Assembly (NCBI GenBank): GCA_903884005.1
Contig: CAISDA010000040.1
Span: 65,539 to 129,538, forward strand
Direction: 5' to 3'
Source: an uncultured Ignavibacteriota bacterium
GTDB taxonomy: Bacteria; Bacteroidota; Ignavibacteria; UBA10030; UBA8401
Length of the DNA: 64,000 bases
How positions within the stretch are numbered: position 1 is the first letter of the stretch; each line of letters opens with the position of its first letter. The notes beneath the pieces are model-generated. The model saw only the letters and a program-made list of their open reading frames with translations, did no database searches and was not told where the DNA came from. Below are positions 1 through 64,000 of this stretch, piece after piece. Position numbers and translations under genes: made by a program.

Positions 1-1892
1 TTAAACGCTATCTCCCAAATGGCGTTTGCTATATCGATCCCCTGCACTTGCGTCCATGTCGCTCCGCCGTTCACCGTTTTGGACAATCCGCCGCGTAAGC
101 CGCCGACATAACCGATATTCTTATTGAAGAATTTCATCGAATACAAGATCGTGTCCGGAACCACGATATTGTGGGCAACGTACGTCCAGGTTTTTCCAAG
201 GTCGGCACTCTTCATCAGCAAGGTTGTGCCGACCACCCACGTATTAACGGAATCAATGATCTGCACCATGTAGAGGGAACTTCCCGACAATGTTTTCCCG
301 GCAGGCAATCCGCTGGCAATGCCATCCCCCCACGTCGTTCCGCCGTCCAGAGTGTATTTGATGCCGCCGCTGGATCCGACGACGATGCCGCGATTAGCAT
401 CATAGAAGGTGACATCATTCGGTTGTTTCTTCAAGACCGTGTCGCGTATCGTCGATGATGCTCCGGAATTGGTGAGCGTGATCAATTGATCTGCAGTTGC
501 CGTTCCCTTTGTCCGTACCACATACACCTTGTTGGCGGATACAGGAAATATCGCGCGCGCGGCTGAGTTGGTGCTTGAGTCGCCGGGAACGACAACGCTC
601 CATGTTACTCCCCCATCTGTCGTACGGGATATTTCTCCGTAGTTATGAGCGGCAAATCCGAGATTTTCGTCGATAAATTTCACCGCCTGGACGTTGTCGA
701 TCGCATTTCCCGGAATGCCGGGATTGAGATTTCCCATGCTTGTCCAATGCGCACCGCCGTCGGTTGTCTTGCGCATGCCGCCGTAATACGTGGTGAGATA
801 ACCGACAGTCGACGTGATGAACTGAGCGCTTTCAACTTGTTCCTGCGTATTGTTGGTGAGGCTCTTCCAGGTAGTTCCAAAATCGGTCGAGCGAATGATA
901 AGCCCGTTCAACGACGTCGCCCAGACAGTGTCTCCGGATCCCGTGACCGATCGAAGGATATGCCCCGAGACTACCGGCAGGGGCGTCCACGTCAATCCTC
1001 CGTCAGTGGTTTTCACGATAAGGCTCCCGCGAATGCCGCCAACAGCCAGCCCGTTGGTTTTGTCTTTGAAATACAGGTCGTATCCCGATCCGTAGGCGGC
1101 ACTTGCTCCGTTTGAAGTTTTATACGTATAGGTCGCTCCGCCGTCGGTTGAGTTGAACAACATCATCGGCTGAAAATTGAACCACGATCCCCATCCGCAG
1201 ATGTTGACGTGAAGGCTGTCTGTCATCCATACGCCATTGATAGTGCTGGAGGTGTATGCCACTGTGCCGACGGAGGGGTTTGCGGATTTTGTCCAGGTGG
1301 CTCCGCCATTCTTCGTGTAATACAACTGCGCATAATTATTCGCAACTGCGACGCCGCAATTCGGTCCGCTGAAATAAATGTCGGTGATGTACGCGCTTTG
1401 ATTGACGAGATTCAATTTGCTCGTCCATGTCTTCCCGCTGTCGATGGTCATAAAGATATCGCCCAACGCCGACTTGCCGCAGCCGACAAAGCCCGTCGAC
1501 GGCGAAGTAAAACATATGGCATACGGTGTTCGCACGGTGTCCGTGGAAGGGCTCACGGGTAAATTGACAGGCTGCCACGTCGCTCCCCCGTCCGAGGTCC
1601 GCAGGATCGAGCTTTTTGCCGAGATGCTCACATAGCCGACCTGATCGTTCACAAAACATGCCCGCTGCAGATTGTTCGTGACGCCGCTGTTTTGTGCGGT
1701 CCACGAAACACCCCCATCCGTCGACTTCATGATCATGCCTGAATTGCCGACGATCCACCCCTTGGAGGATGAAATGAATTGGATGTCCGCGATGGAATAC
1801 GGAATATTCGGCGTGATAACGGTCCGGAGACCGTTCATCTGCGCCGAAAGCAACGACGACACCATGACTGTGATGAAGAATATTTTTTTCAT
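1..1892 (-). CDS. Exported YCF48/BNR-repeat-like protein, C-terminus outside the window
   Basis: The reverse strand is open from an ATG at 1892 to the window edge (630 codons, no stop). A GAGGTGG ribosome site lies just upstream. The product begins MKKIFFITVMVSSLLSAQ, a clear signal peptide. It then carries many copies of a short motif of the type S/T-T-D-G-G-x-T-W, spaced about 40-60 residues apart (KSTDGGVSW, RTSDGGATW, KTTDGGLTW, YTLDGGTTW and others). This pattern is typical of YCF48/BNR beta-propeller blades in secreted proteins of this phylum. Such proteins often end in a T9SS sorting domain, but that end is not visible here. Function unknown; probably extracellular or surface exposed. 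Confidence 0.85.
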   Translation of the reverse strand, partial: MKKIFFITVMVSSLLSAQMNGLRTVITPNIPYSIADIQFISSSKGWIVGNSGMIMKSTDGGVSWTAQNSGVTNNLQRACFVNDQVGYVSISAKSSILRTSDGGATWQPVNLPVSPSTDTVRTPYAICFTSPSTGFVGCGKSALGDIFMTIDSGKTWTSKLNLVNQSAYITDIYFSGPNCGVAVANNYAQLYYTKNGGATWTKSANPSVGTVAYTSSTINGVWMTDSLHVNICGWGSWFNFQPMMLFNSTDGGATYTYKTSNGASAAYGSGYDLYFKDKTNGLAVGGIRGSLIVKTTDGGLTWTPLPVVSGHILRSVTGSGDTVWATSLNGLIIRSTDFGTTWKSLTNNTQEQVESAQFITSTVGYLTTYYGGMRKTTDGGAHWTSMGNLNPGIPGNAIDNVQAVKFIDENLGFAAHNYGEISRTTDGGVTWSVVVPGDSSTNSAARAIFPVSANKVYVVRTKGTATADQLITLTNSGASSTIRDTVLKKQPNDVTFYDANRGIVVGSSGGIKYTLDGGTTWGDGIASGLPAGKTLSGSSLYMVQIIDSVNTWVVGTTLLMKSADLGKTWTYVAHNIVVPDTILYSMKFFNKNIGYVGGLRGGLSKTVNGGATWTQVQGIDIANAIWEIAF

Positions 1893-1971
1893 GAACCACC
1901 TCGTATGTAGTATTTTTAAAAAAGTAACTCTTCAGCGCGCGCACAAATTGCTGTCATCCTGTATTTCATCT

Positions 1972-2096
1972 TGGCTGCGCCAAGAATCTTCATGCATATG
2001 ACATACGTACTCCCTCATTCTGAGCGCAAGCGAAGAATCTTGCATCGTGTGAGCGGCCGGCAAGATTCTTCGGCCGCTCGAGCTCCCTCAGAATGG
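1972..2096. repeat. Inverted copies of an ATTCTGAG...GAAGAATCTTGC intergenic repeat
   Basis: The 251-bp gap between the first two genes holds two facing copies of one element. One reads CATTCTGAGCGCAAGCGAAG followed by AATCTTGC (2017-2043). The other, on the opposite strand, starts CATTCTGAGGGAGCTCGAGC and ends CGAAGAATCTTGC (about 2060-2096). A further fragment, CCAAGAATCTTCATGC, lies at 1979-1994. The pair could fold into a long hairpin. Nothing else is seen in the gap. A related TGTCATTCTGAG fragment occurs near 63511. Confidence 0.6.
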
Positions 2097-2143
2097 AAGA
2101 GAGAGACGGGTGTGCCTTGAGCGGCCCGCTCACTAGCCTGCAG

Positions 2144-3652
2144 CTAAAATTGCGTTGATAGCCTGATTTCCACCGTGGAGCGGGAAGCGTTTGAAAACAC
2201 CGCCGATGACGAGACGCCGGCAACATGATAGATCCCGTCGAACGAACACATACCGAACAATCCGGTATTCATATTCACCGTCAGTCCGACCGATGAGGCG
2301 AACACCGCTGCAGTCTGGAAGGCAAAATCGTATCGTCCGACATAGGCATACAACAGCGACGGTGCTGCAACTGTCACACGCGTGTTCTGCGGAGCAACGA
2401 TGTCTGCAGCATACCACAGTTGGATAGCGGTGCCGTCGTTGAGTCCGATGCCGCCGCCCAGAATGCCTGTGTGCATCAGCGATGAAAGATCCGCCGAAAG
2501 AGCGCCGGCATAATCATCGATGGTCCGCTGGTGATACGTGAGTGTGTACCCGCCGAATACCTCGAATGATGAGACCGGAACCGTCACCAATCCGCCCGCC
2601 CGTGCCTGCATCAGGTGCTGTTCCAGCAATACGACTGAAAAATCGGGATGCTCCGTCCACTGGCGGTCCGTTTGCGCATCGGCGATGGCCGTGATCCGTA
2701 TCTTGTCAACGCTGCATGTCAATGCGCCGGATGCTTCAACGATTTCGCTTTGCCAATATCCCTGGCTGACGGGCGAAGACCCCCCGTCCGTGATTGTGGA
2801 TGAGCGGACACGCACGCCGGCGTACAGTGTTCCCGAGAAGTGGGCGGAAGACAACGCGGCATGCAGCCGGCCGCCGTACGAATCCATTTCGTTCAACCGG
2901 TTTTCCGTATTCTTCGTGAACCGCTGATACGAATCGATGCCCCGAAATTTGTAAATGATCGTTTGTGATTGCAGCGTCGTCTGATCGGCCGAAAAATCAT
3001 TTTCTTCCTTCCCGTTGCTCATCAGGAACGACGCGCCGAGCGTGAGCGACGCAGTGGCCATATAGGCGCCGCCCAGGGTAAAGCCGAAATCCCTGCTGAC
3101 GGCGATCGGTTTCGGAGAGACCCGCTTCACTGCGTTGCTTACAGCGTACTGTATCCGCGCTCCGACGAGTATATTGTCCAGCCAATTGCCGCTATAGGTG
3201 CCGTTCAATAAAATTCCGTGATATTCCGTCATGCCCGTCCCGCTGTCTGCGATGAGAAACGGATTGCCGGTATCATACGCTTTGGTGTCCATCCACATCC
3301 AATTGCCGCGGAACTCCTGAACCAGCCCGAACGATCCCCCCACAACATGGTTGGCGCCGATCTGCTTTTGGCCCTCCACGTAATATTGGTACGTCGTCGC
3401 ATTCGCGGGTTCGAACGGCGTGTGAAAATCTCCGGACGATGAGCGCTGAGTCACGTTGACCTTCAGCGGAATCACGCGCTCATGCTCGAAGAGCCAGGCG
3501 GGATTTTCTCCGACACTGAGCATATCGGCCGGATGCAGCGAGTCGCACTGCATCAGCGCCGGTTTCTCGGGAGTCGAAAACTCCTGGGCCGATGCAATGC
3601 CTGCTATGCATACACACCATACGATATATAGTACTATCTTATGGTAAGGCAT
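2144..3652 (-). CDS. Outer-membrane beta-barrel protein (DUF6850-like)
   Basis: About 502 residues from the preferred start MPYHKIVLYIVW, which begins a signal peptide ending near GIASAQ. The open frame extends 53 codons further upstream, but those lie inside the preceding gene and look like an antisense-style reading. GGGAAG sits 6 nt before the chosen ATG. The mature part is rich in Gly, Thr, Ser and aromatic residues with alternating polarity, and ends in STVEIRLSTQF, a terminal beta strand with final Phe as in outer-membrane barrels. It overlaps the upstream DUF4876-type gene by 14 bp and follows a TonB receptor. From memory, this trio matches operons of DUF6850-family barrels. The transported or bound ligand is unknown. 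Confidence 0.7.
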   Translation of the reverse strand: MPYHKIVLYIVWCVCIAGIASAQEFSTPEKPALMQCDSLHPADMLSVGENPAWLFEHERVIPLKVNVTQRSSSGDFHTPFEPANATTYQYYVEGQKQIGANHVVGGSFGLVQEFRGNWMWMDTKAYDTGNPFLIADSGTGMTEYHGILLNGTYSGNWLDNILVGARIQYAVSNAVKRVSPKPIAVSRDFGFTLGGAYMATASLTLGASFLMSNGKEENDFSADQTTLQSQTIIYKFRGIDSYQRFTKNTENRLNEMDSYGGRLHAALSSAHFSGTLYAGVRVRSSTITDGGSSPVSQGYWQSEIVEASGALTCSVDKIRITAIADAQTDRQWTEHPDFSVVLLEQHLMQARAGGLVTVPVSSFEVFGGYTLTYHQRTIDDYAGALSADLSSLMHTGILGGGIGLNDGTAIQLWYAADIVAPQNTRVTVAAPSLLYAYVGRYDFAFQTAAVFASSVGLTVNMNTGLFGMCSFDGIYHVAGVSSSAVFSNASRSTVEIRLSTQF

Positions 3653-4787
3653 GATGTCTTCCCGGTGTTGGCGGTGTGATTTTTTCAAAGTCAATTGAAC
3701 TGTTGTTGTTGTCTTCCAGCGTCCATCCGATGCCGATCCCGGTGCGGCGTAATTTCCGTTCCATGGAGTACCCGCTGTAGAATAAAATTCCTCCGGTAAG
3801 GCCGGCGTCAATTTTCGGATCCAGAATTTTTAAATCTAATCGTGTCGGGTCGGTATTAAATTCCACACCGTCGATGACGTATTCTTTGGGTACCGTCAAA
3901 TACTCTCCCACATATTTCAATGCGTTGACATTCGGCACACGGCACAGAACGAGCGCATCTTTTTCCCCTCCGATGAGCCAATCAACACCGGAGGTCTGAT
4001 AGATTTCGATCATGTTCGGTACTGCCGTATTGTCAACATCAGGCTGTGTCGCACGGTAATATTCGAAATCCGCATGGCTCTCGTCCACGCTGCCCGGCGC
4101 ATTGATGCGGTGATCGATCGCATCTTCGGCGACCAACACGAATTGTCCCGGTCGAATCGGATATTCCGTTCCGCTTCCGGGAAATTTCCACACTTCGGTC
4201 GAATAGATCAGCGGATCCAACAGAAATCCCTTGTAGACGCGAGCCACCACGATTCCATCGAGATATTGCACGCTCTCGCTGATATTGCACACTTCCATGT
4301 ACTTGTCGTGAAAATATAGGCCCGAGCCGACAGGCCCGCACGCGTAGATCTCGCTGAAGACGATGTCGCTCAAGGGTGACAGTTCGACGTTCACGATCAT
4401 CGGCGGCGCCTGCACATCGGCGCGTGTCTGGAGGGCAGAGAGACTGCCGAATAATTTCCGCTGTATCGTCGATCCGTTGACGATCGTCATTTCCTGTGCG
4501 CTCACGGTTCGTGTGACGATGACGCTGTAGCGGTCCGACAGCAGCCCCTCAAAATGCACGGTGCCGTTCGCGTCGCTGACGGCGGTGACCTCTCTTCCGT
4601 ACGCGATCGAGTGCATTGTGACAACAGCATTCCGCACGAGTGAATCGCCCTGCAAGGCCGTTGTGATCCCCGACCTGTCGATAATGGTGAAGGTCATTCG
4701 CGCGGTCCCTTCAAGTGCAGAAGGCATCTCTTTGCAGCCCGAGATGCAGAGCACCGCCGCAGCGATCAATGACAATACTGTCTTCAT
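3639..4787 (-). CDS. DUF4876-like surface lipoprotein
   Basis: 382 residues. The N-terminus MKTVLSLIAAAVLCISGC is a lipoprotein signal with the lipid-modified Cys at position 18. Residues about 28-130 look like an Ig/carboxypeptidase-regulatory-type beta domain (AVVTMHSIAYGREVTAVSDA). The rest carries motifs I associate with DUF4876: IVFSEIYACG, YFHDKYMEVCNISE, YLDGIVV, and a terminal region with PPTPGRHHALP. The start overlaps the stop of the TonB receptor (ATGA, 4784-4787), so translation is probably coupled. Likely anchored in the outer membrane and acting with the receptor. Ligand not known. Confidence 0.75.
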   Translation of the reverse strand: MKTVLSLIAAAVLCISGCKEMPSALEGTARMTFTIIDRSGITTALQGDSLVRNAVVTMHSIAYGREVTAVSDANGTVHFEGLLSDRYSVIVTRTVSAQEMTIVNGSTIQRKLFGSLSALQTRADVQAPPMIVNVELSPLSDIVFSEIYACGPVGSGLYFHDKYMEVCNISESVQYLDGIVVARVYKGFLLDPLIYSTEVWKFPGSGTEYPIRPGQFVLVAEDAIDHRINAPGSVDESHADFEYYRATQPDVDNTAVPNMIEIYQTSGVDWLIGGEKDALVLCRVPNVNALKYVGEYLTVPKEYVIDGVEFNTDPTRLDLKILDPKIDAGLTGGILFYSGYSMERKLRRTGIGIGWTLEDNNNSSIDFEKITPPTPGRHHALP

Positions 4788-7573
4788 TGTTTGTCCGCAA
4801 ATAATTGTGAGATCACTGTGCTGAACTCAAGGCCGAAATACAGCGGCGGATTTCGGCGTTCGTAACTCAGCGTGTTTGGATCGGTTCTCTTTAACTGGTA
4901 TAACGGACGGGAATCCCAAATATTATTGACGAAGAACGACGCTTCGGTTCCTTTCCATAATTCCTTGCTGATGCGGAAATTGATCAGCCACCTGTTCGGC
5001 CGGTCTTCGGCAAGCAGCTCGTACGCTTTCGGTGTGCGGCGCAAATTGCTATAGAGAGGATTTGCACGATCCGATTCTGTGAACACGACGGTGTTCCCCT
5101 GCCTCGAATAATACCCGATCGCCAGAGAATCGTCCTTGCCCCTGTACCCGTCTATTTCCACCGGCTGCTGTTCGATGTTGAGCGTGAACCACATGTGCAG
5201 TTGTTCGAGCAGAACATCGAACCGATATTTTAAGAGCAGATCCTTCGAGTATCGCTCGACCGTGTGGTACATCGGAAAGACGGTCAAGCCGAGCAGCGCA
5301 TCGGTCCGCTGCGCGCCATAATCGACTCCGTTTCTGATGCCGGAATTGAAATACGTATAGGATCCGTCCACCTCAATGATGGTCTTGATATACGGTAATC
5401 GGCGGGTGCGAAATGAGAATTCCATTCCTTCCGACGTCGAATAGTATGAATTTGTCGTCAGATATATTTTATCCATCAGCGTATCTTTGATGGCGAACAA
5501 TTGTTGGTCAGGCCACTGTGCCCAGGATTTTTTAAGGACGGTAATCGGCTGCGTGACCGTCCAAAATCCGTTCTTCGTCTCATTGATAAAGCCGGTCATG
5601 GAAATGCCGACGTCGCCGAGGCGCTGGTCGATGCTCGCTTCATATTTGTATTGGGTGAATCCGCGCAGATTTTTATTCACCTGATCGAAGACGTACGTGG
5701 AAACGATCCCGAAATTCTTCGTGGGATCGGCTGGGTTCACCGATACCGTATCGGTGACGTCGTAATATTTTAGATTGGGGTAAATGGAGGCCAGCGGTGG
5801 TGACTTGGACGTCTGACCGTACCCGATCCTGATCTGCATATCGTCCGTTGCCGAAAAGCTCAGATTCACGCGCGGATCAAGAAACGAGCCCTGGCCTGTT
5901 GTCACAACATCGCCCCCGCCGAATAATCCGGAGAGACGCAGTTTTTCGGGATTGAACATTTGAAAACGGGCGCCGAGCTGCAGGGTGAAAGGAACGACAA
6001 AGCGCCCGCTCACCTTATCTTCGGCATAGAGGCTGATGTTCGTCATTCCCGGAAGGTCGCTGTAACTTCGCGGCCTGTCGCCGCTGTTGGCCGACGAGGG
6101 CGGAGGATACAGTGGGTCGTAAATCCTGCCCGGTCCCCTGTTGGCATCGTACTGTGCGGCCGCGCCCACGGTCACAACGTGAATGATGTCGCCGGTGAAG
6201 AATTTTTTTTCAGCGTCAATGGTTGAATACAGGTTCCAGACATCGCCACGGACGTGGTACTGGGAAAGATAGGATCCGAATACAATTCGTCCCTCCTGCA
6301 CTCCGTTGACGCGCAGATCGGAAAGGATCAAATTGTCGCGGGAAACAATTTCCTGCCGATACGAATTTTGATAGGTGTACCCCAGCGAGGCGATGCCGTG
6401 AACGGTCAGCGTATTGTCGGGCCGGTATGCAAGGTCGACGGCATATTTGCCCGAAATATCCCTGTCGTAATATGCAACGCGCGCGGCGTAGGAGGGGTCT
6501 TCTTTCGATTCATCGAAGGCGCGGTTAACATTCACGATGTTGCGCAGCGACAGCACTTTATCGAAAAACGAATTGACCGTTGACAACTGCAGTGCCAGGC
6601 GGGTATACCCGTCGCCCGGCTTGCGAACATCGCGATCCGATGATGCAACGTTCACATTGTAGCCGATGCTTGTTGCGTATGCGTTGAAGCCGCCGGAATA
6701 ATTTCCCTCGAACGTATTCGGATTGTACTTCACTTTCAGGCGCTGGGGAGTGTTTCCTGTTTTCGTGGTGACTTTGATGATCCCCGATGTCATATCGCCG
6801 AACTTAGCCGAAGGAATCCCCCGTATGACTTCCACGTTGTCGATATTCTCCGAAGGAATGCTGCGGAGGTCGACACCGCGATTGGTCGTCGACGCGCTGC
6901 CGGCATCGATCTGCATATTGGCGTTGTTCGAAGTCGGGACGTTGTCCACAATGATCTGCGTCCCGAACGATCCGACATATTGCGACGATACATCCTTGTC
7001 TGTTCCGCGGATATTCGCCTGCTGAATGCTGCCAAGGTCGGGATTTGTCGCCTTCACGCCGGGGATGAGCTGCAGCACTTCGCCGAGACTCGATGCCTGC
7101 AGATGTTCTATCTGACCGGAGCGGATAACATTTTTTGTTTCAGTATCCTTCGGGAGCACATCCTGATCGGCCACCACTTCTATGCCGCCGATCATATAGA
7201 TTGCGCTTTGCAGTATCACATTGACCAGGACCGTTTTGCCTGCACCCACGGTTGCCTGCCTGGACGCGGTCTTGTAGCCGATGAACGAAACCTCGATGCG
7301 GTAGGTTCCGGGTGTAATGTTTTTAATGGCGAATTCACCGTTGAGATCGGATGCGGAGCCTTTGCGGGTCTCCACGATCAGCACCGATGCGCCGATCAGG
7401 GGCTCGCCGGTCGCATTTCGTACGACACCGGCAAGCGCTCCCCCTTCCGTTCGGTTGTCCAAAGAGGCGGCCGGCGTCTCCATCCGGGATTGTGCACATA
7501 CCGATGGTGCAATCATCAGTGTGCAGCACGCGATCAACAGGGTGATACAAAAATACCGGCAGCGATAGAGCAT
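4784..7573 (-). CDS. TonB-dependent receptor with N-terminal carboxypeptidase-regulatory-like domain
   Basis: 929 residues. A signal peptide ends near PSVCAQ (residue about 28). A CarboxypepD_reg-like domain follows at about 44-122 (GVVRNATGEPLIGASVLI, NITPGTYRIEVSFIGYKT). The plug domain is at about 140-270 (GEVLQLIPGV, NIRGTDKD, IDNVEVIRGIPSAKFGDMTS). The rest is a 22-strand-type barrel ending near FGLEFSTVISQLFADK. It starts 13 bp after the GH13 gene and overlaps the DUF4876 gene by 4 bp, giving a four-gene operon. No SusD partner is present, so this is not a classic SusCD pair. It imports an unknown ligand across the outer membrane using TonB energy. Confidence 0.92.
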   Translation of the reverse strand: MLYRCRYFCITLLIACCTLMIAPSVCAQSRMETPAASLDNRTEGGALAGVVRNATGEPLIGASVLIVETRKGSASDLNGEFAIKNITPGTYRIEVSFIGYKTASRQATVGAGKTVLVNVILQSAIYMIGGIEVVADQDVLPKDTETKNVIRSGQIEHLQASSLGEVLQLIPGVKATNPDLGSIQQANIRGTDKDVSSQYVGSFGTQIIVDNVPTSNNANMQIDAGSASTTNRGVDLRSIPSENIDNVEVIRGIPSAKFGDMTSGIIKVTTKTGNTPQRLKVKYNPNTFEGNYSGGFNAYATSIGYNVNVASSDRDVRKPGDGYTRLALQLSTVNSFFDKVLSLRNIVNVNRAFDESKEDPSYAARVAYYDRDISGKYAVDLAYRPDNTLTVHGIASLGYTYQNSYRQEIVSRDNLILSDLRVNGVQEGRIVFGSYLSQYHVRGDVWNLYSTIDAEKKFFTGDIIHVVTVGAAAQYDANRGPGRIYDPLYPPPSSANSGDRPRSYSDLPGMTNISLYAEDKVSGRFVVPFTLQLGARFQMFNPEKLRLSGLFGGGDVVTTGQGSFLDPRVNLSFSATDDMQIRIGYGQTSKSPPLASIYPNLKYYDVTDTVSVNPADPTKNFGIVSTYVFDQVNKNLRGFTQYKYEASIDQRLGDVGISMTGFINETKNGFWTVTQPITVLKKSWAQWPDQQLFAIKDTLMDKIYLTTNSYYSTSEGMEFSFRTRRLPYIKTIIEVDGSYTYFNSGIRNGVDYGAQRTDALLGLTVFPMYHTVERYSKDLLLKYRFDVLLEQLHMWFTLNIEQQPVEIDGYRGKDDSLAIGYYSRQGNTVVFTESDRANPLYSNLRRTPKAYELLAEDRPNRWLINFRISKELWKGTEASFFVNNIWDSRPLYQLKRTDPNTLSYERRNPPLYFGLEFSTVISQLFADKQ

Positions 7574-7586
7574 CGCCGACGTAATA

Positions 7587-10500
7587 CTATAAAATAGTGG
7601 CGTCTGAATACTCCTTTAATTTTTCCACGTGGTATTCAGCCTTTGCCGCCAGTTCCTTTGCAGCCAGAATTTGCGTGAAGCACGTGTCCATCACCGTTGC
7701 AGTCAGCGTTTCACTGCGCATGAGGCGTATCATGGTCATGGAGAACATCCAGTCCAGGAATGCCTCGAACCGTTCCTTGTTGAAATACCATTTGTCCGCG
7801 TATTGATGGACAAGCAGGAAATCTGCCAGCGCATAATCCTCGAACATTTCCTGCACGGTAAGAATAGACGCAGTTTTTTCGTGCCAGAAGCGCGAAACGA
7901 AACGCGACAGTATTTTTACCATCAGCACATCATACTCTGCCTCTTCCCTTTTCTTCGTCTTTTTTTCCAGAACCTGCGTGAACACACGCTCCGCATCGAA
8001 TATGACCCATGGCGATTCAAGACGGGCCGGTTCTTTTTGCATTGCAGCGATCTTGGTCCATTCATCGATAAGCAGCACGCACAGAGAGACGGTAACGGCC
8101 GTCGCGACGGTGTCCTTCTCGCCGAAGACGAACGATCGTTTCATGGGATGCGCCACTGCGGACGTTGTTCCCTTGCTCTTTTTGGCGACGAGATCCGCAA
8201 CCGAGCGCAGTGAATGGCGGAATTCCGCAACCCGGGCCCTGCTGTCGGCTGCGTCGAACGGCACGGCGACAAAGAGTGCCGCTTCCGTCAGGGCCGCCGC
8301 ATAGGCGTCGTCGCTGATGCGTTCCAGTCCGATCCGCTCTTCCGGAGTTCCTTCCCTGCCGAGCGAGCTCTTGCGCAGTGCGCCGATGACATCCTTGGAA
8401 ATGAGCGCGCCGACTGCATTCATCAGCGGCAGCAATTTCATCTCGCGCAATGCCGACTGCATGTTCGATGTTCCCCGGCCGTTGAGATACCCGGCGAGTC
8501 GTCCGTACTCGCCGGTCGCATCCTGGACTTCCACAAAATCCAAAAAGATGCAGTACTCAAACGCGTGCAGCGCAACAAAGATCCCCTCGTTATGAAGTTG
8601 TTGACCCGATCGAATAAACTCAAGGTTCGACTTGTAATCCCTGAACACGTAATACGTTCGGTCTGCGCCATTAAAGGTCAATGCATCGCCTATCGATCGA
8701 ACATTCGTCCGCCCTGCGGTCTCGCTTCCTTCGTTCTTGGGCAGCGACATGTTGATCCAGCCGGAGGTTTCCTCGTACTTGTTATGGTAGAAGATCACGG
8801 CCCGTTCCGAGCCCGCCATGTTCGAATAGGCGAACACATTTTCGTTCACGAATCCGCGCGTGTCGTGAAAATCGTACAATTGGAAATGATGAACCTGGCT
8901 GAAGAGATGGCGTTTCCTGAGGATCGGGAATATTTCGTGTTCATGGCGCCGGACGAGATACTCATCCGGATACTCGTCGTAATACGCACGCTGATATTCC
9001 ATGCCGTATTTTTCCGTGAACCCTTCGATCTGTCCGTGCGCGAACATGGGCAGGCCGGGCAGCGTCGCCATCATGAGCGCCACACCGAAGTATTTATCGT
9101 CCTTCCCAAATTGAGCGATCGCCGTTTCTTCGTCCGGATTGCTCATGAAGTTCACATAACGCTTCAGGATCTCCGGATTGAACTCGAGCGTGTTTTTAAT
9201 GAGCATTCTGTACTTCGAATTTTCTTCCTTCATGAGCATATGCATGAACGCGCTGTTATACACCCGATGCATGCCCAGCGTGCGCACGAAATACCCCTCC
9301 ATGAGCCAGAACGCTTCCGCCAAGAGCAGCGTATGAGGCATTTCGGAGTTAATGCGGTCCACGACCTCGCGCCAGAATTCATTCGGGAACATTGCGTGGA
9401 ACTGCTCGTTGGCGATAGCATAATCCGACCGTGAAGGGATGCCGCCTCCCGTGCCCGGCATGGGATACCACAGGCGCTGAAAATGTTTCTTCGCCAGCGT
9501 CATTGCGGCGTCGAACCGGATGATCGAGAACTTACGGGCGACGTGGAAAATTTCCTGTATCACGGCCTCGCGCACATCCTGGCGAAGCAGATTCAACTGG
9601 GCGGTATCATTCCACGGCATGTTCGTGCCGTCGTTCCCGTGATACATGTACTGCACGGAGCCGTCCCGCTTGTCGCGCCGTTGAAACACCACTGCGGCAT
9701 CGGTCCGGTTCCAATATCCGTCTTCAATGCGGACCTCGATATCCGGATGCTCCGAGAGATCGGCGCCGGTGAACCGGTAATTCGGATACGGACTGTGCGG
9801 CAGCTGTATGAAATATTCCGGATGCTCCACGACCCATTTCGAATACAGGCCCATATGGTTGGGCACCATGTCTCCTGCAAGACGGATGCCACGATGCCAT
9901 GCGCGGGCATTCAAATTTTGGAACGCCGCTTCCCCGCCCAATGCTTCGGCGATCTCATAGTTATACAGGGAATAGGCGGACGGAACCGCTTCGGGATTCC
10001 CGGTGTACTGTTTGATCTTTTGCGAGGCATGGCTGCGTTCCCACACGCCGATGAGCCACAGCCCTGTATAATTCCATCGCGCGATCTGGTCCAGTTCCTC
10101 GTCCGGGATCTGATCCAAGCGTGCGATCGTCCGTCCGTATTTTTTAGACAGCTGCGAAAGCCAGACGTATGTGTTCTTTGCCAGGATCACAACATTCGGC
10201 ATCCATTCGATGTCCGATGTGAACCGTTCGTATTCGACCTGCGTATACTCTCCGCGCTGCATCCGTTGTTTGAGTTCGTCGTAGTCGGGCACGAACGTGT
10301 CGATGCCGGGTTTTCCGCCGCGATGCGTCTGATTCCAGAGGTATTTGCCCTCCTCCTCGATCATCGAAAAACTGCCGGAGATCTTTTCGAGCAGCTGTGC
10401 CAGGTGCATTCCCCACTTAGTCTTGTAAAACGCCAGCTGGCTTTCAATATTGTCGGGATGTGCGACGATCGGCGCCCGCAGGAGATCGAAAATTGCGTGA

Positions 10501-11159
10501 TTGTCCGGACCGAACGGGACCTCGGCCTTAAAGAAGGTTTCCAGTGAGTGGATCAACTGCACATATGACGTTTCAGCCTTCAGCGACGAGTCGTCGAACA
10601 ATTCATGATAGACCCTGAACGCGGGATTGAAATTTGCGAAAAACAGCAGCATTAATTCTTCGAGTGCAATGTGCTTATTCGATCGTCCGGCTGTCGAGCC
10701 GTCGTAATACTGCTCTACCGTTTCAACGGATGTATACACCGTCGTCGGCGGGCACAGCCTCAGGAACTGCTTCAGGCAATCGTCCAGCGCCTGCATGCCG
10801 AGCGACGCGCCAAGATGCGCATATGCCCTGCTGAAGACGTCGGGGTTCGCGGTCTCTTCGTACAGGCGCATGAGGTAATGATTGATCTCGTCGATCAATC
10901 CCATCGCATTGAGATGTCCCGTGCGCACGAAGAGTTCTGGATGCGCGGCAATGTCCCTGGCGTCGTTCATTTTTTGGGCAAAGACGCGGACGGCATAATA
11001 ATCGGGAAAAATGATATTGCCGTTAGAGGAGAACAGCGATGTGTTGACCGAATATTTTTTCCGGATATCCCTGCGGACATGGAACTCAAAGCACGGTTGT
11101 GACGAAGGGAATGACGGCGGTTGTGGAAAATTCAGAAATGAAATCTGCAGTGGGATCAT
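7587..11159 (-). CDS. Very large cytoplasmic GH13 alpha-amylase-family enzyme
   Basis: 1190 residues with no signal peptide. The GH13 signature regions are readable: region I DMVPNH (430-435), region II IIRFDAAMT with nucleophile Asp550, region III LLLAEAF with acid/base Glu615, and region IV FMSNPDEETA with Asp676. All three catalytic carboxylates are therefore present. The first ~400 residues and the last ~400 (after about 790) are not recognised; the N-terminal part looks all-helical. Most GH13 enzymes are 450-750 residues, so this is unusually long. ATG with GAGAGACA upstream. It is the first gene of the TonB/DUF4876/barrel operon. Probable alpha-glucan or glycosyl-transfer activity; exact reaction not inferable. 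Confidence 0.85.
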   Translation of the reverse strand: MIPLQISFLNFPQPPSFPSSQPCFEFHVRRDIRKKYSVNTSLFSSNGNIIFPDYYAVRVFAQKMNDARDIAAHPELFVRTGHLNAMGLIDEINHYLMRLYEETANPDVFSRAYAHLGASLGMQALDDCLKQFLRLCPPTTVYTSVETVEQYYDGSTAGRSNKHIALEELMLLFFANFNPAFRVYHELFDDSSLKAETSYVQLIHSLETFFKAEVPFGPDNHAIFDLLRAPIVAHPDNIESQLAFYKTKWGMHLAQLLEKISGSFSMIEEEGKYLWNQTHRGGKPGIDTFVPDYDELKQRMQRGEYTQVEYERFTSDIEWMPNVVILAKNTYVWLSQLSKKYGRTIARLDQIPDEELDQIARWNYTGLWLIGVWERSHASQKIKQYTGNPEAVPSAYSLYNYEIAEALGGEAAFQNLNARAWHRGIRLAGDMVPNHMGLYSKWVVEHPEYFIQLPHSPYPNYRFTGADLSEHPDIEVRIEDGYWNRTDAAVVFQRRDKRDGSVQYMYHGNDGTNMPWNDTAQLNLLRQDVREAVIQEIFHVARKFSIIRFDAAMTLAKKHFQRLWYPMPGTGGGIPSRSDYAIANEQFHAMFPNEFWREVVDRINSEMPHTLLLAEAFWLMEGYFVRTLGMHRVYNSAFMHMLMKEENSKYRMLIKNTLEFNPEILKRYVNFMSNPDEETAIAQFGKDDKYFGVALMMATLPGLPMFAHGQIEGFTEKYGMEYQRAYYDEYPDEYLVRRHEHEIFPILRKRHLFSQVHHFQLYDFHDTRGFVNENVFAYSNMAGSERAVIFYHNKYEETSGWINMSLPKNEGSETAGRTNVRSIGDALTFNGADRTYYVFRDYKSNLEFIRSGQQLHNEGIFVALHAFEYCIFLDFVEVQDATGEYGRLAGYLNGRGTSNMQSALREMKLLPLMNAVGALISKDVIGALRKSSLGREGTPEERIGLERISDDAYAAALTEAALFVAVPFDAADSRARVAEFRHSLRSVADLVAKKSKGTTSAVAHPMKRSFVFGEKDTVATAVTVSLCVLLIDEWTKIAAMQKEPARLESPWVIFDAERVFTQVLEKKTKKREEAEYDVLMVKILSRFVSRFWHEKTASILTVQEMFEDYALADFLLVHQYADKWYFNKERFEAFLDWMFSMTMIRLMRSETLTATVMDTCFTQILAAKELAAKAEYHVEKLKEYSDATIL

Positions 11160-11260
11160 TGTCTCTCGAATTTATTGACGGGACTATCTATCACCGGACA
11201 CACGCACACATATATAATACTCGAATAATACTGAATAATCTTGTATTGTTCAATCATTAA

Positions 11261-11289
11261 TTGACAATTCCAAAAATCATTCGTATATT
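11261..11289 (+). promoter_or_regulatory. Promoter of tRNA-Ala
   Basis: TTGACA (11261-11266), 17-bp spacer, TATATTTA (11284-11291), 20 bp before the tRNA 5' end. It resembles the other tRNA promoters in the window. Confidence 0.65.
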
Positions 11290-11308
11290 TATCTCGTCAA
11301 AAAGATTA

Positions 11309-11381
<73 letters not shown>

Positions 11382-11387
11382 CACGAC

Positions 11388-11459
11388 AAAAGGTTTTTCA
11401 TAGATTGTTCTTGCAGCGTCAACAAAAATGCAAGAAGGACTATGAAAAACCTTTTTTTT
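11388..11459 (+). terminator. Large nested hairpin terminator after tRNA-Ala
   Basis: Outer arms AAAAGGTTTTTCATAG (11388-11403) and CTATGAAAAACCTTTT (11440-11455) pair perfectly over 16 bp. Inside, TTCTTGCA (11408-11415) pairs with TGCAAGAA (11429-11436). The right arm runs into eight T. It is longer than an ordinary intrinsic terminator and may be a mobile-type repeat or an RNA processing site. Confidence 0.7.
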
Positions 11460-11520
11460 GCCCCCTCGTTCACCATCCAACGGTGCCCTCCGTTGTCGGA
11501 TCCCGTCACGGCGTGAAGAG

Positions 11521-12099
11521 TTACCCTTGCTTGAGCACGCGGAAGCCGCATGAATTGTTGCGTTCATCCTGACGGCCGTCGTAGCGGCGGGAAACCCGGC
11601 AGCCGAGATTGCCCCGCCCCCAGGAGCCGCCGCGGAACGCGCCCGAGGTGCCGCACCACTCAAACACATTACCGCTCATATCGTAGATCCCGAGCTCGTT
11701 CGCCTTCTTCTGGCCGACAGGGTGTGTTTTTCCGAGGGAATTATCGATGTACCAGCCGACCTCGTCCAACACGTTGCTGCCGCTGTATTCATATCCCATA
11801 CTTTTGCTGCCGCCCTTGGCGGCATATTCCCACTCGTTCTCTTCCGGAAGGCGAATGAGTGTCCCTGTTTCGTTGCTGTGCCACTGGCAATAGGCGACAG
11901 CATCGGCAACATTCACATTGATCACCGGGCGCGCTCCCCGGCCCCAACCGTGATCGCCGGGTTTCCGCGCACCGGTCTTTTCGCAAAACAGATCGTATTG
12001 GTCGAACGTGACAGGTGTTGAAGCGATGTACAACGGTGCGCTCCATCCTTCTGCCGCGATCCATGTCGGGACGATCGTTTCCTCTGTCGAATTGCTCAT
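11521..12099 (-). CDS. SUMF1/formylglycine-generating-enzyme-fold protein, probably non-FGE
   Basis: 192 residues from MSNSTEETIV. This start is preferred over the ATG four codons upstream because GGAG lies 5 nt before it. Typical SUMF1-family motifs are present: TPVTFDQYDLFCE, RPVINVNVADAVAYCQW, IRLPEENEWEYAAKGG, ELGIYDMSGNVFEWC, FRGGSWGRGN and a terminal CGFRVLKQG. The family includes enzymes that convert Cys to formylglycine as well as many proteins of other function. Here the first active-site Cys position is filled (GCRVSRRYDGR), but the second appears to be Arg, and the protein is short. True FGE activity is therefore doubtful. Stand-alone gene after tRNA-Ala; role unknown. Confidence 0.8.
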   Translation of the reverse strand: MSNSTEETIVPTWIAAEGWSAPLYIASTPVTFDQYDLFCEKTGARKPGDHGWGRGARPVINVNVADAVAYCQWHSNETGTLIRLPEENEWEYAAKGGSKSMGYEYSGSNVLDEVGWYIDNSLGKTHPVGQKKANELGIYDMSGNVFEWCGTSGAFRGGSWGRGNLGCRVSRRYDGRQDERNNSCGFRVLKQG

Positions 12100-12155
12100 T
12101 GGTAACTCCATTGCTGCGGCGACCGCAGACGTATCCTATCGGTCAAACGTTTTTT

Positions 12156-12527
12156 TTAAACTCTAAAAAGACACTCCCGAACGGCTCCGATCAAGTGCTC
12201 ATTCTCAATCGGTTTCTTCAGCGCGTAATCTGCGCCAAGGTTCTTTGCCATGTTCAAGTATTGATCCGCATTGACTTTCCCGCCTCCGCTTATGGCGATG
12301 ATGGGGATTGTCTTGTTCATTTTTCTGATTTCAATGATCGTCTCGAGGCCCTCTTTTTCGGGCATCACAATATCTGTGATGACCAGATCGAACGGAGTAC
12401 TCTTGAGACGCAATATTCCGAGGTGGCCGTCTCTTGCTCCCTCAGCGTCATAGCCCGCTTCCATGAGCAGCTGCACGATCATGGCGTTCACTATCTCATC
12501 GTCATCGATCACTAGAATGAAGGCCAT
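12156..12527 (-). CDS. Single-domain CheY-like response regulator
   Basis: 123 residues from MAFILVIDDDEIV. A start eight codons upstream lies inside the kinase gene and is less likely. The whole product is one receiver domain: acidic pair DDDE near the N-terminus, phospho-acceptor Asp in LVITDIVMPEKEG, Ser in IIAISGGG, and Lys in YALKKPIENE. There is no output domain. It starts 1 bp after the stop of the hybrid kinase with GGAAG upstream, so it is probably co-transcribed and translationally coupled. It is the likely phosphorylation partner of that kinase. Confidence 0.92.
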   Translation of the reverse strand: MAFILVIDDDEIVNAMIVQLLMEAGYDAEGARDGHLGILRLKSTPFDLVITDIVMPEKEGLETIIEIRKMNKTIPIIAISGGGKVNADQYLNMAKNLGADYALKKPIENEHLIGAVRECLFRV

Positions 12528-12528
12528 A

Positions 12529-13878
12529 CTATTCTTCCTTTCGTGGGGCATCGAGGATATCGCGGATGACCGTGGTTAATTCGAATAAATCGAACGGCTT
12601 TGCAATATAGCGCTTGATGCCGTTTGCCAGTGCTCTCTCGGGATTTATTTCGCTGTTGTAGCCGGTGCAGAGAATGATGGGTATATCGTTGCGAATCTTA
12701 AATGCCTCCCGTGCCAGTTCCACGCCGGTCATGTCCGGCATGGTTTGATCGGTGATGAGGATGTCGATGCCTGCCGGGTTGTCTTTAAAGAAAGATAATG
12801 CTTCGCGGCTGTCTGTCATGCCGGTAACGCTGAACCCGAGACGAGTCAATTCCATTACTGCCAGACTGACCAACATTTCTTCATCGTCGACGAACAGTAT
12901 CCTCTCGAACCCTGAGAGTGAGGCTTGATTGTCCTTACTCGCTATTTCGGCGGCGCTTCCTTCGGCTGCGGGCAAATATATTTTGAATGTTGTCCCTTTG
13001 TGAACCTCGCTGTCCACATCGATGAATCCGCCATGGGATTTCACTGCTCCCAGGACCACGCTCAGCCCCATGCCTGTTCCTGTGCCTATCGCCTTCGTGG
13101 TGTAAAACGGTTCAAAGGCCTTAGACAGCGTCATGGCGTCCATGCCGCACCCGGTGTCTGCAACCTCGATGACCGTATAGCGGCCCTGCGCCAATTCTCC
13201 GGTCAGTGTGGCTTCGTTCTTCTCAACGAAACGCGTGTACAGGCGGACAGTCAGTGTGCCTTTGTTTCCCATGGCCTGCATGGCATTGGTAGCGAGGTTG
13301 ATGATGATTTCATGGATTTGTACGGGGTCAGCCAACACCGGTTTCGTATCGTCGTCCAGATCTGCCACGATGGTCATAGACGAAGGAAGTGACACACTGA
13401 GCAGACTCAGCACTTCGGAAACGACCGGCCGGACCGCGACGCGCATGTGGTTGTGATCGCTTTTTCTGCTGAATGTCAATATCTGTTGGACAAGTTTTTT
13501 CGCCCTGTCTGAAGCCTTCAGGATCGTAACGAGGTTATTTTTCAGCACTGGATTTTGCTCGGCATGCCGGAGAGACATTCCTGCGAATCCGATTATGCCG
13601 GTCAACACATTGTTGAAATCGTGCGCGATCCCGCCCGCGAGCTGCCCGAGGGCTTCCATTTTTTCGGATTGCTTCAGCCGCTCCTCGATGTGTCTAAGAA
13701 GCGCTTCGGTCTGCTTGCGCTCGGTGATGTCCTCTTTCACAGCAAGATAGTGTGTTGTCTTGCCCCGCTCATCGAGCATGGGTGAGATCGTTGCAGATTC
13801 CCAGAACTGATCGCCGTTTTTTTTTTCCTGTTTTGAAACTCCCCATGCCATTCGCCGCCTGCCGTTATGGTTTCCCAA
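12529..13878 (-). CDS. Hybrid sensor histidine kinase, C-terminal half (frameshifted from the upstream frame)
   Basis: This frame supplies the catalytic part of a kinase. It holds the tail of a PAS/PAC domain (QFWESATISPMLDERGK, LAVKEDITERKQTEALL), a HisKA dimer/phospho-acceptor region (GGIAHDFNNVLTGIIGF), HATPase motifs (INLATNAMQAMG, VADTGCGMD, GTGTGMGLSVV), and a C-terminal receiver domain (ILFVDDEEM, DILITDQTMPDMTG, RYIAKPFD). The first ~18 codons of the open frame are not convincing. The real reading should enter at the A10 tract (13817-13826) from the upstream frame, so this probably has no independent start. The neighbouring response regulator follows directly. Confidence 0.85.
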   Translation of the reverse strand: MGNHNGRRRMAWGVSKQEKKNGDQFWESATISPMLDERGKTTHYLAVKEDITERKQTEALLRHIEERLKQSEKMEALGQLAGGIAHDFNNVLTGIIGFAGMSLRHAEQNPVLKNNLVTILKASDRAKKLVQQILTFSRKSDHNHMRVAVRPVVSEVLSLLSVSLPSSMTIVADLDDDTKPVLADPVQIHEIIINLATNAMQAMGNKGTLTVRLYTRFVEKNEATLTGELAQGRYTVIEVADTGCGMDAMTLSKAFEPFYTTKAIGTGTGMGLSVVLGAVKSHGGFIDVDSEVHKGTTFKIYLPAAEGSAAEIASKDNQASLSGFERILFVDDEEMLVSLAVMELTRLGFSVTGMTDSREALSFFKDNPAGIDILITDQTMPDMTGVELAREAFKIRNDIPIILCTGYNSEINPERALANGIKRYIAKPFDLFELTTVIRDILDAPRKEE

Positions 13879-14834
13879 AGGTCCTTGTACCCATCGGGCG
13901 TCATGTTCCCGGACTGCAAGAACCTGGGATTTTTTCCAACAACATCATCAAGAGTATATCCGGTGATGTCGGTAAATTTTCTGTTCACATACTCGATTGA
14001 ACCGTCACGATCGGTGATCACGATCGAGGCCGGACTCTGTTCCACCGCCTGCGACATGTGAAATATTCGTTCATTTGCCCGGTTGCGTTCGGCAACACTG
14101 TGCAATGACGCGCGAATCGCCGGAGCGCCGTCGTAGATAATGTGCGAGGCCTGGACTTCGACGTCAACGATTGTTCCATCGAGCTTGACGTGCGGAATTT
14201 CGATCGGTGGCGTATCCTTGCTTCCCTCGAGTGCCGTTTTCACCCTTGCCAGGACGATTTGGTGAAAATCGATATGGATGCGATCAAGGATGGATGTGTC
14301 TAACAGTTCGTCGGCCGTTGCAGCACCGTATAACTTTACGGCCGCTTGATTGACAAACAATATTTTTCCATCCCGGTGGACGGCGATCGCATCGGGCGAC
14401 CACTCAACGAGCGCGCGGTACCGTTCCTCGCTCTCTTGTGTATGCTTGTGTGCGTCGAACAATGCAAACGCCATTTCGATCGACGATTGTAATACAAAAT
14501 CCCCGGAGTCCTTGATCACGTACCCGTAGCATGTCACTTCGCGCGCATTTACCACTGTCTCCTTTTCGATATGACTGGTAAGAAAAATGATGGGGACCGT
14601 GCGGTGCAAAAGGATCTGCCGTGCCGCCTTGATGCCGTCGATTCCGTTCCCGAGATCGATATCCATCAGAACAAGATCGAAGTGTTCGGCTCCGACTGCG
14701 AACGAAACACTCTTCTCTCCGCTCTGGGCGTCGATCACCGCATATCCGAATCGTTTCAATCGCGCACCGGTGGACATCGCCTGGATGGTTTCATCTTCGA
14801 CAAGGAGAATTGTTTTCTGTGTTTGTGTGCTCAT
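13737..14834 (-). CDS. Hybrid sensor histidine kinase, N-terminal half: receiver-PAS-PAS (truncated by frameshift)
   Basis: Starting at MSTQTQKTILLVED, the product has a receiver domain (LVLMDIDLGNGIDG with the phospho-Asp, TVPIIFLTSH, YVIKDSGDF) at about 6-120. Two PAS domains follow (YRALVEWSPDAIAVHRDGK, then QAVEQSPASIVITDRDG and ITGYTLDDVVGKNPRFLQ). At residue about 340 the reading reaches ten A residues and then drifts into about 25 unrelated codons before stopping. The missing half of PAS-2 plus HisKA-HATPase-REC continues in the -1 frame (12529-13826). It is therefore one broken or slippage-decoded gene. A start 13 codons upstream is also possible. Confidence 0.85.
   Translation of the reverse strand: MSTQTQKTILLVEDETIQAMSTGARLKRFGYAVIDAQSGEKSVSFAVGAEHFDLVLMDIDLGNGIDGIKAARQILLHRTVPIIFLTSHIEKETVVNAREVTCYGYVIKDSGDFVLQSSIEMAFALFDAHKHTQESEERYRALVEWSPDAIAVHRDGKILFVNQAAVKLYGAATADELLDTSILDRIHIDFHQIVLARVKTALEGSKDTPPIEIPHVKLDGTIVDVEVQASHIIYDGAPAIRASLHSVAERNRANERIFHMSQAVEQSPASIVITDRDGSIEYVNRKFTDITGYTLDDVVGKNPRFLQSGNMTPDGYKDLWETITAGGEWHGEFQNRKKKTAISSGNLQRSHPCSMSGARQHTILL
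13817..13826 (-). other. A10 homopolymer at the frame break of the hybrid kinase
   Basis: On the coding strand the sequence reads CAAAACAGG, ten A, then CGGCGATCAG. Reading AAA-AAA-AAA-ACG leads to an early stop. Stepping back one base gives AAC-GGC-GAT-CAG and restores the conserved NGDQFWES of the PAS domain. Eleven or eight A would also restore the frame. Confidence 0.9.
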
Positions 14835-15025
14835 AGAATTTCGTGTGCCGATCGACAGCGTGAACCAATACAAGAATCCATCGAGTAAATGTATGCGTTT
14901 AAATATTCAGATGGTATCATTGTTCCCCTTTTTCCGGAATAATTTTCCGGAATCGGCTCGGTGCAGCGCCAGCATCCGCGTTCTACCGGGCCGTTACTGC
15001 TGCACTGCACCCCGCGTGAGATGTG

Positions 15026-16063
15026 TCACCTGTCTACGCGCCCCGAACCGCTTCCCAGCGCGAGCGCATTGACCTCCGCGACGCTCGCGTGATTGAAGTC
15101 TCCGGGTATGGTTTGCTTTAAGCAAGAAGCCGCAACGGCAAACTCCAGGGCCTCGATGGAACTCGGTTTCATGAGCAGTCCGTAGATTAGTCCGGCCGCA
15201 AACGAATCGCCGCCGCCGACGCGGTCGACGATCTGTATGTCGTACTGCTTCGACCGGTAGGGTTCACGGCATTCCTTCTCATCGACAAGCATTGCGCTCC
15301 ACCCGTTGCGCGAGGCTGAAAAACTTTCACGCAGTGTGATGGCCACTGTTGTGAAGCCGAATGTCTGTTTCAGTGACCGTGCGAGCGCACGGTACCCGCC
15401 CTCGTCAATCGCCGCCGATTCTACATTCGTATCTCCGGCTTTCATGCCCAGACATTTATCCGCATCTTCTTCATTCGAAATGCAGACGTCCACATATTCC
15501 ATTAGCGGTATCATGACGGCCTGTGCTTCTTTTTCCGTCCACAATTTTTTTCTGTAGTTGAGATCGGCACTTACGGTGATCCCGAGTTTTTTTGCGGCAA
15601 TGCACGCCTCTTTCAGTATGCCCTGGAGCCCGACGCCGATGGCCGGCGTAATGCCCGTCCAATGAAACCACGAGGCTCCTTCGAACACGCGTTCCCAATC
15701 GATTTCACCCGGAGTGATCTCGGCAACGGACGCATGCGATCTGTCGTAGATCACCTTCGACGCTCGCTGGCTTGCGCCGGTTTCCAGAAAATATATCCCG
15801 ATGCGGTCCCCGCCCCGGACAATGTAGTCGACGTTCACTCCGTACCGGCGTAGTTCGTTCACGGCCGCCTGTCCGATCTCGTGCGTGGGCAGTTTCGTGA
15901 CGAAGCAGCCTTCGAGGCCGAACTGGGACACGGACGCGGCCACGTTCGCTTCTCCCCCGCCGTAATTAATGTCGAACTGCTGGGCCTGCACGAACCGGCT
16001 GAAGCCGGGCGTCGATAGGCGCAGCATGATCTCGCCGAATGTCACAATTTTATGTGTCGCCAT
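15026..16063 (-). CDS. kdgK: 2-keto-3-deoxygluconate (KDG) kinase, PfkB family
   Basis: 345 residues from MATHKIVTFGEIML (AAAGGAA upstream; a start 16 codons earlier is less likely). PfkB signatures are present: an early GGGEANVAASVSQFG substrate-binding Gly run, SADLNYRKKLW, CISNEEDADKCLGM, and the ATP/anion-hole motif DRVGGGDSFAAGLIYG with the catalytic Asp. It phosphorylates KDG to KDPG in the cytoplasm. It is the last gene of the alginate/uronate cluster, feeding the KDPG aldolase three genes upstream. The family also contains fructokinases and sugar kinases of other specificity; neighbours make KDG the best call. Confidence 0.9.
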   Translation of the reverse strand: MATHKIVTFGEIMLRLSTPGFSRFVQAQQFDINYGGGEANVAASVSQFGLEGCFVTKLPTHEIGQAAVNELRRYGVNVDYIVRGGDRIGIYFLETGASQRASKVIYDRSHASVAEITPGEIDWERVFEGASWFHWTGITPAIGVGLQGILKEACIAAKKLGITVSADLNYRKKLWTEKEAQAVMIPLMEYVDVCISNEEDADKCLGMKAGDTNVESAAIDEGGYRALARSLKQTFGFTTVAITLRESFSASRNGWSAMLVDEKECREPYRSKQYDIQIVDRVGGGDSFAAGLIYGLLMKPSSIEALEFAVAASCLKQTIPGDFNHASVAEVNALALGSGSGRVDR

Positions 16064-16131
16064 GCTAAAAAATTCCTTTTGTTCCTTCACGATGAGGTCA
16101 TCGCGGATCATGACACCGTCCTCGACAAAAT

Positions 16132-16181
16132 GCAGGGCGAAATGTCATTTCGCGGTGCGGGCGAGATAACATCTCGCCCTA
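16132..16181. repeat. Pair of intergenic palindromes of the GGGCGAG family
   Basis: Two adjacent palindromes: GCGAAATG-T-CATTTCGC (16137-16153) and GGGCGAGAT-AAC-ATCTCGCCC (16159-16179). Same family as the elements at 42003-42050, 45071-45100 and 51687-51710. They lie between the T9SS cargo gene and kdgK. Confidence 0.75.
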
Positions 16182-16217
16182 CAGTGGGACGAGTTACTGA
16201 TGAGCGCCTGCTGTGAA

Positions 16218-17768
16218 TTATTTTACGAGCGTTAATTTTTTCACCGACGAGAACGTGCCTGCGTCGATCCGATAGAGATACATGCCGCTTGGCAGCTGTG
16301 AGGCGTTCCATTGGACGGAATATGCGCCCGCCTGCATGAACTGATTGACGACGGTTGAAACCGCCCTGCCCAACAGGTCGTAGACCGTGAGGCGCACCTG
16401 TTGCGGACTCGCCAACGAAAACTTCATTGTCGTCGACGGGTTGAACGGGTTCGGAAAATTCTGTTCGAGAGAGAACGTCTGCGGAACGGCCGATTCCTGT
16501 TTCACCGCCGTGCCCGAGGAGACGAGCGTGTTCGTTATCGTGCCGGTGGCGCGCGCAAGCGCGACATACAAGGACTGTGTGCTGTCTATGGTCACCGCAG
16601 CGGCGGTTGTAAGGCTGTCTGTCGTCATGAGCGTATCGGTCACGAATGTCGTGTCTTTGATCGACTGGCCCATCCCTATCCATGTGGCGCGCTTGTCTGT
16701 GGAGAATGCAACGCGGAGATCCGTATTGCCGACGCCGACGCCGTCGTCCGCGCCGTATGTCGGCGTGAATTTATCGAATGTCATCGAGGTCGGTAAATTC
16801 GCAGCGTTGGCACCGTATTTTATTTCATAGTATCGCACTCCCGATACTTTGTCGATACCGCCGCTTAATGCGCTGGAACCCGTATTCGCGTTCGCCTTTA
16901 CGACGCGCACGACGGCATAGTGTCCCGTTCCTCCGCCGCTTGTTGTCGAACGGATCTTGATCGGACGATAGCCTGCCGCATCGCCGACGGGAAAATCTTT
17001 GCTAGCTCCTAAGCTACTAGACATGCCGCGGCCGAGGTACCCGTTGATATACGATTTGGATGATGCGCCTGAAATGTTGGCGGTTGTTGTGGAATTATGA
17101 ACGAAAATATAATTTCCTGTTTCAACGATGCCGCTGAGAAGATAGACCAGGGAGGTAGTCGTTGGTCCAGTGGAGCTGCCGCCGGCGAATGTGATAGTGC
17201 TGCCGAGTATCACTTTGCCGGTGCCGGACTTGTTCACTGTCATGCCATTCAATTCATTGGTGGATGAACTGTATACGTTGTTCGTCGTGAATATTGTGTT
17301 TGTCGAGCCGGTGAGCACAAAGTTCAAGACGCCGGTTGTCGATCCGGCAGTCCCGTTGCGGCAGTCCATTGTTGCCGCATTTGCCGAATTGAAATTGCCG
17401 GTCAGTGTGAGCGTGTGTATGAGTTCTCCTGTGACGCCGCTGGTCTGTGTCTTAAAGACCGACCCCGAATTGATGGTCACGTTGCCATTGACGGTCATTG
17501 AGACCTTGACCGTTTTCGATGTATAGAAGACAGCCCCTGTTGCAGTGCCGACGGTGAGTCCGGATACTGTCGCATCCATATCGATGGTGACCGTGTCGCC
17601 GTCGGCGATTGTCACATTGTCCGAGGCAGTTGGCACGCCGCCCGTTGACCAGGTTGTCGGTGTGCTCCAGACGCCGCTTCTGCCGCCCAAGGCGGATCGT
17701 ACTTCCCCTGCATTCATGGATGAAAGGCAAAGAGTTCCAAGAACCAAAATTGTAGCCACGTATTTCAT
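16218..17768 (-). CDS. Secreted protein with C-terminal type IX secretion sorting domain
   Basis: 516 residues. A signal peptide (MKYVATILVLGTLCLSSMNAG) is followed by a Thr/Ser/Gly-rich beta-solenoid-like region (GVWSTPTTWSTGG, DNVTIADGDTVTID, VTINSGSV). A T9SS type-A sorting domain occupies about the last 85 residues (FSLEQNFPNPFNPSTT, YDLLGRAVST, GMYLYRI, KKLTLVK). The repeated short strands resemble G8/parallel-beta-helix surface proteins. GGAGGTG precedes the ATG. It sits inside the alginate cluster between the aldolase and kdgK genes, so it may bind or process polysaccharide outside the cell, but nothing in its sequence proves this. Confidence 0.82.
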   Translation of the reverse strand: MKYVATILVLGTLCLSSMNAGEVRSALGGRSGVWSTPTTWSTGGVPTASDNVTIADGDTVTIDMDATVSGLTVGTATGAVFYTSKTVKVSMTVNGNVTINSGSVFKTQTSGVTGELIHTLTLTGNFNSANAATMDCRNGTAGSTTGVLNFVLTGSTNTIFTTNNVYSSSTNELNGMTVNKSGTGKVILGSTITFAGGSSTGPTTTSLVYLLSGIVETGNYIFVHNSTTTANISGASSKSYINGYLGRGMSSSLGASKDFPVGDAAGYRPIKIRSTTSGGGTGHYAVVRVVKANANTGSSALSGGIDKVSGVRYYEIKYGANAANLPTSMTFDKFTPTYGADDGVGVGNTDLRVAFSTDKRATWIGMGQSIKDTTFVTDTLMTTDSLTTAAAVTIDSTQSLYVALARATGTITNTLVSSGTAVKQESAVPQTFSLEQNFPNPFNPSTTMKFSLASPQQVRLTVYDLLGRAVSTVVNQFMQAGAYSVQWNASQLPSGMYLYRIDAGTFSSVKKLTLVK

Positions 17769-17797
17769 AACACCTCCGTTGTAAAAAAAATAGATTA

Positions 17798-18757
17798 TTA
17801 GAGTTGAAGCAAATGCAGTGCGAAGCCGCCGATCTCCTGTTCAAGATACACAGCGGCGAGCTTTCCGTTCTTGTGCGTTTGTGACTCGTGTAGAATTTTG
17901 TAGCCTTTGCGTTCCAGGTGACTGATGGCGCGGTCAATGAAGTTGGTGCCGATGGCAATGTGGCCGTGCACGCCGAGATATTTTTTCTTCGTCACTTCGA
18001 ATTGCGTGCCGACAAAATTGGACGACGTGCCTTCTTTGACAGGCGCGCCCAGAAGCGCAGACAATTCCCCGGCTATGCTCAGTGATTCGTCGGCAGAGCC
18101 GCCGTTGATGCCGACGTGCCGCAGCTCGAACCCCAGCAGCGTCTTGACAGCCTGTTCGGTGATCGATGTGATCTGGGCGAACTGTTTGTTGGCGATCATC
18201 TCCGTTTTCACCATCCAGCTGCCACCGCACGCCAGGACTTTGGGAAACGAAAGATACGAGAGAATATTCTTCTCGTCGATGCCGCCTGTCGGGATGAATC
18301 GCAACGAGCCGTACGGCGCGCTCAAGGCTCGAAGGAACGGGAGTCCGCCCGCCTGCTCGGCAGGAAAAAATTTTACGACCTCGAGCCCGAATTCCAGCGC
18401 GCGTTCAATATCGGATGGTGTGGCGATGCCCGGCGTGACGGGAATATTGTTCGTCACGCAATAGTCGACCGTCTTCGGATTGAGCCCGGGGGAGATGATA
18501 TATTTCGCGCCGCAATCCACCGCCGCTTTTACCTGGTCAATCGTCAGCACGGTCCCGGCGCCGAGTGCCATGTCGGGAAATTTTTTTGCAATGCGGGCGA
18601 TGGCGTCCTTCGCGGCAGCCGTGCGGAATGTCACCTCCGCGCACGGCAGTCCTCCGTCGATCAGCGCCTGTGCAAGGGGCTCTGCATCGTTGGCATCCTC
18701 TATGGCAATGACCGGCACAATGCCGAGCAGTCCAATTTGTTCAAGAACAGTGTGCAT
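17798..18757 (-). CDS. eda: KDPG/KHG aldolase fused to a C-terminal VOC (glyoxalase-like) domain
   Basis: 319 residues. Residues 1-205 are a class I KDPG aldolase: IPVIAIEDA-type start (GIVPVIAI), catalytic-site Glu in CAEVTFRTAA, ALGAGTVLT, ISPGLNP, Schiff-base Lys in VVKFFPAE, and phosphate-binding FIPTGGI. Residues about 213-319 form a second domain with VOC-type features (LRHVGINGGS, HGHIAIGTNFIDRAISHLE, AVYLEQEIGGFALHL). The enzyme splits KDPG to pyruvate and glyceraldehyde 3-phosphate. The VOC part may be structural or act on a related sugar acid; that is unproven. GAGGATGAGAA precedes the ATG. It lies downstream of kduD in the uronate cluster. Confidence 0.9.
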   Translation of the reverse strand: MHTVLEQIGLLGIVPVIAIEDANDAEPLAQALIDGGLPCAEVTFRTAAAKDAIARIAKKFPDMALGAGTVLTIDQVKAAVDCGAKYIISPGLNPKTVDYCVTNNIPVTPGIATPSDIERALEFGLEVVKFFPAEQAGGLPFLRALSAPYGSLRFIPTGGIDEKNILSYLSFPKVLACGGSWMVKTEMIANKQFAQITSITEQAVKTLLGFELRHVGINGGSADESLSIAGELSALLGAPVKEGTSSNFVGTQFEVTKKKYLGVHGHIAIGTNFIDRAISHLERKGYKILHESQTHKNGKLAAVYLEQEIGGFALHLLQL

Positions 18758-18957
18758 TTCTCATCCTCATCAATGATTAGCGTAATAGACTTAAGCTGAA
18801 TTCGAGCATCCAATTCCCTTTGCACTTCGTGCCGACATGAATTCCGGTGTGAGCCACGTGCACCATGACCGCACTCGTGGAAGCCGAGTGCCGTCTCGTG
18901 CGCCGTACCTGCGCACGAAGAGAAAGACATGCAGTTGAAGCACGACGACGTGCGGCA

Positions 18958-19716
18958 TTACCGGGCGAGCCATCCGCCGTCGACGACAAGCACGTGGCCG
19001 TTGACGTAATCCGATGCGGGCGAAGCGAGGAACACCGCGACACCCTGCAGGTCTGACGGGAGTCCCCAGCGGCCGGCGGGGATGCGGCTGAGTATCGACT
19101 TTTCTCGCTGTTCATCTTCACGGATGGCCTTCGTGTTGTTCGTGGCCATATATCCCGGTGCAATGGCGTTGATGGTGATCCCCTTCGATGCCCATTCATT
19201 GGCCAGCGCCTTGGTGATCTGTGCGACGGCACCCTTGCTCGCCGAATAGGAAGGCACGATGATCCCGCCCTGGAACGCCAGGAGCGATGCGATGTTGATG
19301 ATCTTGCCGTAGCCGCGCGTCATCATGTCCTTGGCGACCGCCTGGCTCAGGAAGAACACGGTCTTTGCATTCAAGGTCATGACATCGTCCCAGTCTTTTT
19401 CCGAGAATTCGATCGCGGGCGTTCTGCGTATGATGCCGGCGTTGTTCACGAGAATATCGATACGGCCGAAGGTGGCGATAGTTTTTTCGACAACCATCGG
19501 GATGGACTCCATCTTCATCAGATCGGCTTCCATGGTGATCGCGCGGCGTCCCAGTTTTTCGATCATGACCTGTGTTTCGATCGATGTGACATGGTCTACC
19601 AGAGCGATATCGGCACCGGCTGCGGCCAAACCGAGGGCCATGCCCTGTCCGAGTCCGGTGCTGCCGCCGGTGACGAGCGCGACTTTACCGGTTAAATTGA
19701 AAAGTTGTGAGTCCAT
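18958..19716 (-). CDS. kduD: KduD-type SDR (2-dehydro-3-deoxy-D-gluconate 5-dehydrogenase)
   Basis: 252 residues of a classical SDR: cofactor motif TGGSTGLGQG (17-26), NNAG (about 93), catalytic Ser in IINIASLLAFQGG, YSASK active site, and PG motif IAPGYMATNNT. The sequence IRRTPAIEFSEKDWDDV is typical of KduD. In pectin breakdown KduD reduces 2,5-diketo-3-deoxygluconate to KDG using NADH. No kduI isomerase is seen in this window, so its exact substrate here is open. AAGGCGG ribosome site. The 200 bp downstream, before the aldolase gene, hold no recognisable gene. Confidence 0.85.
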   Translation of the reverse strand: MDSQLFNLTGKVALVTGGSTGLGQGMALGLAAAGADIALVDHVTSIETQVMIEKLGRRAITMEADLMKMESIPMVVEKTIATFGRIDILVNNAGIIRRTPAIEFSEKDWDDVMTLNAKTVFFLSQAVAKDMMTRGYGKIINIASLLAFQGGIIVPSYSASKGAVAQITKALANEWASKGITINAIAPGYMATNNTKAIREDEQREKSILSRIPAGRWGLPSDLQGVAVFLASPASDYVNGHVLVVDGGWLAR

Positions 19717-19776
19717 TGTTTCCGCCTTTGTTGTGTAGTGGTTTGGTGTTGTTATTATACTCTGTTGTCATGGTCA

Positions 19777-20127
19777 TCACGCATTCACAAAATCCTGGCG
19801 CATGGGCGTGAACACATCGAGCAGGAGCCCGTCCTCCAGTGCTGTGACTCCGTGTTCCAATTCGGGAGCAACATAATAGAAATCGCCGGCTGTGAGAACC
19901 TGTTTGTTCCCATCAATCGACACCTCGAACGATCCCGTCTGCACGTACGAGATCTGCACATGGGGATGTTTATGCAGATACCCGACAGATCCTTTTTTAA
20001 AGTCGACGAGCACCGTCATGAGTTGATCGCCATACGATGTGACCTTACGGCGAACGCCTTCGGCGACTGCTTCCCATTGTATTTGGGCCGTTTCAACAAA
20101 TGCCTGATTTTTTTCGAGTGCCATCAT
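19777..20127 (-). CDS. kdgF: KdgF-like cupin (unsaturated uronate linearising enzyme)
   Basis: 116 residues forming one cupin barrel. Metal ligands are visible in the first motif GYLHKHPHVQISYVQTGSFE (His, His, Gln) and the second motif GDFYYVAPELEHGV (His). The sequence WEAVAEGVRRKVTSYGDQLM and the end LLDVFTPMRQDF closely match what I know of KdgF. KdgF converts 4,5-unsaturated monouronates from pectin or alginate to the linear ketouronate. GGAGGACA precedes the ATG. It is flanked by kduD and the hexuronate-type transporter, which supports the assignment. Confidence 0.88.
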   Translation of the reverse strand: MMALEKNQAFVETAQIQWEAVAEGVRRKVTSYGDQLMTVLVDFKKGSVGYLHKHPHVQISYVQTGSFEVSIDGNKQVLTAGDFYYVAPELEHGVTALEDGLLLDVFTPMRQDFVNA

Positions 20128-20203
20128 TGTCCTCCAATATACGTGATAGTGATATAAAAATATATAGTAAACGGTAAAGTAAATTAAAATTCTTTACATA
20201 CTG

Positions 20204-21502
20204 TTATCGGCTGCCATTGGCTGTTTCCATATCCAGGCGGCGTATCTTCCCGCCAAAATAGAATACGGCCCCGACCCCCAGCGGCACGAGTATTGCCCCC
20301 ATAATAAAGACCGGCACGTAACTGATCCTGCTCAGGAACGGGATGAGCCATGTGGAAAATACCAGGACACCGCACACGGCGCTCATTCCGCCCACGCCGG
20401 CGAGCGTGCCGACCGATCTGCCCGAAAATAAATCGCTCGGGAGCGTTTGTATGTTGTTGATCATGATTTGAAATCCGCAGAGCACGAGAGCCATGAGCAG
20501 CACCGCGCTCTCGGGCGTCGATGCGAATACAGTCAGTATGAACGCCGGCAATGTGATCGCCCCGCCGATGAGAATGGCGCGCTTGCGGGCTTTGTCGACA
20601 CTCCACCCCTGCTGAATTTTATGTCCCGAATACCATCCTCCGCTGATGCTTCCGATCGCCGCGCCGAGGAACGGAACCCAGGCGAACATGCCGATATGCT
20701 TGATGTCGAATCCGAACGCTTCGGCCAGATAAATGGGAAGCCAGTTTACAAAAAACCACCAGATCGGATCGAGAAAAAATCTGGACACGATCACAGACCA
20801 GCTTTCTTTGTGGCGCAGCAATTCCTTCACCGTGAGCGTGCGCGCTCCGGGACTCGCGCTGAGCGACGGGCCGCTGTGGATATAGGCGCGTTCTTCCTCG
20901 GTGATCCAGGGATGCCGGTCGGGTGTTGTCTTATAGATGATGAGCCACGGTATGAGCCAGAGAAAACCAAGCATGCCGACGACGAAGAAGGTTGCCTTCC
21001 ACCCAAGCATCAAATATAAAAATGCGATTGACGGCGCAGAGATGACCGCGCCGAGCGACGCGCCCGCGTTGAAGATGCCCTGCGCCAATGCCCGTTCGTT
21101 TACCGGGAACCATTCGGCGTTCGCCTTTGTGGCGCCGGGCCAGTTGCCCGCCTCGCTGAGTCCGAGCAATCCCCGGAAGAAGGAATAACTCACAATCGAG
21201 CGGGCAAGCCCGTGCATTGCGCACGCAAACGACCACACGGCGATCGAAAGGAGAAAACCGATCCGCGTTCCCAGCCAGTCGAACAGCCGTCCGGAGATCG
21301 CCTGGCCAAGGGCATACGCGATCATGAAGACCGACACGATCGTCGCGTAATCGTCCTTTGTCAGGTCCAATTCTTTCGAGATGGACGGCCACATCACGGC
21401 AAGCGATGTCCTGTCTATGTAGTTGATCACCGTTGCGGCTGCGATCAAGCCGACCATCCACCATCGCAATCCATGTATTTTTTTCATACGAAGCGTCATC
21501 AT
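20204..21502 (-). CDS. MFS transporter of the anion:cation symporter (hexuronate, ExuT-like) family
   Basis: 432 residues with about 12 hydrophobic segments. Family motifs are INYIDRTSLAVMWPSI after the first helix, GRLFDWLGTRIGF (the loop 2-3 MFS signature), SEAGNWPGATKANAEWFP and GAVISAPSIAFLY. This NWPG/EWFP pattern is characteristic of ACS-family hexuronate and galactonate importers. It probably brings unsaturated or linear uronates through the inner membrane by proton symport. Genes for uronate processing lie on both sides in the same orientation. Confidence 0.88.
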   Translation of the reverse strand: MMTLRMKKIHGLRWWMVGLIAAATVINYIDRTSLAVMWPSISKELDLTKDDYATIVSVFMIAYALGQAISGRLFDWLGTRIGFLLSIAVWSFACAMHGLARSIVSYSFFRGLLGLSEAGNWPGATKANAEWFPVNERALAQGIFNAGASLGAVISAPSIAFLYLMLGWKATFFVVGMLGFLWLIPWLIIYKTTPDRHPWITEEERAYIHSGPSLSASPGARTLTVKELLRHKESWSVIVSRFFLDPIWWFFVNWLPIYLAEAFGFDIKHIGMFAWVPFLGAAIGSISGGWYSGHKIQQGWSVDKARKRAILIGGAITLPAFILTVFASTPESAVLLMALVLCGFQIMINNIQTLPSDLFSGRSVGTLAGVGGMSAVCGVLVFSTWLIPFLSRISYVPVFIMGAILVPLGVGAVFYFGGKIRRLDMETANGSR

Positions 21503-21535
21503 GAAGGGGGAAAAAAAATGTACCCGCTCTGTGAA

Positions 21536-23734
21536 TTATTTTTTCAGCGCCGCATTTCCCGTCCAGGTATACACCGTGTCGTGCGCGGCGATGGTATGGC
21601 GCGCCGTGGCGGAGGCCGCACGGTGTGTCACCATCATCACCCAGTGAAGGCCGCCCTTCCCTGTAATATCCACGACGGTGCCTTCGGACGTCGACGCGGC
21701 GACACGCACGCCGGTCATATTCGGGTAGGCGTCTTCGGATATTTCCATCGTGCCGTCCCACACCCCGTGCGGCTCGAGCACGCTCGCAAATGTTGCCGTG
21801 GGACCATGCGTGCGCAGCATCACGCCGGGATCGTGGCGTAGATTGAAATTGGGATCGTTCGCTCCGATCCGCGTGCAATACACCGTCGTGTTCGAATCTG
21901 CCGCGCTCAAAAGCGAATAGTACCGCGCGCCCGCAAGCCAGGAGATGCGCACCGTTCCCGATGCCGTTCCTTCGGCCTCGTTCCACAGATGCTGATACCC
22001 GTTCGATGTCCCCATCGGGTGCTGCTCCGTATCGTGTGCCTTCAGCGACACATTGGTGCCGATCAACTGCCCCAGATAATAGAACGGCAGGTCGTATTGG
22101 TGCTCGGCGGCGGAGACGATCCGGACAATGTCGATGACGACCGGCTTGCGCAAACGCGTGTCCGTTACCATTGCCATCGTGCGCTGCATCCACACGCCGC
22201 TCGTCGATCCGGAATCGACGGCGCTCATGATCTGGAAGGCGGGATCCTCGGTGGAGAAAAAATGGCGCACGGCGGAATGCTCGTCGGCGGCATCCTGATT
22301 CGCATCGTGCTGGCTCCGCTCATCCACCGTGACTGTGTTGTGCGCGATCGTCTGGCGCGCATACGATTGTGTCTCGGGCAAATATCGTCCCCCGAATTTC
22401 TGTTCCACATTGAGGAAACGCGCGGCGCCGTAGTCCTGGACGATGTCCCGGTTCTGATCGTAGAAGACAAACGTGAGTGCGTCGAAGTGCCCGTGTTCTT
22501 TGCCGTGCCCGGCGTATTTCATGAGCAGCGTTTCCTGGTCTTCATTGATGCCCGAGCGGAGAATGCCGATGCCTCCGCGTTCGCCGTCGGGACCGTCGGT
22601 GAATTCGACGCTCGCGTACGGAAACATCACCGCAGACCCGGATGCTGACAACGCCCGTGCAATGGTCAATCCCGCACCGCTTATCATCACGCTCTTCTGA
22701 CGCCGTGCGATGCCCAGCAGCGCCGGGTCGGCCCCGTACTGCCGGAACGCCATATCCAGGGCGATGACGAATTCAGGCGTTTCATACGTCTTCTCTTTCA
22801 ACGCATCGTTGATAGGGAAAAATTGACCCGAGGACGTTGTCAGCTGGATTCCGCAGTACACCGCTTTCTTCAGCAGCCGATCGCGATACTCGAATATGTG
22901 CAGCTCCGGCTGATTGTTCTCAACAGCCTGCGCAAAAAGATAGAACGGCTCCATTGCATAGCGCATGTAATACGGTCCCTCGAGGTAGAATCCGTCGGGT
23001 GAAAACAGCAGATCCAACTGTCGGAAGAATCCACCGGTCTTGTCCTTCCGTGTTCCGTAGAGCGCGAGATCGACCAAGGACTGATCGCGCATCGCATAGC
23101 CGAGCATCCCCACCGCCGCCGCCGTCCATGTGCCATGGTTATGAATGCGGTCGAGCTCGCGGGCATGATCCACAGAAAAGAACGTTGCCATGGGGCGCAG
23201 CAGCTGCGATTCAATGGTGGCGCGTTCGTGTGCGGGGATCCACTCGTACACGCAGTCGTACGCCTGAGCAACATTCACGAGCCAGACGGCTTCGTTCAGC
23301 GTCTGCCAGAACAAGCGGCCGGGTGCGGGTCCATTGCCTGCCGGATGATTGCCGAGCGTCGGATATACCATGGCATAGCGCAAGAGCATGGTGCGGACGA
23401 AGGATGCGTAGCGCGCCTCGCCGGTGATGCTATAGAGAAGTCCGGCGCCATACATATCCTTATAGTTCTGCTTGTGGCGGCCGTGCGTGTACCCGGCGGC
23501 ATCGACTGGTATTGGAACGTCGATTGGTTGTGCGATCGCTTTGTCGACGGATGATTTCAGCTCGTTGTACTGGGCGTCGAAGAGCGGGTATCTGCCGAGG
23601 CTCGCCCGGATGAGGGCGGCATCGCGCGTGGTGAGCACTATGTTCGGGTGCGCAACAGGGATGCCGGCGACGGCGGCGCCTGCGGCCATGCAGGAGCACA
23701 CGATAAGCAAGACGAGATAAACAAAAGTCTTCAT
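21536..23734 (-). CDS. Heparinase II/III-like alginate lyase, probable PL17 oligo-alginate lyase
   Basis: 732 residues from MKTFVYLVLLIVCSC, which gives a signal peptide (a lipobox at SC is possible); the frame extends 14 codons upstream without support. An all-helical toroid domain fills about 30-370 with RIHNHGTWTAAAVGML (Asn-His active-site pair) and LEGPYYMRYA (Tyr candidate). A heparinase II/III-type beta domain follows (GKEHGHFDALTFVFYD, ARQTIAHNTVTVDE). These match PL17 exo-type oligo-alginate lyases, which release unsaturated uronate. Close relatives act on other uronic acid polymers, so substrate rests partly on the cluster: KdgF, DEH-type reductase, KdgK and KDPG aldolase. Confidence 0.85.
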   Translation of the reverse strand: MKTFVYLVLLIVCSCMAAGAAVAGIPVAHPNIVLTTRDAALIRASLGRYPLFDAQYNELKSSVDKAIAQPIDVPIPVDAAGYTHGRHKQNYKDMYGAGLLYSITGEARYASFVRTMLLRYAMVYPTLGNHPAGNGPAPGRLFWQTLNEAVWLVNVAQAYDCVYEWIPAHERATIESQLLRPMATFFSVDHARELDRIHNHGTWTAAAVGMLGYAMRDQSLVDLALYGTRKDKTGGFFRQLDLLFSPDGFYLEGPYYMRYAMEPFYLFAQAVENNQPELHIFEYRDRLLKKAVYCGIQLTTSSGQFFPINDALKEKTYETPEFVIALDMAFRQYGADPALLGIARRQKSVMISGAGLTIARALSASGSAVMFPYASVEFTDGPDGERGGIGILRSGINEDQETLLMKYAGHGKEHGHFDALTFVFYDQNRDIVQDYGAARFLNVEQKFGGRYLPETQSYARQTIAHNTVTVDERSQHDANQDAADEHSAVRHFFSTEDPAFQIMSAVDSGSTSGVWMQRTMAMVTDTRLRKPVVIDIVRIVSAAEHQYDLPFYYLGQLIGTNVSLKAHDTEQHPMGTSNGYQHLWNEAEGTASGTVRISWLAGARYYSLLSAADSNTTVYCTRIGANDPNFNLRHDPGVMLRTHGPTATFASVLEPHGVWDGTMEISEDAYPNMTGVRVAASTSEGTVVDITGKGGLHWVMMVTHRAASATARHTIAAHDTVYTWTGNAALKK

Positions 23735-23822
23735 ACGATCACTGATACCATCTATGGGTGAAACATACGTGCGCACAGCGCATGCACCTCTATTTTACTT
23801 CAGCGCACGGCTCGCATCTTCA

Positions 23823-24578
23823 TTAGGAAAAGAATATTCCGCCGTTGATCTCAACCGCTTCGCCGTTGATGAACGATGCGCTGTTGGACGCGAGGAACAC
23901 GGCGAGTTCTGCAACCTCGCGCGCTTCGCCTTCTCGTCCGAGCGGAGTCATCGAGGCAACCCTTTCGCGCACTTCCGGCTTCGTGAATGTGTTATGGAAC
24001 GTCGTGTTGATCATGCCCGGAGAAACGGCGTTGACGCGTATCCTTCGCGGCGCCAATTCTTTGGCAAGCCCGCGCGTGAAGTTCAGCACCCCGGCCTTCG
24101 CCGTGGCATACGCCATGGCGCCCGGTCCGCCGCCGTCGCGCGCCGCCTGCGACGAAAAATTAACGATAGCACCGCCGTCTGCCATCAGCGGGAGAGCGGA
24201 TTTGGTCATGAGAAAGACCGATGTGAGATTCAACCGGATCACAAGTTCCCAAAATGCCTCGTCCATCTCATCTATTTTTTTCCGCGCGACGAGTCCGCCT
24301 GCCACGTTGATGAGTATGTTGATCTTGCCTCCGAATGCGTCCACAGCCGCCTGTGCGATGCGGTCGGTGTCCGCGCTCTTTGTGACATCACCCTGCACCG
24401 CCACGGCTTTTCCTCCTTCGGATGTGATCGCCGCAATTGTAGACTCGGCGTCGGCGGGATTATGGAAATAATTGACGAGAACGCTCGCGCCCTGGCGCGC
24501 CAGCTGTAAAGAAATAGCACGCCCAATATCCCGTGCACCGCCTGTAACCACTGCTATACTGCCATTCAGCTCTATCAT
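23823..24578 (-). CDS. SDR oxidoreductase, probable DEH (4-deoxy-5-hexosulose uronate) reductase
   Basis: 251 residues. Classical SDR: TGGARDIGRAIS cofactor site, NVAGG, IVNFSSQAARDGGG with catalytic Ser, YATAK active site, VSPGMINTTFHNTF. AAGGAG ribosome site. It resembles the NAD(P)H-dependent reductases that turn the alginate monomer DEH into KDG, and it is immediately upstream of the PL17-like gene. That makes it the first gene of the cluster. Generic 3-oxoacyl-ACP reductases share most of these motifs, so the substrate is an inference from position. Confidence 0.8.
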   Translation of the reverse strand: MIELNGSIAVVTGGARDIGRAISLQLARQGASVLVNYFHNPADAESTIAAITSEGGKAVAVQGDVTKSADTDRIAQAAVDAFGGKINILINVAGGLVARKKIDEMDEAFWELVIRLNLTSVFLMTKSALPLMADGGAIVNFSSQAARDGGGPGAMAYATAKAGVLNFTRGLAKELAPRRIRVNAVSPGMINTTFHNTFTKPEVRERVASMTPLGREGEAREVAELAVFLASNSASFINGEAVEINGGIFFS

Positions 24579-24648
24579 GATAACTCCTTAATTTTGAATG
24601 ATGTTATATCGTTTTATGCTGCGCCACGGCAGCGTCTCTGCCCCGTGA

Positions 24649-25275
24649 CTATACAATTGTACGAATCGTCCGGATCCCTCGCGCGACGACGGCAGTGCCG
24701 TTCGTGATATCGACGAGCTGCCGCTCGAACCCGTCCGCGGCGTTCAGCGGGACGAAAATGGAAAAGGTGACAGCCTCCGTATACACCGTGCTGTCGATAA
24801 CAGCCTCCGCCCTGTGCGCCAGCGTCTTCACCGGCGTGATGTAGGTATACTCTACGATAGCCGTGATCTGCTCTACCGGGAGACGAAGCACCGTGCGCGT
24901 TTGAGCGAGCACCGCTTCGGCTGCGTCGTGATATGCCCGGCCGAGCCCGCCCACTCCCAGCTTTGTGCCCCCGAAATACCGTGTCACAATGATGATGACA
25001 TCAGAGAGGTCCCTGGCCTGCAGCGACGAAAATATCTTTATACCCGCGGTGCCGGACGGTTCTCCATCGTCGGAATAATGAAAGAGCGCCCGGTCTTCGC
25101 CTACGGCATACGCGTAGCAGTGATGCGTGGCGTCGAAATGACGTTTGCGAGCAGCCGTGAGCCGCCCTTCGGCCTCCGCTGCCGAATAAATGGAAGAGGC
25201 TTCGGCAATAAATTTCGATCCTTCGACCTTCAGCAGCGATTCTGCCGCGCTGAGGATTGTGTAATAGCTCCCCAT
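24649..25275 (-). CDS. yigZ: YigZ/IMPACT family protein
   Basis: 208 residues from MGSYYTILSAAE. AAGGA lies 5 nt before this ATG; an earlier GTG is less likely. The N-terminal IMPACT domain shows GSKFIAEASSI, HFDATHHCYAYAVG, YSDDGEPSGTAG and IVTRYFGGTKLGVGGL. A C-terminal DUF1949-like ferredoxin-fold domain follows (about 135-208). Proteins of this family are linked to translation regulation but their biochemical role is not settled. It lies just upstream of the uronate cluster in the same direction, yet looks unrelated to it. Confidence 0.9.
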   Translation of the reverse strand: MGSYYTILSAAESLLKVEGSKFIAEASSIYSAAEAEGRLTAARKRHFDATHHCYAYAVGEDRALFHYSDDGEPSGTAGIKIFSSLQARDLSDVIIIVTRYFGGTKLGVGGLGRAYHDAAEAVLAQTRTVLRLPVEQITAIVEYTYITPVKTLAHRAEAVIDSTVYTEAVTFSIFVPLNAADGFERQLVDITNGTAVVARGIRTIRTIV

Positions 25276-25563
25276 GCAATCCTTCGGCACTCTGTGTGTG
25301 TGTCTGGTGTCTTCGGCCGCCTCGTGATGTCCTCACGCTCGTCCCGATGACGTGCATCGTCACCGGATTCAATAATACCATAAATAACAATCGTGCGCAA
25401 TATCCCACGGTTCGCCACACGGATACGGTATAGTTCATTCACCGGGAACAGAATGGCGGCAATACGCGTTGTCATGTGCAGGCCGGGATGGTTTCTTTTA
25501 TGTTGGAATCGTTGATTAAATCCCGTACGTTGCAGTGAACTCTTTAAAAAAGGATACCTTCGA

Positions 25564-26685
25564 ATGAAAATAGGAATCACCTGTTACCCCACCTACGGCG
25601 GCAGCGGTGTCGTTGCGACCGAACTGGGAAAAGCCTTGGCGAAACGCGGTCATCAGATCCACTTCATCAGTTATGCCATGCCCATGCGCCTGACCGGGTT
25701 CGTGGAAAATATTATGTACCACGAAGTCGAGAGCGCTTCCTATCCATTGTTCGAATTTCCGCTTTATACGCTCTCTCTGGCGAGCAAAATGGTCGAGGTG
25801 GCGACGTTCGAACAGCTCGATCTTCTGCATGTGCATTATGCGATTCCCCATGCCACCAGCGCCTATCTTGCAAAACAAATGCTCGGCGACCATAAATTCA
25901 AGATCATCACAACGCTGCACGGCACCGACATCACGCTTGTGGGACTGGAGCCGAGCTTTCTGCCCGTGATGAAATTCAGCATTGAACAAAGCGACGGGGT
26001 CACTGCCGTGAGCCGGTTCCTCCGGGAAAAAACGATCACCAATTACAATATCGACAAAGAGATCGAGGTGATCCCGAACTTTATCGACCCGGATGCCTAC
26101 AAGCGCGTGACGACCAATTGCGTGAAAAAACGTTTTTCGCCGCACGGCGAGAAACTGCTTATGCATGTCTCCAACTTTCGCGCCGTGAAACGTGTCCACG
26201 ATGTCGTCCGCATCTTCGCCCTTGTCCTGCAACGCATTCCCTCCACGCTCGTCTTGATCGGCGACGGGCCGGACCGTTCCTCGTGCGAAAGTCTTTGCCG
26301 CGAATTGGGCATTGCCGACAATGTGAAATTTTTAGGAAAACAGACGGAATTAGCCGACCTGCTCTCGTGCGCCGATCTGTTTTTAATGCCCAGTCAGTCT
26401 GAAAGTTTCGGACTCTCGGCGCTTGAAGCGATGGCGTGTGAAGTGCCCGTAATCTCCAGCAGCGTGGGCGGACTTCCGGAACTTGTGGAACACAATAAAA
26501 CAGGGTACATCGCGGAGATCGGCGATGTGGAACGGATGGCCAAATATGCCGTCGATCTGTTAAACAATCCTGTTAAGCACCAGGCATTCGCCGCCGCCTC
26601 TCGAAAACGCGCCGAGGACCTCTTCAACGAAGAACTCATCGTGTCGCAGTACATCCGGTACTACGAAAAAATACTCGCCCAATAA
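25564..26685 (+). CDS. bshA: BshA, N-acetyl-glucosaminyl L-malate synthase (bacillithiol biosynthesis)
   Basis: 373 residues of a GT4 glycosyltransferase. The N-terminus MKIGITCYPTYGGSGVVATE and the motifs LLHVHYAIPHATSAYLA and LHGTDITLVG are diagnostic of BshA. The GT-B C-terminal domain shows SNFRAVKR, LIGDGPDR, and ESFGLSALEAMACEVPVIS with the E-x7-E nucleotide-sugar motif. It joins GlcNAc to L-malate as the first step of bacillithiol synthesis. No bshB or bshC is in this window. Its last two codons fall in the first unit of a 34-bp tandem array. Confidence 0.93.
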   Translation: MKIGITCYPTYGGSGVVATELGKALAKRGHQIHFISYAMPMRLTGFVENIMYHEVESASYPLFEFPLYTLSLASKMVEVATFEQLDLLHVHYAIPHATSAYLAKQMLGDHKFKIITTLHGTDITLVGLEPSFLPVMKFSIEQSDGVTAVSRFLREKTITNYNIDKEIEVIPNFIDPDAYKRVTTNCVKKRFSPHGEKLLMHVSNFRAVKRVHDVVRIFALVLQRIPSTLVLIGDGPDRSSCESLCRELGIADNVKFLGKQTELADLLSCADLFLMPSQSESFGLSALEAMACEVPVISSSVGGLPELVEHNKTGYIAEIGDVERMAKYAVDLLNNPVKHQAFAAASRKRAEDLFNEELIVSQYIRYYEKILAQ

Positions 26686-26816
26686 TGACGGCGGCTGCAG
26701 GTTTTTCCTCGCCCAATAAAGACGGCGGCTGCAGGTTTTTCCTCGCTCAATAATGACGGCAGCTGCAGGTTTTTCCTCGACCAAAATTTACGGCAGCTGC
26801 AGATTTTTTCTCTCCC
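26681..26816. repeat. Four 34-bp tandem repeats spanning two convergent gene ends
   Basis: Units at 26681-26714, 26715-26748, 26749-26782 and 26783-26816, each with the core ACGGCGGCTGCAGGTTTTTC or a close variant. Unit 1 contains the bshA stop codon and unit 4 the reverse-strand stop and last codons of the PpiC-like gene. Units 2 and 3 lie in the 102-bp gap. Confidence 0.92.
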
Positions 26817-28335
26817 AAAAATTCACCCACTGTATGTCGGGTTCGGTCACGGGAACGGCAAACATGCGCCCTCCGAATCCGAGATACCGGTACACCATGG
26901 CCGGTACTGTGCTTACGGTGATACGGGATAAGTTCTTTTCATAGACGGCGATGCCGTATTTGTCTGCAAGCTTGCCGAGTATCCTATCCGATGTGTACCG
27001 CAGTTTCATGGCGATCACCGAAGCGCACGCTTTCGAGGTATCCTGCGCGGAGAGTGTATCGGTATGCATGCGCCATTTTTCGTTTTCCACTTCCTGCGGC
27101 GATGCGGTGAGTGTGTCGGCGATCGTGTTCTTATAGAGCTGTGCAAGATACCAATCCCTCCACGGCCCAAGTTCTTTTTGTACGGCAGTCGAGTGTTGCA
27201 ACTGCCGCTCATATCCGATCTGCGTCAGGTGTTCCTGGTCGATGAGGTCATGAAGGCGCTGTTCGTAGCCGAACCTGACCGTAGCGAGCGTTGGTCGTTC
27301 GATGCTGAGCCCGGCCGTGCGCATCTTCTCGAGCGTCGTTTCAAGCGACCATTGCCCCTTCGGGAAACGTACATACGGTTGTCCGGCCATCTCCCGGTTC
27401 TGTCCGAGCACAACCTCCACCAGATCGCGTGTCAGGAAAAAAGTCGTGGTGTCCGATTGCGCTGCACCTGACGGCAGCGACGCGCGGTATGCGTCGTAGA
27501 GCCCGGTGATGGCCGCCTTCGTTGCTTTGGCGTTGATCTCCGTGCGTGCGGTCTTCAATGCCTCGGCTATGAACGCAAACATCCGGTGTTGTTCCTTGCG
27601 CTTGCGCAGCGTCTGCTCGACCCTCTCCTGCAAAGAGCGGCGTTGTTGTTCACCGCCGAGGACCGTGATGCTCTTTCCCATCAGTTTCGGAATGTAGTAC
27701 CCGTCGTCCAGGTGCACCGGGGGGCCGGTCTGATTCAATTTCAACGAGTAGACGGCCGCTTCCATCTTCTCATCGGCATCTCCCCATCTCGTGATCGCCG
27801 AATCGGGCCCATCCCAGCTCGATCGCGGGCCCTTTACAGCGGTCAATGACTCGAGCGCTTTCCCGGTACGAATGAGAGCGAAGAGCGAATCGGCTGTCGC
27901 TTTGTTCGAGGCGTAGAGAAAATACACCTTCAAGTCCTGCTGAGCCATGGCCATGGCCTGCTGTCGTTCCACATCGCCGATTGTGACCTTCTCCCGCACT
28001 TCCCTTCGATACAGTTCATCGCGCACAAAGAGACGCTCCACGCCGTGCACCGCCTTCAGCAGCGTCGAATCCCTGTCCAAGCTGCGTTCGCGCGCCTGCA
28101 GGGCGAGCAATTTTTCTGCGATCAGCGTGAAAAGAAATTCAGCCTTCCTCTCGTCCGTCTTCGCGACGTTATGGCGCTGTAAACCGGGCGTCAATTCGTA
28201 GCGCGAGATAAATTCGCCCGCGGTGATCGTCTGTGTGCCGACACGGGCTATGGGCGTTTCATGCGGAAGGTTCTGTTGCGCCGCGAGACGCACGACAGAC
28301 GCGATGACGAGCGTGAGTATGGAGAGTCGTTTCAT
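26788..28335 (-). CDS. Exported SurA/PpiC-type peptidyl-prolyl isomerase-like chaperone
   Basis: 515 residues with a signal peptide ending near VRLAAQ. An N-terminal SurA-like helical part follows (PIARVGTQTITAGEFISRY, EFLFTLIAEKLLALQA). A parvulin-type region lies at about 120-240 (LKVYFLYASNKATADSLFALIRTG as two pieces, WGDADEKMEAAVYSL, PPVHLDDGYYIPKL), and there is a long helical C-terminus. It probably helps fold outer-membrane proteins in the periplasm. The parvulin part is divergent and isomerase activity is uncertain. Its last codons (NLQLP) are encoded by the fourth unit of a tandem repeat. Confidence 0.82.
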   Translation of the reverse strand: MKRLSILTLVIASVVRLAAQQNLPHETPIARVGTQTITAGEFISRYELTPGLQRHNVAKTDERKAEFLFTLIAEKLLALQARERSLDRDSTLLKAVHGVERLFVRDELYRREVREKVTIGDVERQQAMAMAQQDLKVYFLYASNKATADSLFALIRTGKALESLTAVKGPRSSWDGPDSAITRWGDADEKMEAAVYSLKLNQTGPPVHLDDGYYIPKLMGKSITVLGGEQQRRSLQERVEQTLRKRKEQHRMFAFIAEALKTARTEINAKATKAAITGLYDAYRASLPSGAAQSDTTTFFLTRDLVEVVLGQNREMAGQPYVRFPKGQWSLETTLEKMRTAGLSIERPTLATVRFGYEQRLHDLIDQEHLTQIGYERQLQHSTAVQKELGPWRDWYLAQLYKNTIADTLTASPQEVENEKWRMHTDTLSAQDTSKACASVIAMKLRYTSDRILGKLADKYGIAVYEKNLSRITVSTVPAMVYRYLGFGGRMFAVPVTEPDIQWVNFWERKNLQLP

Positions 28336-28340
28336 AAATG

Positions 28341-29060
28341 TTATCTGATAAAGGAAAGAAAGATGCGTACGGCATCCGGTATGCCGAAGAAGAACGCCTG
28401 CGCCAGCATCGGCGTCAGTAAGCTTCGCGTTCGGTGATACATGTATCCGGAAAAAATCCCGACGCCGAATCCGGCAGCGTATTCCGCCATCGCCGATGTA
28501 TAATGCGGAAGTCCGAGCCGGCCGAGCGTGAAAGCGACCGCCGTGATGAAGATGACCGAGGGAAGTTCAAACGGCCCTGCGGGAGTGCGGGCTGTCCAAT
28601 ATTTCGCGAGCGACGTTTGGAACAATCCGAAAAACAGGAGTTGGTCCGCCACAGGCGATGAGAGCCAATGAATTGTCATCACGAGCAATTTGTCCGGCAC
28701 GTGTCCCGTTTGAAAACCATGAGAGACAAAAAGCGACACAGACGCCATCGCGCTGATCACGATGACGGCCCCCGCATAGAAGCCGAGCAGGATCGTGAGT
28801 GATTCGCGGATGTTCATGGAATTGATGCCGCAGCTCCAGAGGTTCCCGCGAGAGAGCACCGTGAGCGCAGCCATGGACCAGAGAAACTGCCATACATGCC
28901 TCTCGAAGACGAACAAGAGCGCAGGCGAAAATGTTCTCGTCAGCCACGGCAGCGTCCCCAGCAGATGAAGGTCGCCGTAGGTCCGCAGGCAATAGTAGAA
29001 TGCCGCAACGCCGGCCAGAGACGCAAGCTGTTTGGCAATGTGAAGGTATTCTTCTTTCAT
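28341..29060 (-). CDS. CPBP/Rce1-like membrane protein lacking the usual catalytic glutamates
   Basis: 239 residues from MKEEYLHIAKQ. A much longer open frame would overlap the helicase gene, and GGA lies upstream of this ATG. Seven or so hydrophobic helices. The C-terminal region looks like a CPBP (abortive infection/Rce1) intramembrane protease domain: VADQLLFFGLFQTSLAKY, FTLGRLGLPHY, AAGFGVGIFSGYMYHRTRSLLTPMLAQAFF. In active members the first motif reads E-E-x-x-x-R; here Glu-Glu is replaced by Ala-Asp and the Arg by Phe, so proteolysis is doubtful. It lies between the PpiC-like gene (5 bp) and the helicase. Confidence 0.65.
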   Translation of the reverse strand: MKEEYLHIAKQLASLAGVAAFYYCLRTYGDLHLLGTLPWLTRTFSPALLFVFERHVWQFLWSMAALTVLSRGNLWSCGINSMNIRESLTILLGFYAGAVIVISAMASVSLFVSHGFQTGHVPDKLLVMTIHWLSSPVADQLLFFGLFQTSLAKYWTARTPAGPFELPSVIFITAVAFTLGRLGLPHYTSAMAEYAAGFGVGIFSGYMYHRTRSLLTPMLAQAFFFGIPDAVRIFLSFIR

Positions 29061-29193
29061 AGAGTTCCAGCCGTGCGGTTTGTTTGCGAACGCGTGCAGC
29101 GGGAGCCGCCTGCGTTCAGGTGATGCCGTCCACTCGTGGTGTGCAGGAGATTCCGCGAGCCTGCCCGTCTCCGCATCCACCGGAAGTTGCGCC

Positions 29194-31443
29194 TTAGGAT
29201 GTGATCCGAAGACGCGCAAATTTCAGCATGAGCTGTTTTTTCCCAACACTGTTGAAATACACGAGTGCTTTTGCATCATCACCCCTGCCGGCAAGCTGCA
29301 TGATCTTGCCCGTGCCGAAGACCTCATGCTCGACGACTGCACCGACTCGAAGCTGCATGTCTTCCTGCGACTGGCTTGCATAGTCGACGTCGCCGTCATC
29401 GAACGCACTCTGTGCGGGCTTCTTCGTCTCGAGTGCGGGTTTTTTCTTCCTCTCGTACGGATCGTATCGGCGCGCTCCCCCTCCGGCATCCGTTTGTGTC
29501 CTGCTCGGCGCATAGTGGCGCGGTGCGTTCCGCTCGATGAGCGCTGCATCGATCTCCTCTACAAAGCGCGACACAACAGGGTACGTCACATCGCCGAAGC
29601 GGTACCGGATGCGCGCATGGGAGAGGAAGAGCCGCTGTTTTGCGCGTGTCAGGGCGACGTAGAACAACCGCCGCTCTTCTTCCAGCGCCTGTGTTTCCGG
29701 CGTGATCTGGTAAAGCGGAAAGAGCCCCTCTTCCATGCCGGTGACAAACACCACCGGAAATTCAAGCCCCTTCGCCGCGTGGATCGTCATTAGCGTCACC
29801 GCGTTGCGCTGGTCGGGCGCCAGATCGACGGCGGAAATGAGCGCCACCTCTTCAAGGAAGCCTTCGAGTGTGCCGTTGTCGTTCTGCGCCATGTATTCAG
29901 AGATGGCGGACAATGTTTCCTGTATGTTTTCCCATCGCGCAAGCGATTCGGGCGTTCCTTCTTCTTTATACGCTTTGAGAATGCCAAGATCATCCACCAT
30001 CGACCGCGCTAATTCGTTCGGCGAGAGTGTCTGCTGCAGGTCCTTATACTTCATGATGAACGTGCTGAATGCCCTGAGGGCGTTCTTCGTTCGTTCGCTG
30101 ATCGTCGTGAGTTCGCCCGAGCGCAGCAGCGCTTCGAAGAGCGTAATATTCTCCTGGCCCGCGAACGCCTGGATCTTATCGATCGTCGTATCGCCGATGC
30201 CCCGTGTGGGATAATTGATCACGCGCTTCAGGCACTCTTCGTCGCTCGGATTGACAATGAGGCGGAGATAGGCAATGACGTCCTTGATTTCCTTCCGTTT
30301 GTAAAACTCCACCCCGCCCACGATCACATACGTGAGGCCGGTCCGCCGCAGTGCGTCTTCAAGCGATCGCGACTGGGCGTTCGTTCTGTAGAGCAGCGCA
30401 AAATTTTTCAGGTCCAGTTTTTCCTTCGCGCACAGGTCCTGGATCTGGTGTGCGATCGTCAATCCCTCGTCCTTATCGTCCTCCGCCTCATTCAAGACGA
30501 TCGTGTCGCCCTGCGCATTGTCCGTCCAGAGCGTCTTGGGGATTTGCTGCTTGTTATTCTTGATCACCGAATCCGCGGCTGCAAGAATGGTCTTCGTCGA
30601 CCGGTAATTCTGTTCAAGTCGGAATGTGCGGCTCTGCGGATAGTCGCGCTCGAAATCGAGAATGTTGCGGATGTCGGCGCCGCGAAATGCGTAGATGCTC
30701 TGCGCGTCGTCGCCAACGACGCAGATATTCTTGAAGCGGTCGGCCAGCATCTTGATCAGCACATACTGCGCATGGTTGGTATCCTGATATTCGTCGACGA
30801 GGATGTACTTGAACCGGTACTGGTATTTTTCGAGCACACGTGGAAACCTCTGGAAGAGATCGATCGGCTTGATGAGCAGATCGTCGAAATCCATCGCGTT
30901 GCTCTTAAAGAGTTTCAACTGATATTCCTGATAGATCTTTGCGACATGCTGTTCGAAAAAATCCTTCGCGAGCGCATCGTACTGCCGGGGCGTGATGAGC
31001 TGGTTCTTCGCGCCGCTGATGCGCGACTGCACCGCGCGCGGCGCCACCTGCTGAGCAGACAGGCTCAGCGAATGCAACACGGACTTGATGACGTTCTGGC
31101 TGTCGTCCGAATCGTAGATGGAAAACGAGCGCATGTAACCGAGCGCTTCGCATTCCTGGCGAAGGATCCGCGCGAACACGGAGTGAAATGTTCCAGCCCA
31201 AATGGAGAGGGCCTGCGTGCCGACAAGCGCCGTGATGCGTTCCTTCATCTCTTTGGCCGCCTTGTTGGTGAACGTCAGCGCCAGTATTTCATAGGGCTTC
31301 ACACCGGATTCGAGAAGGTGGGCGATGCGGAATGTCAGGACTCGCGTCTTGCCGCTTCCCGCGCCGGCGACGATCATGACGGGCCCTTCAAGGATTTCGG
31401 CCGCGCTGCGCTGGACGGGATTTAAAGAGTGTAATACGGACAT
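29194..31443 (-). CDS. pcrA: UvrD/PcrA superfamily 1 DNA helicase
   Basis: 749 residues. SF1A helicase motifs in order: Q-motif LNPVQRSA, Walker A GAGSGKT (26-32), LALTFTNKAAKEM, IWAGTFHSVFARIL, Walker B VDEYQDTN, GDDAQSIYAFRGA, YRSTKTIL, YRTNAQSR, and motif V-VI VTLMTIHAAKGLEF with YVALTRAK. The last ~60 residues form a small Tudor-like domain (GAVVEHEVFGTGKIMQL) as in PcrA, which contacts RNA polymerase. Length and layout are normal for PcrA/UvrD, a 3'-5' repair helicase. Confidence 0.93.
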   Translation of the reverse strand: MSVLHSLNPVQRSAAEILEGPVMIVAGAGSGKTRVLTFRIAHLLESGVKPYEILALTFTNKAAKEMKERITALVGTQALSIWAGTFHSVFARILRQECEALGYMRSFSIYDSDDSQNVIKSVLHSLSLSAQQVAPRAVQSRISGAKNQLITPRQYDALAKDFFEQHVAKIYQEYQLKLFKSNAMDFDDLLIKPIDLFQRFPRVLEKYQYRFKYILVDEYQDTNHAQYVLIKMLADRFKNICVVGDDAQSIYAFRGADIRNILDFERDYPQSRTFRLEQNYRSTKTILAAADSVIKNNKQQIPKTLWTDNAQGDTIVLNEAEDDKDEGLTIAHQIQDLCAKEKLDLKNFALLYRTNAQSRSLEDALRRTGLTYVIVGGVEFYKRKEIKDVIAYLRLIVNPSDEECLKRVINYPTRGIGDTTIDKIQAFAGQENITLFEALLRSGELTTISERTKNALRAFSTFIMKYKDLQQTLSPNELARSMVDDLGILKAYKEEGTPESLARWENIQETLSAISEYMAQNDNGTLEGFLEEVALISAVDLAPDQRNAVTLMTIHAAKGLEFPVVFVTGMEEGLFPLYQITPETQALEEERRLFYVALTRAKQRLFLSHARIRYRFGDVTYPVVSRFVEEIDAALIERNAPRHYAPSRTQTDAGGGARRYDPYERKKKPALETKKPAQSAFDDGDVDYASQSQEDMQLRVGAVVEHEVFGTGKIMQLAGRGDDAKALVYFNSVGKKQLMLKFARLRITS

Positions 31444-31739
31444 GGATTCAAAGACAAATCTGCGAGTAAGAAAAAAAATGCGCCAGTCTCCGCATCCGGT
31501 GGCTATCGAGCGGCGGAGAGCGACGCACTGACGGTGAAGGTACGTTCAGTACACCGTCTGCATTAAAATACAAAAATTTGGGAAACGAAGCAATGAAGTG
31601 ACGAGCGGCGGTCACTTCGAATGGTATGTGCACAGGGTGTCGCTGGTACTGTGAACGGAAGAATGAAGAATTGCCCGGTGTTCACGCGCTTACAGCCGGG
31701 GGCGCGGGGCTTTGAATGGACGTGCGATGCTCTCCATCG
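31444..31739. other. Intergenic gap with one hairpin
   Basis: 296 bp between the helicase start and ogt. The only structure seen is GAAGTGAC-gagcggcg-GTCACTTC (31595-31618), with no T run. No gene recognised. Confidence 0.5.
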
Positions 31740-32249
31740 TCAGAGCATGATGGCGCCCTCAAGGCGCAGCAGAAATTCTTTGGTCTTGATGCCGGCGGAA
31801 TATCCTCCGAGCGAACCGTCCGCCAACAGCACACGGTGGCAAGGAATGATGATCGGCAGCGGATTGGTTGAGTTGGCCCTGCCGACTGCCTGGAACCCCC
31901 TCGGAACGCCCACGCGCTTCGCCAGCTGCTTGTACGAGATCGTCGTGCCGTACGGAATATTTCCCAGTTCTTTCCATACGCGAAGTTCGAACAGTGTGCC
32001 GAGATTGTCTACATCGACGGAAAATTTTGCCAGTTTGCCGTTGAAGTATCGTGTGAGCTGTTCGATGACGTCCTTGTTTCGAATTTTATTTTCGATAACA
32101 TCGTCGTCGTCGCAATGCTGGGACAGCCATCGGAGAAAATCTTTTTTCGATTCCTTGGGGATGCTTAATTTGCAGACACCCTTTTCTGTCGATGCAACGT
32201 AGATCGTACCGATTTTGGATGTGAATGAAGTACAGTAAATTTTTGCCAT
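31740..32249 (-). CDS. ogt: Methylated-DNA--protein-cysteine S-methyltransferase
   Basis: 169 residues. The active-site motif is intact (IIIPCHRVLLADG, acceptor Cys in PCHRV). The DNA-binding helix-turn-helix part precedes it (GTTISYKQLAKRVGVPRGFQAVGRA), with the arginine finger region typical of the family. The terminal GGYSAGIKTKEFLLRLEG is standard. It transfers alkyl groups from O6-alkylguanine to its own Cys, a suicide repair reaction. Length is normal for Ogt. GGATCC is placed as a ribosome site before the ATG. Stand-alone gene. Confidence 0.93.
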   Translation of the reverse strand: MAKIYCTSFTSKIGTIYVASTEKGVCKLSIPKESKKDFLRWLSQHCDDDDVIENKIRNKDVIEQLTRYFNGKLAKFSVDVDNLGTLFELRVWKELGNIPYGTTISYKQLAKRVGVPRGFQAVGRANSTNPLPIIIPCHRVLLADGSLGGYSAGIKTKEFLLRLEGAIML

Positions 32250-32365
32250 GTGGATCCGAAGGTTCTCTTTAAGATGTCACCGTTCTCAAAAAGAAAAATA
32301 TAGTAAAGTTCACCCTTCAGCGCAACTCCCGTGAACCATTATTTTTTAGTTAATTTTTGTATTTT

Positions 32366-32392
32366 GGGGGGGGGAGATTTCCGCGCCCCCCC
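32366..32392. repeat. G9/C7 homopolymer hairpin upstream of tgt
   Basis: Nine G (32366-32374) and seven C (32386-32392) can pair around an 11-nt loop, about 80 bp before the tgt start. Such tracts are prone to slippage in replication and to sequencing error. Confidence 0.6.
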
Positions 32393-32468
32393 TCTCCTTT
32401 TGCCGTCAACGTGCGGAGCGGATGACAGGGTTTGAATCTGAATCGGAAATACCGTATCTTAATCCATT

Positions 32469-33593
32469 GTGAATTTCACGTTACTCCATACCGACTCGAG
32501 GGCCCGCGCGGGCATTCTCCAGACAGACCATGGCGCCATTGAGACGCCTATTTTTATGCCTGTCGGCACTCAAGGCTCAGTCAAGGCTGTCGAGCAGCGG
32601 GAGCTCCATGAGCTCGGCGCTCAGATCATTCTAGGCAACACATACCATCTGTATCTTCGTCCCGGCTGCGAGGTTCTCCGTTCCATGGGCGGCCTCCATG
32701 CGTTCATGCATTGGGAGAAGCCCATACTCACAGACAGCGGCGGCTACCAGGTGTTCAGCCTCTCCGAACTGCGGAAGATCTCTCGCGACGGCGTCACATT
32801 CAAATCGCACCTGGACGGCTCGTCGCATTTCTTCTCGCCGAAAAGCGTGATGGATATCGAGCGCATCATCGGTTCTGACATCATGATGGTGCTCGACGAG
32901 TGCACGCCGTATCCCTGCGAACCGGCCTACGCCAGAAAATCGAACGACATGACGGTGCGCTGGGCGGTCGAATGTCTGTCGCACACCCGGCAGTCGTCCC
33001 CCTTGTACGGCCACTCGCAGGCGCTGTTCGCGATTGTCCAGGGAAGTGTGTACAAGGACATCCGCGCGGAAAGCGCCGATGCGCTGACCGCACGTGAATT
33101 CGACGGCTATGCCGTCGGCGGCCTTGCAGTGGGTGAACCGGCCGAGATCATGTACGACATCACCGAATTCACGACCGCGCGCCTTCCGGTGAACAAGCCG
33201 CGGTACCTGATGGGTGTGGGAACACCGGAAAATATTTTAGAGTCCATCGAGCGCGGCATAGACATGTTCGATTGTGTCATGCCGACACGCAACGGCCGCA
33301 ATGCCATGCTCTTTACCAGCAGGGGCCGCATGAACATGAAAAATGCGCGCTGGAAAACCGATCCTCTGCCGCCGGATGAAGCCTGCGCATGCTACACATG
33401 CACAACATTTTCCCGCGCCTATCTGCGGCATCTTTTTCAGGTGAGTGAAATTCTCGCACTGCAGCTTGCCAGCATACACAACCTCACGTTTTATCTTTGG
33501 CTCGCACGCGAAGCGCGGAAGCATATTCTCACGGATACATTCGCACAGTGGAAAAAAGAAATGCTATATATGTTCCAGCAGGCGCATGCCTGA
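32469..33593 (+). CDS. tgt: tRNA-guanine (queuine) transglycosylase
   Basis: 374 residues, from a GTG with no obvious ribosome site. Catalytic Asp lies in LTDSGGYQVFS and the nucleophile Asp in MFDCVMPTRNGRNA. The substrate loop GGLAVGEP and zinc ligands in CACYTCTTFSRAYLRHLF (three Cys and one His) are all present. The enzyme exchanges guanine 34 for the queuosine precursor in GUN tRNAs. Length is normal. It is followed by yajC 59 bp downstream, the common tgt-yajC order, and both are probably co-transcribed. Confidence 0.96.
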   Translation: MNFTLLHTDSRARAGILQTDHGAIETPIFMPVGTQGSVKAVEQRELHELGAQIILGNTYHLYLRPGCEVLRSMGGLHAFMHWEKPILTDSGGYQVFSLSELRKISRDGVTFKSHLDGSSHFFSPKSVMDIERIIGSDIMMVLDECTPYPCEPAYARKSNDMTVRWAVECLSHTRQSSPLYGHSQALFAIVQGSVYKDIRAESADALTAREFDGYAVGGLAVGEPAEIMYDITEFTTARLPVNKPRYLMGVGTPENILESIERGIDMFDCVMPTRNGRNAMLFTSRGRMNMKNARWKTDPLPPDEACACYTCTTFSRAYLRHLFQVSEILALQLASIHNLTFYLWLAREARKHILTDTFAQWKKEMLYMFQQAHA

Positions 33594-33652
33594 GCACATC
33601 ACCGACACAATAAATCACACACACTCACACATCATCACCCCGGAGAAATTCA

Positions 33653-33985
33653 ATGCATTCATTCCTGTTGGCAATGCAGCCACCCGCACAAGGCGGAGAA
33701 GGCGGCAGCATCTGGAGCATGGTCCTCATGTTCGGATCGATCATCGCGATCTTTTATTTCATGATCATCCGTCCTCAGCAGAAACGCACGAAAGAGCGGG
33801 AAGCGCTGCTCGAGTCAATCAAAAAAGGCGACAAGATCATCACCGCGGGCGGCATGCACGGCACCGTGATCGGCATCGAAGACAAGACGGTGCTCATTCA
33901 GATCGCCGACAACGTCAAAGTGAAACTGGAACGCAGTTCCGTTTCCGTCGTGAATAAAATCGGCGAAATGCCGGAACAAAAATAA
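33653..33985 (+). CDS. yajC: Preprotein translocase subunit YajC
   Basis: 110 residues. A single transmembrane helix ([19 protein letters not shown]) is followed by the family signature [20 protein letters not shown], then [12 protein letters not shown] and a small cytoplasmic beta domain. YajC associates with SecDF and the Sec translocon. GGAG ribosome site. It sits between tgt and ribBA in the same orientation, 16 bp from the latter. Confidence 0.94.
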
Positions 33986-34001
33986 TCACTGGCATCAGAC
34001 A

Positions 34002-35207
34002 ATGGCTTTTAATACAATTCCCGAAGCGCTCGACGATCTGAAGAGCGGCAAGACCATTATTGTGGTGGACGATGAAGACCGCGAAAACGAAGGCGACTTC
34101 GTCGCCGCGGCGGAATTTGTCACGCCCGAGACCATCAATTTCTTCACCAGGGAAGGACGAGGCGTGGTCTGCGCGGCGATCACCGGATCGCGCGCCGAAG
34201 TGCTTCAGCTCGATCTTATGGTGGGGTCCAATACGTCGCTGCATGAAACCCCGTTCACCGTGTCCGTAGACTATCTTCACGGCACGACAACCGGCGTCTC
34301 GGCCGCCGATCGTGCTGCGACCGTCCGTGCGCTTGTCGATCCCGACGCCGTGGCGAAAGATTTCGGTAAACCGGGACACATTTTCCCGCTGAAGGCGTCT
34401 GTCGGCGGTGTGCTTCGCCGCGCAGGGCATACGGAGGCTGTTGTCGACCTCTGCATTGCGGCAGACTTGCAGCCTGCGGGCCTGCTCATCGAGATCCTGA
34501 ACGACGACGGAACCATGGCGCGGCTTCCGCAATTGGAGATCCTCGCACAGCGCTTCGGAATGAAACTCATCACGGTCAAGGATGTGATCGCGTACCGCAT
34601 GCAGACCGAAAAAATGGTCGAAAAACTTGTCTCCACCCACCTGCCCACGCGCTACGGTTCGTTCGAAGTGCATGCGTACAGATCGGTCAACGACCAGAAA
34701 GAGCATATCGCTCTGGTGAAAGGAAAATTGTCGCCCGAGAAGATCCCCCTGGTGCGCGTGCATTCCGAGTGCCTGACGGGCGATGTCTTCGGGTCACTCC
34801 GCTGCGACTGCAATGATCAGCTCATCCGGTCCATGCAGATCATCGAAGAGCACGGCCACGGCATCGTGCTCTATATGCGCCAGGAAGGCCGCGGCATCGG
34901 CCTGGCCAACAAACTGAAGGCGTATAAATTGCAGGATGAAGGAAAGGATACCGTTGAAGCCAATGAGGCGCTCGGATTCAGAGCGGACCTTCGCGACTAC
35001 GGCATCGGCGCCCAGATCCTGCGCGACCTCGGTGTCACCAAACTGCGTCTGCTCACCAACAATCCGAAAAAAGTCGTCGGGTTGAACGGCTACGGTCTGG
35101 AAATTGTTGAACGCGTGCCGATCGAGATCGAGGCGAACGCCACCAATGAACGATACCTCAAAACGAAACGCGACAAAATGGGACACCTGATATTGCTCGA
35201 TCAATAA
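34002..35207 (+). CDS. ribBA: RibBA: DHBP synthase / GTP cyclohydrolase II
   Basis: 401 residues. The RibB half (1-200) shows [13 protein letters not shown], the metal/substrate site [13 protein letters not shown], and [10 protein letters not shown]. The RibA half (about 207-401) shows the zinc motif [20 protein letters not shown] (three Cys), [11 protein letters not shown], and LTNNPKKV. Together they make both precursors of riboflavin: dihydroxybutanone phosphate and the diaminopyrimidine. No FMN riboswitch is visible in the 16-bp gap to yajC. A hairpin terminator follows at 35283-35317. Confidence 0.96.
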
Positions 35208-35282
35208 GAATTTATTTGGATGGCGGCAATATTTTTCTTGCATCTCCCGATAAAATCTTTTAAATTGATTTTAGTGTAAACG

Positions 35283-35317
35283 GCCATTGTTCGCAAGAAC
35301 GATGGCTTTTGTTTTTG
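35283..35317 (+). terminator. Intrinsic terminator after ribBA
   Basis: GCCATTGTTC-gcaa-GAACGATGGC (one G-T pair) followed by TTTTGTTTTT. Confidence 0.8.
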
Positions 35318-35353
35318 ATAAACCGCAACACGGATTCTTTGTGGAAGGTCTTT

Positions 35354-35839
35354 ATGAGTGACGCAAGCATGGCAATAGTATATCTTACCCGGGAAAAATT
35401 TAAGGACATCGAAGTCGAACTCCGTGATTTGAAAGTCAACGGACGCCGAGAGATCGCAGCCAAGATCTCCGAAGCGCGCGGCCATGGTGATCTGAGTGAG
35501 AATGCGGAATACGATGCGGCCAAAGAAGCACAGCAGCATCTGGAATACAAGATCGCAAAACTTGAAGCGACGCTCTCTCGCGCGCGTATCATCGACAGCA
35601 AGGATCTTCCGAACGACAAGATCTACATCCTCTCGAGCGTGAAACTGAAGGATGTGAAAACAAAGAAGATGTTCCAGTATACGCTTGTCTCTCCGGAAGA
35701 AGCCGATTTCGACCAGAGCAAGATCTCCGTTACCTCGCCGATCGGCAAGGGACTGATGGGAAAAAAGATCGGCGATGTGCTGAAAATCAATGTGCCCGCG
35801 GGCGTGTTGACGTACGAAGTGCTCGAAATATCCCGATAA
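35354..35839 (+). CDS. greA: Transcription elongation factor GreA
   Basis: 161 residues from MSDASMAIVYLTREK (GGAAGGTC upstream; a start 15 codons earlier overlaps the ribBA terminator region). The N-terminal coiled coil contains the acidic tip ARGHGDLSENAEYDAAKEAQ, characteristic of GreA. The C-terminal FKBP-like domain has SPIGKGLMGKKIGDVLKI. The protein enters the RNA polymerase secondary channel and stimulates cleavage of backtracked RNA. Single gene, between two terminator/promoter regions. Confidence 0.95.
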   Translation: MSDASMAIVYLTREKFKDIEVELRDLKVNGRREIAAKISEARGHGDLSENAEYDAAKEAQQHLEYKIAKLEATLSRARIIDSKDLPNDKIYILSSVKLKDVKTKKMFQYTLVSPEEADFDQSKISVTSPIGKGLMGKKIGDVLKINVPAGVLTYEVLEISR

Positions 35840-35863
35840 ATTTTTTTGCCGTTGATATTTCGC

Positions 35864-35894
35864 TTGACATCGAAGCGGTCATTTCTTATATTTG
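35864..35894 (+). promoter_or_regulatory. Promoter of tRNA-Gly
   Basis: TTGACA (35864-35869), 17-bp spacer, TATATTTG (35887-35894). The downstream box matches the Bacteroidota TANNTTTG consensus exactly. It ends 17 bp before the tRNA. Confidence 0.75.
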
Positions 35895-35911
35895 TATATA
35901 GTTACAGTCAA

Positions 35912-35984
<73 letters not shown>

Positions 35985-36071
35985 CTGCCCTTCCGGTGAA
36001 ATCTTGCCCAAGGGCAAACAGGAAAGCCAAGATATATTCCTGCTATTTTGGTTCACTTCCTTAGTAAATTT

Positions 36072-36110
36072 AAACCCGTCGTCACCATCCCACCAGACGA
36101 CGGGTTTTTT
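36072..36110 (+). terminator. Terminator after tRNA-Gly
   Basis: AAACCCGTCGTC (36072-36083) pairs with GACGACGGGTTT (36096-36107), followed by T residues to 36110. Confidence 0.85.
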
Positions 36111-36125
36111 ATGTACTTTTTTATT

Positions 36126-36779
36126 CTACGGCCACAACCGCTCTATCCTCCATAATTGTTGCGGCAGACGCACATACCGCAGCCTGTCGTGCAGGCGTTT
36201 CGCTCTTCCCTGCCAAAATTCAACTGTTTTCGGGAGTACTCTGTAGCCCCCCCAATACGGCGGCACCGGCACCGTCTGGCCCTTGAAATCGTGCGCCAGG
36301 CGCCGATACTCGTGTTCCAACACGTCACGGTTTCCCAGCAGGCGGCTTTGCTGCGACCCCCATGCCCCGACCTGGCTGTTGAAGGGACGAGCGTGAAAAT
36401 ATTCCACAGACTCTGACCTTGTCGCCTTCTGCACCGTTCCCGTGATGCGCACCTGGCGCTCGCACTGCGGCCAGAAAAACACCAGGGCCGCATTGGGGTT
36501 GTCCGCCAGCTCGCGTCCCTTCTCACTTTCATAATTCGTATAGAACATGAATCCGAGTTCGCTGTATCCTTTCATCAATACGATCCGGGCATTTGGCATG
36601 CCGTCCCTGCCTGCGGTCGCAAGCGTCATCGCGGTGACTTCCGGAACTCCCGCATCCTGCGCCTCATGGAACCATTGGTCGAACTGGCCGATCGGATCTT
36701 TTGCGAGATCGCGTTCATGCAAACCGGCCAGCATGTATTCTTTCCGTATCTCTGCGGGTGATAATTTTGTTTTCGGCAT
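36126..36779 (-). CDS. pdxH: Pyridoxamine 5'-phosphate oxidase
   Basis: 217 residues. Family motifs: EYMLAGLHERDLAKDPIGQF, MTLATAGRDGMPNARIVLMK (FMN binding), FYTNYESEKGRELADNP, FFWPQCERQVRI, VEYFHARPFNSQVGAW, and a terminal RLHDRLRYV with RIERLWP. It oxidises pyridoxine/pyridoxamine phosphate to pyridoxal phosphate with FMN and O2. Pyridoxal phosphate is the cofactor of the tyrosine phenol-lyase and SufS also encoded here. Starts 2 bp after the YgjP-type gene's stop. Confidence 0.95.
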   Translation of the reverse strand: MPKTKLSPAEIRKEYMLAGLHERDLAKDPIGQFDQWFHEAQDAGVPEVTAMTLATAGRDGMPNARIVLMKGYSELGFMFYTNYESEKGRELADNPNAALVFFWPQCERQVRITGTVQKATRSESVEYFHARPFNSQVGAWGSQQSRLLGNRDVLEHEYRRLAHDFKGQTVPVPPYWGGYRVLPKTVEFWQGRAKRLHDRLRYVRLPQQLWRIERLWP

Positions 36780-36781
36780 AT

Positions 36782-37501
36782 TTAAAAAAATGCTATTGAA
36801 TGTGATTTCAACTGAGCGTCGAGCTCACGTGAGTTGCCCACCAGTGTCTGCAAGTGGTGCCAAAACCCGCTGCCGTGATTTTTGATCTTCGTGTGGACGA
36901 GTTCGTGCAGTATAACGTAATCGATGAGAGAATCGTTCAAGCGCATCAGATGCAGGTTCAGGTTAATGATGTTCGCGCCCGAACAGCTACCCCACCGCGT
37001 GCGCATATTCTTGACGGCGACATGCGAATACGCGAAGCCGAAACGATCAGCCCAGTACGCGACTCGTGCAGGCAGCAGCAGTTTCGCCTCGGCGCGGTAT
37101 GCGGCAACGAGTCCCGTCCGGACTGTCAGTTGCGTCTGCGGATCGGACAGAGAGAGGTGCTGCGGATAAAAGATCGTCAGCGCGCCGTCCTTCAATGTCC
37201 ACCAGGCCGTCTCGCTCTCGCACGCCGTCGCGCGCATGATGTGGCGGCGTGTGATGACGATCTTTCCTTCCGAAAAATCGAGCGATACGTCCGCCTCCGC
37301 CTTCCGGGCCGAGGCCAATTTTTTGAGCAGCCAGGCGTGATGCTCCAGTACGATCTGCCGCGCCGATTCATACGATGCGCGGTACGGCATGGTCACAACG
37401 ATTCCCTGAAAGGGTTTGACCCGTATCGAATACTTCTTCGCCTTCTTGTCTCTGCGGTATGCTACCGGTCCGAGATCGTCAGTAATTTCAATTGTGCTCA
37501 T
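36782..37501 (-). CDS. YgjP/DUF45-type zinc metallopeptidase-like protein
   Basis: 239 residues. The metal motif YVILHELVHTKIKNHGSGFW has the HExxH core and a third ligand His, as in the M48/SprT-like YgjP group. Upstream the family sequence NMRTRWGSCSG is intact. The N-terminal half (about 1-90) has the usual IRVKPFQGIVVTMPYRAS beta region. YgjP proteins are cytoplasmic and thought to be metal-dependent hydrolases of unsettled role. It ends 2 bp before pdxH starts and begins 10 bp after the subtilisin gene's stop, so it lies in a tight same-strand run. Confidence 0.9.
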   Translation of the reverse strand: MSTIEITDDLGPVAYRRDKKAKKYSIRVKPFQGIVVTMPYRASYESARQIVLEHHAWLLKKLASARKAEADVSLDFSEGKIVITRRHIMRATACESETAWWTLKDGALTIFYPQHLSLSDPQTQLTVRTGLVAAYRAEAKLLLPARVAYWADRFGFAYSHVAVKNMRTRWGSCSGANIINLNLHLMRLNDSLIDYVILHELVHTKIKNHGSGFWHHLQTLVGNSRELDAQLKSHSIAFF

Positions 37502-37511
37502 GCGTCGGATG

Positions 37512-40500
37512 CTATCGCAGCAATGTCATTTTTTTGATGGCAGTATAGGCACCCGCGGTCAATCGGCAATAATACACTCCGCTTGTCCGAACCGATGCAT
37601 TCCATTCCGCCATATACCTGCCAGGGGCCCGCACGTCGTTGACGAGCGAGGCAACTTCCCTTCCGAGCGCGTCGTAAACAGAGAGCGTAACGAAGCGGGA
37701 TTCTGCGATTGTGTAGGCAATTTGCGTTGTCGGATTGAACGGGTTTGGGTAGTTTTGCGACAGTGAGAATTCAAGCGGCACAACTGCATCATCGGCGCTT
37801 ACCGCCGTCGGTATATTGACGGCAAAGCTGTATGGCGTATACGGCAGGTACCCGTCCACTGTTTTTACGAGAACAAAATATTGTATGAGTTTTCCGGGAG
37901 ACGGCGCGATCACACTTGTGTAGCTTGCGCCGGTGGACGCGATGCCGCCGGTTTTTTTCATGGCGACGCGGTGATACGGAAGAGCGCCATCGACGCTCCA
38001 GAGCAGCTCCACCGTTGGAGTGGCGTCGGTCGTCGTCACGGATGCGGCGACAGTAAACGGCTGGACTGCAAAATCGGGAAGCTGATTGACGGTGATATTG
38101 TATCCGTACAGGTATTTCAGCACCCGGTCCATCACTGTCTTCCTCTGCACCGAATCGGTGATGGCCTCATACCCGCCGAACGAGAAACTCACGAGCGTAT
38201 AATCGGCGCCTTTATACTTGACGCCGGCAGACTTGCCATCACCGGCGCCTCCGACGTATGTGAAGATCGACGATGACCCGCCCGTCGGCGCGATGACATC
38301 GGGATTTTGAGTGTTATCCCGTCCCGGCTGATTCCTGGTGAACGCGAGGCCGTTCCCGATCTCGTCGCCTGCAACACCTTTGACGGAAAACGTGCCGGCA
38401 TCATCCAGAAGAAATTTTCCCTTCAGGTATGTTTCGTAAAACAGTTTTGACATACCGCCGGAAAATTCATACTCGTTGCCCCCGTCCGTTCCGCATAGGT
38501 CCCAGGCGTTCTCCTGGCCCGAGAGGAGCAATTTCTTCCCGCCGCTGTCCAAATATTTCGCGAGCACCGCGCGATCCGTCGAATCCAATGTCGGCACATT
38601 CCATTCGGTGAACCAGATGACCGTCTTGTAGCGCATCATCACGTCCAGCGGCGGCGTTCCTTTGGCGCTGTGGTCCCATCGCTCGTACACGACGCCCTGC
38701 GCCTGCAGAGCCGATGTGTAGTAGCTTTCCACATTGAGTATGCCATCATCGTCATCCACCAGGAGCACGGACGGAAGCACGGGAACCGTGAATTGAAAAT
38801 TTGTTGTCGTACCATTGGACGCTGTCACATGCGCCGTGAGAGGGATCACGGTCGGAATTGCCTGCGCGTTGACCGATATCCGGAACGGATCGCCGGCGTT
38901 GCTCCTTGTCGCGCTGTCGATCTTTGCAATGCCCCGCACGAGACCGTACGATGACGTTCCTTTCGTGACCGATGCCGCCCACGACGATGTTTCAAGTGTG
39001 GCAGTTACATTTTGCGCGTCGCCCCAATGGTTTTCGATCGTCACAATGATGTCCGCCTGCTCTCCCGGTTCGAGCATGCCATTGGCATTGCCGCCTTTGC
39101 TGTCGTCCACGGAAACGGAGACGAAAGCGATATCCGGAGCGGGTGACGCCGGCGTTTCGGTCACCGCGCGATAGGCGTTGATCCGGCCAAACCCGAGTTT
39201 GCCGACGAGAGTCGGATTCTTCGCGTCGATATTGTCGGCCGTACCGCACACTTGGAACATGAGCTGCGCGGGAGTCCACGACGGATGGACAGCCTTTACA
39301 AGAGCAGCCAGGCCGGCAGCCATGGGCGTAGCCATGGACGTGCCCGAATACGTGGCATACGAATTATTCGGAATGGTGCTCACAATATTCAATCCCGGTG
39401 CAAAGACTTTAAATAACGGAGGAGCCCCGTAATTGGAGAAATACGCCATCTTGTCCTGTTGATCGGTGGCGCCGACGTTCATGACGCCGGGATAGGCTCC
39501 CGGAAATTCGGGTGAGACTGCAATGTCGAGCGGATTTAAGTTGGCATCGCCGTTGCCGGCCGCCGCGACAACGAGCACATTTTTTTTAAGGGCGTATTTG
39601 ATGATGTCCTGTCCGTACTGTCCCCCGCTTGAGCCGCCCCAGCTGCAGCTCACGACCGATGCGCCGTTGTTGACGCAATAGAGTATGCCATCCTCGCCAT
39701 TGTAAATATTTTCGCTCCCTGGGGCGTCGACGCCGTGTTTCGTGATCATCAGTTTCGTCTTAAAGCCGATGCTTGCAATGCCGATGCCGTTGTCCGTCAC
39801 TGCGGATGCGATGCCGGCCGTATGAGTGCCATGGGGGTTGCCATTATAGGGGTTCGGATCATTGTCCGGCGCGGGGGCGTTCGCATTGGCTCCGATAAAA
39901 TCCCAGCCTCTCCAGTCGTCTATATATCCGTTATTGTCGTCGTCGATGCCGTTCGTGCGCTTGTCGCGACCCTGGGCGTCGAGTCCGGTCTCGCCGGGAT
40001 TCGTCCATATATTGGCAGCCAGGTCGGGATGCGTGTAATCGGTGCCGCTGTCCACGATGCCGACCACGACGGTCGCATCGCCTTTCGTCACGTCCCATGC
40101 CTGAGCTGCCTTGATTGTTGCAAGATGCCACAGTGTATTGTACATCGGATCGTTCGGCGTGTAATTATCGGTATGATACACATACTTCGGTTCGGCATAT
40201 TCCACCGCGGGATCCTTCTGAAGATCCCGCACCATTGCCGGGATGCTGATGGGTGATGGCACTCGGATTTCGAAAATTCTTGAAAATTCCTCTTCATCGG
40301 CAGCGAGCGCTCTGGAAGGAACAGCGAACGGCTGGCGTGCGGACGTTGCGGAATACCGGAGCATGATCGCGGAGATCGCGGCCGATTTTGATAGTGATTG
40401 AATGGTGTGGCCCGAACCGTTCGCCGCAACTGACGTTACCTTAACGATCACAACCCCTGGTATATACTGTGGAACGCTTCCGGAGGGAGTTCCAGGGCGT

Positions 40501-40586
40501 CCCTTCGGAACAGGCCCGCCGACAAGCACGGCGCTGCTGCACACCAGTACTATGACACTGCACCATATACTTTTGCTGAATTTCAT
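37512..40586 (-). CDS. Secreted subtilisin-like (S8) serine protease with T9SS sorting domain
   Basis: 1024 residues. A signal peptide (1-23) is followed by a propeptide/inhibitor-like region (about 40-140). The S8 domain has catalytic Asp179 (VDSGTDYTHPD), His252 (NPHGTHTAGI), oxyanion Asn345 (AAAGNGD) and Ser417 (SGTSMATPMAAG). A D-rich insert TNGIDDDNNGYIDDW looks like a calcium site. A CARDB/Ig-like segment (about 480-620) and a further beta domain follow. The C-terminus is a T9SS sorting domain (FSLSQNYPNPFNPTT, YDALGREVASL, IKKMTLLR). CGGAG ribosome site. An extracellular or surface-anchored protease; substrate unknown. Confidence 0.95.
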   Translation of the reverse strand: MKFSKSIWCSVIVLVCSSAVLVGGPVPKGRPGTPSGSVPQYIPGVVIVKVTSVAANGSGHTIQSLSKSAAISAIMLRYSATSARQPFAVPSRALAADEEEFSRIFEIRVPSPISIPAMVRDLQKDPAVEYAEPKYVYHTDNYTPNDPMYNTLWHLATIKAAQAWDVTKGDATVVVGIVDSGTDYTHPDLAANIWTNPGETGLDAQGRDKRTNGIDDDNNGYIDDWRGWDFIGANANAPAPDNDPNPYNGNPHGTHTAGIASAVTDNGIGIASIGFKTKLMITKHGVDAPGSENIYNGEDGILYCVNNGASVVSCSWGGSSGGQYGQDIIKYALKKNVLVVAAAGNGDANLNPLDIAVSPEFPGAYPGVMNVGATDQQDKMAYFSNYGAPPLFKVFAPGLNIVSTIPNNSYATYSGTSMATPMAAGLAALVKAVHPSWTPAQLMFQVCGTADNIDAKNPTLVGKLGFGRINAYRAVTETPASPAPDIAFVSVSVDDSKGGNANGMLEPGEQADIIVTIENHWGDAQNVTATLETSSWAASVTKGTSSYGLVRGIAKIDSATRSNAGDPFRISVNAQAIPTVIPLTAHVTASNGTTTNFQFTVPVLPSVLLVDDDDGILNVESYYTSALQAQGVVYERWDHSAKGTPPLDVMMRYKTVIWFTEWNVPTLDSTDRAVLAKYLDSGGKKLLLSGQENAWDLCGTDGGNEYEFSGGMSKLFYETYLKGKFLLDDAGTFSVKGVAGDEIGNGLAFTRNQPGRDNTQNPDVIAPTGGSSSIFTYVGGAGDGKSAGVKYKGADYTLVSFSFGGYEAITDSVQRKTVMDRVLKYLYGYNITVNQLPDFAVQPFTVAASVTTTDATPTVELLWSVDGALPYHRVAMKKTGGIASTGASYTSVIAPSPGKLIQYFVLVKTVDGYLPYTPYSFAVNIPTAVSADDAVVPLEFSLSQNYPNPFNPTTQIAYTIAESRFVTLSVYDALGREVASLVNDVRAPGRYMAEWNASVRTSGVYYCRLTAGAYTAIKKMTLLR

Positions 40587-40614
40587 GCACGCTCCGTAAC
40601 ATTCGATCTTCTGG

Positions 40615-41907
40615 TTATTCTATCCGGTATGCTTTCCGCAACAGGGTCGCAAAATGGATGACATTCACGTTCACTTCGTAAAGTTCGCACCCGTATTCCA
40701 TTTGTGCCAGGCAACCGGGATTGCTTGCCACCACGTAGTCCGCTTGCGCTGCGCGAACATTCGTCATTTTCCGTTCGAGTATTTTCATCGAATCGTCGTA
40801 GTGCGTCATGTTGTATGTGCCTGCACTTCCGCAACACCAGGACGATTCGGGGAGTTCCACGGGCGTGACGCCCGGTATTTGCGATAACAGCATTCTCGGC
40901 TGCACGGTCACTTTCTGCGCATGCGCCAGGTGACATGCGTCGTGATACGCCACGCGGAACGGGAACGGCTCGGTGGGACGTTTCCATTCGAACATCGCGA
41001 GAAATTCCGTGAGGTCAAGGACCAGGAGCGAAAAGGCTTTCGCCTTCGCCGCATACGCCTCATCGTCCTTCAAATAATGCCCGTACTCCTTCATGAGCGC
41101 GCCGCATCCGGCCGAATTGATGACGATGTAATCCAGATCGTACCGGGCAAAGACATCGATGTTCTTCCGCGCCAGGGCGCGGGCTGTTGCGAAGTCGCCG
41201 TTGTGCGCCTGCATCGAACCGCAGCAGTCCTGGTCTTTCGGAATGATGATCTGGCAATCGTTATGCAGCAGCACTTTCACGGTGTCGTTGTTGATTGCCG
41301 CGAAGGCAACGTTCATGATGCAGCCCGAGAGGAAACCGATGCGGTAGCGTATCGTTCCTTCAGGATAGAGAATTTCAGGGTGCGATTCGTCGAAAAACTG
41401 CGCATCGATGCGCGGCGACAACTTTTGGAGCTTTGCCAGTTTTGGCGCCACGGCCGTGAGTATGCCGGTCCTGTTCACCAACCACTCGAGCCCGCCCTGT
41501 TGATACAAACGCAGAAGCCTCGCCACGAGTTTCAACTGCCATTTGGTCGAGAGCACATGTGTGAGGAATATCCATTTGATCAGCCTCGCAGACAGCGACT
41601 CCCTCCCCTGCAGTGAAATTTGATTGCGAGCGGATTCGACAAGGGAGCCATACTTCACGCCGGCCGGACATGCGGTCTCGCATGCCTGGCAATCCAGGCA
41701 AAAGTTCATTTCATCGATGAAGCCCTGCGTCATCGCCAGTTCGCCTTCGGCCACGGCCTTGATGAGACGTATGCGCCCTCGCGGCGATGACCGTTCGCGC
41801 CCGGTGAGGTTGTACGTGGGACACGTCGGCAGGCAGAGTCCGCAATGCATGCAGTTCGTGATGACATCGTCGCTCGGAATATCGATTCCCGTAAAGCCGT
41901 TTTCCAT
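40615..41907 (-). CDS. glcF: GlcF-like iron-sulfur subunit of glycolate/lactate oxidase
   Basis: 430 residues. Two ferredoxin-type 4Fe-4S motifs lie near the N-terminus (CMHCGLCLPTCPTY and CLDCQACETACPAG). Two CCG (cysteine-rich) domains follow (GFLSGCIMNVAF, QDCCGSMQAHNGD; then AYHDACHLAHAQ, SWCCGSAGTYN), as in GlcF and LutA/GlpC relatives. It passes electrons from the FAD subunit encoded upstream (glcD). A 203-bp gap filled with palindromic repeats separates the two genes. 2-Hydroxy-acid specificity (glycolate or D-lactate) cannot be told from sequence alone. Confidence 0.9.
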   Translation of the reverse strand: MENGFTGIDIPSDDVITNCMHCGLCLPTCPTYNLTGRERSSPRGRIRLIKAVAEGELAMTQGFIDEMNFCLDCQACETACPAGVKYGSLVESARNQISLQGRESLSARLIKWIFLTHVLSTKWQLKLVARLLRLYQQGGLEWLVNRTGILTAVAPKLAKLQKLSPRIDAQFFDESHPEILYPEGTIRYRIGFLSGCIMNVAFAAINNDTVKVLLHNDCQIIIPKDQDCCGSMQAHNGDFATARALARKNIDVFARYDLDYIVINSAGCGALMKEYGHYLKDDEAYAAKAKAFSLLVLDLTEFLAMFEWKRPTEPFPFRVAYHDACHLAHAQKVTVQPRMLLSQIPGVTPVELPESSWCCGSAGTYNMTHYDDSMKILERKMTNVRAAQADYVVASNPGCLAQMEYGCELYEVNVNVIHFATLLRKAYRIE

Positions 41908-42002
41908 AGAAGAAATTAATGTACTCGGTGTGCGTTAAAATTATGATCTCATACGATTATCGTTACCATGTCAAGTATCACACAGCTGCTCGCGCATCAT
42001 TG

Positions 42003-42050
42003 TAGGGCGAGATGGTATCTCGCGAGAGGACGAGCTAACAGCTCGTCCTC
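42003..42050. repeat. Two palindromes of the GGGCGAG family between glcD and glcF
   Basis: GCGAGAT-GGT-ATCTCGC (42007-42023) and GAGGACGAGCT-AAC-AGCTCGTCCTC (42026-42050). The second is an 11-bp perfect stem. Confidence 0.8.
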
Positions 42051-42054
42051 CATG

Positions 42055-42091
42055 CACCACCTATGCCGCCGAGTATTTTTAGAGCAGGGCG
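42055..42091. repeat. 37-bp direct repeat, copy 1
   Basis: Shares 33 of 37 positions with 45103-45139, including TATGCCGCCGAGTATTTT and AGCAGGGCG. Both copies follow a GGGCGAG-type palindrome. Confidence 0.85.
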
Positions 42092-42110
42092 GGATGGTCT
42101 CTCGACCATA

Positions 42111-43493
42111 TTACAGCGTGAACACTTTCCCAGGGTTCAGCACGCCGTTGGGATCGAGCGCTTTTTTGATCGCACGCATTGCCGAGATCGAGTCTTCGCC
42201 GGTGACGAGGTGAAGATATTTTCGTTTCGCGATCCCGGTGCCGTGTTCGCCGGTGATGGTGCCTCCCAGCTTCACGCATGCCTCGAAGATTTCCTCATAC
42301 GCCTTTTCCACACGGTGCAGTTCTTCTGTATCGCGCTCGTCCGTGAGGCACGTCGGATGCAGATTGCCGTCTCCGAAATGGCCGAAGGTGCCGATGTGGA
42401 TGTGATATTTTTTAGCCGTCTCATCGATGATCTCGAGCATCCGCGCGATCTCGCTCCGCGGCACCGTCACGTCTTCAAGGATCGTGGTCGGCCTCGACCG
42501 CGCGAGCGCCGAAAATGCCGACCGTCTCGCGGTCTTGAGCTTCAGCGCCTCCTCTGCATTCTGAGCCACCACGATCTGCGCACAATGGTGTTCCCTGCAC
42601 ACCTCTTCCACCTTCCGAGCCTCCTCTTCCACGACAACGGGATGACCGTCGACCTCCAAGAGCAGCATCGCATCCATTGCGCGCGGCAGGCCGAGATGCG
42701 CAAAGTCTTCAACGCAGTTGATCGTGGTGTTGTCGAGAAACTCGACCGTTGCGGGAATGATCTTCCGGGCAATGATCGCAGAGACGGTCTGCGCCGCCTC
42801 CGCACGCGATGTAAAATACGCCACCATTGTTTTGCCGGCTTCCGGCTTCGGGATCAGTTTTAAAATTATTTTTGTGAAAATGCCCAGCGTGCCTTCCGAC
42901 CCGATGAAGAGGTCCTTCAAATTGTATCCCGCCACATCCTTCACCGTTTTGCCGCCGCACACGATAATCGCTCCGTTCGGCAGGACGACTTCCATTCCCA
43001 TCACGTAATTTTTTGTGACGCCGTACTTCAGTCCGCGCAGGCCGCCGGAATTTTCGGCGACATTGCCGCCAATGGTGCTGATTGTCATGCTGCCCGGGTC
43101 AGGCGGATAGAACAATCCGAGGCGCTCCACTGCGGCATGCAGCTGCGAGGTGATGACGCCCGGCTCCACCGTTGCCGTGAGGTTTTCCTCGTCTATTTCG
43201 AGAATCTTATTCCAATGGTTCATCAGGAGTACGATCGACCCTGCGGTCGGTATCGAGCCGCCGCTGAGTCCCGTGCCGGCGCCCCGGGGCACGATGGCAA
43301 ACGATGCCTTATTGGCCAGCGTGACGATCGCAGCAACGTGTTCCGTGGTCTGCGGCGTCACGACGGCATCCGGCTTCTGGACGAACAAGGGCGTGCCGTC
43401 GTACGCATAGGTGATAAGGTCTTCCTGTGCGGTGGACACGTTGCTGCTGCCGACGAGGGAGATCAGCGCGTTGAGTGTTGAGGGCATCATCAT
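42111..43493 (-). CDS. glcD: GlcD-like FAD-binding subunit of glycolate/lactate oxidase
   Basis: 460 residues. An FAD_binding_4 (PCMH-type) domain occupies about 35-215 (PDAVVTPQTTEHV, IVPRGAGTGLSGGSIP, PPDPGSMTISTIGGNVAENS). The FAD-oxidase C-terminal domain follows, with the histidine-rich HIHIGTFGHFGDGNLHP and GGTITGEHGTGIAKRKYL. These are hallmarks of GlcD and D-lactate dehydrogenases of the same family. Together with GlcF it oxidises a 2-hydroxy acid and feeds electrons to the membrane quinone pool. Same strand and upstream of glcF. Confidence 0.92.
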   Translation of the reverse strand: MMMPSTLNALISLVGSSNVSTAQEDLITYAYDGTPLFVQKPDAVVTPQTTEHVAAIVTLANKASFAIVPRGAGTGLSGGSIPTAGSIVLLMNHWNKILEIDEENLTATVEPGVITSQLHAAVERLGLFYPPDPGSMTISTIGGNVAENSGGLRGLKYGVTKNYVMGMEVVLPNGAIIVCGGKTVKDVAGYNLKDLFIGSEGTLGIFTKIILKLIPKPEAGKTMVAYFTSRAEAAQTVSAIIARKIIPATVEFLDNTTINCVEDFAHLGLPRAMDAMLLLEVDGHPVVVEEEARKVEEVCREHHCAQIVVAQNAEEALKLKTARRSAFSALARSRPTTILEDVTVPRSEIARMLEIIDETAKKYHIHIGTFGHFGDGNLHPTCLTDERDTEELHRVEKAYEEIFEACVKLGGTITGEHGTGIAKRKYLHLVTGEDSISAMRAIKKALDPNGVLNPGKVFTL

Positions 43494-43539
43494 ACCAGTA
43501 TGAATTCTATTTAGTTCTCTGTATATTGTGCGGTATTAA

Positions 43540-44985
<1,446 letters not shown>

Positions 44986-45070
44986 CAACCACATCACAAG
45001 CGTCAGTGTAGCGCGCATGAACGTGGGGTTCACCACCCCGCATGAAAATATCCGTTTCGCAGACGCAGCA

Positions 45071-45100
45071 GTGCAGGGCGAGCTGTTATTTCACCCTACA
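45071..45100. repeat. Degenerate GGGCGAG-family element after tpl
   Basis: GCAGGGCGAGCTGTTATTTC followed by ACCCTACACG. It is less symmetric than the other copies; only the outer GGG/CCC arms and part of the stem pair. Confidence 0.55.
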
Positions 45101-45102
45101 CG

Positions 45103-45139
45103 CACCACATATGCCGCCGAGTATTTTCGCAGCAGGGCG
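45103..45139. repeat. 37-bp direct repeat, copy 2
   Basis: Partner of 42055-42091 (33/37 identical). It directly follows a GGGCGAG-type element, as does copy 1. Confidence 0.85.
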
Positions 45140-45158
45140 AGTAACTTATACCCTTGTC

Positions 45159-45194
45159 AAAAAAGGACCGCATCAAACGTGCGGTCCTTTTTTT
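45159..45194. terminator. Bidirectional terminator between tpl and the convergent exported-protein gene
   Basis: AAAAAAGGACCGCA (45159-45172), loop TCAAACG, TGCGGTCC plus seven T (45180-45194). There are T runs on both strands, so it can end transcripts from either side. Confidence 0.9.
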
Positions 45195-45202
45195 AAATTT
45201 GA

Positions 45203-45967
45203 TCAGTTAAAGAACCCGAACATGACGCCGCCGTTAATCGTGATGCCGTCCGGCTTGAGGTTTGAAGGGACATTTTGAATGTCCTGCTTGTCGTTCAACT
45301 GCCAATTCGCATTGAACAGCATCGGATACCCGACACCGATGCGCACCTGCATCCATGTGAGGAGCGAATATTCGACATTGAAATGAGGATTGAAGGCGAC
45401 GAACGCTCCGCTCATCGACCGTGTTACATTTTTCGTCGGACTGTTGTTGCCAAACTCGTTCCACAGGTCTCCCCATGTTTTGAACCCGCCGTCGTCGCGG
45501 GACATCAGAATTTCGATCGTGCCGCTGCCGATCGTGAAACCGCCGGCAATGTCAAGGTGGTGAACCACCGGCACGACGTAGTCGACGAGAAACCCACCGT
45601 AGGACACATGGTATTCAACATCTTTTTTGACATTGGATGCGTCCAGTACGGTCACCGTCTGGTGCCCGCCCGTGCCGAAACCGCCCATGCGCAGATTTGG
45701 AAGCACCATGATGTATCCGTATCCTTCGCCGCCAACAAGCATCATCGGAGCGTCGTCTAATGCAGGCATGCCGATGCTCTTCAACGTCTTATTGATCTCA
45801 TCATTTTTGAATAACCCCATCGACATAATAATGCCTCCTGCGCCTCCGACTTTCACTTGAGCAGGCTCTTTCGCATTTTTGTCATTCGGGTCCCCATTCT
45901 GTTGCGCACTCATGTGTGCCGACGCAGCAAGCGTCAGTACACATGCGATCATCATCCATCGTGTCAT
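45203..45967 (-). CDS. Exported protein of unknown function, barrel-like
   Basis: 254 residues. A signal peptide MTRWMMIACVLTLAASAHMSAQ is preceded by GGGGGA. The mature part begins with a charged stretch, then a Gly/Met-rich segment (GGAGGIIMSMGLF, GGEGYGYIMVLPNLRMGGFG) and amphipathic strands (FNVEYSLLTWMQVRIGVGYP), and ends NGGVMFGFFN with terminal aromatic-Asn. This suggests a small outer-membrane barrel or beta-sandwich. I do not recognise the family. It lies alone between a strong terminator and the moeB-like gene. Confidence 0.7.
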   Translation of the reverse strand: MTRWMMIACVLTLAASAHMSAQQNGDPNDKNAKEPAQVKVGGAGGIIMSMGLFKNDEINKTLKSIGMPALDDAPMMLVGGEGYGYIMVLPNLRMGGFGTGGHQTVTVLDASNVKKDVEYHVSYGGFLVDYVVPVVHHLDIAGGFTIGSGTIEILMSRDDGGFKTWGDLWNEFGNNSPTKNVTRSMSGAFVAFNPHFNVEYSLLTWMQVRIGVGYPMLFNANWQLNDKQDIQNVPSNLKPDGITINGGVMFGFFN

Positions 45968-46005
45968 ATATCCCCCTTTATTAATGGAACATGTTCATCA
46001 TTGAT

Positions 46006-46755
46006 TCACGTTCCGCAGCACCTGCAGTCCGCTCGTTTTGCGATCGTAAAGCGGCGCATCTGCATCGTTAAGGCGTCGAACACAATGAGTGTGCCGGCGA
46101 GCGGGATGCCCGCTCCAAGAACGTGTTTAAGCGCCTCTGCCGCCTGCATGCTGCCGATAATGCCGGGCAGCACTCCTATCACACCGGCTTCGTCGCACCG
46201 GAGAATGAGCCCGTCTGCAGGCTGCTCGGGATAGAGGCACCGGTAGCACGGCGCCGTATCGCCGCACAATCCCATCACCTGTCCCTCGAAGCGGTGAATG
46301 CTCGCATGCACAAGCATTTTTTTCGAACGCGAACACTCGTCCGAAATGATGTACCGGGTGTGAAAATTATCCGCGCAGTCAAGTATCACATCATACGGAG
46401 CGATATGTTCTGCTGCATTTTGTTCGTTCAAACGAACAGGAAACGGTTCGATCGTGAGCGTTGAATTTAATGCATGGAGTTTTTCGGCGGCGCGGACTGC
46501 TTTTAATGCGCCCTGATCCGCCTCGTCGTAGAGTATCTGCCGCTGGAGATTCGAGAGGTCGACCGTGTCGTTATCAACGATGCCGATCCTCCCGATGCCC
46601 GCCGCTGCAAGGTAGAGAAGCGCCGGTGAGCCAAGGCCGCCTGCGCCGATAACGAGCGCGCTTGCGTTCCGCAGTTTCCGCTGTCCTTCTATGCCGATCC
46701 CGGGAACCGCTATCTGTTTCCTGTAGCGCCTGACTATGTCGACTGTCGTTTCCAT
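46006..46755 (-). CDS. MoeB/ThiF-family adenylyltransferase (E1-like)
   Basis: 249 residues from METTVDIVRRYRKQI, 1 bp after the preceding stop (an ATG four codons earlier overlaps that gene). Nucleotide site VIGAGGLGSPALLYLAAAGIG, catalytic DLSNLQRQILY, CADNFHTRYIISDEC, and zinc ligands CYRCLYP with CRCCGT at the C-terminus. Enzymes of this type adenylate the C-terminal Gly of small sulfur carriers (MoaD, ThiS) for molybdopterin or thiamine. No rhodanese domain is fused. No sulfur carrier gene lies nearby, so the pathway stays open. Confidence 0.9.
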   Translation of the reverse strand: METTVDIVRRYRKQIAVPGIGIEGQRKLRNASALVIGAGGLGSPALLYLAAAGIGRIGIVDNDTVDLSNLQRQILYDEADQGALKAVRAAEKLHALNSTLTIEPFPVRLNEQNAAEHIAPYDVILDCADNFHTRYIISDECSRSKKMLVHASIHRFEGQVMGLCGDTAPCYRCLYPEQPADGLILRCDEAGVIGVLPGIIGSMQAAEALKHVLGAGIPLAGTLIVFDALTMQMRRFTIAKRADCRCCGT

Positions 46756-46756
46756 G

Positions 46757-47308
46757 TTAGAGGCCAAGCGATGCAGCTTCGGATTTCAGGGCATCGATCA
46801 CGAATTGAATGTGCTCGTCCAACGGTATGCCGATCTCATCCGCCCCCGCAACAATGTCTTCGCGGCTGACGGCGCGCGCAAACCCCTTGTCCTTCATTTT
46901 TCTCCTGACGGAGCCCGCCTCCACTTCAGCCATCGATTTGTTCGGTTTCACCAGCGCGCATGCCGTTAAAAATCCGGAGATCTCGTCGCAGGCAAAGAGC
47001 GCCTTCGCCATCAGCGTGACTCGCGGAACATTGGTGTACGAGGCATGGCCGAGTATCGCCGTGCGTATCTCTTCGGAGTATCCCTTTGCTTTGAGTATCT
47101 CCGATCCCTTGAAGGGATGATCGGGCATGGTCGGATACAGTTCATAATCGAAGTCATGAAGCAGGCCGACGATCCCCCACTCCACTTCGTTCTGATCAAA
47201 TTTTTTCGCATACGCGCGCATTGCGATGTCTACAGCGAAGGCATGCTTGCGCAGGCTCTCGCTTTTTGTATACTCGCACAAGAGTGACAGGGCCTCGTCT
47301 CTATTCAT
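46757..47308 (-). CDS. HD-domain protein (putative phosphohydrolase)
   Basis: 183 residues from MNRDEALSLLCEY; this ATG overlaps the nth stop codon (ATGA), so translation is probably coupled. The HD motif is readable: LRKHAFAVDIAMRAYA, GLLHDFDYELYPTMPDHPF and AILGHASYTNVP. Metal-binding His and Asp residues are present. Proteins of this small family are annotated as HD hydrolases with no assigned substrate. It lies between nth and the moeB-like gene in one tight run. Confidence 0.85.
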   Translation of the reverse strand: MNRDEALSLLCEYTKSESLRKHAFAVDIAMRAYAKKFDQNEVEWGIVGLLHDFDYELYPTMPDHPFKGSEILKAKGYSEEIRTAILGHASYTNVPRVTLMAKALFACDEISGFLTACALVKPNKSMAEVEAGSVRRKMKDKGFARAVSREDIVAGADEIGIPLDEHIQFVIDALKSEAASLGL

Positions 47309-47973
47309 ATTGTATTTCCGGGATTGGCTGAGGGACACAGTGATTGCAGGACACACTCTGTACATTTCGGCGAACGCGCAACACAGAATTTCCTGCCGTG
47401 CAGTATCACGGCGTTCGAGAAAAATATCCACGAATTCTTTGGGATGAGCGCGTTGAGGTCCTGTTCGATTTTTTCAGGATTCTCATGCTCGGTCAATCTC
47501 AGTCTGTTTGCCAAACGAATGACGTGTGTGTCCACCACGACGCCCGACGGAATGCCGAAGGCACCGCCGAGCACGCAATTCGCTGTTTTCCGTCCCACGC
47601 CGGCAAGCGACTCCAGCGCTTCCATGGTGTTCGGCACTTCGCCCCCGTAGCGCTCCACAAGCGCGGCGGCACAGGCGATGATATTCTTCGCCTTGTTTTT
47701 ATAGAAGCCTGTGGAATGAATCAGCGCCTCCAGTTCAGCCGGTTCTGCCGACGCGAAATCCCGCACCGTTTTGTATCGGTCGAATAATGCCGGTGTGACC
47801 ATATTCACGCGCGCATCCGTGCATTGGGCCGAAAGGATCGTCGCCACCAGGAGTTGCAGGGGCGTCCGATGTTCAAGCTGCGTATGCGCGCCCGAATAGT
47901 GTTTCCGTAGAAGAGCCAGAACTGTTTTCGCTCTGTCTTTTCTTGCCTCCGGAGAGTCATTTTTCTTTGCCAT
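47305..47973 (-). CDS. nth: Endonuclease III
   Basis: 222 residues from MAKKNDSPEARKDR. The open frame continues upstream through the tRNA-Lys gene, which rules out the long version. The helix-hairpin-helix motif and catalytic Lys/Asp region are present (LESLAGVGRKTANCVLGGAFG, VVDTHVIRLANRLRL), together with the C-terminal 4Fe-4S cluster (C-x6-C-x2-C-x5-C in FCVARSPKCTECVLQSLC). The enzyme removes oxidised pyrimidines and nicks abasic sites. The stop overlaps the HD gene start by 4 bp. Confidence 0.94.
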   Translation of the reverse strand: MAKKNDSPEARKDRAKTVLALLRKHYSGAHTQLEHRTPLQLLVATILSAQCTDARVNMVTPALFDRYKTVRDFASAEPAELEALIHSTGFYKNKAKNIIACAAALVERYGGEVPNTMEALESLAGVGRKTANCVLGGAFGIPSGVVVDTHVIRLANRLRLTEHENPEKIEQDLNALIPKNSWIFFSNAVILHGRKFCVARSPKCTECVLQSLCPSANPGNTI

Positions 47974-48144
47974 GGTATGTGGAGTTGATAACAATATTTC
48001 GCCGCACGAATGCCGCCTCTGTGCTTTCCGCGCGGGCAGAGCACCGAGGGTATCGGCCGTTCCAGTACTCTGTAATATACATGCATGAAAAATCAGTTGC
48101 AATTTCATCCGGATGCGCATGCACCGCGCAATTCGGCAAACATT

Positions 48145-48180
48145 AAAAAAGCCGCGTTCACTTGGCATGAACGCGGCTTG
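48145..48180 (-). terminator. Terminator after tRNA-Lys
   Basis: On the minus strand AAGCCGCGTTCA, 7-nt loop, TGAACGCGGCTT plus TTTT. Confidence 0.88.
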
Positions 48181-48191
48181 ATAAAAAAATG

Positions 48192-48264
48192 TGCACCCAC
48201 CAGGACTCGAACCTGGAACCCAATGATTAAGAGTCATTTGCTCTACCAATTGAGCCATGGGTGC
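48192..48264 (-). tRNA. tRNA-Lys (anticodon CTT)
   Basis: On the minus strand: acceptor GCACCCA/TGGGTGC, D arm GCTC/GAGC, anticodon stem AATGA/TCATT with loop CTCTTAA (anticodon CTT), T arm CCAGG/CCTGG with loop TTCGAGT. Discriminator A. CCA is not encoded. Confidence 0.96.
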
Positions 48265-48575
48265 AGAGCGGATCTACGCAGGGTCTATCCCGTTACGCCC
48301 AAGAGCAGCGCGTCGATTTCGACACTTTCGTTAGAAACGTGCTACAAAATTACTATTTTTTTCGTTGGAAGTCAACATGGATGCGAAGTATTTTGTTATA
48401 AAGTAGACAATAATTATAAAGTTATTTATATTTCAGTGTCTTGCATATGGAGCAACAGGTCTAGCGTGTGATGTATGTTCGGTTCAAGGTGTGTGCTGAT
48501 GTCGGCTCGTTTTGTGTGCAGACGCGGCATGATCATCCCGTCACCAATCACATTCATACTTCAGGGGAGGTCCTT
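48265..48575. other. 311-bp gap: tRNA-Lys leader/promoter and AT-rich leader of a T9SS cargo gene
   Basis: The left part carries the leader of tRNA-Lys and its promoter (48345-48375). The middle (about 48380-48460) is AT-rich and could hold a promoter for the rightward gene. GGGGAGG sits just before the ATG at 48576. No gene is seen in the gap. Confidence 0.55.
48345..48375 (-). promoter_or_regulatory. Promoter of tRNA-Lys
   Basis: On the minus strand TTGACT (48375-48370), 17-bp spacer, TAATTTTG (48352-48345), which matches TANNTTTG exactly. It lies about 80 bp upstream of the mature tRNA, implying a processed leader. Confidence 0.7.
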
Positions 48576-49427
48576 ATGCGTCTGCTACTACCGTTCTTGC
48601 TTATTGCGTCCACTGTTTCGGCGCAAATTCCAAATTCCGGTTTTGAAAATTGGACCAGCGGCAATCCAGACTCGTGGATGACCGGCAATGTTCCGCCGAT
48701 CCTCACACCAATCACTAAGTCATCGACAGCGTATCAGGGGACAGGCGCAGTCAGGGGCGATGTCGTGTCGTTCGCGAGCGGCATAGTGGGTCCGATGCTG
48801 CAGTCGGGAACAACCGGGGCCGGTTTTGCCATCACAAGCATTCCCGCGAGCATACAGGGATACTACCAATTTTCGCCGCAAGGCGGCGACGTGTTCGGCG
48901 TGAATGTGATCCTGTATAAAGGCGGGACGACAGGAACTCCGGTTGCAGTTGCAGGAGCGCAGCTGTCCGGAGCAAAATCTGCGTATACGTTGTTCACGGT
49001 GCCGTTTCAATTCATATCAGCACTCATACCGGATGTCTGCGTCGCTCAATTTTTGATCGTAAACTCCGCCGGCGGACTCCATGCCGGTTCGTATTTTCTT
49101 TTAGACGCGCTGAGTTTTTCCGGCACGGGGGGAACATCGGTGAGCAGCGGCATCCAGACACCGGCGGCTTTTGCATTGAAACAGAATTATCCGAACCCTT
49201 TCAATCCGTCGACCACGATCTCGTACATGCTTCCATCGTCGGGACGAGTGCAGGTGAACGTCTATAACGGTCTGGGAACGGAGATCGCCGCCATCGTCGA
49301 TCGGAAAGAAGAAGCGGGGCCTCACAGCGTTGTGTTCGACGGACACGCGTGCGCAAGCGGAGTGTATTTTGTATCGCTGCGTTTCGAGGGGCAGACTGCC
49401 GTCCGCCCGATGCTGCTGATGAAATGA
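48576..49427 (+). CDS. Secreted T9SS cargo protein
   Basis: 283 residues from MRLLLPFLLIASTVSAQ (signal peptide; strong GGGGAGG upstream). Residues about 20-190 resemble a beta-sandwich of the kind found in carbohydrate-binding or PCMD-like domains (IPNSGFENWTSGNPDSWMTG, YFLLDALSFSG). The last ~80 residues are a T9SS sorting domain (FALKQNYPNPFNPSTT, YNGLGTEIAAI, SGVYFVSLRFEG, MLLMK). No catalytic motif is seen. Probably cell-surface anchored or released; ligand unknown. Confidence 0.85.
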   Translation: MRLLLPFLLIASTVSAQIPNSGFENWTSGNPDSWMTGNVPPILTPITKSSTAYQGTGAVRGDVVSFASGIVGPMLQSGTTGAGFAITSIPASIQGYYQFSPQGGDVFGVNVILYKGGTTGTPVAVAGAQLSGAKSAYTLFTVPFQFISALIPDVCVAQFLIVNSAGGLHAGSYFLLDALSFSGTGGTSVSSGIQTPAAFALKQNYPNPFNPSTTISYMLPSSGRVQVNVYNGLGTEIAAIVDRKEEAGPHSVVFDGHACASGVYFVSLRFEGQTAVRPMLLMK

Positions 49428-49464
49428 CATGCGGCATGCGTCTGCGATGAACCATTAACGGTAT

Positions 49465-49507
49465 AAAAAAAAACGAATGCCGCTTCGATACAAAGCGGCA
49501 TTCGTTT
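49465..49507 (-). terminator. Terminator between a T9SS cargo gene and secG
   Basis: AAACGAATGCCGCTT (49471-49485), 7-nt loop, AAGCGGCATTCGTTT (49493-49507). On the minus strand it is followed by a T9 run. It ends leftward transcripts from secG and may also stop the convergent gene. Confidence 0.8.
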
Positions 49508-49646
49508 ATGTAAGTACTATAGTCTGCTCTGCTCAATCAGGCCTGCGAAGCCGTCTCCTCTTCCCTCAGCGGAAAATTACATGGGAGACATCGTCAACAC
49601 ACACGAGAATCGGCTTCACCCGTAGAGAACGGCTGCAAACCGCATG

Positions 49647-49979
49647 TTACTTGCCTGGGGCAGGCGCCGGCTGCGTCTGCGGCACCGATGCGGGCGGCAC
49701 GGTGCTTTGGCCCGATTGGATCACGCTCTGCTTGGCCGCCTTGCCTTTTCCGGGAAGGAAAAAAATATTCGTCAACAGGGCAAGCACAATGAACGCTCCT
49801 GCCAAATAACTTGTTGCTTTAATAAGGAAATCGGCCGTACGGCGCACACCGAACACTGTGCCGATGTTGCCGCCCCCGAATGAACCTGCGAGGCCGCCAC
49901 CCTTGCTGTTCTGCATGAGAATGGCGATGATTAAGAACAAACAAATAAAAATTTCAAGAAAGATCAAAAAAGTATACAT
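49647..49979 (-). CDS. secG: Preprotein translocase subunit SecG
   Basis: 110 residues. Two hydrophobic helices (FLIFLEIFICLFLIIAILMQ and YLAGAFIVLALLTNIFF) flank the family signature NSKGGGLAGSFGGGN with GTVFGVRRTADFLIKAT. A Pro/Gln/Ala-rich tail follows. SecG forms part of the SecYEG channel. GAGG ribosome site. Monocistronic and divergent from the metallophosphoesterase gene. Confidence 0.95.
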   Translation of the reverse strand: MYTFLIFLEIFICLFLIIAILMQNSKGGGLAGSFGGGNIGTVFGVRRTADFLIKATSYLAGAFIVLALLTNIFFLPGKGKAAKQSVIQSGQSTVPPASVPQTQPAPAPGK

Positions 49980-50002
49980 AGTCCATCCTCATTAAAAATA
50001 TG

Positions 50003-50031
50003 TTGACACAAATGTAACAATTCGCTACTCT
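50003..50031 (+). promoter_or_regulatory. Candidate promoter for the metallophosphoesterase gene
   Basis: TTGACA (50003-50008), 17-bp spacer, TACTCT (50026-50031), about 58 bp before the ATG. Confidence 0.5.
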
Positions 50032-50089
50032 AAATGCAAGGCGAATTATTTTTTCAATTCCAATTCTTTACATTGCAGGAACACTACGC

Positions 50090-50956
50090 ATGCCGGAAGA
50101 TCACAAACAAGCGCATACCACTATTTCACGCCGGGCGTTTCTATGTACTGGGGCTTTAGGACTCTCGGCTGTCGCGTTCGCCGGGTCGTCGTACACTATT
50201 TCACGCACCGACGAGTACGATCTCATCGAACGCGTCATTACCATCCCCCATCTGCCCGTGGAGTTCCGCGGTTTTTCCATCGGCCTCTTAAGCGATGTCC
50301 ATTCGTGCGGCTTCATGTCCAAAGACGACATGGACCATTTTGTGAAAGCAATGAACGTGCTCGCTCCGGACATCATCTTCGTGACCGGCGATTTTGTCAA
50401 CAGCCGCACGGCCGAAGTGTATCCGTTTGCCGAATCGTTTTCGCAGTTGCGGGCGCCGCATGGCGTGTTCGGCGTGCTCGGCAATCACGATTATTTTGCC
50501 GACGTGGACACTGTCGCTAAAGAAGTCGATGCCTGCGGAGTGAAATTGTTGCGCAACGACGCCGTGAAAATCACCGTCGGCGACGCTTTCATCAATCTGG
50601 TGGGTGTGGATGATGTCGGGCGGGGCGCCCGTGCAGGCGACTATATCGGCAAGGCGCTGTCATCGGTCACGAATGCGCAGCCCAAAATTCTTCTCTGCCA
50701 TAAGCCGTATTTTATGGACGAGTTCGCAAGCAATGCGTTCGACCTTGTTCTCAGCGGCCACACGCACGGCGGACAGATCGTGTTTGCACGGATCAACGAC
50801 ACATACATCACACCCGCCTCCCTGTTCTCGAAATATGTATGGGGCCTCTATCGCCGCAATGGAACGCAATTATACGTGAATCGCGGCCTCGGTTCCGTGG
50901 GCCTTCCCTTCCGCGTAAATTGTCCGCCGGAAATGACTAAATTAACATTGGCCTGA
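50090..50956 (+). CDS. Tat-exported metallophosphoesterase (YkuE-like)
   Basis: 288 residues. The N-terminus contains a twin-arginine motif (SRRAFLCTGALGLSAVAFAG). Metallophosphoesterase motifs follow: LSDVHSCGF, VTGDFVNS, GVLGNHDYF, CHKP and LSGHTHGGQIVF, giving a complete two-metal site. The group includes YkuE and UDP-2,3-diacylglucosamine-type or phospholipid-headgroup hydrolases. Export through Tat points to a periplasmic or membrane-surface phosphodiester substrate, which cannot be named. AGGA ribosome site. Confidence 0.92.
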   Translation: MPEDHKQAHTTISRRAFLCTGALGLSAVAFAGSSYTISRTDEYDLIERVITIPHLPVEFRGFSIGLLSDVHSCGFMSKDDMDHFVKAMNVLAPDIIFVTGDFVNSRTAEVYPFAESFSQLRAPHGVFGVLGNHDYFADVDTVAKEVDACGVKLLRNDAVKITVGDAFINLVGVDDVGRGARAGDYIGKALSSVTNAQPKILLCHKPYFMDEFASNAFDLVLSGHTHGGQIVFARINDTYITPASLFSKYVWGLYRRNGTQLYVNRGLGSVGLPFRVNCPPEMTKLTLA

Positions 50957-51001
50957 TCGTGAAATAGTCGCGAGGAATAATCACTCACGGCGAAATAAGT
51001 A

Positions 51002-51030
51002 TTGAAAGTCGAATGTGATTTGCCTATATT
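51002..51030 (+). promoter_or_regulatory. Promoter of the thymidine kinase gene
   Basis: TTGAAA (51002-51007), 17-bp spacer, TATATT (51025-51030), about 45 bp before the ATG. Confidence 0.6.
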
Positions 51031-51075
51031 TTTCGGCAATTCAATATTCGTCTCATCACTTTACGCCCCTTTCTT

Positions 51076-51648
51076 ATGGAAGTCACACTGCATTCGACGC
51101 CGCAAAACACAGGATGGATTGAAGCCGTTGTAGGATGTATGTTCAGCGGAAAAACCGAAGAACTGATACGCCGCCTTCGCCGCGCTCAGATCGCCCGACA
51201 AAAAGTAATGATATTCAAACCGAAGATCGACAATCGGTACAGCGCCAACCAGATCGTCTCGCACAGCGAACAATCACTCATTTCCACCGTGATCGAAAAT
51301 GCGGAAGAGATACTTCTCCTTGCGGCCGACGCGCAGGTCATTGGCATCGATGAGGGACAATTCTTCGGCCCCAACCTTATCGACGTCTGCGAACAGCTTG
51401 CCAACAGCGGCAAACGCGTCATTGTTGCGGGCCTCGACCAGGATTACAGGGGAAAGCCGTTCGAACCGATGCCCGCATTGATGGCCGTTTCCGAATACGT
51501 CACGAAGACGCTTGCCATATGCATGGTCTGCGGCAATCCGGCTGACCGCACGCAGCGTACGACCGATTCGCACGAACGCGTCGTCGTCGGCGCTAAAGGC
51601 GCGTATGAGGCCCGATGCCGCCACTGCTTCGAACCGCCTAAGGAATAA
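51076..51648 (+). CDS. tdk: Thymidine kinase (type II)
   Basis: 190 residues. P-loop [20 protein letters not shown], Walker B-like [29 protein letters not shown], and zinc Cys in CMVCGNPA with CRHC. The lasso region near residues 155-180 contains [18 protein letters not shown]. It phosphorylates thymidine for nucleotide salvage and is paired here with a purine nucleoside phosphorylase 176 bp downstream. Length is normal for the type II family. Confidence 0.95.
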
Positions 51649-51686
51649 GGAAGAGTAACTCAAGGCCGCCACATTGGTGCGCACGT

Positions 51687-51710
51687 AGGGCGAGCTGTTA
51701 GCTCGCCGGC
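51687..51710. repeat. GGGCGAG-family palindrome between tdk and pnp
   Basis: GGCGAGCT-GTT-AGCTCGCC (51689-51707), preceded by TAG. Confidence 0.8.
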
Positions 51711-51824
51711 TCGAGCGAAGCGGTGTAAGTTTTTCGGTATCGGTACCTGGGAGCACATGCAGGTCGAGATACCATTCCGCCCCAGACAGACACATCATTT
51801 TTTTCATCAGAAGTTCCTTACACT

Positions 51825-52643
51825 ATGAACATCAAGCTTTCCGATTCTATCGACTTCATCCAATCGCGGGCTCCGATGACGCCCGTTATTGCACTCGTGC
51901 TCGGGTCCGGCCTGGGCGATTTCGGCAGTCATCTCTCGAATGCCGTTTCAGTCGATACCCGCGATATTCCTCATTACCCGATATCGTCCGTGCCGGGGCA
52001 TGCTGGGAAAATATTATTCGGCACGCTCGAACTTGGTGGAAGAACAACCGCCCAACTCGTTGTGTTCCAGGGACGTGTGCATTTCTATGAATGCAACGAC
52101 CTTGAAAAAGTCATCTACCCCATACGCATTGCACGCGCGTTGGGCGCCAAGACGCTGGTGGTCACGAATGCGGCCGGCGGCATCAATCGCCTCTTCGTTC
52201 CCGGTGATCTCATGTTCATTCGCGATTATATCAATATGACGGGAGAAAACCCCTTGATCGGCGCACGGCATGCCGTTGAAAAGAGAGTCCGCCCCTCGTT
52301 CGACAGCGCAATGCTTGCTATGGCAAAGCGGGTCGCTTTGGAGCACATGATTCCGACCACGGAAGGCGTATACTGCTGGACGAAGGGGCCGACGTACGAA
52401 TCGGCTGCGGAAATTCGAATGATGGCTGCTGCCGGTGCCGATGCTGTGGGCATGTCGACGGTTCCCGAGGTCATGGCCGCCGCGCAGCTTGGCATGAAGA
52501 CGCTCGGGATCTCGTGCATCACCAATATGGCCACGGGCATTTCAAAGGAGAAATTGTCGCATTCGGAAGTGACAGACACCGCCAACATGGTGAAGGCGCA
52601 CTTTACGACACTGTTGACGGAGATATTGTTCGCCCTCGCCTAA
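51825..52643 (+). CDS. Purine nucleoside phosphorylase (trimeric class)
   Basis: 272 residues. Class-typical motifs: ALVLGSGLGDFG with phosphate-binding Ser, FQGRVHFYECND, VTNAAGGIN, GPTYESAAEIRMMAAAGADAVGMSTVPE (shown as one conserved block around residues 186-213), and ISCITNMATGI with the base-contacting Asn. It cleaves inosine and guanosine with phosphate. Trimeric Asn-type enzymes prefer 6-oxopurines. Convergent with miaA. Confidence 0.94.
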   Translation: MNIKLSDSIDFIQSRAPMTPVIALVLGSGLGDFGSHLSNAVSVDTRDIPHYPISSVPGHAGKILFGTLELGGRTTAQLVVFQGRVHFYECNDLEKVIYPIRIARALGAKTLVVTNAAGGINRLFVPGDLMFIRDYINMTGENPLIGARHAVEKRVRPSFDSAMLAMAKRVALEHMIPTTEGVYCWTKGPTYESAAEIRMMAAAGADAVGMSTVPEVMAAAQLGMKTLGISCITNMATGISKEKLSHSEVTDTANMVKAHFTTLLTEILFALA

Positions 52644-52670
52644 GATGTTGAGGGCCGAGGTTCTTCACTG

Positions 52671-53609
52671 TTAATGTGTTGCTTTCATAGAGTCCGCTAT
52701 TGTCATGGCGATCTCTCCGATCTGTGTCTCGTCAGAGATCGGGTACCAGCGTATGCGGGCGTCGGGTCGGAACCATGTCAATTGTCGCTTTGCGAAACGG
52801 CGCGTGTTCTGTTTCATCAATTCAACCATGCGATCATACGTCAGGCCGTGTCGAATGTATGTGAACGCTTCCTTGTAACCGACTGTCTGCAATGATTTAA
52901 ATCGTTCATCGTATCCCATTTCAAGCAGACGCCGGACCTCGTCCACGAATCCGGCATCGAGCATCCGGTCCACTCTGCGATCGATCCTGTCGTACAACAC
53001 CTTCCTGTCCCAGGCCAAGCCGGCAAACACGGCGTCGTACAATTGATCGCGCTGCTGTTGTTGGTGGTGAACGGTGATCGGAACGCCGGTGATGTAATAG
53101 ACTTCCAGCGCGCGTATGATGCGGCGGATATTGGTGGGAAGCATCCGTTGCGCTGCAGCGGAATCGACCGCGCGCAGGTTCTCTAATAATTGAGCGCCTC
53201 CCTCATGCTCAGCCTTCTCTTCCAAGCGACGGCGGAGCTCGGGCTGTATCGGAGGCCCCTCGAACAATCCATCGACCAGCGACTCGACATACAATCCGGT
53301 GCCTCCTGCAACGATCGGGAGTCGCTTGCGAGCAATGAGGTCTGCGATGACCCTGCGCCCCTGTTCGGCGAAATCGCCCGCCGAAAAATGGCAATCGGGA
53401 TCGAGCATGTCGATGAAATGATGGGGAACCTTCTGTAGTTCGTCCTGTGAAGGCTTTGCTGTTCCTATGGTGAGATGTTTATAGATCTGTCTCGAGTCGG
53501 CCGAAAGGATCTCTGCAGTGCTATGGCTCGCAATCTCCAGCGAGAGTGCGGTCTTTCCGGATGCGGTCGGACCGACGATGCAGAGTATGTGAGGAAGGTC
53601 GGGCTTCAT
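52671..53609 (-). CDS. miaA: tRNA dimethylallyltransferase MiaA
   Basis: 312 residues from MKPDLPHILCIVGPT. A GTG four codons earlier overlaps the pcm stop by 4 bp and is the alternative. P-loop GPTASGKTALSLEIA, ILSADSRQIYKHLTIGTAKP, HHFIDMLDPD, VAGGTGLYVESLVDG, TNIRRIIRALEVYYITG, and FAKRQLTWFRPD at the C-terminus. It adds dimethylallyl to A37 of UNN-reading tRNAs. It directly follows pcm on the same strand. Confidence 0.96.
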   Translation of the reverse strand: MKPDLPHILCIVGPTASGKTALSLEIASHSTAEILSADSRQIYKHLTIGTAKPSQDELQKVPHHFIDMLDPDCHFSAGDFAEQGRRVIADLIARKRLPIVAGGTGLYVESLVDGLFEGPPIQPELRRRLEEKAEHEGGAQLLENLRAVDSAAAQRMLPTNIRRIIRALEVYYITGVPITVHHQQQQRDQLYDAVFAGLAWDRKVLYDRIDRRVDRMLDAGFVDEVRRLLEMGYDERFKSLQTVGYKEAFTYIRHGLTYDRMVELMKQNTRRFAKRQLTWFRPDARIRWYPISDETQIGEIAMTIADSMKATH

Positions 53610-53617
53610 GTGTTCGA

Positions 53618-54250
53618 TCACCAGGCGTTCTTTCCGATGAGGGGAACGAATTTAAATCCGGTTTCTTTCTGCAGAATATACTCCCCGCCAGTCCTGGTCA
53701 GGATCATGATCGTTTGCTCCTGCTTGTCTCCCACCGGTATCACCAGCCGACCTCCTTCGGCCATCTGGGCCTTGAGGGGTTCCGGAATTGTCGGTGAACC
53801 CGCAGTGACGATGATACCGTCGTAGGGGGCATAATCAATCCATCCGAGCGTTCCATCCCCCGCTTTGGCAAGCACGTTTAAGTGGAGCTGGTCGAACATC
53901 TTCCGTGCCGTGTCCAGCAGTCCGAGATGACGCTCAACGGTGTAGACGCGGCATCCCATTGCCGCCAGCACCGCTGCCTGATACCCGGAGCCGGTTCCGA
54001 TCTCCAGTATTTTATCGCCTCGTTTCACGCAGAGGGCCTGGGACATGAATGCCACGGTGTACGGCTGCGAAATCGTCTGGTCGAATCCGATCGGGAGCGC
54101 TGTGTCTTCATACGCCTTGGCGACGAAGAGAGGCCCCACAAATTTATGGCGTTCAATTTTTCCGATCGCACCAAGGACGTTCTCATCGCTGATGCCGCGC
54201 GTGCGCAACAGTTCCACTAATTCCTGGCGTTCAATATCAAATCGTGTCAC
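53618..54250 (-). CDS. pcm: Protein-L-isoaspartate O-methyltransferase
   Basis: 210 residues from a GTG (VTRFDIERQELVELL read as Met). A GTG 13 codons earlier overlaps the glycosyltransferase end and gives an atypical N-terminus. SAM-binding motif LEIGTGSGYQAAVLA, preceded by the family block SQPYTVAFMSQAL. Further motifs are VYTVERHLGLLDTARKM and DGIIVTAGSPTIPEPL. The terminal region carries LVIPVGDKQEQTIMILTR. The enzyme methylates isoaspartyl residues in aged proteins. It lies between the GT2 gene and miaA on the same strand. Confidence 0.94.
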   Translation of the reverse strand: MTRFDIERQELVELLRTRGISDENVLGAIGKIERHKFVGPLFVAKAYEDTALPIGFDQTISQPYTVAFMSQALCVKRGDKILEIGTGSGYQAAVLAAMGCRVYTVERHLGLLDTARKMFDQLHLNVLAKAGDGTLGWIDYAPYDGIIVTAGSPTIPEPLKAQMAEGGRLVIPVGDKQEQTIMILTRTGGEYILQKETGFKFVPLIGKNAW

Positions 54251-54269
54251 GAGAAAATGGTATCCTTTA

Positions 54270-54929
54270 CTAGTCCGCCAGCAGAACACTGATGAATCGT
54301 TTGGTGGTGTGCCAATGGGTCATCGTGCTCTTTTCACCGGCGTAAATTGTTTCGATCGGCAGCGATGCGAACGTGAAGCCCAGCGCCGAGGCGCGGATGA
54401 TGAATTCGGTCTCCGCTTCGAATCCGGAAGACAACGCGCGGACACGCTTCAGGACGCGGGTGTCAATGAAACGGAATCCCGATTGGCTGTCCTCGATCGA
54501 TGCCGATGTGCGCGCACCGACCAAAAAGGTGGTCATCAGGTTCGAGACGCGGCGGTGATACGGCATGCCCGTCAGCGAATGGAGCCTGCTGCCGATGATG
54601 ATGTCTGCATGAGACGTGCCGAAGGCGAGCAGAAATCTCGGGATATCTTCGGGCTTGTGCTGGAGATCCGAATCCATGGTAATGACGGCGTCATACCCGC
54701 ACTCCAATGCACGATCGAAGCCGGACTGGAGCGCCGCCCCCTTCCCCCGATTGGCCCCATGGGAAATGAGAACTGCTCCCGATGCACGCACGAGCGCCCC
54801 TGTGCCGTCGAGAGAACCATCATCGACGACGATCGTGTGTTCCAGGGGATGAACGAGACTGGTGCGCCGCAGCACTTCAACGATCGACGATGACGCATTG
54901 TACGCCGGTATAATGACTGCGCTGTTCAT
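54270..54929 (-). CDS. Family 2 glycosyltransferase (DPM1/polyprenyl-phosphate type)
   Basis: 219 residues, GT-A fold. Start IIPAYNASSSIVEVLRR, LEHTIVVDDGSLDGTGALVR (first Asp pair), GANRGKGAALQSGFDRA, VITMDSDLQHKPEDIP (DxD-like), IGSRLHS, and DSQSGFRFIDTRVL. These match dolichyl/polyprenyl-phosphate mannosyl- or glucosyltransferases, but no C-terminal membrane helices are present. It probably glycosylates a lipid carrier or surface polymer; donor unknown. The 5' end is duplicated upstream between it and cdaA. Confidence 0.88.
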   Translation of the reverse strand: MNSAVIIPAYNASSSIVEVLRRTSLVHPLEHTIVVDDGSLDGTGALVRASGAVLISHGANRGKGAALQSGFDRALECGYDAVITMDSDLQHKPEDIPRFLLAFGTSHADIIIGSRLHSLTGMPYHRRVSNLMTTFLVGARTSASIEDSQSGFRFIDTRVLKRVRALSSGFEAETEFIIRASALGFTFASLPIETIYAGEKSTMTHWHTTKRFISVLLAD

Positions 54930-55020
54930 AACGACGACTCCGGCCGCAGCGCTTCAACGATCGACGATGACGCATTGTACGCCGGTATAATTACTGCGCT
55001 GTTCATAATGACGACTCCGG
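54913..55020. repeat. 77-bp tandem duplication at the cdaA-glycosyltransferase junction
   Basis: The block including GACGACTCCGGCCGCAGCGC, the glycosyltransferase start and its first 17 codons occurs twice, offset by 77 bp (ATG codons at 54929 and 55006). The copies differ at only a few positions (for example TAATGAC versus TAATTAC). Confidence 0.93.
54926..55006 (-). CDS. 26-residue chimeric mini-ORF from a 77-bp tandem duplication
   Basis: The ATG at 55006 overlaps the cdaA stop (ATGA). Its own TGA overlaps the glycosyltransferase ATG in the same way. The first 17-18 residues are the start of the glycosyltransferase (MNSAVIIPAYNASSSIV), and the last nine are the end of CdaA (EALRPESSL). 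The two overlapping stop-start joints mean ribosomes leaving cdaA can pass through this short frame and then enter the glycosyltransferase. The peptide itself probably has no function. Whether it is translated is unknown. Confidence 0.6.
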   Translation of the reverse strand: MNSAVIIPAYNASSSIVEALRPESSL

Positions 55021-55824
55021 CCGCAGCGCTTCTTTAACGGTGGTGATGGAACGTTGCACCGACAACACGAGTCGTTCGCGAAGCTCTTTGCGCAATTCCT
55101 GCGCGGATAATTTGCGGATCAGGAACCCGTTTTCGGCAAGCGATATCGTTCCCGTCTCTTCCGAAATAATGACGGCAATGGCATCGGTCTGCTCAGAAAT
55201 GCCGAGTCCCGCGCGGTGCCGCATGCCCAGCACGATGTCGCCTATGCGCGTATTGGCCGAGAGCGGCAGCGTGCAGCGCGCCGCTTCGATGATCTGGTCG
55301 TTCACGACCACAGCGCCGTCGTGCAGCGGTGCGCGCGGATTGAAGATCGCAAGCAATAGCGAGCGGCTGATCTGCGCGTTAAGCCGGATACCGGTCTCGA
55401 CGAACGACTTCATGCCCGCGCCTCGCGACACGACGATGAGCGCCCCCTGCCTCTTCTTCGAGAGTTCTGCGGCGGCGCTTGCGATTTCCTCGATCGATTC
55501 GTTGACATTGAGGCGCAGGAACATCCGTACAAATCTGTTCCGAGCCACCTGCGACAAGATGCGGCGTATTTCCGGTTGGAAGAGAATAATGAAACCTACA
55601 ACCCAAATGTCCGTGAGCGTCTGCAGTATCCATCCCATCGCCTTCAGGTTTCCCGCTCTCGACACAAACGACAGCGCAATGATCACCATCAGGCCGATGA
55701 AAATCTGCACAGCAACCGTTCCGCGCATCACCACATAGAGACGATAGACGATGAACGCGACAAGCGCGATGTCGATGCAATCGATCAGCGTTACGGTGAT
55801 AAATCCGATCCTGAATAATTCCAT
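55003..55824 (-). CDS. cdaA: Diadenylate cyclase CdaA (c-di-AMP synthase)
   Basis: 273 residues. Three N-terminal membrane helices (about 10-95: VTLIDCIDIALVAFIVYRLY and following). The DAC domain at about 100-260 has both catalytic motifs: LHDGAVVV (DGA) and GMRHRAGLGISE (RHR), with ISEETGTISLAENG nearby. It condenses two ATP to cyclic di-AMP at the membrane, a second messenger for osmotic and envelope control. Placed 18 bp after folP, as is common in Bacteroidota relatives. Its 3' end is part of the tandem duplication. Confidence 0.95.
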   Translation of the reverse strand: MELFRIGFITVTLIDCIDIALVAFIVYRLYVVMRGTVAVQIFIGLMVIIALSFVSRAGNLKAMGWILQTLTDIWVVGFIILFQPEIRRILSQVARNRFVRMFLRLNVNESIEEIASAAAELSKKRQGALIVVSRGAGMKSFVETGIRLNAQISRSLLLAIFNPRAPLHDGAVVVNDQIIEAARCTLPLSANTRIGDIVLGMRHRAGLGISEQTDAIAVIISEETGTISLAENGFLIRKLSAQELRKELRERLVLSVQRSITTVKEALRPESSL

Positions 55825-55842
55825 GAATGTGCGTTTCTTTCG

Positions 55843-56688
55843 TCATGCGTGGAGCACGGCATCGGTCATCAGAGCGACACGCTTGATCTGTTTCACATCG
55901 TGGACTCGCACAATGTTCGCTCCGTTCATGATCGCGATGGCGGTGGTCGCGCTTGTGCCGTCGAGTCGGTCCTCGATTGTCGTCGAGGTCGCCGTTCCAA
56001 TGAATCCCTTGCGCGAAGTGCCGACGAGAATCGGGCAGCCGATGTCCTTCAGGCTTCCAAGATGTTTCAGCAGCAGAAGGTTGTGATGGTAATTTTTGCC
56101 GAATCCGAAACCGGGATCGATAATAATGGATCGCACACCCGCAGCCCGTGCCGCCTCGACCCGCAGTGATAAGTGCCGCTTCACGTCGGCGACGACATCC
56201 TCATATTGCGGATTGTCCTGCATCGTTGCCGGTGTGCCTTGTATATGCATGAGAACCAGCGTGGCGCCATGGCGCGCAACAACATCACCCATCAGAGGAT
56301 CGAACGTCATGCCGCTGATATCATTGATGATATCGGCTCCAGCCAGTAACGCCGCCTCGGCTACATCCGATTTGTACGTATCGACGGACAGCAGGAAGTC
56401 CCCTGCGTTCCGCAGTTCCTTCAGCACGGGCAGAATACGGTCCAATTCTTCCCCTGCTGAAACGTGAGAAGGGCTGCTGCCATACGCGCCTTTCGGCCGC
56501 GTAGACTCTCCGCCAATATCAATGATGTCCGCCCCGTCCTCGATCATTGCGCGGGCGTGTGCTGCGGCCCCTTCAACGGAAAAATACATGCCTCCGTCTG
56601 AAAAGGAATCGGGCGTCACATTCACGATTCCCATAACCAGCGTGCGCTTGGAACAATCGATTTTTTTCGAGCCGATGCACAGTTCCAT
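55843..56688 (-). CDS. folP: Dihydropteroate synthase
   Basis: 281 residues. Family motifs: MGIVNVTPDSFSDGG, IIDIGGESTRPKGA (pterin site), DTYKSDVAEAAL, INDISGMTFD, LMHIQGTPATMQ, IIIDPGFGFGKNYHHNLLLL, GTSRKGFIG, and VRVHDVKQIKR at the end. It joins p-aminobenzoate to dihydropterin pyrophosphate in folate synthesis. A terminator separates it from the small basic protein gene upstream, so it likely has its own promoter. cdaA follows 18 bp later. Confidence 0.96.
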   Translation of the reverse strand: MELCIGSKKIDCSKRTLVMGIVNVTPDSFSDGGMYFSVEGAAAHARAMIEDGADIIDIGGESTRPKGAYGSSPSHVSAGEELDRILPVLKELRNAGDFLLSVDTYKSDVAEAALLAGADIINDISGMTFDPLMGDVVARHGATLVLMHIQGTPATMQDNPQYEDVVADVKRHLSLRVEAARAAGVRSIIIDPGFGFGKNYHHNLLLLKHLGSLKDIGCPILVGTSRKGFIGTATSTTIEDRLDGTSATTAIAIMNGANIVRVHDVKQIKRVALMTDAVLHA

Positions 56689-56728
56689 TCTTTTTCCGAA
56701 ATATATTCAATTCACGTGCGTGTTGCAA

Positions 56729-56752
56729 TAAAAAACCCTCGTCACCGAGGGT
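56729..56752 (-). terminator. Terminator after the small basic protein gene
   Basis: On the minus strand ACCCTCG-GTGA-CGAGGGT followed by six T. It lies 7 bp past the stop at 56759. Confidence 0.85.
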
Positions 56753-56758
56753 CTTCAA

Positions 56759-56857
56759 TTACACTTTCTTCTTCGCGCGCAAGGCCCGTGCTTTTTCTTT
56801 CAATTTCAATCTGCGCTTGCGATGCTTTTTGGAGACATGCAGTCCTTTTTTATTCAT
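56759..56857 (-). CDS. 32-residue highly basic protein, possibly ribosome-associated
   Basis: ATG at 56857, stop 56759-56761. The product starts MNKKGLHVSKKHRKRRLKLK and ends ALRAKKKV: 17 of 32 residues are Lys, Arg or His. AAAGGA lies 7 nt before the ATG and an intrinsic terminator follows, so it is a complete transcription unit. The size and charge recall small ribosomal or COX24/bTHX-like proteins, but I cannot assign it to one. Too short for usual ORF cut-offs. A perfect inverted repeat lies 44 bp upstream. Confidence 0.72.
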   Translation of the reverse strand: MNKKGLHVSKKHRKRRLKLKEKARALRAKKKV

Positions 56858-56900
56858 GATCGTTCCTTTGCATTTAACGTAAGTGTCGTTCGTGCTGTTG

Positions 56901-56929
56901 TTTGAATATTATGGTATAAAATATTCAAA
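56901..56929. promoter_or_regulatory. Perfect 10-bp inverted repeat upstream of the small basic protein gene
   Basis: TTTGAATATT (56901-56910), 9-bp spacer ATGGTATAA, AATATTCAAA (56920-56929). AT-rich and symmetric, about 44-72 bp before the ATG, in the position of an operator or promoter. Confidence 0.45.
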
Positions 56930-57061
56930 AAAATCGAAGGAATCAAGGAGAATCTGCATGATCGCTCCTTTATCCATCGCGAATCATGAACTCTATCGAC
57001 GCTGCGTCTGCGGTTCGCGAGACGACTGCACCGCCCATCATGACAGATCAACCGGCATGAG

Positions 57062-57089
57062 CGCGTCCGTGAACGTATTCACGGACGCG
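57062..57089 (-). terminator. Hairpin downstream of sodA
   Basis: On the minus strand CGCGTCCGTGAA-TACG-TTCACGGACGCG, 12-bp perfect stem with a 4-nt loop, 10 bp after the sodA stop. No T run follows, so it may protect the mRNA 3' end rather than terminate by itself. Confidence 0.6.
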
Positions 57090-57098
57090 TTTCACGCA

Positions 57099-57710
57099 TT
57101 ATTTTATCGCCTGCTCGTAGCGTTCCACGACATCGTTCCAGTTGATGACATTCCAGAATGCGGCGAGGTAATCGGCCCTGCGATTCTGATATTTCAAATA
57201 ATAAGCATGCTCCCACACGTCCACTGTCAGCAGCGGCACATGTCCGCTCGAGAGAGGACTGTCCTGGTTGGCGGTCGAAGTGACGGCGAGATTGCCGCCG
57301 CCGTCGAGAATGAGCCATGCCCATCCGGAACCGAACCGCCCCAGTCCCGCTTTTGTCAATTGATCCTTCAGGGCGTCGATCGACGTGAATTCCTTCTTGA
57401 TCGCATCGGCCAGTCTGCCGGTGGGCAGCGGTACATCCTTTTTCAGCTGATCCCAATACATGTTGTGGTTCACAACGCCGCCGCCGTTATTGCGAACAGC
57501 CGTTTGAACGGCCTCGGGGAGCGACTGCAGATCGGAAATCAATTCGATCGGGGATTTTGTCTGGAGGTCCGGATAATTGGCAACCGCATTGTTCAGGTTG
57601 GTGACGTACGTTTGATGATGTTTGTCGTGGTGGATCTCCATCGTCTTTGCATCAATGAACGGTTCGAGCGCGTCGAACGCATAGCCGAGGGGTTGAAGAG
57701 TGTATGCCAT
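57099..57710 (-). CDS. sodA: Superoxide dismutase, Mn-type or cambialistic
   Basis: 203 residues. Metal ligands: His near HHDKHHQTYV, His in GGGVVNHNMYWDQL, Asp and His in LTVDVWEHAYYLKYQ. The second-shell pattern points to Mn: Gly-Gly before VVNH and Gln in TANQDSPL; iron enzymes usually place the Gln near the VWNH block. This is an inference from family rules, and mixed-metal use is possible. GGAAGG ribosome site. It follows sufT by 34 bp on the same strand, at the end of the SUF run. Confidence 0.95.
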   Translation of the reverse strand: MAYTLQPLGYAFDALEPFIDAKTMEIHHDKHHQTYVTNLNNAVANYPDLQTKSPIELISDLQSLPEAVQTAVRNNGGGVVNHNMYWDQLKKDVPLPTGRLADAIKKEFTSIDALKDQLTKAGLGRFGSGWAWLILDGGGNLAVTSTANQDSPLSSGHVPLLTVDVWEHAYYLKYQNRRADYLAAFWNVINWNDVVERYEQAIK

Positions 57711-57744
57711 TGTAGTTGGTCCTTCCGTTGTATGAATGTATGAG

Positions 57745-58077
57745 TTACATATTTAACGCCAGTTTGGCCGCTTCGGTCATCATGCTGGGATCCCATCGGG
57801 GTTCCCAGACGACGGTGACGTTGGCTGTGGTAATTCCTTTGACCGTCTCCACCTTCTCTTTGATCTCAGGCGGAAGGCTTTGCGCTGCCGGACACATCGG
57901 TGATGTCAGCGTCATGGTGATGTCCGCCGTGCCGTTCGGTGCAACGTCCACCGTGTACACCAGGCCGAGTTCGTAGATATCGACCGGTATCTCCGGATCG
58001 TACACCGTCCTGAGCGTATTGACCACTTCTTCTTTCAACACGATGAGTTCAAATGAATTGAGCAGTGTCGTCTCCAT
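57745..58077 (-). CDS. sufT: SufT-like MIP18/DUF59 iron-sulfur assembly protein
   Basis: 110 residues of one DUF59 domain: LRTVYDPEIPVDIYELGLVY, MTLTSPMCPAAQSLPPEI with the conserved Cys, VVWEPRWDPSMMTEAAK. Members of this family help mature Fe-S proteins. AAAGG ribosome site. Located 10 bp after sufU in the SUF operon, which supports the name SufT. Confidence 0.92.
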   Translation of the reverse strand: METTLLNSFELIVLKEEVVNTLRTVYDPEIPVDIYELGLVYTVDVAPNGTADITMTLTSPMCPAAQSLPPEIKEKVETVKGITTANVTVVWEPRWDPSMMTEAAKLALNM

Positions 58078-58087
58078 TGCATAGCCT

Positions 58088-58561
58088 TTATGTCATAGTA
58101 TCAGATGTAACAACAGTTTTAGTTGAATCGTTCATTTCGTGCAGAACGGAATGCATCGCATGCCACGCGAGGCTTGCACATTTGATGCGCGCGGGAAATT
58201 CCGCCACACCGGCGAGCGCCCCGAGCGATCCGAGGTCTTCCACGTCCGTGTCGCTCGTCATTTTTCCCGTCACGACTGCATGAAATTTCTGAAAGAGTGC
58301 TTCAACTTCTTCAACGGTGGCCCCTTTGATCGCCGCGGTCATCATGGACGCCGATGCCTTGGATATGGCGCACCCTGCTCCCTGAAATCCGATATCCGCG
58401 ATGCGGTTGTCCTTGATCTTCAGAAAGATCGTGTAGTGGTCGCCGCAGAGCGGGTTAAACCCTTCGGCCTTTTTGTCCGCATCGTCCATGGTCTTGAAAT
58501 TGCGCGGACTCTTGTTGTGTTCGAGTATCAGCTGCTGGTACAATTCGTTGATCGCGCTCAT
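58088..58561 (-). CDS. sufU: SufU-type scaffold/sulfur-transfer protein
   Basis: 157 residues. Three conserved Cys in FNPLCGDHYTIFLK, FQGAGCAISKASASMM and ARIKCASLAWHAM, with the SufU-type insertion between them. It receives sulfur from SufS in many bacteria and archaea. The ATG overlaps the sufS stop (ATGA, 58558-58561), which indicates translational coupling between the two partners. Confidence 0.94.
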   Translation of the reverse strand: MSAINELYQQLILEHNKSPRNFKTMDDADKKAEGFNPLCGDHYTIFLKIKDNRIADIGFQGAGCAISKASASMMTAAIKGATVEEVEALFQKFHAVVTGKMTSDTDVEDLGSLGALAGVAEFPARIKCASLAWHAMHSVLHEMNDSTKTVVTSDTMT

Positions 58562-59826
58562 GAATGGAAGACCTCCTTCACTTTCCCGATGCCGCGGGCG
58601 AGTGCGTCGAGTTCGTCCTTGGTGTTATACAATGAGAGTGATGCCCTGGCAGTTGCGGGAATGCCGAAGCGCTTCATCACCGGCTGCGTGCAATGGTGCC
58701 CCGTCCGTATCGCTATTCCCTCCATGTCGAGGATCGTTCCGATATCGTGCGGATGCACGGTCTCGAGGACGAACGACAGCACCCCCGCTTTTTCTTTGGC
58801 CGTGCCGATGAGGCGGACCCCGTCGATGGCGGATAAGAGCCCGGTTCCATAGACAAGCAATTCGTGTTCGTAGGTTTCGATCTCATCCATGCCGACGCGA
58901 CGAATGTAATCGATCGCGACGCCAAGCCCGATGACACCCGCAATATTTCCCGTGCCCGCCTCGAATTTATACGGCAGCGCATTGAATGTTGTTTTTTCGA
59001 ACGTAACGGATTCAATCATATCGCCTCCGCACTGATATGGATCCATGCGGTCAAGGATCTCCGCCTTGCCATACAGAGCGCCCACACCGGTGGGTGCGAA
59101 CAGCTTATGTCCCGAAAACGCAAAGAAGTCGCAATCCAGGTCGCGCACATCTACCTTGAGGTGAGAGACCGCCTGTGCCCCGTCCACGAGCACCGGCACG
59201 TTCTGCGCATGAGCGCTGCGGATGATCTCTTTGACAGGATTGATCGTGCCGAGCGAGTTCGATACCATGACCACAGACACGAACTTCGTCTTCGGCGACA
59301 GCATTTTTTCAAATTCTTCAATGATCAGTTCGCCGTCGTCGTTCATCGGGATCACACGGAGAACGGCCTTCTTTTCTTCACAGACCATTTGCCATGGGAC
59401 GATGTTGGAGTGATGTTCCATCGCAGAGATGATCACCTCGTCGCCCTCGGAGAGAAATTTCCTGCCGTAGCCGTGCGCCACGAGATTGATCGCTTCGGTG
59501 GTCCCTCTCACGAAAATGATCTCATGATTGTCAGCCGCGTTGATAAAGTTTTTCACTTTGCCTCGCGCCTTCTCGTATTCGAAGGTCGCCACTTCGCTCA
59601 GATAGTGCACGCCGCGGTGGATGTTCGCATTTTGAGAATGGTAGTAGCGCTGGTCCGCATCGATCACATGCAAAGGCTTTTGTGTCGTCGCCGCGTTATC
59701 CAGATACACCAGCGGCTTTCCCCGCACCATCGTGTGAAGTATCGGAAAATCCCCGCGAATGCGTTCAATGTCGAATGTCACGCGCTTGTCGGCATCGACG
59801 GTCATTGCGCTGTTATTCTTTTTCAT
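58558..59826 (-). CDS. sufS: Cysteine desulfurase SufS
   Basis: 422 residues from MKKNNSAMTVDADK (a start seven codons earlier is possible). Fold-type I PLP enzyme: YLDNAATTQKP, RGTTEAINLVAH, EHHSNIVPWQ, VDGAQAVSHLKVDV, FSGHKLFAPTGVGALYG with the PLP Lys, and the catalytic Cys in IRTGHHCTQPVMKRFG. It removes sulfur from cysteine and hands it to SufU. The start overlaps the sufD end by 14 bp. Confidence 0.96.
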   Translation of the reverse strand: MKKNNSAMTVDADKRVTFDIERIRGDFPILHTMVRGKPLVYLDNAATTQKPLHVIDADQRYYHSQNANIHRGVHYLSEVATFEYEKARGKVKNFINAADNHEIIFVRGTTEAINLVAHGYGRKFLSEGDEVIISAMEHHSNIVPWQMVCEEKKAVLRVIPMNDDGELIIEEFEKMLSPKTKFVSVVMVSNSLGTINPVKEIIRSAHAQNVPVLVDGAQAVSHLKVDVRDLDCDFFAFSGHKLFAPTGVGALYGKAEILDRMDPYQCGGDMIESVTFEKTTFNALPYKFEAGTGNIAGVIGLGVAIDYIRRVGMDEIETYEHELLVYGTGLLSAIDGVRLIGTAKEKAGVLSFVLETVHPHDIGTILDMEGIAIRTGHHCTQPVMKRFGIPATARASLSLYNTKDELDALARGIGKVKEVFHS

Positions 59827-61192
59827 CGTGTTTCCCGCTGTGAACAATTTCAGGTACCTCGTTTCCGAGTGTTTTACGAAGCTGTGTTACGACCAGCGCA
59901 TCGACCATGCTTCGCGACGACACATGGGCGATTTTTTCAGTCGCCTCTGCGGCGAAGCCGATGGTGACGATGCCGCGGGCGGTGATGCCGCCGATGCCCC
60001 TGCTCTTCAGGTAAAAGACGATTCCTTCGTTCATCCCGCCTACCGTTGTGCCGTGCGTACACTTCACGTCGTCGGCGAAGATCTCAAGTTGCGGCTGCGT
60101 ATCGACCGAAGCGGTGTCCGAGAGCATCAAATTGCGGTTGGTCTGTTTCGAATCCGTCTTCTGGGCGATCGCGTCCACATAGACCTTGCCGGTGTAGACC
60201 GCGCGCGCGCTCCCGTCAAGAATGCCTTTGAATAATTCATGGCTGGCGCACGCGGGTGCTTTATGATGGATGAACGTATGATGGTCGGTGAGCTGCGAGC
60301 CGTCGGCCATATATAATCCGTTCACCGTGCACTCGGATTTTTCTCCTTCGAGGCCGACACGCATCTCCGATCGCGCGATCGCGCCGCCCAGCGACAGTGA
60401 GAACATGTTCAGACGGCTCTCCTTCTGCTGCACTGCGGTCACCGTGTGCATATGGAACGAGTTGAGATTCTCGTCCTGAATTTTCACATAATCAATGCTG
60501 CTCCCCGGTCCAAGGGTCATCTCTGTCACCGCGTCGGTGAACGACATGCGTTCATCCCCGGCATAAAAGCTTTCGATGACCGTCGCGGTCGAGTTCTCAC
60601 CGGCCGCGATCATCACACGCGGATATGAAACGTGCGCGGGCTCGTCTGGCAAGTGGACGGCAATGTTCACGATGTGTATCGGTGATGACACAACCGCCCC
60701 TGGCAGCAGGTGGATGAACAATCCGTCGGACAGAAAGGCAGTATTCAACGCGGCGAACGCGTTTGCGCGGACGTCCGTATGGCGCGCAAGATGGCGCTGC
60801 AATTCGGTGTTGGTGTGAGCATCAGGCGATGCAAGAGTGCATACGCTTGCATGGGCCGGAAGCGACGAGACAGCAGACAGTCGTTCCGAGTAGTGGCCGT
60901 TCACGAACACAAACCGATGCTCATTCGCATCGATGGCATGGCCGCTTATCGCGTCGGGCGTCAGCGCCGGATAGTCTGTGTTCGGAGAATACGCGAAATC
61001 CTGTCGTGCAATGGGGGCGATATTGGTGAAGCGCCATTCTTCCTTCTCCGAGCCGGGAAAACCCTGCGCGGCAAACGACGCCATCGCCGCCGTGCGCAGC
61101 TCCTTCATCCATTCGGGTGAACCGGATGCTCCGTTGCTTTCAAAGCGCCGGTGTTCGTTCTCGTAATACTCTTTCGTGTGGCGAGGTTCCAT
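59813..61192 (-). CDS. sufD: SufD, Fe-S assembly scaffold component
   Basis: 459 residues. SufD-type beta-helix: WRFTNIAPIARQDF near the start, PRVMIAAGENSTATVIESF, GPGSSIDYVKIQ, DHHTFIHHKAPACASHELFKG (read in two parts), GSARAVYTGKVYV, KTDSKQTNRNLMLSD, and AVSSRSMVDAL-like end (HVSSRSMVDALVV). It pairs with SufB and SufC to build 4Fe-4S clusters. Part of the gene order sufB-sufC-sufD-sufS-sufU-sufT. Confidence 0.95.
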   Translation of the reverse strand: MEPRHTKEYYENEHRRFESNGASGSPEWMKELRTAAMASFAAQGFPGSEKEEWRFTNIAPIARQDFAYSPNTDYPALTPDAISGHAIDANEHRFVFVNGHYSERLSAVSSLPAHASVCTLASPDAHTNTELQRHLARHTDVRANAFAALNTAFLSDGLFIHLLPGAVVSSPIHIVNIAVHLPDEPAHVSYPRVMIAAGENSTATVIESFYAGDERMSFTDAVTEMTLGPGSSIDYVKIQDENLNSFHMHTVTAVQQKESRLNMFSLSLGGAIARSEMRVGLEGEKSECTVNGLYMADGSQLTDHHTFIHHKAPACASHELFKGILDGSARAVYTGKVYVDAIAQKTDSKQTNRNLMLSDTASVDTQPQLEIFADDVKCTHGTTVGGMNEGIVFYLKSRGIGGITARGIVTIGFAAEATEKIAHVSSRSMVDALVVTQLRKTLGNEVPEIVHSGKHDEKE

Positions 61193-61224
61193 TCGATCAT
61201 GATCCTTTTTTTAATTCAACAACA

Positions 61225-61989
61225 TCAGGCGGTCTGCGCTTCGGCGATCTCATCCTTGATGAAATCGTATCCCTTTTCTTCCAGTTCCATGGCCAACTCC
61301 TTGCCTCCCGATTTCACGATGCGTCCGTTGACAAGCACATGAACGACGTCGGGCACGATATAATTGAGCAGACGCTGGTAATGGGTGACGACGATCGAGG
61401 CGTTGGCGGGCGTTTTGAGCTTGTTGACACCTTCAGCGACGATCTGCAGCGCATCGATGTCGAGGCCGGAATCCGTCTCGTCCAGGATCGCCAGCTTTGG
61501 TTCAAGTATCGCCATCTGCAGGATCTCATTGCGCTTCTTTTCGCCGCCGGAATATCCCTCGTTCACCGGGCGATTGATGAAGCTCGGGTCCATCTCCACG
61601 ATCTTCATTTTTTCCTTCAACAATTTCAGGAACTGCATCGCATCGAGTTCTTCAAGCCCCTTCGTTTTCCGTATTTCGTTGAGCCCCGTTTTCAAAAAAT
61701 AACTGTTGCTCACGCCAGGAATTTCGACAGGATACTGGAACGCAAGGAATATCCCGGCCTGAGCGCGCGCCTCGGGCTGAAGCTCGAGCAGATTAATGCC
61801 GTCATAGATCACTTCGCCCGCTGTGACCTCGTATGCGGGGTGTCCGGCGAGCACCTGGGCAAGCGTGCTTTTTCCCGATCCGTTCGGCCCCATGATGGCA
61901 TGCACTTCTCCGGCGAGCACGGTCAAATTGATTCCTTTGAGTATTTCCTTGCCGTTGACTGAAGCGTGAAGGTTCTTGATCTCTAACAT
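61225..61989 (-). CDS. sufC: SufC, ABC-type ATPase of the SUF complex
   Basis: 254 residues. Walker [19 protein letters not shown] signature [15 protein letters not shown], Walker [19 protein letters not shown], and H-loop [12 protein letters not shown]. The E-T-D-S-G form of the Walker B end is typical of SufC. It powers the SufBC2D scaffold in the cytoplasm. GGAG ribosome site. 32 bp downstream of sufB's stop and 32 bp upstream of sufD. Confidence 0.97.
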
Positions 61990-62021
61990 GTGATTTCTCC
62001 GTTATTCAATTGAATTGATGC

Positions 62022-63455
62022 TTACCCGACGCTGCCTTCAAGCGACACCCCGAGCAGCTTCTGAGCTTCCACGGCAAATTCCATGGGCAAATTTTTAAAT
62101 ACCGCTTTTGCAAATCCGTTGACGATCATCGATATGGCGTTCTCACCGGTGATGCCGCGCTGCTTGCAATAGAACAATTGGTCCTCGCCGATCTTTGATG
62201 TGGACGCTTCATGCTCAACGCTGGACGAGGTGTTCTTCACTTCGATGTAGGGAAACGTGTTGGCGCTGCATTGATTGCCAAGCAGCATCGAATCGCATTG
62301 CGTATAATTCCGTGCATTGACCGCCTTCGGGCCGACCTTCACCAGTCCGCGGTACGTGTTCTGCCCGTGACCGGCTGAGATCCCCTTCGAGATGATCGTG
62401 CTCTTTGTGTTCTTTCCGATGTGTATCATCTTCGTGCCGGTGTCGGCCTGCTGACGATTGTTCACGACCGCAACCGAATAAAATTCGCCGACGGAGTTGT
62501 CGCCCAGCAGGATCACCGAAGGATATTTCCACGTGATGGAAGAGCCGGTCTCAACTTGCGTCCACGAGATCTTGGCATTCTCTCCCGCGCAGATGCCGCG
62601 CTTGGTGACGAAATTGTAAATGCCGCCCTTGCCATTCTTGTCGCCCGCATACCAATTCTGCACGGTGGAATATTTGATCTCGGCATTGGCCGCGGCGACC
62701 AATTCGACGACTGCGGCATGCAGCTGGTTCTCGTCGCGCATCGGCGCCGTGCAGCCCTCCAGATAACTCACATACGCGCCTTCTTCGGCAACGATCAGTG
62801 TGCGTTCGAACTGCCCGGTATTCAATGCGTTGATCCGGAAATACGTGGAGAGTTCCATTGGGCATCGGACGCCCTTCGGAATATAGCAGAACGACCCATC
62901 GCTGAAGACCGCGGAATTCAACGCGGCAAAATAATTGTCCGTTGACGGGACGACCGATCCGAGGTACTTTTTGATCAGCTCCGGATGCTCCCTGACCGCT
63001 TCAGAGAACGAGCAGAAGATGATCCCCATTTTCGAGAGCGACTCCTTGAACGTTGTCGCTACCGAGACGCTGTCGAAGACCGCATCCACCGCGACGCCGC
63101 TCATCCGTTTCTGCTCGGTGAGGGAGATGCCAAGTTTCTCGTACGTCTCTCTCAGTTTCGGGTCGACTTCATCGAGACTCGTAAGCGTTGAAGGACTTTT
63201 CGGCGCGGAATAATACACCATCGACTGATAATCGATCGGAGGATATGTCACATTTTCCCACGACGGCTCTTTCATTGTGAGCCAGTGCCGGTACGCCTTC
63301 AAGCGCCACTCGAGCATGAACGGTGGCTCCTGTTTTTTTCGGGAGATCAGACGGACGACATCTTCGCTCAATCCCGCAGGAATGGCATCCGATTCTATGT
63401 CTGTCACGAATCCGTATTTGTATTCTTTGTTGACCAACTCTTCCATCTCTTGCAT
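62022..63455 (-). CDS. sufB: SufB, Fe-S assembly scaffold component
   Basis: 477 residues from [21 protein letters not shown] sits before this ATG, whereas the longer frame uses a GTG. SufB motifs: YHWLT-type start region ([14 protein letters not shown]), [21 protein letters not shown] (in two blocks), [28 protein letters not shown], the conserved Cys in [16 protein letters not shown], and [13 protein letters not shown] with [20 protein letters not shown]. It is the main cluster-building subunit. Order and spacing are as in other SUF operons. Confidence 0.96.
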
Positions 63456-63554
63456 AATGCCGCCTTCAATTGCTGTTTCGTAATGGTGCCTCACTGAGCG
63501 CTAGAGTTCATGTCATTCTGAGTTCATGTCACTCGGAGGTATCGGCTTGTTTTT

Positions 63555-63932
63555 TTAGACGCGGAACGAACTGCCGCAGCTGCAGCTCTTCGTTGCCTGC
63601 GGATTGTTGAAAACGAATCCGCGTCCGCTCAGTCCGTCGCTGAAATCAAGCGTGATTCCGGACAGATAGAACATGCTCTTCTGATCGATGAAGACGGTGA
63701 CGCCGTTCTTCTCGAGCACAATGTCCTTCTCCGTCGATTTTTCGTCGAAAGCGAGCACATAGGTCAATCCGGAACATCCGCCGCCCTTCACTCCAAGGCG
63801 CAATCCGTGCTCTGCGGGAATCTTGTTTTCAGTCTTTATTCTGCGCACCTCGGCGGCGGCTTTTTCCGTCAGCGTGATATCATCCTCGATCACCGGGGTT
63901 TGCTGTAGTTCAATTGGGTTCATGGTCGACAT
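63555..63932 (-). CDS. A-type Fe-S carrier (SufA/IscA/ErpA-like)
   Basis: 125 residues. The three cluster-ligand Cys are present: GVKGGGCSGLTYVL and the terminal CSCGSSF pair. LSGITLDFSDGLSGRGFVFNNP is the usual block before them. A-type proteins carry clusters from the SufBCD scaffold to targets. It is the first SUF gene in this run, with AAGGAG before the ATG. About 100 bp separate it from sufB, where a TGTCATTCTGAG repeat fragment lies. SufA, IscA and ErpA cannot be told apart here. Confidence 0.93.
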   Translation of the reverse strand: MSTMNPIELQQTPVIEDDITLTEKAAAEVRRIKTENKIPAEHGLRLGVKGGGCSGLTYVLAFDEKSTEKDIVLEKNGVTVFIDQKSMFYLSGITLDFSDGLSGRGFVFNNPQATKSCSCGSSFRV

Positions 63933-64000
63933 TCGGTCTCCTTGCGTATTGTTGATGCTTATTTTTGTATGGGTGCTTGAACAACTTTGGGCGTTGTAAA

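Follow-up and report, generated by a model that had tools for sequence, protein, structure and literature searches.

A 77-bp tandem duplication lies at the junction between cdaA and a downstream family 2 glycosyltransferase (GT2) gene, hereafter GT, on the minus strand of the window (the whole stretch of 64,000 nucleotides analysed here), and it leaves a chimeric mini-ORF of 26 codons between the two genes. The best explanation is a single, lineage-specific duplication through short homology, by slippage or illegitimate recombination, with the mini-ORF as an automatic by-product and with probably nearly neutral consequences; we give this reading a probability of about 0.88. On the minus strand the genes follow one another in the order folP-like gene, cdaA, GT, PCMT gene and IPP transferase gene, and the features discussed below are as follows.

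56688..55843, minus strand: folP-like gene (Pterin_bind), upstream of cdaA
55824..55003, minus strand: cdaA, diadenylate cyclase with CdaA_N and DAC domains, 273 aa, complete
55020..55032, minus strand: 13-bp homology GAAGCGCTGCGGC in cdaA (codons E-A-L-R), the cdaA-side endpoint
54943..55019, minus strand: cdaA-proximal copy of the 77-bp unit (cdaA 3′ end, then most of the mini-ORF), from repeat search and TRF
55003..55006, minus strand: ATGA overlap of cdaA stop and mini-ORF start
55006..54926, minus strand: mini-ORF, 26 codons, chimeric (GT N-terminus and CdaA C-terminus), product MNSAVIIPAYNASSSIVEALRPESSL
54866..54942, minus strand: GT-proximal copy of the 77-bp unit (mini-ORF end, then GT 5′ end), from repeat search and TRF
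54926..54929, minus strand: ATGA overlap of mini-ORF stop and GT start
54929..54270, minus strand: GT gene (GT2), 219 aa, complete
54866..54878, minus strand: 13-bp homology GAAGTGCTGCGGC in the GT gene (codons E-V-L-R), the other endpoint, matching at 12/13 positions in the same codon phase
54289..53618, minus strand: PCMT gene, after GT
53621..52671, minus strand: IPP transferase gene, after the PCMT gene

The two copies lie head to tail and are identical at 74 of 77 positions (96%). TRF reports 2.2 copies with a score of 313, the strongest tandem array of the window, and another 13 bases, 55020-55032, match the beginning of the unit, the full array thus extending over 54866-55032 (167 bp). 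An earlier note on this DNA had proposed a 77-bp tandem duplication of the cdaA end and the start of the next gene, which we confirm at 54866-54942 and 54943-55019, as we do the 26-codon frame joining a GT N-terminus to a CdaA C-terminus (55006..54926); the span that it gave, 54913-55020, falls within the array and covers only part of it. Because the junction sequence matches just once in the genome, a reading as a dispersed element was dropped. The cdaA and GT proteins are complete and unaltered by the duplication. A literature search of titles and abstracts found no relevant description of the cdaA-GT-folP arrangement or of the mini-ORF.

The endpoints of the duplication point to its origin. 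In the single-copy junction, which we approximated by the present sequence minus one copy, GAAGCGCTGCGGC of cdaA and GAAGTGCTGCGGC of GT lie exactly 77 bp apart, and an enumeration of every endpoint pair across the junction for unit lengths of 30-200, 17,784 in total, ranked this pair as the best 13-mer match (12/13). CdaA proteins of the family carry KEAIRPQ or similar at the position of KEALRPES in the window, and the GTs of the family carry LLERT or similar at the position of VLRRT; since relatives have such CdaA tails and GT starts at these places, both homologies are native to their genes and not products of the duplication. At the variable base of the homology the middle copy has the cdaA version; this is consistent with a crossover at the left side of the homology or with a subsequent change in GT. 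Small variable segments with flanking repeats of <30 bp have been ascribed to replication slippage or short-homology illegitimate recombination (PMC2884548), and we infer that one such event, involving GAAGCGCTGCGGC close to the cdaA end and GAAGYGCTGCGGC close to the GT start, would have doubled the 77 bp between the two homologies in the window lineage only.

As the two homologies occupy one and the same codon phase within their respective genes, the extra copy would have been open automatically: its mini-ORF begins at the duplicated GT start and runs to the duplicated cdaA stop, where it overlaps the start of GT once more. The enumeration agrees with this: 5,876 of the 5,985 in-phase junction duplications give an intact chimeric ORF that opens at the GT start of the copy and closes at its cdaA stop, against 0 of the out-of-phase ones, so that intact-chimera endpoints make up 33% of all 17,784. 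An in-phase duplication therefore accounts for the chimeric sequence and for both ATGA joints with no further assumption, and the open frame, being its near-automatic result, is no sign of selection; intactness of the mini-ORF as a mark of selection is ruled out by these counts.

Comparison with relatives, for which one genome per species of the family was used, places the event in the window lineage. cdaA was found in 20 of 22 genomes, with GT directly downstream in all 20; a GT homologue is present even in the two genomes of genus g8 (1.7 Mb) that gave no cdaA match. Offsets between the cdaA stop and the GT start range across the family from overlaps to about 26 nt, TAATG being the most frequent form. 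The direct-repeat score of the junction is 81 in the window (period 77) versus at most 9 in the 19 other genomes, and the duplication and its mini-ORF are absent from all 19 other family genomes with cdaA, the sole congener included. That congener (G001; n = 1, genome 71% complete) shares 92% amino acid identity with the window in cdaA and 73% in GT, and its junction reads ...GCAGAATCGTAACCATGAAC... with no extra copy, which suggests that the duplication most likely arose after the two species split. Loss in the congener instead of gain in the window lineage is formally possible, given that this one 71%-complete genome is the only congener compared. Conservation in related genomes, as expected of a conserved regulatory leader or relay ORF, was not found, the mini-ORF being absent from all relatives; a conserved leader peptide is ruled out in the same way, and this comparison lends no support to the functional role that had been suggested for the mini-ORF.

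How the junction might still be translated can be judged from its architecture. Each joint is an ATGA overlap, as the earlier note had correctly described, 4 nt long and between co-directed genes, and would in principle allow coupling; GGAG stands 8 nt upstream of each ATG (mini-ORF and GT), so that the GGAG-ATGA start site has been copied whole. Termination-reinitiation is known to fall sharply with distance, requiring overlaps or very short gaps, such that a gap of ~20 nt nearly abolishes coupling, and the last 15 nt of the upstream reading frame are enough for it (PMC10666635). Since reinitiation is nearly lost at ~20 nt, a frameless gap of 73 nt would be expected to uncouple GT; an in-phase mini-ORF would preserve the chain of overlaps, which may plausibly explain how the duplication came to be tolerated. 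Ribosomes leaving cdaA could restart on the mini-ORF and then again on GT, in which case the insertion would probably be nearly neutral. With both genes intact and the start site duplicated whole, coupling through the mini-ORF probably persists and the change is probably near-neutral. The GGAG site may count here, as SD-like motifs upstream of the first ATG of long ORFs are moderately enriched in the window genome (20% vs 9% in shuffles).

The same architecture could be read as regulatory: the mini-ORF would adjust GT expression relative to cdaA, and the duplication would have been retained for this effect. It would act either by reducing ribosome delivery through an additional termination-reinitiation step or by providing a second internal initiation site. 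The intact ATGA joints, each ATG preceded by its GGAG, agree with such tuning, and a 26-codon relay is mechanistically possible given the need for overlaps or short gaps and the sufficiency of 15 nt (PMC10666635). However, no relative conserves the mini-ORF, its open frame is forced by the in-phase duplication, and folding predictions show no consistent change in how accessible the GT start is relative to the single-copy arrangement, with predicted unpaired values of 0.35 vs 0.23 in the long fold and 0.42 vs 0.45 in 100-nt folds. A structure-mediated change at the GT start was rejected on these inconsistent folds. Regulatory tuning is possible, if quite unlikely, and we found no positive support for the proposal that the mini-ORF tunes expression of the downstream gene: the mini-ORF is an automatic, non-conserved by-product, and the GT initiation region keeps its sequence and, by prediction, a similar local accessibility. 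We consider it very unlikely that the mini-ORF is a newly born relay cistron, in which a duplication with its own start and stop keeps the genes coupled though 77 bp further apart and is retained because it resets the ratio of GT to c-di-AMP cyclase.

The copies differ at three positions: 54874/54951, which falls within the flanking 13-bp homology, and 54915/54992 and 54932/55009, which lie outside it (2 in about 64 bp) and are both synonymous in the mini-ORF frame. The GT of the congener likewise has GTC valine codons at the sites of these two synonymous differences. A pair of sites is too small a sample for inferring constraint; synonymy would be expected anyway if the changes hit the cdaA or GT copy. 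The two differences outside the homology suggest a duplication that is young, yet not brand-new. The recent origin suggested earlier is fair, but only in a relative sense, as some time has passed. For the short-homology duplication this persistence is a counterpoint, since tandem repeats collapse easily. The differences also bear on an assembly or binning artefact, in which the extra copy would be absent from the organism: the assembly is a draft of 89 contigs, but copies that differ at three positions are unlike a simple assembly duplicate, and the array is short (167 bp) and interior to a 194-kb contig, making an artefact highly improbable. That the 26-aa peptide is itself a functional small protein has a negligible chance, since for all its complete ORF and plausible start site it has no Pfam match, is just the first stretch of a GT2 domain with the CdaA tail, and has no counterpart in any relative.

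Short tandem duplications are ordinary in the window genome, and the junction array stands out only in that it straddles a gene overlap. In a 378-kb sample made up of the whole of contig C40 and part of C6, eight places hold tandem arrays whose period is at least 30, others of 75 and 78 bp among them; apart from the junction array, short arrays with periods in the range 34-78 bp appear at ~1 per 47 kb. Within the window, a 34-bp unit (CTCGCCCAATAATGACGGCAGCTGCAGGTTTTTC) is repeated 4.4 times at 26674-26822, between convergent genes. The array extends from the end of a 373-aa ORF that resembles a glycosyltransferase to within the 3′ end of a 515-aa ORF; it contains AGCTGCAGG and T-runs and is possibly terminator-like. 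On C6, two 43/44-bp arrays ~9 kb apart (locus L122, 7663-7761 and 16795-16892) have the common motif GGGCGAGATAACAG, which suggests a small dispersed repeat family, and at 152752-152913 (locus L129, 12752-12913) the 3′ end of a 562-aa ORF contains a G+C-rich 78-bp unit repeated 2.1 times with 88% matches. On C40, at 159281-159761 (locus L119, 19281-19761), a 683-aa ORF carries two arrays, 42 bp × 2.2 and 75 bp × 3.1, the latter 99% identical; as both periods are multiples of three, its product is probably a repeat-bearing protein of variable length.

The cdaA/GT junction offers a worked example in which in-phase duplications (one in three) across an ATGA overlap almost always leave an intact mini-cistron with both overlaps kept. 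Annotated mini-ORFs of this kind are, without conservation, not evidence of function, and the example may show why such insertions are tolerated inside operons. In its 4-nt ATGA overlaps of co-directed genes, the junction resembles gene pairs coupled by termination-reinitiation; it differs from them in that the middle cistron is a 26-codon by-product and not a conserved gene. The closer likeness is to short-homology tandem duplications, with which the array shares head-to-tail copies, short direct homology at the endpoints (13 bp, 12 matching), found at both ends and between the copies, and restriction to one lineage. Compared with the usual case, its only peculiarity is its in-phase position across a start/stop overlap, which leaves an intact chimeric frame.
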